Source of the DNA: a virus
DNA length: 26,803 nt
Strand: one strand, 5' to 3'
Virus record (IMG/VR): IMGVR_UViG_3300044634_000064
Span: 1-26,803 of that record
Position numbers and translations under genes: made by a program. The notes under the pieces were generated by a model. It saw only the letters and a list, made by a program, of their open reading frames with translations. It was not told where the DNA came from and did no database searches. Shown piece after piece: positions 1 through 26,803 of the stretch. The first letter of the stretch is position 1; every line of letters begins with the position of its first letter.

Positions 1-449
1 GTGGACTCATCTCCAAGGATATGGCAATGCGTGAACTTCCATTTACAGTTAACGTAACCCAAGAAGTAGAAAAGATTGAAATCGAGAGTATGCGAGCTTC
101 GCTTCTCGGTTCTATTAATGCACTCTCTCAAGCGATACCACAGATGGCTATGCAAGGCCAGGACGCTTCTGAAGTAGTGCGACAGATTGCGGCTGTCATT
201 AAGGCACGCCAAAAGGGACAGGCACTAGAGGACGTCATTGAAGAAGTCTTTACGCCAGAGCCGCAACCAGTTCCTCCTGTTGGGGCCCCACAAGCGGTTG
301 AGCAACCGTCCCCTGTTCCCGCTGGCGCTCCAGCAGGAGGCGCTACTCTTTCACCCGAACAAGGACCACCTGACATTATGAGTTTATTATCAGGTCTTTC
401 TGGTACGGGACAACCAACAGCAAGCGTTCGTTCAACACGACGCATATAA
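1..449 (+). CDS. Portal protein, C-terminal part (5' partial)
   Basis: The frame is open to the left edge of the window, so the gene starts upstream; the visible ATG at 21 is probably internal. What remains is about 149 residues. A helical stretch contains an acidic/hydrophobic segment and a run of Gln/Met/Ala. The tail is rich in Pro, Ala and Gly, and the protein ends in two Arg and an Ile. This helix plus low-complexity Pro/Ala tail resembles the C-terminus of actinophage portal proteins as I remember them. The position directly before a protease-like gene and upstream of scaffold and capsid genes also fits a portal, the dodecameric ring through which DNA is packaged. No core portal domain is visible, so the call rests on the tail and context. 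It could instead be another head-vertex protein. Confidence 0.6.
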   Translation, partial: GLISKDMAMRELPFTVNVTQEVEKIEIESMRASLLGSINALSQAIPQMAMQGQDASEVVRQIAAVIKARQKGQALEDVIEEVFTPEPQPVPPVGAPQAVEQPSPVPAGAPAGGATLSPEQGPPDIMSLLSGLSGTGQPTASVRSTRRI

Positions 450-463
450 AATAGGAGGGGACA

Positions 464-1009
464 ATGACTACGATTATCGGTGTGCAACACAAAGACAAAT
501 GCGTAATCGTAGCAGACAGTCGAATCAATGCTGCTGGTAAAGTTTATACCCACCCTGATATGATAAAGGCAGTTGAACGTGGAAGTTATATTATTAGTGG
601 TGCTGGTAACTATCGTGGTTTACAAGTGGTACTCCATGGGTGGACGCCTCCATTAGTTACAGTAAAAGCTAAGACAAACTTATACGAGTTTGCAATTAAT
701 AAAGTAGTGCCATCGCTAAAGGCGGCACTTACTGAAGCAGGCGTAGACTTTAATAAAACATCAGATGATGATGATAACAAGTTTGAACTAAGCCTTTTGC
801 TAGGAATTAATGGAACTATCTTTGAGATAGATTCTGATTTTTCAGTTGGAATGAACAACACAGGATTTTATGGTATTGGTTCTGGTGGTGACTTTGCAGT
901 TGGAGCACTACACGCAGGAACTACAATGCTAGATGCAATGCGAATTGCAGCACTTAACAATAACGAGACGGCTCCGCCGTTTCATATCTTTGAGCAATTT
1001 ACCAAGTAG
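464..1009 (+). CDS. Proteasome/HslV-type Ntn-hydrolase; candidate prohead protease
   Basis: 181 aa with the signature of the N-terminal-nucleophile hydrolase fold of proteasome beta subunits and HslV. Met-1 is followed by Thr-2/Thr-3, so Met removal would expose a catalytic threonine. Asp-18 (in VADSR) and Lys-35 occupy the places of the conserved Asp17 and Lys33. A GSGGD motif at residues 139-143 matches the conserved Gly-Ser-Gly-Gly of HslV/beta subunits. Length is close to HslV (about 175 aa). A strong Shine-Dalgarno (AGGAGG) precedes the ATG. No HslU-like ATPase is nearby. The location between portal and scaffold/capsid genes is where tailed phages usually encode the head maturation protease, and no other protease is visible in the head module, so cleavage of scaffold or capsid is the inferred role. 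An alternative is a protease acting on host proteins. Confidence 0.8.
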   Translation: MTTIIGVQHKDKCVIVADSRINAAGKVYTHPDMIKAVERGSYIISGAGNYRGLQVVLHGWTPPLVTVKAKTNLYEFAINKVVPSLKAALTEAGVDFNKTSDDDDNKFELSLLLGINGTIFEIDSDFSVGMNNTGFYGIGSGGDFAVGALHAGTTMLDAMRIAALNNNETAPPFHIFEQFTK

Positions 1010-1017
1010 GAGGAACA

Positions 1018-1434
1018 ATGGCTGTAGAAAAGCGTGGAGGCCCAAATGGCGGCCCACAATATAACCAAGCCAATGTTAACCCTATGGGTGGTGATGGACA
1101 GAGCGGACGTATGGACCTAAATTATTCTGGTTTGCCTTATGGACAAAACAAGGCTACTAACGAACAGCGCACTGCTGCTCCAACCAAGGCTACTACACCA
1201 GCGCCCCCACCACGTTCATCGCTTGGTCCCGTTACTCCTATCACTGCTGAGTCATCGTTACCTGACCAACTAGTAACTGACATGAGTGGATTGTCATCTT
1301 TGCCACAACCAGATGCAGACCCTGACATTGAGCAAATACGTACCATGTTACCAGTCCTTGAATTCTGGGCTAGTCAGCCTGATTCCTCACAAGGAACAAA
1401 GGACTACGTTCAGTATTTAAGGACCATTCTATGA
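1018..1434 (+). CDS. Hypothetical Pro/Gly-rich protein in the head module
   Basis: 138 aa. The first 90 residues are low complexity and rich in Gly, Asn, Pro, Thr and Ala, predicted disordered. The last 50 residues (from about Asp-98) look helical and include an IEQIRTMLPVLEFW stretch and a second short helix at the end. I do not recognise a family. A good ribosome binding site (GGAGG) precedes the ATG. The stop codon overlaps the next start by four bases (ATGA), so it is probably translationally coupled to the giant downstream gene. A small virion or assembly protein is plausible from position only. Confidence 0.7.
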   Translation: MAVEKRGGPNGGPQYNQANVNPMGGDGQSGRMDLNYSGLPYGQNKATNEQRTAAPTKATTPAPPPRSSLGPVTPITAESSLPDQLVTDMSGLSSLPQPDADPDIEQIRTMLPVLEFWASQPDSSQGTKDYVQYLRTIL

Positions 1435-4400
1435 GTCTTTGGGAATACATTGGTAATACTCAAAAGTATCTTAATGGCGTTGGCGGAAACAATAACACAC
1501 CTAACGTTAAAAACAATCGTCTTCCATTTGGTGTAACTGTAGATGTTGCAAGAAATCTACCAGATAATCCTGGTGGGTGGAACGACGCAGTAGAGAAGGC
1601 ACGTGTCGCATCTCTTAGTACTGCTGGAAATGTTTTAGGAAAGCCATCTGGTATCCTTGCAGGTGCTGCAATTGGTAGCGTAATTCCTGGTGTAGGTACT
1701 GGTGCTGGTGCACTTCTTGGTGCAACTGCCTATGGAATCGCTGAAGCTGACAAAGCAAGTAATGGTAAAGTTAGCAAAGTGCTTATGGCTGGTGCACGCA
1801 ACGTGCGTTCCAACTATGCCTTTACTCGTGATGTAGCTGATAAAGATGCAGGCATGGGACTTCTTGCTGGGCTAACAATGCTCGCTGGTGGTGCACTTGG
1901 TGGAGTTGCAGGCTTTGCTTTAGGCGGCCCTGTTGGCGCAGTAGCAGGTGCTGGACTTGGAGCAGCATTTGCTGGTAAAGCCCAGCGCGATGTTGCTGAG
2001 TCTGGTATGCTTAACTTCATTGACAAAGAATTGCAGAAGTCTGCTAAGTTTTCTGAGTCAGATGCAGGTCAAGAGCACTATAACTTTGGCCGTGACACAA
2101 CACAATTTGCTGCAAAGATTACAGGTTGGAACACACTAGGTGATACAACCAAAGGAATTGGTGCAGTCACATCTGGTATTCTTAACTTTGGTGTAGAAGC
2201 AAACGTGGGACCTGACGTTTTAGGTCTAAAGTTTGCAGGAGCTGCTGCTCGCAGTGCGCTTGTTAACCCAATTGTCCAGCAACAAGGTGGAATCAGTGCT
2301 CGAGTATTTAGAGGCACTAGCCCAGACCTAATTAGAGACCGTCTAATGACGGACGTTGACCTAATCAAGCGTACGGTTGCTGGTGAAGATACACCTTACA
2401 CACCAGTATTTAAATTTTATCGTGAGAATGATGCAGCGACAGTTATCCAACGTCCAGAATTTCGTAACGAAATTGGACAGATTGGTGCGAATCTTGTAGC
2501 TGGTCAAACAGATGAAGTTATTGGGCTTGTTCTTCGCGTAGGTCGCGGTGATATTGGCGCACTTCAGGAGCTTGCCGTTAAGCGTGCTGACAAGTGGGCT
2601 GAACTTAATCGTTATCAGTCGGCACTTGAGTCTGTTGACAATGGATACAACGTATACTTTGAGTTTAAAGATGACATGATGCTTTTGTCTAAGCGCTTTA
2701 AAGACAAGCGTGAAGCAGTTGAAGCTGAAATTGCTGAACTTCGTAAAGAAGTATCATTTGTTAATGACGCACTTAAATTAGATACACGCATGGTTGACCG
2801 CACCGTATCAAAGTTTGCATGGGCAGAGCGCTTACGCAACGACTTTGCTAAAGAACGCGCTGCGCGTAAACTAGAAGGCACAGAACTTCCTGGTCGTGAG
2901 ACCCCATTGGGTTCCGTAGTACAAGCATTCTACCAGAAGAACCCACTATCTGTACCTATCCGCTTTGTTGAGCGCCTAACTGACGAAGCTCCACGCGGAA
3001 CTGTTAACTTTAACGAGCCATTAATGGCAGTTGAGCGTGTTCGTACAAATATTCGTAGTGCTGTACAAGCAAGGCAGATTATGCCTGAAGAAGCACTCAC
3101 ATTCCTAGATGACTTTGTCAGGTCTCCTAATGAGATTGATAAGTTTAACTTTGTCGAAGCGTTTAATGACACACTTATCCAGCGTTCTGCTGCGAAGTAT
3201 GGTGTATCACCACTGATTGCTGACGAAGTTATTAGCATCTACCGTCGAGAGAACCGTAAGGTAGTATCTCAGGCGAAGACAGCAAAAGAATTAGATAACG
3301 CTTACTTCATTGATGAATCAGGTGAAATCATCTCTGACCCTGTACTTGTTACCCAATTAGCCAATGGTTCTAATATCATTAACGCTAAAGAGGTAGACGC
3401 AGCATTCAAACGCTACTCTAAGAAGTACGGAGCAGAAGCTGGTCTATCACAAAACCTACTACTAGGTGGCAAGTTTATAGCAGATGAGTTCAATGGGCTA
3501 TGGCGTGGCTTTACATTGGCCCGTGCTGGATATCCAATTAACATTATCCGTGACTCTGCACTGCGTGCATGGGGAGACGTATCTCTTTTTGGTGTATTCA
3601 AGGAACTTGGCGTCGAAACAATGGATGCTATTACCCGCAATACCAACAGTGTTAACAAGATTAATGACTGGACTAAAGGTGTTGCTAACCCAACTAAGAA
3701 CATTGCCAACATTAGAGGCAACATTGAAGACCGCTTGCGCACCATTACATTGCTAGAATCTAAGTTGAAGGATGCAAAGTATGACTTTGATAATCCTCCT
3801 AAGGTGGTAACCGACTCGGTTGCTCGTACATTAGAACAACATAAGCAACTTAAGAATACCGTAGAAGAACTGCGTCGTCAAGAAGTAGCGCTAACCTCTG
3901 GTATCAAGTCAAAGCCAGTAGGCCGTGACAAGATTACAGTTAGTGGATACGATTTTCCTGCACCTTTCTCTGGTCGATTCGGTGCAATCTCACGTCAGCA
4001 GTTGACACAGAAGGATGACCTACGTCGTGCTCTTGCATCTGCTAAGGAATTAGAGATTGAAAGTATCCGTCGCGACCGTACTGGTAGCATTCCTATCGTA
4101 GCAGCACAGGACGAAGCAAAGCATCTACAGGCTTGGGAGCAAATCCTAAATGACAAGATTCGCTTTGATGACGTAGCACGTCAGATTCTTGCAGGCAAGA
4201 AGAAGAGTGATGTTGTTTTATGGATGAAAGACCCAGCAAACATCAGCTATCTTGACCGTTTTGGTACAGGTATTACAGCTAACACAGCCTATGAGCGTGT
4301 TAAGACTGTTGTGGATACATGGGCACCTAACGCTGAACTACGTAAGTTAATCCTTGAGGATAAGCTTGACCTAGTTAGATTGAAGCAGTTGTACCCAGAT

Positions 4401-6215
4401 GTCCATCAACGTCCTATTGTTCTTACAGACGCAGTAGATGATATGCTGGCACGCAGTAATGCGTACGGCAAGTTCCGTGATACACTCAAGGATACAGTTG
4501 CATGGTTATCTACAGTACCTACAAGCCGCCTTATGTATAACCCATACTTTGCATTGAAGTACCAGCAGAAGTTACAGAACATGGTAACAATTGCTAATGC
4601 ACAGGGACGTCGACTAACAGATGCTGATAAATCTTTATTTGAAAAGACTGCACGTGAATATGGCATAAGTGAATACCGTAATAAGTTAAACTCCTTCCAT
4701 AAGGATATGAACTATGCTGGTGTTATTAACTATGTTCTTGCGTTCTTCCCTGCTTTAGTGGAGCAGTACCGTGCATACGGTAAGATTGCACTGGAAAACC
4801 CAGACTTTATTGCCAAGGCTGCACAAGTTACTACTCTTCCAGGACGTGTTGGCGAAGTAGAAACTGATGCATTTGGCACGGAATATCTAAAAGTTGGCAT
4901 GCCATTTACTGGCGTAGAAGGACGTATTCCTACTAGCTGGTTCAATCCTTTGAATCCTACTGGTGGAGCAATCATCTCTGCTGGACCATTAGCGACATTC
5001 TCTGTTAATGCTGCTGCAAAGAAGTACAACTTTGAAAATAAGTTTACTGACTTCTTCCTACCTTTTGGTGCACAGTCTAACGTACTGCAACCATTGACAC
5101 CTAACACGCTTAAGCGAAGTGCTCAGGCATTCCAGGCTGTACTGGCACGCAGTGGTGAGCAGTTTAATAAAGACGCTAACATGATTCTTATGCAGAAGCG
5201 ATATGACTTTGCACAAACAAAAGGAAGACAACCTAACTCTGCTGAGTTAAAAGAACTATCAAATGAAGCAGAAGATGGTGCAGTATCCTTTGCAATGCTA
5301 CGCTTCTTCTCATCTGTTATGTTTCCAACACAGCCACGCCCTGTAACACCATTAACATTCTATGCTGATGAGTTAAACAAGATGCGTAATGCTGACCCTA
5401 TGAATGGTGAGGAAGCGTTTCTTGAGAAGTATCCTGATTTCTTCTTACTAACAACGCGTCTATCTGATGCTACATCAGGTCTAAACCCAGACAAGACTGC
5501 TACTACATTAGCAAAAGATAACCCTCAGGCTATTAAGACTATTGTATCTGCTATCGGCGAAGACAATCTTGGTGTTCTTGGTGCGGTATTTAATGATGCT
5601 AACTACGCATTTTCATCTGCAGCACAAGCTTGGTTACAGACATCCACCATTCCAGGTACTAGCAAGAAGTTCCGTGAAGTTGGCGCATCGTTAGATGCTA
5701 GCCGTTCTTCTATTGTGAACAAGGGTTGGAATGACTGGTACAAGATGATTACAATTGTAACAGAAGAACTAGAAGCATCAGGCATGGACCCAGCAAAAGG
5801 CTTTGGTAAGTCTATCATGGACAACTATAAGGCTCAGTTCACTGAGGCACAGAAGACTTCTAACAACCTGTGGTACGAAGAGAAGATTGAGAACTCATTT
5901 GGTGGTAGCAAGAGCAAGCAAGCAGACGCTGTGCGTGCTCTAACTATTGCGCTTAATGATGACAAACTAGGTGCACAACTATTGAAGCAGCCTAGATTCT
6001 CCACTATTGTTGAGTATCTAAATCTACGTTATGATGTATATGATGGGTTGCAGTCTATGGGGACAACCTATGATTCTAAAAAAGCAGCGCAGTTGCGTTC
6101 AAATGTAGACACTATTGTTAACTCAATGAAGAAGAAGGACGTCAACTTTGCTAAGTTTTACGAGCGTTACTTCTCGGATGATAAGTTTGACTACGTATAT
6201 GAGGAGCAGAAATAA
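1431..6215 (+). CDS. Giant (1594 aa) putative internal virion/ejection protein
   Basis: The largest gene of the window. Residues 73-104 and 141-182 are glycine/alanine-rich hydrophobic stretches with regular small-residue spacing (glycine zippers), a pattern of membrane-inserting segments. The middle, about residues 380-480 and 790-830, is charged and helical with likely coiled coils. Around residues 1040-1230 lies a long aromatic/hydrophobic section containing a NYVLAFFPALVEQ stretch. No protease, lysozyme or polymerase motif could be recognised. It lies between portal/protease and scaffold, where podoviruses encode large internal virion proteins that leave the head with the DNA and build a trans-envelope channel. 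I infer that role. It may be related to the 'large polyvalent protein' class, but I could not verify this. The start overlaps the upstream stop (ATGA), and the stop overlaps the next start by one base. Confidence 0.75.
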   Translation: MSLWEYIGNTQKYLNGVGGNNNTPNVKNNRLPFGVTVDVARNLPDNPGGWNDAVEKARVASLSTAGNVLGKPSGILAGAAIGSVIPGVGTGAGALLGATAYGIAEADKASNGKVSKVLMAGARNVRSNYAFTRDVADKDAGMGLLAGLTMLAGGALGGVAGFALGGPVGAVAGAGLGAAFAGKAQRDVAESGMLNFIDKELQKSAKFSESDAGQEHYNFGRDTTQFAAKITGWNTLGDTTKGIGAVTSGILNFGVEANVGPDVLGLKFAGAAARSALVNPIVQQQGGISARVFRGTSPDLIRDRLMTDVDLIKRTVAGEDTPYTPVFKFYRENDAATVIQRPEFRNEIGQIGANLVAGQTDEVIGLVLRVGRGDIGALQELAVKRADKWAELNRYQSALESVDNGYNVYFEFKDDMMLLSKRFKDKREAVEAEIAELRKEVSFVNDALKLDTRMVDRTVSKFAWAERLRNDFAKERAARKLEGTELPGRETPLGSVVQAFYQKNPLSVPIRFVERLTDEAPRGTVNFNEPLMAVERVRTNIRSAVQARQIMPEEALTFLDDFVRSPNEIDKFNFVEAFNDTLIQRSAAKYGVSPLIADEVISIYRRENRKVVSQAKTAKELDNAYFIDESGEIISDPVLVTQLANGSNIINAKEVDAAFKRYSKKYGAEAGLSQNLLLGGKFIADEFNGLWRGFTLARAGYPINIIRDSALRAWGDVSLFGVFKELGVETMDAITRNTNSVNKINDWTKGVANPTKNIANIRGNIEDRLRTITLLESKLKDAKYDFDNPPKVVTDSVARTLEQHKQLKNTVEELRRQEVALTSGIKSKPVGRDKITVSGYDFPAPFSGRFGAISRQQLTQKDDLRRALASAKELEIESIRRDRTGSIPIVAAQDEAKHLQAWEQILNDKIRFDDVARQILAGKKKSDVVLWMKDPANISYLDRFGTGITANTAYERVKTVVDTWAPNAELRKLILEDKLDLVRLKQLYPDVHQRPIVLTDAVDDMLARSNAYGKFRDTLKDTVAWLSTVPTSRLMYNPYFALKYQQKLQNMVTIANAQGRRLTDADKSLFEKTAREYGISEYRNKLNSFHKDMNYAGVINYVLAFFPALVEQYRAYGKIALENPDFIAKAAQVTTLPGRVGEVETDAFGTEYLKVGMPFTGVEGRIPTSWFNPLNPTGGAIISAGPLATFSVNAAAKKYNFENKFTDFFLPFGAQSNVLQPLTPNTLKRSAQAFQAVLARSGEQFNKDANMILMQKRYDFAQTKGRQPNSAELKELSNEAEDGAVSFAMLRFFSSVMFPTQPRPVTPLTFYADELNKMRNADPMNGEEAFLEKYPDFFLLTTRLSDATSGLNPDKTATTLAKDNPQAIKTIVSAIGEDNLGVLGAVFNDANYAFSSAAQAWLQTSTIPGTSKKFREVGASLDASRSSIVNKGWNDWYKMITIVTEELEASGMDPAKGFGKSIMDNYKAQFTEAQKTSNNLWYEEKIENSFGGSKSKQADAVRALTIALNDDKLGAQLLKQPRFSTIVEYLNLRYDVYDGLQSMGTTYDSKKAAQLRSNVDTIVNSMKKKDVNFAKFYERYFSDDKFDYVYEEQK

Positions 6216-6943
6216 TGGCAATTGATAATCCAGTAGGTCGAGGACTTAACTCGTCCAATGCTGTTCCTAATACGCCGTCATTAGGCGGTAACGTGTTGCC
6301 ACCAATCTCATCTGCATGGGCAAATAACATTAATAACAGACTGCAAGATGCACGCATTGGTATTGCTCCTACATCATTCCAGCAAAGCGCAAGCTTGGTC
6401 GACAGCTTTACTAAGCCTCAGTTAACTAACATCGCTAAAGTTCTTAAGAGCTTAGGATACAGCAAGTCACAGATTTCCACAGGCATGAAGGTAAAGGACA
6501 TCTTGGTATCTGACTTTAGTACAACATTGTCAGGTGCTAAGACATACAATGACTTTGTAAATTCAGTATCGGTTGACGTACTTACAGGACTTAACACAGA
6601 TGCTAATGCAAACGTACCAACTCAGACTATTCAGAAGTATGACCCAGCTGTACTAGGTAAGTTGATTGATAACATTTACCAAGAGACATTGGGTGAGCCA
6701 GCAACTGAAGCACAGAAGGCTTTGCGTCTGGCAGAACTTGAAGGTATGATTGCTACTGGAACAACTACAACAACCAAGAAGGTTGGTGGTAAGAATGTTG
6801 TTACAGTAACTCCAGGCTTTAGCCAAGAGCGTGCAAAGGTAAACATTGAGGAACAACTAAAGGTTATGAACCCAGACGAATTCGACCGTAAGAAGCGTAT
6901 TGACTTTCAAGGTTGGCTATCACAGAATGTGGCAGGTGCATAA
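6215..6943 (+). CDS. Hypothetical virion-module protein, 242 aa
   Basis: The start codon shares its A with the TAA of the giant gene (TAATG), which suggests coupled translation. The N-terminal 35 residues are Asn/Pro/Ser-rich and probably disordered. Residues 55-110 look like a small helical domain (SFTKPQLTNIAKVLKSLGYS). About 145-180 is helical with many Ala/Glu residues, followed by a Thr run of five to six residues and a Lys-rich helical end. No recognised family. Adjacent to two further unrecognised proteins (301 and 462 aa) and placed before the scaffold gene, it is probably a minor head or ejected protein. Confidence 0.7.
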   Translation: MAIDNPVGRGLNSSNAVPNTPSLGGNVLPPISSAWANNINNRLQDARIGIAPTSFQQSASLVDSFTKPQLTNIAKVLKSLGYSKSQISTGMKVKDILVSDFSTTLSGAKTYNDFVNSVSVDVLTGLNTDANANVPTQTIQKYDPAVLGKLIDNIYQETLGEPATEAQKALRLAELEGMIATGTTTTTKKVGGKNVVTVTPGFSQERAKVNIEEQLKVMNPDEFDRKKRIDFQGWLSQNVAGA

Positions 6944-7849
6944 ATGTCAGCACTCGATGCAGCAAATACAGCACGACTAGAAGGAATAGGCGATATTGAT
7001 GAAAAGGGTATCGCTACTGCAGCTTCCTACGGTATCAGTGAGGCGCTATTAGAAGCCTACCCTGAACTACAAAATGTTTATTTGCTATTCAAAGAAGGCA
7101 GAACAGCAGCAGCCCTTGAGGCTTTGTATGCTACAAACTATTACAAGAACCTTAGTCCAGCAGTTAAGACTCGTAGCAAGTTAAAACTAGAACAACCTGG
7201 CGTATACGCTGATTCATTTGATAAGTATAAGTTACAGGCTAGAAAGCGTCTTGTTCAAACTGGTATTAAGATTGATGATGCTACACTCAACGTTCTAGCG
7301 CAGCAAGCGTATGACCAAGGCCTAGATGACAATCAGTTCGACATGCTTCTCAAAACATCAGGTAAGATTCTTGGCTATGGTGGTACAACACTAGGTGATG
7401 TATCTGCTTTGCAGTCATACTCTCGCGCATTTGGCGTAGACAATATGTTCAACAAGGCATTCTGGGACACACAGTCAGCAGAACTTGCTATTGGCAACAC
7501 AACAACACAGGACATTGAAGCTCAGATTCGTGAGACTGCAGCGAGTGCTTACCCATCATACTCCGAATCAATTCGTAAAGGAGTATCAGTTGACGCATTA
7601 TCGTCAGCGTACAAGGCTTCTTACTCGTCCATCCTAGAGGTGGACCCTGACTCTGTAACATACAACAATCCACGTTTACGTCGAGCATTACAGTATATCG
7701 ACCCAAAGACAGGACAACCAGGGGTTATGCCTATCTGGCAGTTTGAAAAAGAACTACGTTCAGCACCTGAGTGGGAGTATACAAACAATGCTCGCGACAC
7801 TATGGATTCATTAACTCTTAAAGTATTTCGTGATATGGGGCTTGCATAA
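6944..7849 (+). CDS. Hypothetical virion-module protein, 301 aa
   Basis: The ATG follows the preceding TAA without a gap, and the gene's own stop overlaps the next start by one base. The protein looks entirely alpha-helical. The C-terminal segment (about 265-301) carries a Trp/Tyr-rich pattern, WQFEKELRSAPEWEYTNNAR, followed by a helix ending in RDMGLA. From memory this kind of ending recurs in structural proteins of aquatic and actinobacterial phages, but I cannot name a family. Position between the giant protein and the scaffold suggests a virion-internal or head-vertex component. There is no signal peptide and no membrane segment. Confidence 0.7.
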   Translation: MSALDAANTARLEGIGDIDEKGIATAASYGISEALLEAYPELQNVYLLFKEGRTAAALEALYATNYYKNLSPAVKTRSKLKLEQPGVYADSFDKYKLQARKRLVQTGIKIDDATLNVLAQQAYDQGLDDNQFDMLLKTSGKILGYGGTTLGDVSALQSYSRAFGVDNMFNKAFWDTQSAELAIGNTTTQDIEAQIRETAASAYPSYSESIRKGVSVDALSSAYKASYSSILEVDPDSVTYNNPRLRRALQYIDPKTGQPGVMPIWQFEKELRSAPEWEYTNNARDTMDSLTLKVFRDMGLA

Positions 7850-9237
7850 TGGCTATTAGAAATAGAATGACACCTGACGGTGGCGGCGAAGCTGCATCTA
7901 CTGTAGATACAAGAATTGCTCTTCGTAAACTACAGTCTGGTGAGCCTTTAACAGATGATGAAAAACGTTCTGTTGGTTTGCCTACTGAAACAGAGCCAGC
8001 AAAGACTCCAGCAAAAACTCCAGCAGCAGACACACCAGCAGACACACCAGCAGACACACCAGTAGATACGCCAGGCAAAGTTCCAGCGGGATTTACCGCA
8101 GGAGCATTTCCTAAAGAGTTAGAAAAATTCTTTGGCTCAGCATCTGGATACTTAGGCTATAAGATTGAAACAGTTACAGATAAAAACGGAAAAACATATA
8201 ATCGTTTATCTGTAGCAACTGGTCCTAATTCAACACAAACATTTGGTGCAGGATTCCAGCAAGGAACAGACGGCAATTATTCAGCCTACTCTCCTGAAGC
8301 ACCTTCTAGTGGTGGAGGAAATAACACTGGTGGTGGGAATGTTTCAACTGCCACACAGGACCAGGCTTCACAAGCAGCAACTCTTGCTGCAGCAGAAAAG
8401 GCTAAGCAATCAGAACAGCAACGTCAATCTATCGTTGCAGTACTTACTGATAGATTTAAGAAGTATGGCCTAGGTAGCCTTGTTAACAAGATTAAAGAAC
8501 TAGCAATTGACGGTGCGACAGAGTCAACAATTACTTTAGCGCTTCAAGAGTCAGAAGAATACAAGTCGCGCTTTAAAGCTAACGAAGTGCGTATTGCTAA
8601 AGGTCTTGCTGTACTTACACCCAAAGAATATACTGACATCGAAGACGGATACCGTCAGACATTACGTGCATATGGATTGAAGCAATTCGATACTGACGAG
8701 TATGTCTCTCAGTTTATTGCTAACGACATGTCTCCAACAGAGTTTTCTAATCGTGTTGTTACGGCTGTCCAGCGTGTACAGAATGCTGACCCTGCCATTA
8801 TCCAACAGCTACGTCAGTACTATGGCATTGGTCAAAATGACCTTGTTGCTTATGTGCTTGACCCTGAGCAACAGTTCCAGAAGATTCAACGTCAGGTTGC
8901 AGCATCTGAAATTGGTGTAGCAGCAGGACGTCAAGGACTCCAAGCTGGCGTAGCCGTTGCAGAACAACTAGCAGCGCAAGGTGTTACTGAAGCAGAAGCA
9001 CAGAAGGGCTACGCAACTATTGCGGATATCCTTCCAACTGCTGAAAAACTATCTGATATTTATGGCACAACTCTTGATGCTTATGGTCAGTCAGAAGCTG
9101 AACAAGAAGTATTCAATAGCCTAGCATCAGCACAACGTAAGCGTCAGAGACTTACAGCGCGTGAAGTAGCAGCCTTTAGTGGCGCTTCAGGCACAAGCAA
9201 AACAAGTCTTGCGAAACCAAACGCAGGACAATTCTAG
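7849..9237 (+). CDS. Hypothetical virion-module protein, 462 aa, with TPA repeats
   Basis: Residues 45-80 contain a short tandem repeat (Lys/Asp-Thr-Pro-Ala units), a likely flexible linker. A Gly/Ser/Asn-rich spacer follows at about 140-165, and then a long helical region from about 170 to the end, rich in Ala, Gln and Glu. The C-terminus ends in a Ser/Gly-rich tail after a basic RKRQRL segment. No family recognised. It is the last of four consecutive large genes before the non-coding leader of the scaffold gene, and its start overlaps the previous stop (TAATG). An ejected or internal head protein is the best contextual guess. Confidence 0.7.
   Translation: MAIRNRMTPDGGGEAASTVDTRIALRKLQSGEPLTDDEKRSVGLPTETEPAKTPAKTPAADTPADTPADTPVDTPGKVPAGFTAGAFPKELEKFFGSASGYLGYKIETVTDKNGKTYNRLSVATGPNSTQTFGAGFQQGTDGNYSAYSPEAPSSGGGNNTGGGNVSTATQDQASQAATLAAAEKAKQSEQQRQSIVAVLTDRFKKYGLGSLVNKIKELAIDGATESTITLALQESEEYKSRFKANEVRIAKGLAVLTPKEYTDIEDGYRQTLRAYGLKQFDTDEYVSQFIANDMSPTEFSNRVVTAVQRVQNADPAIIQQLRQYYGIGQNDLVAYVLDPEQQFQKIQRQVAASEIGVAAGRQGLQAGVAVAEQLAAQGVTEAEAQKGYATIADILPTAEKLSDIYGTTLDAYGQSEAEQEVFNSLASAQRKRQRLTAREVAAFSGASGTSKTSLAKPNAGQF
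8002..8076 (+). repeat. 12-bp tandem repeat coding (K/D)TP(A/V)
   Basis: Two AA(A/G)ACTCCAGCA units at 8002-8025 are followed, after one GCA codon, by GACACACCAGCA twice (8029-8052). Degenerate copies then follow at 8053-8064 and 8065-8076. The repeat is in frame and encodes a Thr-Pro linker in the 462-aa protein. Such short in-frame repeats can change copy number by slippage. Confidence 0.85.
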
Positions 9238-9354
9238 AATCCTGAACGGACCTATCGGCCCCGTCAGAGTAATAGACCGATAGTAGGAGCCAGCCAGTTT
9301 CCCCGAACTGAACTGAGGCCTGCGAACTAACAACGAATAGAAGGGTGGGTTGCT
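9238..9354 (+). promoter_or_regulatory. Structured non-coding leader before scaffold gene
   Basis: A 117-base gap, the longest in the head module. CTATCGG at 9252-9258 pairs with CCGATAG at 9277-9283 (7 bp, 18-base loop). CAGTT at 9295-9299 pairs with AACTG at 9306-9310, and flanking GCC (9289-9291) can pair with GGC (9317-9319) to extend it across an internal loop. The sequence before the scaffold ATG is GAAGGGTGGGTTGCT, not the AGGAGG type seen at most other genes here. I infer a structured 5' leader controlling scaffold/capsid expression or a processing site. There is no poly-U run and it is not a typical terminator. Confidence 0.5.
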
Positions 9355-9828
9355 ATGAGCAACAACTACTGGGACGACGAAGACGATGACCAAGATACCG
9401 ACACAGACACACCGATGGATGGAAGTGACTTACTTAAAAAGTTACGTAAAGCCAAGCGTGCAGATGAGAAGCGTATCAAGGAACTTACTGAGCAACTTGA
9501 GGGATTTTCCAAGGCGCAGCGTGAGTCAACCGTTAAGTCAGTACTAGAAAAGAAGGGTGTAAACCAAAAGGCAGCACGTCTAGTCCTTAAGGATTTAGAT
9601 GGTGATTTTTCAGAAGAGGCAGTATCAAACTGGCTAGACGAGAACGCTGACCTATTCGGTATAGAGGTATCACAGAAACGTGACGAACAAAACCTTGCGA
9701 CATTACGTCAGCAAGATGTCATGACACAAGGTGCCGTTACACCAGACAGAGCACAGGACCTAGAACAGCGCATGGACAATGCAAGTTCTATGGAAGAGTT
9801 AATCACCCTGATGCAGTCACAACAATAA
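9355..9828 (+). CDS. Scaffolding protein
   Basis: 157 aa. The first 22 residues are extremely acidic (runs of Asp/Glu). Residues 23-60 form a Lys/Glu/Leu-rich probable coiled coil. A small helical segment (70-105, KKGVNQKAARLVLKDLDGDF and following) comes next, and a Gln/Met-rich helical end closes the protein. Small, acidic, helical and placed immediately upstream of the major capsid gene is the standard profile of a tailed-phage scaffold, which directs shell assembly inside the procapsid and is then removed. The upstream Ntn-hydrolase is a candidate for that removal. Start chosen at the only ATG consistent with the acidic N-terminus. The region just upstream is the structured leader. Confidence 0.8.
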   Translation: MSNNYWDDEDDDQDTDTDTPMDGSDLLKKLRKAKRADEKRIKELTEQLEGFSKAQRESTVKSVLEKKGVNQKAARLVLKDLDGDFSEEAVSNWLDENADLFGIEVSQKRDEQNLATLRQQDVMTQGAVTPDRAQDLEQRMDNASSMEELITLMQSQQ

Positions 9829-9859
9829 TATCCGTTCATAGTCAAGGAGACTAAAAAAC

Positions 9860-11062
9860 ATGCCTAACGCATATACAGATACCTCGAGCGGTTCGCTCGG
9901 AGGTAACGTTGGCGGCGCAGGTCTCGTACAAAAGGCGTATGACCGCCTTCTCGAGTTCGCTCTCCGTTCAGAACCCCTAATTCGTTCTGTCGCAGATAAG
10001 CGCCCAGCAAAGCAAGCAATCCCAGGTTCAACTGTAGTTCTACAGAAGTACGTTGACCTAGACACAAAGACATCAACACTAACAGAGACAGTTGACCCAG
10101 ATGCAGTAGCATTGTCAACACCAACATCTGTTACAGTGACACTTAACGAGTACGGTAACGCTGTACTTGTAACACGTGCGTTGGAACTATTCTCTCTAGC
10201 AGATGTAGACCCAGCAATCGCTAACATCATTGCATACAACCTAGCCGATTCTATCGACGTAGTTGCAATGAACACACTTCGCTCAGGTTCAAACAACATC
10301 TTCGCAGGCAATGCAACAGCAACTGCTAACGTAGATGCAGCTGATACACTAGACTCAGCAGACATCCGCAAGGCTGTTGCTAAGCTGCGTTCTAACAAGG
10401 CTAAGGGCCGTCGCGGAAATGCATACTGGGTTGGTATCCACCCAGAAGTTTCACACGACCTTCGTGCAGAGACAGGCGACCTCGGATGGCGCTACCCACA
10501 GTCACAGTCAGCAGAGAATGCTTCTAAGGTCTGGGCTGGAGAAATCGGTGAGTACGAAGGCGCATTCTTCGTAGAGTCATCACGTCTGTACAACGCTAAG
10601 ACAGGTGCAGACCAGTCTACACTACCAACAACAGCAGTAACAGTTGCAGGAACATCAGCAGGATTCACATTCGGCGTTGCTTCATCTGCAGCTATTGCAA
10701 CACGTGCTGAAGTTGGCGACAAGATTGCAGGAACAGGTATCGCTTCAGGTGCTAAGATTACTGCTATCTCAACATCAGGCTCAACAACAACTTTCACAGT
10801 TGACACAGCTAACACAGCAGCAGTAACAGTTTCAACAACTGTAACTGTAACTCCAGTAACACGTGTCTTCGACACAATCGTTGCAGGTTCACAGGCTATG
10901 GCAGAAGCTGTAGCAGAAGAGCCACACGTAGTTATCGGTAACGTAACTGATAAGTTGATGCGTTTCCGCCCAATGGGTTGGTACGGCGTGCTTGGCTTCG
11001 CAGTATACCGTGATGAGGCTCTATACCGAATCACATCAGGTTCATCAATCTCTGCTCTCTAG
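9860..11062 (+). CDS. Major capsid protein (N4 gp56-like, HK97 fold) with inserted beta domain
   Basis: 400 aa. The N-terminal arm is Gly/Ser-rich, followed by a helix (24-48) and a beta-rich P-domain-like stretch (VVLQKYVDL, VTVTLNEYGNAVLVTR). A helix (118-140), a KAVAKLRSNK helix and a characteristic YWVGIHPEVSHDLR segment (189-202) follow, then GEIGEYEGAFFVESSR (227-242). These resemble the N4 gp56 family of capsid proteins. Residues 256-332 are an extra Thr/Val/Gly-rich beta segment between this motif and the C-terminal strand (from VFDTIVAGSQAMAEA), probably a surface-exposed insertion. All 11 phenylalanines use TTC, unlike other genes in the window, consistent with very high expression. 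AAGGAG lies ten bases before the ATG. Confidence 0.88.
   Translation: MPNAYTDTSSGSLGGNVGGAGLVQKAYDRLLEFALRSEPLIRSVADKRPAKQAIPGSTVVLQKYVDLDTKTSTLTETVDPDAVALSTPTSVTVTLNEYGNAVLVTRALELFSLADVDPAIANIIAYNLADSIDVVAMNTLRSGSNNIFAGNATATANVDAADTLDSADIRKAVAKLRSNKAKGRRGNAYWVGIHPEVSHDLRAETGDLGWRYPQSQSAENASKVWAGEIGEYEGAFFVESSRLYNAKTGADQSTLPTTAVTVAGTSAGFTFGVASSAAIATRAEVGDKIAGTGIASGAKITAISTSGSTTTFTVDTANTAAVTVSTTVTVTPVTRVFDTIVAGSQAMAEAVAEEPHVVIGNVTDKLMRFRPMGWYGVLGFAVYRDEALYRITSGSSISAL
9882..9903 (+). other. Hairpin inside the first codons of the capsid gene
   Basis: CCTCGAGCG at 9882-9890 pairs with CGCTCGGAGG at 9894-9903, leaving a three-base loop (GTT) and one bulged G. The nine base pairs fall in codons 8-15 of the capsid gene (Thr-Ser-Ser-Gly-Ser-Leu-Gly-Gly). 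Visible pairing is clear. A regulatory role is inference. Confidence 0.5.
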
Positions 11063-11076
11063 TAGTTAATTGACTG

Positions 11077-11100
11077 TGGGGCTAGGGAAACCTAGCCTCA
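11077..11100 (+). terminator. Hairpin after the capsid gene (partial terminator or processing site)
   Basis: TGGGGCTAGG (11077-11086) pairs with CCTAGCCTCA (11091-11100) around a GAAA tetraloop. This gives ten base pairs including one G-U. No U-run follows (TGGTGAGTCC), so it may be an attenuator or an mRNA 3'-end stabiliser rather than a full terminator. It sits 14 bases after the capsid stop and before a fresh ribosome binding site, which fits a drop in transcript level after the capsid gene. Confidence 0.55.
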
Positions 11101-11125
11101 TGGTGAGTCCACTAAAGGAGGAGTC

Positions 11126-11395
11126 ATGACAGATTACATCTTCGAGACACCAACTGTCGACGAAGGATTTGAAGGAGTTCAGCGACTCTTTACATTCTAC
11201 AAGTTAACACGTGGCATCAGTATTATCAGAGTTAATGGAACTTACCGTCAGGTACGTTATCCATATGATGGTGATTTAAATACTTACCAGGAAGTATATC
11301 TTGGTGGTAGCAAGTATACTGTAAATGAAGCAACTCGTGAGGCACTAATCAACGGAAACGTTGGAGTAACGACAGATAACTTCACAGCAATATAG
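11126..11395 (+). CDS. Small conserved-type protein downstream of capsid, 89 aa
   Basis: 89 aa, mixed alpha/beta. It contains a YRQVRYPYDGDLN segment and ends with the stretch from GNVGVTTDNF to the C-terminal Ile. An excellent ribosome binding site (AAAGGAGG) precedes the ATG. I do not recognise a named family. The position right after the major capsid gene would suit a head decoration or completion protein, but nothing in the sequence proves that. Confidence 0.65.
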   Translation: MTDYIFETPTVDEGFEGVQRLFTFYKLTRGISIIRVNGTYRQVRYPYDGDLNTYQEVYLGGSKYTVNEATREALINGNVGVTTDNFTAI

Positions 11396-11402
11396 GGGAC
11401 AT

Positions 11403-11849
11403 ATGGGACACGAACATGCAAGTAAAGTTCTTGAGTGGGCATACAAACTAGTTGATGGAGACATGATTCCATACTCAGCATTATATGGGTGTGTGTATTG
11501 TGATGCTACATCAACTGAACCGTTTCCCGATGAGAATGAAATCTTTATAGACCATACCAAATGTGGTCCTGATTGCTTTGGCTGTAAGGCCAGAGGACTT
11601 CAGATGAATACTGGCGATGCTAACAGTCAGCGAAATGCTCCACGTAAGCGTTTTGAAAGTGAACTATCTGCATATGCTAACGCGAAGGCACAGGGCATCC
11701 AGCCTGGTGGGACTTCAATGGAAAAGATTCGTGAGGCAGAACATGCCTCCGAAGTATTGAATAAGCCATACAACGCTAATTCAATGCCAGATGCAAAGAA
11801 TATAAACCAATCAACCGCAGCAGTAATGAAAGAGATAGGACAAGTATAA
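11403..11849 (+). CDS. Zinc-finger-like small protein, 148 aa
   Basis: Cys-30 and Cys-33 form a CxxC pair. His-51, Cys-54, Cys-58 and Cys-61 follow in HTKCGPDCFGC, and a basic patch (KARG) comes directly after. This spacing suggests one or two bound zinc ions. The second half is Asn/Gln/Ala-rich and helical with no recognised domain. It may bind nucleic acid or be a structural metal-stabilised virion protein. No nuclease motif (for example a complete HNH) is visible. Its stop overlaps the start of the next gene by one base. Confidence 0.65.
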   Translation: MGHEHASKVLEWAYKLVDGDMIPYSALYGCVYCDATSTEPFPDENEIFIDHTKCGPDCFGCKARGLQMNTGDANSQRNAPRKRFESELSAYANAKAQGIQPGGTSMEKIREAEHASEVLNKPYNANSMPDAKNINQSTAAVMKEIGQV

Positions 11850-11983
11850 TGCCAATGGTAGGAACAGAGAAGTTTGATTACACACCAGCAGGTAAGGCTA
11901 AGGCTAAGAAGGCTGCTAAGAAGATGGCCATGAAGAAGACTACAAAGAAGATGGCTATGAAGAAGATGGGCAAGAAGAAGTAA
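11849..11983 (+). CDS. Very small lysine-rich protein (44 aa)
   Basis: ATG at 11849 shares its A with the upstream TAA, and the frame runs 44 codons to TAA at 11981-11983. The next ATG follows at once. About 18 of 44 residues are lysine, arranged as Lys-Lys-Met/Ala repeats (KKMAMKK occurs twice) after a short neutral N-terminus. Such a composition resembles histone-tail-like or protamine-like DNA-binding proteins. A role in DNA condensation or packaging is inferred. The gapless fit between two coding regions is the main evidence that it is a real gene. Confidence 0.65.
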   Translation: MPMVGTEKFDYTPAGKAKAKKAAKKMAMKKTTKKMAMKKMGKKK

Positions 11984-12256
11984 ATGGCAAACCCTGTTAG
12001 AGGAGCTATTAAGCGAGCTAAAACGGTAGCCCGTGAAGTTCGCGATATTCCTACGGCACTAGGTACTGGTATCGGTGCTGCTATGGATTACCAACAGCGC
12101 GGTCCATCTAACGCTGCTAGCTCAAAAGTAAATGCTAATGCTTCCAGCAAAAACTGGGACAAGCAAATAGCAGAAGCTGCAGCAGCAATTCTGAGGGGTA
12201 CTTCTGGTACACGTTCAGACAAGTTTGACTCAAAAGGTAAATACAAAAGAGGATAA
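11984..12256 (+). CDS. Small basic protein, 90 aa
   Basis: Begins without a gap after the 44-aa gene. The N-terminal 25 residues are a basic helix (Arg/Lys every three to four residues). An Ala/Gly and Ser/Asn-rich middle follows, with an Ala-rich helix (about 57-70) and a Lys/Arg/Gly-rich end. No family recognised. It is the second member of a run of small, positively charged genes, probably nucleic-acid-binding or minor capsid proteins. Confidence 0.65.
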   Translation: MANPVRGAIKRAKTVAREVRDIPTALGTGIGAAMDYQQRGPSNAASSKVNANASSKNWDKQIAEAAAAILRGTSGTRSDKFDSKGKYKRG

Positions 12257-12258
12257 TA

Positions 12259-12516
12259 ATGACAGACCCAAGACTAAAGCGAGCAGGAGTATCGGGCTTC
12301 AACAAGCCTAAGCGTACACCAAACCACCCCAAGAAGAGCCACGTAGTTGTGGCTAAAGAAGGTAGTAAGGTCAAAACTATTCGCTTTGGTCAGCAGGGTG
12401 TGACTGGCGATAGACAACCTACAAAGCGTCAAGCTTCGTTCAAAGCACGTCACGCTAAGAACATTGCCAAAGGCAAGATGTCTGCTGCGTACTGGGCGGA
12501 TAAAGTCAAATGGTAA
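12259..12516 (+). CDS. Small basic conserved phage protein, 85 aa
   Basis: 85 aa, strongly basic. It contains FNKPKRTPNHPKKSHVVVAK, then KTIRFGQQG and KARHAKNIAKGKMSAAYWADKVKW. From memory very similar sequences recur in marine and freshwater phages (cyanophages, pelagiphages) as a conserved protein of unknown function. I cannot assign a Pfam number with certainty. The pattern of a beta hairpin (VVVAKEG..VKTIRFG) followed by a basic helix ending in Trp suggests a compact nucleic-acid-binding fold. It overlaps the next gene by seven bases. Confidence 0.75.
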   Translation: MTDPRLKRAGVSGFNKPKRTPNHPKKSHVVVAKEGSKVKTIRFGQQGVTGDRQPTKRQASFKARHAKNIAKGKMSAAYWADKVKW

Positions 12517-12695
12517 AGAAGAAGGCTAAGTCAAAAGTCAATGCGGCTGGTAACTATACCAAGCCAGCAATGCGTGCTTCTTTGTTTAAGAAGATTAAGG
12601 CAGGCTCAAAGGGTGGAGACCCTGGCGAATGGTCTGCTCGTAAGGCTCAGTTGCTTGCAGTTGAGTACAAGAAAGCAGGAGGCGGTTACAAGTAA
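12510..12695 (+). CDS. Small basic conserved phage protein, 61 aa
   Basis: 61 aa. The C-terminal 34 residues carry the pattern KAGSKGGDPGEWSARKAQLL followed by a Tyr-Lys-Lys and Gly-Gly-Gly-Tyr end. I remember this motif from small proteins of phages, giant viruses and some bacteria (a DUF of the 5872/6321 type, unverified). Basic and Trp-containing; function unknown. It starts inside the preceding gene (seven-base overlap) and its stop overlaps the next start (TAATG). Confidence 0.75.
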   Translation: MVKKKAKSKVNAAGNYTKPAMRASLFKKIKAGSKGGDPGEWSARKAQLLAVEYKKAGGGYK

Positions 12696-12931
12696 TGGCA
12701 CTTGCTAAGTCACAAAAGTCCTTAAAGAAATGGACCAAGGAAGAGTGGACAACTTCTGATGGTAAACCATCTAAAGGCAAGAAAAGATATTTGCCCAAGA
12801 AGGCATGGTCTGCATTGAGTGCATCTGAAAAGAAAGCAACTAACCAGGCTAAAGCTGCAGGTAATGCAAAGGGTAAGCAGTTTGTAAAACAACCAAAGTC
12901 CATAGCAAAGAAAGCTGCGAGGTTTAGATAA
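12695..12931 (+). CDS. Small basic conserved phage protein, 78 aa
   Basis: 78 aa, about one quarter lysine. It contains SLKKWTKEEWTTSDGKPSKG, then RYLPKKAWSALSASEKKATNQ and a C-terminal KGKQFVKQPKSIAKKAARFR. This belongs to a widespread small family of unknown function in aquatic phages and some bacteria (recognised by pattern from memory). It is commonly found next to the type of protein encoded just upstream. The conserved Trp/basic pattern suggests nucleic-acid binding. Start and stop both overlap the neighbours by one base. Confidence 0.75.
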   Translation: MALAKSQKSLKKWTKEEWTTSDGKPSKGKKRYLPKKAWSALSASEKKATNQAKAAGNAKGKQFVKQPKSIAKKAARFR

Positions 12932-13206
12932 TGGCAACAGGAGTAGCAGGTAGCACATTTGCTGACGAGTTGAATCGTCTTGCAAACGGTGGAACATACC
13001 CCGTACCAAGTGCATATCAGTCTGAACAAGGTGCAGCAAATAACTATGCTGACACTAGTGGCTTAGGTATTATAGCAGCACTAAACATTAAGGCTAGCGC
13101 AAGCCGTCAGCCTAACAATTACAAGATGCTAAATGCTGTCTGTAATGAACTAGCAGGAACTACTGGACTATCAGCCGTTGTTGCATTAAGGAGCATAGAC
13201 CTATGA
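12931..13206 (+). CDS. Conserved-type connector-region protein, 91 aa
   Basis: 91 aa, neutral, Ala/Asn-rich. It opens with MATGVAGSTFADELNRLANG and ends in NELAGTTGLSAVVALRSIDL. I remember similar short proteins in actinobacterial phages near the head-to-tail connector genes. No assigned function. Its stop overlaps the start of the adaptor-like gene by four bases (ATGA), so the two are probably coupled. A minor head-tail component is possible. Confidence 0.65.
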   Translation: MATGVAGSTFADELNRLANGGTYPVPSAYQSEQGAANNYADTSGLGIIAALNIKASASRQPNNYKMLNAVCNELAGTTGLSAVVALRSIDL

Positions 13207-14120
13207 CAACACTAGCACAGATGATTGATGAAGTCCTCATTAACCTTTCAGGTTATACTTACCAACAGGACCGTTCTACATATCTACGCACAGCAGTCAC
13301 CACACTGACGTCTCCAAGCACCTCACCTACAATCCTATCTTTAGGCGATACAAGCAATGTAGGTAAGGGTATCCTTGAGATTGATGAAGAACTTATGTGG
13401 GTAGATTCATTTGACCGTGTATCTAATACTGCAACCGTTTCACCATACGGACGTGGTTATCTAGGTACAGGAGCTGCTACACACGCAGCTGATGTTAAAG
13501 TTACTATCTCGCCTATCTTCCCACGCTATGTAATCAAGAAGGCTATTAATGATACTATCCGTGCGATGGGTGCTAGCCTACTTGCTGTCAAGCAGACTAC
13601 CTTCACATTTAATGCAGCAATTAATACTTACGAGTTTGAAGACTTAAACATTGAAAACATTCTAACTATGTCATGGCAGGATACAGGTCCTTCTAAGGAA
13701 TGGATTCGTGTGCGTCGATGGGACTTCGACCCATTCGCAGATGTAACTACTTGGGGTGCAAACTCGCAAACTGTAACCATCTATGACTACATAACACCAG
13801 GACGTACAGTTAAGGTGATGTATGCTACACCTCCAGCTGCAATGGAAAACAGCGGAGATGTATTTACAACCACTACTGGATTCTCTGAGTCAGCTCGTGA
13901 CATTGTAATCCTTGGTGCATCATACAGACTATTGGCTTACCTTGACCCTGCTCGTGCAGGTCAGATTAGCCCACAGGCGGACGAAACAGATGGCAAGCGC
14001 CCATACGGTGCAAGCGCATCAGCAACAAAGCAACTCTTTGCTCTTTACTCACAACGTTTGAACGAAGAAGTATCAGCTATACAAAGTCAATACCCGCCAC
14101 GAATTCATTATACTCGATAG
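13203..14120 (+). CDS. Head-to-tail adaptor/neck-like protein
   Basis: 305 aa. The N-terminus starts with a helix (AQMIDEVLINLSGY). Residues 31-103 form a beta domain with EIDEELMWVD and a GYLGTGAATHAADVKV motif. Residues 105-130 are helical (YVIKKAINDTIRAMGASLL). A central beta region with Trp residues follows, and then C-terminal helices (SESARDIVILGASYRLLAYLDP and another helix). Helices at both ends around a beta core, an N-terminus of the '...QMIDEVL' kind and a place between the head genes and the tail fibre resemble podoviral adaptor (gp11-type) proteins, which join the portal to the nozzle. The assignment is by pattern and context, not by a decisive motif. Confidence 0.55.
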   Translation: MTTLAQMIDEVLINLSGYTYQQDRSTYLRTAVTTLTSPSTSPTILSLGDTSNVGKGILEIDEELMWVDSFDRVSNTATVSPYGRGYLGTGAATHAADVKVTISPIFPRYVIKKAINDTIRAMGASLLAVKQTTFTFNAAINTYEFEDLNIENILTMSWQDTGPSKEWIRVRRWDFDPFADVTTWGANSQTVTIYDYITPGRTVKVMYATPPAAMENSGDVFTTTTGFSESARDIVILGASYRLLAYLDPARAGQISPQADETDGKRPYGASASATKQLFALYSQRLNEEVSAIQSQYPPRIHYTR

Positions 14121-14128
14121 GAATATAA

Positions 14129-16654
14129 ATGACAACACGCAATTACTCCTCTCGCTCACAGCAGACTACACTGACAAGTGCGGTTACAGCTGGCGCATCA
14201 TCGATAGTTGTTCAGTCAGGTACTGCACTTCTTGGTGGCCAGTCTATTCCTGCGGGTACAACCTTTACGATTGTTGTAGACCCAGATACAGCACTCGAAG
14301 AAATTTTAGATGCCACCGCGGTATCGACCAATACCTTTACAGTCACTCGTGCTATTGATGGTTCATCAGCACAGGCTCACTCTGCTGGTGCGGTTGTCCG
14401 TCACATGGCAATTGGCCGCGACTACCGCGAAGCCAATACCCATATTGAGGCTTCTACAGGAGTCCACGGCATCTCAAACTCATCTTCGGTTGTCGGAACT
14501 ATCGACACTCAGACACTGACTAATAAGACCCTTACAAGCCCTACAATCACCAATCCTAATATCTCAGGTGCTGGTGTGGATGCAAGCATTGTTTTTGAGG
14601 GTGCGACACCTGATGCCTTTGAAACTACCCTGACAGTAGTCGACCCTACTCAAGACAATACGCTCACTCTGCCTAACACGACTGGCACAGTAGTGGTTGC
14701 TACAGCAGTGCAGACTCTTACTAACAAGACGATGGGCAATGCCCTTAATGCTGGTGGGTTCAAGATTACCAACCTTGCTACACCAACAGATGCAAGCGAT
14801 GCAGTACGTAAAGATTTTGCAGATGCACAGGTTGCAGCTGCAGCTACAAGTGCTACTTCTGCCGCTACATCGGCTACCTCGGCAGCAGCTTCAGCTACAA
14901 CTGCAGCAAATTCAGTAGCGACTATCGCTGGATATGCAACTTCTTCTGCTAACTCCGCCACCGCGGCTGCTACCAGCGCCACATCTGCAGCGACATCTGC
15001 AACCAGCGCAGCTAACTCTGCAACAGCAGCTGCGACTAGTGCAACTAGTGCTGCTGCATCTGCAACTACATCAGAAGCATGGTCTACTCAGTTGGTAGTA
15101 CCTGTATCTGGTTCAGAATATTCTTCTAAGCAAAATGCAACTTATGCTGCAGCAAGTGCTACCTCTTCTGCTGCGAGTGCTACAGCATCTGCTAATTCTG
15201 CTACAGCATCTGCGACATCTGCTTCTGCAGCAGCAACCTCAGCAGCATCTGCTGCAACAAGTGCAGCAACTGCAGCAAACTCAGTAGGAACAATTGCAGG
15301 ATACGCTACATCGGCAGCCGACTCGGCAACTGCTGCAGCGACAAGTGCGACAAGTGCTGCTGCGTCAGCAACTGCTGCTTCTACATCTGCAGCAAGTGCC
15401 GCAACATCTGCAACGAGTGCTGCTACATCTTATGACGACTTTGATGACCGCTATCTTGGCAGCAAGTCAACTGCTCCTACAGTAGACAATGATGGCAACA
15501 CGCTTCTTGTTGGTGCCATCTACTGGAACTCAACACTTAATAACATGTATGTGTGGTCGGGTTCTACCTGGGTGCAGATTGCTACAACCAGCGTTTATAC
15601 AGCGCCTACTCTTGGCAGCACAGCGCTTACCTCTGGTACAACAATATCAACAGTTACTGATTTAACCCTTAGCGGTGGACTAGCCGCAGCAGACCCAACC
15701 ACAAATCTTGGTCTTGCTACCAAGCAGTATGTTGATGCAGTCGTTACACAAATTAATTACCACGAAGCCGTGGTTGCTGCAACTACAGCAAATTTAACCG
15801 CTACCTATAGCAATGGAACTTCAGGTGTTGGGGCAACTCTTACGAACTCTGGGACACAAGCAGCATTTAGCATAGACGGCATCAGCCCTGTTGTTAATGC
15901 TCGTATTCTTGTAAAAGACCAAACAACACAATCCGAAAATGGTATTTACGCACTTACAACCGTAGGTAGCGGTTCAACTAACTGGGTTCTTACTCGCGCA
16001 ACTGATGCGGACAATAATCCATCAGGTGAAATGAAGAATGGTGATGAGTTATTCTGTAGTAGTGGTACAGTAAATGCTGGTAAGTCATTCATCAACTCAA
16101 CAACAGTAGCTCCTATTGTTATCGGAACTACTGCAATTACATTCAGTGAGTACTACGCAGGACTTCCAGCACAGGCTGGCAACTCAGCTAAATACCTAAC
16201 TACAAATGGAACTACACCATCTTGGAGCAATACGTTTACCTCTCCAGATATTAATACTCCACTGCTTAAGTCACCAGAAGAAATTGTAACTGTCAGCGCA
16301 ACCGCTGCTACTGGAACAATCAACTATGATGCTTTAACACAAGGTGTTCTTTACTACACAACCAATGCTAGCGCCAACTGGACGCTAAACCTACGTGGAA
16401 ATTCAAGCACTACACTTAATACAATGCTTGCTACTGGTTCAGCAATCACATTAGTCTTTATGGTTACTAATGGTTCAACTGCGTACTATGGAACACAGTT
16501 GCAAATTGATGGAACAAACATAACACCTAAGTGGCAAAATGGTGTTGCGCCTACTGCAGGAAGTGCAAGCAGCATTGATGCTTATACATACACAGTAATT
16601 AAAACAGGCTCAGCAACATACACAGTAATCGCATCTCAAACTAAATTCGCTTAA
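14129..16654 (+). CDS. Tail fibre with Ala/Ser/Thr repeat shaft
   Basis: 841 aa. Residues 12-93 are a beta domain similar in pattern to the one in the preceding adaptor-like protein, probably the attachment end. Residues 125-225 have fibre motifs (TLTNKTLTSPTI, TLTNKTMGNALNAGG). About 230-434 is an Ala/Ser/Thr shaft made of ATSATSAA-type units, interrupted by a non-repetitive insert (SEAWSTQLVVPVSGSEYSSK). Then YDDFDDRYLG begins the distal part, with two beta domains, one including ILVKDQTTQSENGIYAL. The C-terminal domain (TLNTMLATGSAITLVFMVT and onward) resembles the ends of fibres from marine cyanophages as I recall them. This is the likely host-binding fibre, trimeric by analogy. Confidence 0.85.
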   Translation: MTTRNYSSRSQQTTLTSAVTAGASSIVVQSGTALLGGQSIPAGTTFTIVVDPDTALEEILDATAVSTNTFTVTRAIDGSSAQAHSAGAVVRHMAIGRDYREANTHIEASTGVHGISNSSSVVGTIDTQTLTNKTLTSPTITNPNISGAGVDASIVFEGATPDAFETTLTVVDPTQDNTLTLPNTTGTVVVATAVQTLTNKTMGNALNAGGFKITNLATPTDASDAVRKDFADAQVAAAATSATSAATSATSAAASATTAANSVATIAGYATSSANSATAAATSATSAATSATSAANSATAAATSATSAAASATTSEAWSTQLVVPVSGSEYSSKQNATYAAASATSSAASATASANSATASATSASAAATSAASAATSAATAANSVGTIAGYATSAADSATAAATSATSAAASATAASTSAASAATSATSAATSYDDFDDRYLGSKSTAPTVDNDGNTLLVGAIYWNSTLNNMYVWSGSTWVQIATTSVYTAPTLGSTALTSGTTISTVTDLTLSGGLAAADPTTNLGLATKQYVDAVVTQINYHEAVVAATTANLTATYSNGTSGVGATLTNSGTQAAFSIDGISPVVNARILVKDQTTQSENGIYALTTVGSGSTNWVLTRATDADNNPSGEMKNGDELFCSSGTVNAGKSFINSTTVAPIVIGTTAITFSEYYAGLPAQAGNSAKYLTTNGTTPSWSNTFTSPDINTPLLKSPEEIVTVSATAATGTINYDALTQGVLYYTTNASANWTLNLRGNSSTTLNTMLATGSAITLVFMVTNGSTAYYGTQLQIDGTNITPKWQNGVAPTAGSASSIDAYTYTVIKTGSATYTVIASQTKFA
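14820..15430 (+). repeat. Internal Ala/Ser/Thr repeats with a 369-bp duplication
   Basis: The shaft of the tail fibre consists of degenerate triplets coding Ala, Ser and Thr. Within it the unit AANSVxTIAGYATS occurs twice, with DNA starts at about 14903 and 15272, exactly 369 bases (123 codons) apart. Each copy is followed by a near-identical SATAAATSATSAA run. This looks like an ancient in-frame duplication of a shaft block. Confidence 0.8.
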
Positions 16655-16663
16655 GGAGATTAA

Positions 16664-18829
16664 ATGTCACCAATTCTAGGTGGTCGAGGGGCAGGCGTAA
16701 GAGCCTACGGCTTCGGTGGCGCAGGTGCTCCAGGTCAAGTGACTGGTCTGACTGCAACTGATGTTGGAAATGCACGTGCAGTTAACAATGGTCGCATCGA
16801 CCTTTCTTGGACTGCTCCGTCAAGCAATGGTGCACCGATTACTGGTTATAAGATTGACCGTTCAACTGACGGAACAAATTATACAAACCTTGTAGCAAGC
16901 ACTGGTTCAAGTACAACAACTTACTCTAATACAGGTTTGACTAGTGCTCAAATTTATTACTATAGAGTTGCAGCAATTAATGCTGTGGCTACTGGAATCA
17001 ATTCTTCACCTGCATCAGCAACTGCAACAACTATTCCTGCTGCTCCTACTATTGGTACAGCAAGCTGTGCAACAGGTCAGGCATACACTGGTAGCGCAAT
17101 CATTACTGTGCCTTACACTGCTGGAGTCACTGGCGGTAAAACCGTTACATACACAGCAACATCTTCGGGTGGCGGAACAGCCACGGGAGCTTCCCCTATC
17201 TCACTGAGCCAAACAGTTGGACAACCAGCATCAACTGCAAGAACATACACAGTTACTGCAACTAATAGTAATGGTTCTGCCGTCTCGGCAGCAAGTAACT
17301 CGGTGGCAGCAATCTCTGTACCACAAGCACCAACAATTACATCTGTATCTGTAGGCAATGCAACAGCAACTATTTTCTACACGGCAAATGCAACAGGCGG
17401 TGCTGGCATCACCAGTTACAATGGTCTTGCAAATCCTGGAAACATCCAGTCGCTGTATGGCTCTGGAACAAATGTTGTTATGAGTCCGCTAGTAAATGGA
17501 ACAGCCTATACCTTATCTGTAGCAGCGGTTAACTCTGCAGGTCGAGGCGCATATACACAAGCGGCTGGCACATACACACCAACTTCACCTGCGTGGATTA
17601 ACCTGACTGCGTCTAATGGTGGAGCATACGGAGTAGCAGGAGAAATTCCTGGTGACGGATTCGTCTACGCATTTGACGGAAGAGGAAGCCACGGAACTGT
17701 CTTTAAGTATAATAACCTAACTGGAGCACTAGTCTCGCAAAGGCAGTTAATTGAACAATTTACTTTTGCTGCCAACAAAGGTGTAGTCTATGACGGAACA
17801 GTAGACTCTTCTGGAAATATATATATCTGTGGAAATGCAGTAAACGGCTCATCGACAAGCCCAATGGTAGCAAAGTACGACTCATCACTTAATCTTTTAT
17901 GGGCTAAGCGAACAAGTCAAACTGCATACGCTGGTGTATTTTATAATAGAATACACGTAGATTCATCTGGCAATGTATATGTTGGAGGTTCTGGGTACAA
18001 CTACTCTAATGCATTTGGAATTTGGGCTAAGTATAATTCTTCTGGCGTATTCCAATACGGCAACCAAAGTTTCGGCGGTGACAGTAACTTCCAACCTGGA
18101 AGCGTAAATGGATTAGCAACAGACTCTAGTGGTAATTTTTATGTATTAGCCAGCCATTTCAGCGGTGGCACTACTGTACTATTTAAGTATGGTCCTTCGG
18201 GTGGTTCTATCTTGGCACAAAGAGAACTATACACACAGAATACTAATTACAAAACAGCCAACTGCGACTTGGTAGTAGACCCGTCAGGCAATGTGTATGT
18301 TTTAACTTTGGGAAACAGCCAAGATTCTTACATATCAAAATTTGACTCTTCATTGAACTTGCAGTGGCAGGTAGCAACAACCAGTAATCCATCCCTTGAA
18401 TGGCCTCAGCATAAAATACATGTGGACTCAAGCGGAAGCGTATACATGATTGGACATAGGTCGAACACTCAAGCTCACATATTGAAGTGGAACTCAGGTG
18501 GAGGATTCCTATTTCAGCGACAAATAGATGCATGTCTTGCAGCGGATTTAAAGACAATCGGCAACGACATGATATTCTTTGGAAGACTCTTAAATAATAA
18601 CTCTGTCTTTATGCTGCGAGTCCCTAATGATGGAAGCAAAACGGGTACGTATACTGTCGGCGGAGTAACTAGGACTTATCAAGCAAGCAGTTTACCAATC
18701 GGAGCAAATATTGCTACACTTGTTAGAACTTCATCGTATACCATATCTACGAGTACGGGAGTTAGCACGTCTGACATAAGTCCTACGTTAGCAACTCCAA
18801 CCTTTGTTTCTAATACCGTAGCAATCTAA
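16664..18829 (+). CDS. Adhesin: fibronectin-III domains plus SBBP-type beta-propeller
   Basis: 721 aa. A short Gly-rich N-terminus precedes an FN3 domain at about 23-123 (IDLSWTAPSSNGAPITGYKI ... YYYRVAAINAV). An Ig/FN3-like domain follows to about 217, and a third FN3-like domain to about 307. From about 325 to 640 there are at least five repeats of the DSSGNVYVxG type followed by a YDSSLNLLW-like strand, the signature of SBBP/NHL-like beta-propellers. No signal peptide. Placed directly after the fibre gene, with AAGGAGATT before its start, it is probably a tail-tip or accessory fibre protein that binds host surface carbohydrate or protein. Codon choice looks more TTT/ATA-rich toward its end. 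Confidence 0.75.
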   Translation: MSPILGGRGAGVRAYGFGGAGAPGQVTGLTATDVGNARAVNNGRIDLSWTAPSSNGAPITGYKIDRSTDGTNYTNLVASTGSSTTTYSNTGLTSAQIYYYRVAAINAVATGINSSPASATATTIPAAPTIGTASCATGQAYTGSAIITVPYTAGVTGGKTVTYTATSSGGGTATGASPISLSQTVGQPASTARTYTVTATNSNGSAVSAASNSVAAISVPQAPTITSVSVGNATATIFYTANATGGAGITSYNGLANPGNIQSLYGSGTNVVMSPLVNGTAYTLSVAAVNSAGRGAYTQAAGTYTPTSPAWINLTASNGGAYGVAGEIPGDGFVYAFDGRGSHGTVFKYNNLTGALVSQRQLIEQFTFAANKGVVYDGTVDSSGNIYICGNAVNGSSTSPMVAKYDSSLNLLWAKRTSQTAYAGVFYNRIHVDSSGNVYVGGSGYNYSNAFGIWAKYNSSGVFQYGNQSFGGDSNFQPGSVNGLATDSSGNFYVLASHFSGGTTVLFKYGPSGGSILAQRELYTQNTNYKTANCDLVVDPSGNVYVLTLGNSQDSYISKFDSSLNLQWQVATTSNPSLEWPQHKIHVDSSGSVYMIGHRSNTQAHILKWNSGGGFLFQRQIDACLAADLKTIGNDMIFFGRLLNNNSVFMLRVPNDGSKTGTYTVGGVTRTYQASSLPIGANIATLVRTSSYTISTSTGVSTSDISPTLATPTFVSNTVAI

Positions 18830-18837
18830 GGAGAAAA

Positions 18838-19401
18838 ATGTTAGGTAATAAATTTTTAATCTACTGCGCTGGATTCCCTAGAAGTGGCAATCATTTTTTA
18901 AACTATGCCATAAACTTGCTATACTTTCCAGAGGTTCCAAATCAGCCAGTTCAACACAGCACTTGGGTATTTAGGGATTCGATGCTTGCGCGAGCAAGAT
19001 GTTTCGCTCCATTTAGGCATCCGTTAGATTGCATTTCTTCTTGGGATAATTTTAAGATTACTGTAGGAGAAGAAAGAGATTTAGAAAAAGATATTGAAGA
19101 ATATATTAACTTTAATACCTATGTACTACAGAACTTTGAAAAAATAACATCCCTTGATTTTGATAAGTTTACAGTAGATATAGAATATATAAAAGAACGC
19201 GTCTTGACTCGTGCAGATATAGAACCAGTAGCAGATACAACAGTAGAAGAAGTCAAAGCAAAAATGATTGAGCATAATAGAGAACAACATTTGCCGAGAG
19301 ACTATACTGAAGAACTGGAAGAAGCTAAGGCCTTTATCCAAAACCATCCACGATATCAGGAGTGTCTTGATATCTACAATCGACTGAAAGAACAATCGTA
19401 A
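18838..19401 (+). CDS. Sulfotransferase (PAPS-dependent type)
   Basis: 187 aa. The 5'-phosphosulfate-binding loop appears at residues 13-20 (FPRSGNHF, compare the classic YPKSGTTW). The 3'-phosphate-binding motif is at 59-69 (FRHPLDCISSW, compare RNPxDxxxSxxxF). Between them the protein is shorter than in cellular sulfotransferases (usually 250-350 aa), so it is a compact form. The second half contains ITSLDFDKFTVDIEYIK and a helical C-terminus. The enzyme family transfers sulfate from PAPS to a hydroxyl or amino group of carbohydrate, lipid or protein; the acceptor here is unknown. AAGGAG precedes the start. The gene looks A/T-richer than the structural genes, with 11 of about 13 Phe codons TTT, consistent with acquisition. 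It abuts the APS-kinase-like gene (3-base gap). Confidence 0.75.
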   Translation: MLGNKFLIYCAGFPRSGNHFLNYAINLLYFPEVPNQPVQHSTWVFRDSMLARARCFAPFRHPLDCISSWDNFKITVGEERDLEKDIEEYINFNTYVLQNFEKITSLDFDKFTVDIEYIKERVLTRADIEPVADTTVEEVKAKMIEHNREQHLPRDYTEELEEAKAFIQNHPRYQECLDIYNRLKEQS

Positions 19402-19404
19402 CAT

Positions 19405-20154
19405 ATGATAATTCAAATCATTGGTCTTCCTGGGGCGGGAAAGACTGCATTGGCTACGGCGCTTGCCGATAGAATTAATGCGGTTCATTTCAACGCCGAT
19501 GATGTAAGAGCAGACCTTAACTCTGACCTTGGGTTCACACCTGAGGACAGGGTTGAGCAAGCCCGTCGTATGGGTGCACTAGCACGTCTTACAAGTAAGC
19601 AAGGTTATATAACTGTAGTTGATTTCGTCTGTCCAACCGAAGAGACTCGCGCAGCCTTCGGTAAAGCAGACATTCTTATTTGGGTTAATCGTATTGAAGC
19701 AGGACGCTTTGAAGATACTAACAAGATATGGGAAGACCCTACTAACGCTGACCTAGTAATCCTTGATGGAATTACAGTCGAGCGTGAAGTAGAAGCTGTC
19801 ATCAAAGCCTTTGGGCTTCACGACTGGCGCGAGCCAACTACCCTTATGTTGGGTCGTTATCAACCATGGCATGAAGGACATCATGCTCTATTGGAGAAAG
19901 CACATGAACGTACAAATCAAGTTGTTATTGCCGTTAGGGATACTCACGGCACTAGCGAAAAAGACCCTCTGCCTTATCAAGAGGTTGCCAATCGGATACG
20001 AGCCGAAGAACGGTCACCTTTCGTTGTAAAGTTTCCCAACATTACGAACATAGTTTATGGTCGAGATGTCGGGTACAAGATTGAGCAAGTGGATTTAGGC
20101 GCTGATATTCACAGCATTTCAGCAACACAGAAGCGCAAGGAAATGGGTCTGTGA
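19405..20154 (+). CDS. APS-kinase-like domain fused to HxGH nucleotidyltransferase
   Basis: 249 aa, two domains. Residues 1-135 have a P-loop (GLPGAGKT, 7-14) and NADDVRADLNSDLGFTPEDR at 30-49. The latter closely matches the adenylylsulfate-kinase signature DGDNVRxxLxxDLGF. VVDFVCPTEETR at 71-82 and a lid-like EDTNKIWEDP segment at 103-112 also fit CysC. Residues about 145-249 form a nucleotidyltransferase with GRYQPWHEGHH (HxGH at 156-159) and ISATQKRKE near the end, like NMN adenylyltransferase and phage 'cytidylyltransferase' proteins. APS kinase makes PAPS, the donor for the sulfotransferase encoded just upstream. The acceptor nucleotide of the second domain is not determinable here. Kinase specificity is also inferred, since the first Asp of DGD is Asn. 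Confidence 0.8.
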   Translation: MIIQIIGLPGAGKTALATALADRINAVHFNADDVRADLNSDLGFTPEDRVEQARRMGALARLTSKQGYITVVDFVCPTEETRAAFGKADILIWVNRIEAGRFEDTNKIWEDPTNADLVILDGITVEREVEAVIKAFGLHDWREPTTLMLGRYQPWHEGHHALLEKAHERTNQVVIAVRDTHGTSEKDPLPYQEVANRIRAEERSPFVVKFPNITNIVYGRDVGYKIEQVDLGADIHSISATQKRKEMGL

Positions 20155-20360
20155 ATGTAACCAAATCTAGGTCATTTGCCAAGTCACTCAGCTATAGAAT
20201 ATTTGGTACACTAACCTCCTTTATTGTTGTATATGCCATCACTGGCGAAGGGGCGCTTTCCGCCCTTATCGCCTTGTGGGAGACAATACTTAAGGTTGGT
20301 GTATACTACTGGCATGAAAGACTTTGGGACAAAATATCCTGGGGTAGAAAATCTAAATAA
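20151..20360 (+). CDS. DUF2061-type small membrane protein
   Basis: 69 aa starting at GTG, which overlaps the preceding TGA (GTGA). The pattern SRSFAKSLSYRIFGTLTSF, a hydrophobic segment, then a second hydrophobic helix and YYWHERLWDKISWGRK matches the DUF2061 family of predicted inner-membrane proteins. Two membrane helices are likely, at about 17-31 and 36-51, with a basic C-terminus. Function unknown. Tight coupling to the kinase/nucleotidyltransferase gene suggests a linked job, for example in sulfur or cell-envelope metabolism, but that is inference. Confidence 0.8.
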   Translation: MNVTKSRSFAKSLSYRIFGTLTSFIVVYAITGEGALSALIALWETILKVGVYYWHERLWDKISWGRKSK

Positions 20361-20373
20361 AATAGGGGACACT

Positions 20374-21102
20374 ATGAGTAAAGTAAACAAAGGAACACTA
20401 GCAATTGGTTGGTGTGACAACGGTAACACTGATGGCAAGTTCACAGAAGGTGTTGTCAGCGTAGCATTACAGTGCGCTAACAATGGTATTGAACTGACCC
20501 ACAGCATGCGAGTCCAGGGTAATCAGATTGGTAGACAACGTCAAGTTTTATTTGAACACTGGGCTGACAAGATTAAGAGCGATTGGCTTTTATGGATTGA
20601 CTCAGATATTGTAGTTAATATGGAAGTAGTCGCTAAACTTTGGGATGCAGCCGATAAGATTAACAGACCAGTTGTTAGCGGAACTTACTTCATCTCCAAG
20701 GAAAGCGAAAGCACACTAGCTAAGCCATATCCTGCTTTGTTCTTTGATATAGATGAGCACACTATCCAGCATGTGCACCCACTACCTCACAATGAAATTA
20801 TTAAAGTAGACAGCGCAGGATTTGGTTTTGTGCTTATGCATAAGTCAATTATTTCTAAGATGCGTGATAAGTTTCCAGGCCAATCAATGTTTGCAGAACA
20901 AGAAGACATTGGCGATAGATATGTAGGAGAAGATATTGTCTTCTTCCGTAAGATGCAAGAAGCTGGCGTTCCATTGCACGCGCACACTGGTGCACTAGTA
21001 AAGCACATTAAGCGATTTTCGCTAGATGTTGGGTACTACGATATGTACTGGACACTAGATATGATTAAACAAAAGGCGCAAGAAAAACAACAACAAGACT
21101 AA
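20374..21102 (+). CDS. GT-A family glycosyltransferase
   Basis: 242 aa from ATG at 20374, which has AGGGGA five bases upstream. The frame is open further upstream to 20224 but that part overlaps the DUF2061 gene. Visible GT-A features are a nucleotide-sugar-binding opening (GTLAIGWCDNGNTDG), DWLLWIDSDIV with the metal-binding Asp-x-Asp, AGFGFVLMHKSII, and a GEDIVFFRKMQEAG segment followed by a basic/aromatic end. The family transfers a sugar from a nucleotide donor. Donor and acceptor are unknown. The neighbouring sulfotransferase and adenylylsulfate-type kinase suggest a glycan that is both built and sulfated. It could modify virion proteins, phage DNA or host surface; no DNA-modifying partner is visible. 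Confidence 0.75.
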   Translation: MSKVNKGTLAIGWCDNGNTDGKFTEGVVSVALQCANNGIELTHSMRVQGNQIGRQRQVLFEHWADKIKSDWLLWIDSDIVVNMEVVAKLWDAADKINRPVVSGTYFISKESESTLAKPYPALFFDIDEHTIQHVHPLPHNEIIKVDSAGFGFVLMHKSIISKMRDKFPGQSMFAEQEDIGDRYVGEDIVFFRKMQEAGVPLHAHTGALVKHIKRFSLDVGYYDMYWTLDMIKQKAQEKQQQD

Positions 21103-21111
21103 GGAGTCTAC

Positions 21112-23349
21112 GTGGCTGGTCGTGATATTACCGAAGGTCGTGCAACGCGAGCTATTGCTGTTGACGTAGGTGTAGTTGCTACATCTGCTATCTGGCAAAA
21201 CACTGATGTGGCATATGATACCGCTATTGGCGGTATGCCATTCATCTATGCAATCAATGATGCACGCCCTTATATCCGACAGACTGCACCGTTCCGTAAG
21301 GAACAGTTTGATAATCAGACTGAACCAGGTGAGCAATCACTTACTGGCTGGTGGCTAAGAAGTCAGTCATCTTTCCACGATGGAACTGGAATTGAATTCT
21401 ATGACCCTGCCTTAATTCCAGGTGAAGGTACATTTAGATTCAAGGATAGTCGTAACGTAAACGTCTGGACCGAAGGGCAGGCAACCTTACTTAAGAGTTG
21501 CTCTGCCGTAGGTTATTCGCCCGATGCATTAGATTCTAACGGTAGAAGCAACCAGTACTTTGATACTATCGAGTGGACATCTAGCGGTACAAAGTACGAA
21601 GGTATCTTGTACTCAGATAACTATATCATGGCAAAGGTTGATGAAGCAGGAACTGTTACCAACTTTGAAACTCTTGACCCTGCAGTAAATGACAAAGTGT
21701 ATGCAACTACCAACGACGGCGAGAATGCATACTGGGTTACTAACGCTGTATCTGGTGGATTAAAACTTACCATGTACAAGAAGTCCCTCAATCTAACAAG
21801 TGCTGCAACTGCAACAACAATGTTTCAGGTAAATGGAACTGTGGTAAATAATGCAGTACTAGAGTATACTAAAGAACGTATCGTTGCTGCTATCAATAAC
21901 AGTATTTACGAAATGGCACCAACTGCAGCTGCTCTTCCCAATACAGCCGTTTACACTCACCCGTCTACGACTCATGTATGGTCTAGCATTACATCGTCAG
22001 GTTCTGCCATCTATGTAGCTGGCTGGAATGGATTAGTTTCTAGCATAGTTAAGTTCACTCTTAGCACGCTAGGAGTTATGCCTAACCTTACATCCGCTAT
22101 TACTGCAGCCGAGTTGCCAATTGGCGAGCAAGTATATAAGATTAAATATTACTTGGGTTACATGTTAATTGGAACTAACAAGGGTGTACGCGTAGCAGTA
22201 ATTGATGCTGCTGGCAACATTACCTACGGTCCTTTATTATTTGAAACTACTCAACCTGTATTTGATTTTGCTGTTAGAGATAAGTTTGCTTGGTGTGCAT
22301 CTGGCACAACTGATGGACACTCAGGTCTAATCCGTATTAACCTAGGTAACGAACTGGCACCTTTACAGTTTGCTTATGCTAATGACTTGCAGTCTGATGA
22401 ATTGACAAGCCAGTTCCCCACCACATCTCTTGCCTTTCTTGGCGACACAGATAGATTAATCTGGGTAAATGCAGCTAACCTAACCAATACGGTTACTAAT
22501 AAACAACTGACTAGCAATGTGGCAACCTTGACAACTGGCACAGCCCATGGCTATAGCATAGGTGATGTCGTATTTGTGTCAGGTGTGGGTGCGCCATTTG
22601 ATGGCACCCCAACTATTTCTGGCTACAAAGTAATTACAGCAGTGCCAACTGCTAATACATTTTCCTATGCCGCAACTAACGCAGACATTCCATCAGCTGC
22701 AGTGTCTCCCGTAGGCGCTGTTATTAAGGGTGGAACAGGCTGGATAGAATCTGCAACTGAGTTGGTTCCTAGCGGTTACCTACAAACAGGTTACATTAGA
22801 TACAATACATTAGAGCCAAAGAACTTTAAGCGCCTTTTGGGACGTGGTGATTTCTCCTACGGTTCTATGACACTAGAAACTGTTACAGCAGATGGCACTG
22901 AGTATGATGTTGTATCTTATGACTCGTCAGTTCCACCTGTAGAAGTAACCACATCCAATCCACAAGAAGCTCAGGAGTCCTTGGGCTACAAGTTTATCTT
23001 ATATCGTGATGCTGATGACCCATCACGGGGTCCAGTCATGAAGGGCTATCAGATAAAAGCCACAATCGCTACACCAAGACAGCGAGTAATGAGATTCCCC
23101 GTCTATTGTTATGACGTGGAGACAGACCGATACAACGTACAGGTAGGCTATGAAGGCAGAGCCTTCGATAGAATTGGCCAACTAGAAGCCATTGAAGAAA
23201 ATGGTGACGTTGTAACTTGGCAAGACTTAACCACAGGTGAGTCGCGTCAGGCTGTCATTGAACAAATTTCTTTCACTCGCCTCACACCTCCAGACCGTGG
23301 CTTCACGGGCTATGGCGGTGTCATTGATATCACGATTAGGACAGTCTAA
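21112..23349 (+). CDS. Tail nozzle/minor tail protein, beta-propeller-like
   Basis: 745 aa starting at GTG with AAGGAG five bases upstream. The N-terminus (1-125) carries RPYIRQTAPFRKEQFDNQTE and SLTGWWLRSQSSFHDG. Residues about 130-450 consist of repeated short strands with AYWVTN, IYVAGWNGL, MLIGTNKGV and AWCASGTTDG, like propeller blades. Residues 461-538 look like an inserted beta-sandwich (TAHGYSIGDVVFVSGVG ... TANTFSYAATN), a type common in virion proteins. The end (550-745) is beta-rich and contains the FRFP-like MRFPVYCYDVETDRYNV. Size and propeller-like layout resemble podoviral nozzle (gp12-type) proteins, but a minor tail protein of a longer tail is possible. Confidence 0.6.
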   Translation: MAGRDITEGRATRAIAVDVGVVATSAIWQNTDVAYDTAIGGMPFIYAINDARPYIRQTAPFRKEQFDNQTEPGEQSLTGWWLRSQSSFHDGTGIEFYDPALIPGEGTFRFKDSRNVNVWTEGQATLLKSCSAVGYSPDALDSNGRSNQYFDTIEWTSSGTKYEGILYSDNYIMAKVDEAGTVTNFETLDPAVNDKVYATTNDGENAYWVTNAVSGGLKLTMYKKSLNLTSAATATTMFQVNGTVVNNAVLEYTKERIVAAINNSIYEMAPTAAALPNTAVYTHPSTTHVWSSITSSGSAIYVAGWNGLVSSIVKFTLSTLGVMPNLTSAITAAELPIGEQVYKIKYYLGYMLIGTNKGVRVAVIDAAGNITYGPLLFETTQPVFDFAVRDKFAWCASGTTDGHSGLIRINLGNELAPLQFAYANDLQSDELTSQFPTTSLAFLGDTDRLIWVNAANLTNTVTNKQLTSNVATLTTGTAHGYSIGDVVFVSGVGAPFDGTPTISGYKVITAVPTANTFSYAATNADIPSAAVSPVGAVIKGGTGWIESATELVPSGYLQTGYIRYNTLEPKNFKRLLGRGDFSYGSMTLETVTADGTEYDVVSYDSSVPPVEVTTSNPQEAQESLGYKFILYRDADDPSRGPVMKGYQIKATIATPRQRVMRFPVYCYDVETDRYNVQVGYEGRAFDRIGQLEAIEENGDVVTWQDLTTGESRQAVIEQISFTRLTPPDRGFTGYGGVIDITIRTV

Positions 23350-23555
23350 TGCAAGCACAAGATTACGCAACGGTAGCCGTTGCAGTACTAACAATTATAG
23401 GTGGCTTTGTTGGTGCCGTTAAGTGGCTAGTAAAGCACTACCTCAATGAACTCAAGCCTAACTCAGGCTCAAGCCTTAAAGATTCCGTCATTAGACTGGA
23501 AGAAAAAGTAGAAATCCTATGCCAAATGATGTTACAAAAGGGGAGAAATGAATGA
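23349..23555 (+). CDS. Small membrane protein of the lysis cassette
   Basis: 68 aa. One hydrophobic segment at 6-28 (YATVAVAVLTIIGGFVGAVKWLV) with no signal-cleavage site is followed by a Lys/Ser-rich linker and a coiled-coil-like end (SVIRLEEKVEILCQMMLQK). One membrane helix plus a coiled coil resembles XhlA-type or other holin-like or antiholin proteins. It overlaps the upstream stop by one base and the peptidase start by four. A role as a second holin or a spanin-like regulator of lysis is inferred. Confidence 0.65.
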   Translation: MQAQDYATVAVAVLTIIGGFVGAVKWLVKHYLNELKPNSGSSLKDSVIRLEEKVEILCQMMLQKGRNE

Positions 23556-24061
23556 AACTTGTTGTCAAGAAAGCCACACCTGCCGCTACTGCTGTCCTTC
23601 GACAAGCCACAGCGATAGCTCCATCTCGTTTGAAAGTATCCGATGGACTTCTGCCGTCGAAAGCACATCAGGCACAGAGTCCAACCAGCGACCATAACAC
23701 AGGTCTTGCTGTAGATTTAACTCATGACCCTAAGAATGGCATCGACTGCGTCGACATCTTCCAGAAGTTAAAGGAAGACAAGCGAGTCAAGTACCTGATT
23801 TTCAAGGGAAAGATTTGGTCAGCAGAGCGTGCGAAAGAAGGCGACCGTGAATACACAGGTAGCAACAAGCACAATAAGCACCTACATATTTCAATCAATG
23901 ATGGGGCGGGCAATGATACTTCACCTTGGTTCTGGTGGCTTAATCAGCCTAAGGTAATCAATCAGGTGAAGGCGGTACTCACACCATCGCCAAGCAAGAA
24001 AACGTATAAGACTGAAGTTTGCACTTGCTGCAAAGTCCATGCGTCAAATCCTACGTCCTAA
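23552..24061 (+). CDS. Endolysin, M15-like peptidase
   Basis: 169 aa. SDHNTGLAVDL at 46-56 (His-48, Asp-55) and KHNKHLHIS at 106-114 (His-110/His-112) are the zinc-binding and catalytic pattern of the M15/D-Ala-D-Ala carboxypeptidase-like fold, found in phage L-alanyl-D-glutamate endopeptidases. No signal peptide, so export would need a holin. A Thr/Pro/Ser linker (144-152) leads to a short C-terminus with a CTCC cluster and His, perhaps a small metal-bound wall-binding tail. It lies between a membrane protein and a holin gene, as in a lysis cassette. Cleaves peptidoglycan stem peptides by family analogy. Confidence 0.8.
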   Translation: MKLVVKKATPAATAVLRQATAIAPSRLKVSDGLLPSKAHQAQSPTSDHNTGLAVDLTHDPKNGIDCVDIFQKLKEDKRVKYLIFKGKIWSAERAKEGDREYTGSNKHNKHLHISINDGAGNDTSPWFWWLNQPKVINQVKAVLTPSPSKKTYKTEVCTCCKVHASNPTS

Positions 24062-24070
24062 GGAGGACTT

Positions 24071-24262
24071 ATGAATACAGAGAAACTAGTTGCAATTGCA
24101 GGCACGTACCTACGTGCAGCTTTCGCATCTGTGCTAGCAATGTACATCGCAGGAATCACAGACCCTAAAGCATTAGGTTCAGCATTCCTCGCATCACTTG
24201 CTGCACCTATCCTAAAGGCTCTAGACTCTAAAGAGACTGCCTACGGCAAAGGCTCAGAGTAA
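24071..24262 (+). CDS. Holin
   Basis: 63 aa with two hydrophobic segments, about 6-29 (LVAIAGTYLRAAFASVLAMYIAGI) and 36-52 (LGSAFLASLAAPILKAL), and a short charged C-terminus. Size, two membrane helices and location directly after the endolysin gene fit a small class II-like holin. An AAGGAGG ribosome binding site precedes the ATG. It is the last gene of the late + strand block, followed by a strong terminator. I remember very similar sequences in actinophages, which is one of the host hints. Confidence 0.8.
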   Translation: MNTEKLVAIAGTYLRAAFASVLAMYIAGITDPKALGSAFLASLAAPILKALDSKETAYGKGSE

Positions 24263-24270
24263 CCATTTAA

Positions 24271-24286
24271 GGGCCCTAACAGGCCC
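24271..24286 (+). other. Small GC hairpin after holin gene
   Basis: GGGCC (24271-24275) pairs with GGCCC (24282-24286) around CTAACA. It is only five base pairs and has no U-tail. It may be part of the transcription-end region just before the stronger terminator at 24300. Confidence 0.4.
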
Positions 24287-24299
24287 ATAGCAACAAGAA

Positions 24300-24342
24300 A
24301 CCCCCCTTCCTAAGGTAATCACCCTAGGTTGGGGGGTCTTTT
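24300..24342 (+). terminator. Strong intrinsic terminator of the late operon
   Basis: ACCCCCC (24300-24306) pairs with GGGGGGT (24331-24337). Inside it CCTAAGG (24309-24315) pairs with CCCTAGG (24322-24328) with one A-C mismatch, leaving a six-base loop. CTTTT follows directly. It ends the head-tail-lysis transcription unit and, since GAAA precedes on the other side, may also stop minus-strand transcripts. Confidence 0.9.
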
Positions 24343-24356
24343 GTCGTTTCTAAATG

Positions 24357-24518
24357 TTACTTAAGGTCATCATCATCGTCGGCTTCGTAGTCCTCAAGAT
24401 GGTCAGCAAAAGTCCTTAGGTCTTTCTTGAATCGGTACTGTCTGTATCTTTCAATCAGTTCTAAATAGACATCGCGTACTGCTATTGCTAGTAATACTCC
24501 AAAGAAAACTTCTAACAT
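24357..24518 (-). CDS. Small minus-strand membrane-anchored protein, 53 aa
   Basis: On the minus strand ATG (24518-24516) is preceded by AGGAGATACT, a near-perfect ribosome binding site with six-base spacing, and the frame runs 53 codons to TAA at 24359-24357. The protein begins with a hydrophobic stretch (LEVFFGVLLAIAV). It continues with a basic segment rich in Arg/Lys/Tyr and ends with five consecutive Asp. It is the only minus-strand gene I can support in the window. A candidate -10 (TATAAT, reverse complement of 24594-24599) lies upstream. A one-helix regulator, superinfection-exclusion or lysis-timing protein is possible; function unknown. Confidence 0.7.
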   Translation of the reverse strand: MLEVFFGVLLAIAVRDVYLELIERYRQYRFKKDLRTFADHLEDYEADDDDDLK

Positions 24519-24531
24519 AGTATCTCCTATA

Positions 24532-24599
24532 GTATATATATTATATATATAATAACCCCCGAAGGGGGTTTATATTATTATATATTATATTTAATTATA
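24532..24599. promoter_or_regulatory. A/T-rich segment with C5/G5 hairpin
   Basis: Between the divergent 53-aa gene and the replication module, about 57 of 68 bases are A/T in palindromic TATATAAT runs. In the middle AACCCCC (24554-24560) pairs with GGGGGTT (24564-24570) around GAA. The stem is followed by A/T runs on both sides, so it could act as a bidirectional terminator. It could also be a divergent promoter region, since TATAAT occurs several times on both strands, or an origin/unwinding element. The sequence alone does not decide. Confidence 0.5.
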
Positions 24600-24643
24600 C
24601 ACATAGAATCTGACCATGTAAGTAAGCGACCCAGGTATGCCTA

Positions 24644-24679
24644 TTGGCACTGATGGTTGAGTGTGTTATAGTTATCTCA
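24644..24679 (+). promoter_or_regulatory. Sigma-70-type promoter of a leaderless early transcript
   Basis: TTGGCA at 24644-24649 and TATAGT at 24667-24672 are separated by 17 bases, a close match to TTGACA-N17-TATAAT. The expected start point, about seven bases after the -10, is at 24679, the A of the nuclease ATG. No Shine-Dalgarno precedes this ATG. The transcript is therefore probably leaderless, a common mode in actinobacteria. Confidence 0.65.
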
Positions 24680-24870
24680 TGATACAACTTGGAGATTACG
24701 AATTACCTGAACACGTGAGTTACTCAGCGTTCAGTACCTATGTCGACTGCGGTTATCAGTACTACCTTGGTCGACTCATGCAGGTTCCTGAGGAACCATC
24801 AGTCTGGTCAGTAGGTGGCTCTGCCTTCCATACGGCGACAGAAATGTGGGACTTAGAAAATGCAGAATGA
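24679..24870 (+). CDS. Cas4/RecB-type nuclease, N-terminal part (split frame)
   Basis: 63 aa from ATG at 24679, chosen because the promoter -10 lies seven bases upstream. A GTG at 24661 is in frame but would lie within the promoter. It contains SYSAFSTYVDCGYQYYL with Cys-24, the N-terminal Fe-S ligand position of Cas4/AddB-like nucleases, and GGSAFH with His-51, the RecB-family motif near the active site. The frame ends in TGA at 24868, and the rest of the nuclease continues in the +1 frame from 24860. Read alone it lacks the catalytic core. See the split-gene finding. Confidence 0.7.
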   Translation: MIQLGDYELPEHVSYSAFSTYVDCGYQYYLGRLMQVPEEPSVWSVGGSAFHTATEMWDLENAE

Positions 24871-25465
24871 ACTATGGGCTAAGGCCTGGGCACAAGAACT
24901 TGGTGACAAGGACCTGACCAATGCACGTGTTGGTGGTCGAGCAACCAAGGCTAACCCACAGAAGGAAGATGTTAACTTTTGGCAAGCGACTGGACCTCAA
25001 TGGGTACAGGCATACATTGATTGGCGTAAGGCTAACCCTGACTGGAAGTTGTGGAAGACACCACAAGGCGTACCAGCGATTGAGTTAGCGATGCTACCTG
25101 AATTTGCTGGCGTGCCAGTCAAGATGATTCTTGACAGGGTGTTTGAAGTCAATGGCGAACTGGTAATCGTCGACTTAAAAACCTCTCAGCAAACACCAAC
25201 CAATACACTTCAACTCGGATTCTACAAGGTCGGTATGCTAAAGACCTTTGGTATCGATGTTAAGTGGGGGACCTATTGGATGGCACGTCAGCACGGTGTG
25301 TCACCTCTTGTTAGCCTCGAGCAGTACACAGAGGATAAACTTGAGTACCTTGTAGCAGGATTTGACAAGGCTCGTAAGGCTGGAATATTTTTACCGAACA
25401 CAAACAACTGCCAATATAAATGTGGATTGACAGCACACTGTCAGTTCTCAACGAAGATAGGATAA
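24860..25465 (+). CDS. Cas4/RecB-type PD-(D/E)XK nuclease, C-terminal part
   Basis: 201 aa whose ATG overlaps the end of the preceding frame by 11 bases. The catalytic core is visible: Glu-75, MILDRVFEV with Asp-92, LVIVDLKTS with Asp-105 and Lys-107, and QLGFY with Gln-118. The C-terminus has three Cys (184, 188, 194 in NCQYKCGLTAHC), the usual trio of a Cas4-type Fe-S cluster whose fourth ligand is in the preceding 63-aa part. The two frames would join smoothly by a +1 shift at GAA-TGA. No good ribosome binding site precedes the internal ATG. The family processes DNA ends in phage replication and recombination. Confidence 0.8.
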   Translation: MQNELWAKAWAQELGDKDLTNARVGGRATKANPQKEDVNFWQATGPQWVQAYIDWRKANPDWKLWKTPQGVPAIELAMLPEFAGVPVKMILDRVFEVNGELVIVDLKTSQQTPTNTLQLGFYKVGMLKTFGIDVKWGTYWMARQHGVSPLVSLEQYTEDKLEYLVAGFDKARKAGIFLPNTNNCQYKCGLTAHCQFSTKIG

Positions 25466-25468
25466 CAA

Positions 25469-25885
25469 ATGGAAGAATGGAAACTACAAGTTAGTTACAA
25501 GACACCTGCTGGTGACATGATTAACGTCCGTGCTAACACCGCTGACGAACTAAGTGTGTTGCTTGAAGGTGTTGGTGACTATTCAACACAAGTAGCAGCG
25601 GTACAACGATTGGTTGTAGGTGCTTACAATGCAGCCCCTTTGGGGACCACGCCTTCAACTCCAAGCACTACGCAATTCACGTCCTCCGCTCCCAGCCAGG
25701 GGCAGGGTCCGTCACTTACACCTCCACCAAGCGCGGTGACTCCATCAGGAACAGCGAGCCCGACGTGCATACACGGAGCGAGAATCTTCCGACAGGGAGT
25801 GAGCAAAGCCAGTGGAAAGCCTTACGCTTTCTGGGCATGCCCAACCCCACAGGGGACACCCGACCAGTGCAAGCCAGTAAACTAA
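25469..25885 (+). CDS. Small protein with C-terminal zinc ribbon
   Basis: 138 aa. Residues 1-52 are a compact alpha/beta segment (WKLQVSYKTPAGDMINVRAN; then a helix with VQRLVVGA). Residues 53-98 are a Ser/Thr/Pro/Gln-rich linker. The C-terminus has Cys-100, His-102, Cys-124 and Cys-134 around GKPYAFWAC, a zinc-ribbon pattern. Such ribbons occur in topoisomerase tails and in small phage DNA-metabolism proteins. Function unknown; the position between a nuclease and a DnaB/RecA-type ATPase suggests a role in replication or recombination, possibly ssDNA binding. Starts three bases after the nuclease stop. Confidence 0.7.
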   Translation: MEEWKLQVSYKTPAGDMINVRANTADELSVLLEGVGDYSTQVAAVQRLVVGAYNAAPLGTTPSTPSTTQFTSSAPSQGQGPSLTPPPSAVTPSGTASPTCIHGARIFRQGVSKASGKPYAFWACPTPQGTPDQCKPVN

Positions 25886-25894
25886 AACGTTAAT

Positions 25895-25943
25895 GAAGGA
25901 ACGCAGCTACCGACGTACACCACAGAAGTGGCTGCGTTCTTTC
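25895..25943 (+). terminator. Long hairpin between zinc-ribbon and ATPase genes
   Basis: GAAGGAACGCAGCTAC (25895-25910) pairs with GTGGCTGCGTTCTTTC (25928-25943), giving 16 base pairs with two G-U. The 3' arm ends TTCTTTC and continues TATAC. The loop is 17 bases. It lies nine bases after the zinc-ribbon stop and 24 before the ATPase start. It resembles an intrinsic terminator or an RNA-processing/attenuation element. The U-rich part is inside the stem, so strength is uncertain. Confidence 0.6.
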
Positions 25944-25966
25944 TATACAGAAGGGAATGAATCAGG

Positions 25967-26749
25967 ATGCGTACACTTGTCCGCTCAGTTGGTCGTTCCA
26001 GTATTGGTGGAGAACCGCTCCCTAGTTGCTTTAAGGCATTCGAAAGTAACAAGATTATCATTAGGCGCTCTGAGGTTTCGATGTTCGCAGCCGCACCTGG
26101 AGTCGGAAAGTCAACACTAGCACTGGCTTTAGCGTTGAAGATGAAAGTCCCAACACTTTATATCTCAGCAGATACCAATGCACATACGATGGCTATGCGA
26201 TTAGCCTCAATGATTTCAGGTAAGTCACAGACAGACGTTGAAGCATTGATGAATACAGACCATGGTTGGACTAAGGCAACACTTGCTAAAGGTGCACACA
26301 TTGTCTGGTCATTTGAATCAGCACCAACACTTCAAGATATTGACGAAGAGGTGCAAGCATTCGAAGAACTATGGGGTTGTCCCCCAACTTTAATTGTAGT
26401 AGATAACTTAATGGATGTAGCCACCGATGGTGGTGAAGAGTTTGCATCTATGCGTGCAATCATGAAGGAGTTGAAGTATCTTGCGAGAGCGACTAACGCT
26501 GCAGTGGTTGTACTACACCACACTTCGGAGGCTGTCCAAGGTAGCCCGTGTCAACCGCGGTCGGCTATTCAGGGTAAGGTTGCTCAACTTCCTGCTCTTA
26601 TATGCACCCTCGGCGTTGTTGGTACTTCTATGGGTGTTGCACCTGTTAAGAATAGATACGGTAGAGCTGACGCAGGAGGAGGACTCATGACATGGGTTGC
26701 CTTTAATCCTGAGTACATGTTCATTGATGATATACCAGAGAATGTTTAA
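25967..26749 (+). CDS. DnaB/RecA-type ATPase (replicative helicase candidate)
   Basis: 260 aa RecA-fold ATPase. Walker A is at 43-50 (APGVGKST), LYISAD follows at 64-69, Walker B is TLIVVDNLMD at 141-150, and VVVLHHTSE at 180-188 corresponds to the sensor strand with two His. Arg-rich KNRYGR at 228-233 could hold the arginine finger or DNA-binding loop. Length suits a C-terminal DnaB helicase domain without the N-terminal domain, or a RecA/RadA-like recombinase. I cannot separate these. The replicative helicase is favoured from the neighbours (nuclease, zinc ribbon). The ribosome binding site before ATG is weak (AATCAGG). Confidence 0.75.
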   Translation: MRTLVRSVGRSSIGGEPLPSCFKAFESNKIIIRRSEVSMFAAAPGVGKSTLALALALKMKVPTLYISADTNAHTMAMRLASMISGKSQTDVEALMNTDHGWTKATLAKGAHIVWSFESAPTLQDIDEEVQAFEELWGCPPTLIVVDNLMDVATDGGEEFASMRAIMKELKYLARATNAAVVVLHHTSEAVQGSPCQPRSAIQGKVAQLPALICTLGVVGTSMGVAPVKNRYGRADAGGGLMTWVAFNPEYMFIDDIPENV

Positions 26750-26757
26750 GGAGAATA

Positions 26758-26803
26758 ATGTTAATGGAAAAGACACTAAAGATTATGAAGCAAGAAGCAT
26801 ATG
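26758..26803 (+). CDS. Start of a gene cut by the right window edge
   Basis: AAGGAG lies four bases before ATG at 26758, and the frame stays open for 15 codons to the edge (MLMEKTLKIMKQEAY). A second ATG at 26764 is an alternative start. It is probably the next gene of the replication operon; too little is visible to name it. Confidence 0.6.
   Translation, partial: MLMEKTLKIMKQEAY

Follow-up and report, generated by a model that had tools for sequence, protein, structure and literature searches.

A putative phage sulfation cassette: a short protein with a sulfotransferase fold beside an APS-kinase-like enzyme fused to a nucleotidyltransferase

The PAPS-dependent sulfotransferases (SULT, TPST and the Pfam families Sulfotransfer_1/3) are recognized by a common fold, a 5'-phosphosulfate-binding loop and an R-x7-S motif that binds the 3'-phosphate, and those of the SULT type are about 280 aa long and carry a lysine in the loop. 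The APS kinase CysC is marked by a P-loop followed by DxxR, LGF and DR motifs, and in the animal-type bifunctional PAPS synthase an APS kinase precedes an ATP sulfurylase, a nucleotidyltransferase of the HxGH superfamily, in one chain. Sulfotransferases also occur in phage genomes, where their function is unclear (PMC10580990). Here we analyse a linear virus record of 26.8 kb from an aquatic phage (the window, that is, the whole stretch of DNA under analysis), whose major capsid protein has its nearest match in Streptomyces phages (55% over 69%) when only isolates of recorded host are considered, and in which relatives of these enzymes are encoded side by side. The features of the locus, all on the plus strand, are the following:

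16664..18829 (+), FN3/beta-propeller fibre-like protein, directly 5' of the cassette (ORF list, Pfam)
18828..18833 (+), ribosome-binding site AAGGAG of the sulfotransferase gene (read from the sequence)
18838..19401 (+), gene of the predicted 187-aa sulfotransferase (profile, model and fold comparison)
18874..18897 (+), FPRSGNHF, 5'-phosphosulfate-binding loop (PSB), residues 13-20; R15 invariant in 17 relatives (alignment)
19012..19044 (+), FRHPLDCISSW, 3'-phosphate-binding motif (PB), residues 59-69; R60 and S68 (R-x7-S) invariant in 17 relatives (alignment)
19405..20154 (+), 249-aa bifunctional APS-kinase-like/nucleotidyltransferase protein, phrog_10255 (Pfam, PHROG, NCBIfam, PDB, alignment)
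19405..19824 (+), APS-kinase-like domain, with the P-loop at 19423-19446 and DDVRADLNSDLGF at 19498-19536; domain end approximate
19837..20151 (+), HxGH nucleotidyltransferase domain, with LGRYQPWHEGH at 19849-19881 and ISATQKR at 20116-20136; domain start approximate
20151..20360 (+), DUF2061 small membrane protein, its GTG start overlapping the kinase stop (Pfam, 2.1e-17)
20374..21102 (+), GT2-like glycosyltransferase (phrog_34859), a backbone gene 3' of the cassette (Pfam, PHROG, relatives)

Compared with the described sulfotransferases, the phage protein shares the fold over nearly its full length as well as both binding motifs, but has only 187 aa, has an arginine in place of the loop lysine and stays below the Pfam thresholds. 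An earlier note on this DNA had called it a sulfotransferase from the motifs FPRSGNHF and FRHPLDCISSW, which are indeed present, although by themselves they would be weak evidence for such an identity. As a single sequence the protein gave no match above chance in Pfam, PHROG or NCBIfam, did not reach the gathering cut-off of Sulfotransfer_1/2/3 and found only chance matches in the PDB; its one match in a phage database, a protein of Synechococcus phage S-SKS1, was rejected as chance, that protein being an Exostosin-type glycosyltransferase. Pattern scans with the single sequence likewise found no relatives, and these were obtained by an alignment-based scan and by mining the neighbourhoods of the kinase; three of them (L006, L047 and L002) have weak Sulfotransfer matches below the cut-off. 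In an alignment of 17 diverse relatives R15, H40, R60 and S68 are invariant, and H40, which lies between the two motifs, 20 residues before R60, may be the counterpart of the catalytic histidine of SULT enzymes, an assignment made without a residue-level structural alignment. When the 17-relative profile was compared with the PDB, the first 15 matches were sulfotransferases (best E 5.8e-5), whose PSB and PB motifs fell into register with those of the profile, and when an HMM of eight family members was run against 1803 ORFs from the fetched loci, the only matches outside the family were sulfotransferase-like proteins, several of which also carry Pfam Sulfotransfer matches. AlphaFold2 supplied with the 17-sequence alignment returned a model with a pLDDT of 92 and a pTM of 0.88; without an alignment the pLDDT was 37 and the model useless. 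Foldseek placed sulfotransferases in all of the top 28 positions when this model was compared with the PDB, only one of them with E below 0.001, and the VIA aligner superposed it on mouse SULT1D1 with PAPS over 179 residues with a Z of 12.6, all 50 of the 50 rows shown being sulfotransferases. The motifs are thus more than chance, because their residues are invariant, the profile finds PDB sulfotransferases and the model has the corresponding fold, and the structural check proposed in the earlier note places the protein inside that fold. We conclude, from the predicted model, that the 187-aa protein has a sulfotransferase fold; PAPS binding and sulfate transfer are not supported by any biochemistry. 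A catalytically inactive protein with this fold, for instance a binding protein, might also be short, have the arginine in place of the classic lysine and fall below every curated threshold, but the invariance of the four residues among diverse relatives and the direct link to the kinase kept in many phages make it unlikely.

The kinase gene starts three bases after the sulfotransferase ORF, as first noted from the sequence together with the APS-kinase signature, and the assignment holds: the protein matches PF01583 (APS_kinase) at 1e-16 with 61.8 bits against a cut-off of 21.1, and in the PDB it matches APS kinases with E down to 3e-16. The strong similarity covers residues 1 to about 85, where the P-loop, DxxR, LGF and DR motifs of CysC are all found, and stops there, so that the lid region differs; the remainder of the kinase domain is diverged and shorter than in CysC, and a nucleotidyltransferase is fused to it. 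We call the domain APS-kinase-like since its score remains under the equivalog cut-off of TIGR00455, apsK (CysC), with 60.9 against 138.7 bits. R35, F44 and R49 (DxxR...LGF...DR), which we take to be residues of the APS-binding site, are invariant in 24 kinase sequences and were aligned to PAPSS1.

The earlier note described this protein as a kinase and overlooked its C-terminal domain. Residues ~145-249 form a CTP_transf_like nucleotidyltransferase (PF01467, 26.9 bits, cut-off 21) with conserved GRxQPxHxGH, YGRDVGY and ISATxxR elements, closest to NMN adenylyltransferases (PRK01153, 1.2e-6; MJ0541 in the PDB, 8.9e-6). This domain is retained in 172 of the 175 kinase proteins of the fetched loci, which are full length, the three exceptions being one protein cut short where its contig ends and two copies from bacteria. 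The order of domains is that of the animal-type PAPS synthase, except that the phage C-terminal domain comprises only ~105 aa, is NMNAT-like and has no match to the ATP-sulfurylase family PF01747, its matches being limited to PF01467 and NMNATs. The whole 249-aa protein matches phrog_10255 over its full length (1e-64), a family annotated as 'kinase' with no further function and without mention of a linkage to sulfotransferases.

The kinase-nucleotidyltransferase occurs in at least 600 virus stretches, and the linkage was assessed for a sample of 136 distinct proteins of this kind, nearly all from virus contigs. A sulfotransferase is encoded in the fetched stretch in 61 of these 136 loci, within 1 kb of the kinase in 51, and belongs to one of six sequence types; in about 55% none was detected in the fetched stretch. 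Where the sulfotransferase is of the type found in the window, it lies within 1 kb of the kinase in 17 of 18 loci, mostly 0-10 bp upstream, and all members of this family located by their own pattern adjoin the kinase. In 50 longer kinase-bearing records a Pfam sulfotransferase match was present in 24, and in 14 of these 24 it was at most 2 kb from the kinase, as against 3.5 expected under uniform placement within the record. As controls, 160 loci beyond the close relatives described below were drawn by two other genes of the region in which the cassette lies; sulfotransferase and kinase both occur in one of them (L317, with the cassette at the same place), the sulfotransferase alone in one and the kinase alone in none. 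A sulfotransferase is consequently present in 1/159 kinase-negative control loci (Fisher 1e-23 against the kinase loci), a p-value that overstates the evidence, given that many loci are related, the counts are not independent and the stretch lengths differ somewhat; the six sulfotransferase types and the scarcity in controls stand independently of it. This co-occurrence, together with the bacterial fusion described below, bears out the pairing of a donor-making and a donor-using enzyme proposed in the earlier note, in which the activities themselves remain inferred.

Other arrangements of these genes were also observed. A sulfotransferase of the PKTAG type, a gene beginning MRKTLEDFNF that matches Asp/Arg beta-hydroxylase and the kinase-nucleotidyltransferase form a recurrent three-gene cassette (L010:3845-5756, L012, L013, L014, L022, L023 and others). 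The phrog_7759 'MAHFA' domain, whose function is unknown and which elsewhere has its own gene close to fibre genes, precedes the sulfotransferase domain as an N-terminal fusion in L047:1788-2627, L004:4144-4998, L126, L127 and L131. In Casjensviridae isolates, kinase relatives of ~40% identity have no annotated sulfotransferase nearby; such proteins are found in the Clavibacter and Stenotrophomonas phage isolates OR548257.1, KU682439.2 and MZ326855.1 (L087-L089).

Fusion of domains into one chain is classic evidence for a shared pathway. In Rhizobium sp. BK376 (L091:5128-6795) a single ORF of 555 aa has the order Sulfotransfer_2, APS_kinase, CTP_transf_like. Another Hyphomicrobiales genome has two genes instead, a Sulfotransfer_1 gene (1.3e-26) that shares 14 bases with the gene for the kinase-nucleotidyltransferase. 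The inclusion of the nucleotidyltransferase in the Rhizobium fusion suggests that it serves the same pathway as the sulfotransferase. Hyphomicrobiales genomes also hold kinase-only relatives, and neighbours of two of these (L096 and L098), sulfotransferase-like by motif and without a Pfam match, were not counted.

Within its own lineage the cassette is optional cargo beside tail-fibre genes, as the close relatives mostly lack it: in 24 of them, with major capsid proteins 82-97% identical, the scanned downstream region contained neither gene. In L317, also a close relative, a 233-aa gene without a Pfam match (L317:1259-1960) lies between sulfotransferase and kinase. The DUF2061 ORF, likewise missed in the earlier note, is represented by a copy in 77 of the first 82 loci retrieved. 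The best-scoring bacterial DUF2061 match among the genomes sampled (L290:1498-3197, the same place as L287) lies directly 3' of genes for a CysH-like reductase and an APS kinase, in the order cysH-cysC-DUF2061; as a marker of sulfate assimilation the family is only suggestive, a motif scan having found no cysteine-pathway gene in the other 24 loci. Most close relatives without the cassette still have the GT2-like glycosyltransferase, after which comes the gene of a 745-aa protein, the 'tail protein' of the earlier note. Far upstream, at 464-1009 of the window, a 181-aa ORF has a weak match, below the cut-off, to a proteasome subunit family (0.0043).

A kinase joined to an NMNAT-like domain is also the architecture of NadR, and the cassette could be read as NAD salvage, with the sulfotransferases as coincidental cargo of a variable region, as the kinase loci that lack one would allow. 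This is very unlikely, inasmuch as the kinase domain resembles APS kinase at 1e-16 and AAA_28, the NadR-type kinase family, only at 0.0029, the NadR equivalog cut-off is missed by far (20 against 341.15 bits) with the domain order reversed, sulfotransferases are nearly absent from other loci drawn from this cargo region (1 of 159), and the bacterial fusion and overlapping genes tie the two enzymes together. About as unlikely is that the product is some other nucleotide-activated donor, used by the neighbouring glycosyltransferase rather than by the sulfotransferase: APS-kinase-like proteins of capsule clusters can make other donors (Campylobacter Cj1415 being a cytidine diphosphoramidate kinase), a glycosyltransferase does follow the cassette and the kinase is under the apsK cut-off, but that glycosyltransferase is a backbone gene that most kinase-free close relatives also have, and the recurrent neighbours in other phages are the six sulfotransferase types and DUF2061.

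A rival that weighs more concerns the nucleotidyltransferase alone, namely that the kinase domain converts APS supplied by the host into PAPS while the C-terminal domain has another job, such as NMN or some other adenylyl or cytidylyl transfer. The resemblance to NMN adenylyltransferases and the kinase-only relatives of Hyphomicrobiales favour this division, whereas the near-universal retention of the domain among the kinases and its place in the Rhizobium fusion speak against it; we regard it as a real possibility, short of an even chance. The same weight, and no more, is given to the proposal that the 249-aa protein constitutes a minimal PAPS synthase in a single chain, working from sulfate and ATP, in which an NMNAT-like domain replaces the classical ATP sulfurylase. 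Neither an ATP sulfurylase (Sat) nor a CysD/PAPS_reduct-family protein was found in the 50 kinase-bearing records, an absence that could count for APS synthesis by the nucleotidyltransferase; against it stands a sequence unlike that of ATP sulfurylase.

Taken together, we consider it likely, in the absence of biochemistry, that the locus is a horizontally mobile phage sulfation cassette composed of a PAPS-dependent sulfotransferase, a donor-supplying kinase fusion and a DUF2061 protein of unknown role, a reading that rests on the fold, the kinase homology, the recurrent linkage and the fusion, all of them computed. Since the kinase half carries the substrate residues of APS kinases, we infer that it most probably yields PAPS. 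In the sulfation cassette so conceived, the kinase domain would make PAPS by phosphorylating APS at its 3'-OH, and the sulfotransferase would pass the sulfuryl group to an acceptor; speculatively, glycans or proteins of the host envelope or of the fibre region of the virion are the most plausible candidates. The targets put forward in the earlier note (fibres, a host glycan or a lipid) and the late co-expression proposed there are likewise inference only. Also speculatively, the nucleotidyltransferase domain may form APS from ATP and sulfate, and with a domain attached to the kinase that could do so, the donor-making step may go beyond what the earlier note proposed. Some streamlined freshwater bacteria lack genes for sulfate reduction and assimilation (PMC11561045, PMC6169038), and in such hosts a full donor pathway would be useful; the host of this phage has not been identified.

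The components are of known kinds; to judge from the literature searched, a search that was not exhaustive, neither their pairing nor a kinase-nucleotidyltransferase architecture serving as donor source has been described. The recurrent link of the donor enzyme to six types of sulfotransferase and the bacterial fusion indicate that some phages bring not only the transferase but also the means to supply its donor, and the pair gives phage sulfotransferases a testable role, as a system of two genes open to expression and assay. Should the nucleotidyltransferase prove to form APS, the protein would represent a novel type of PAPS synthase, of a size small enough to be of use in enzymatic sulfation, and phages equipped with such a minimal synthase could sulfate in hosts that may lack sulfate activation. 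This would point to sulfation of the virion or of the host surface as a phage strategy.
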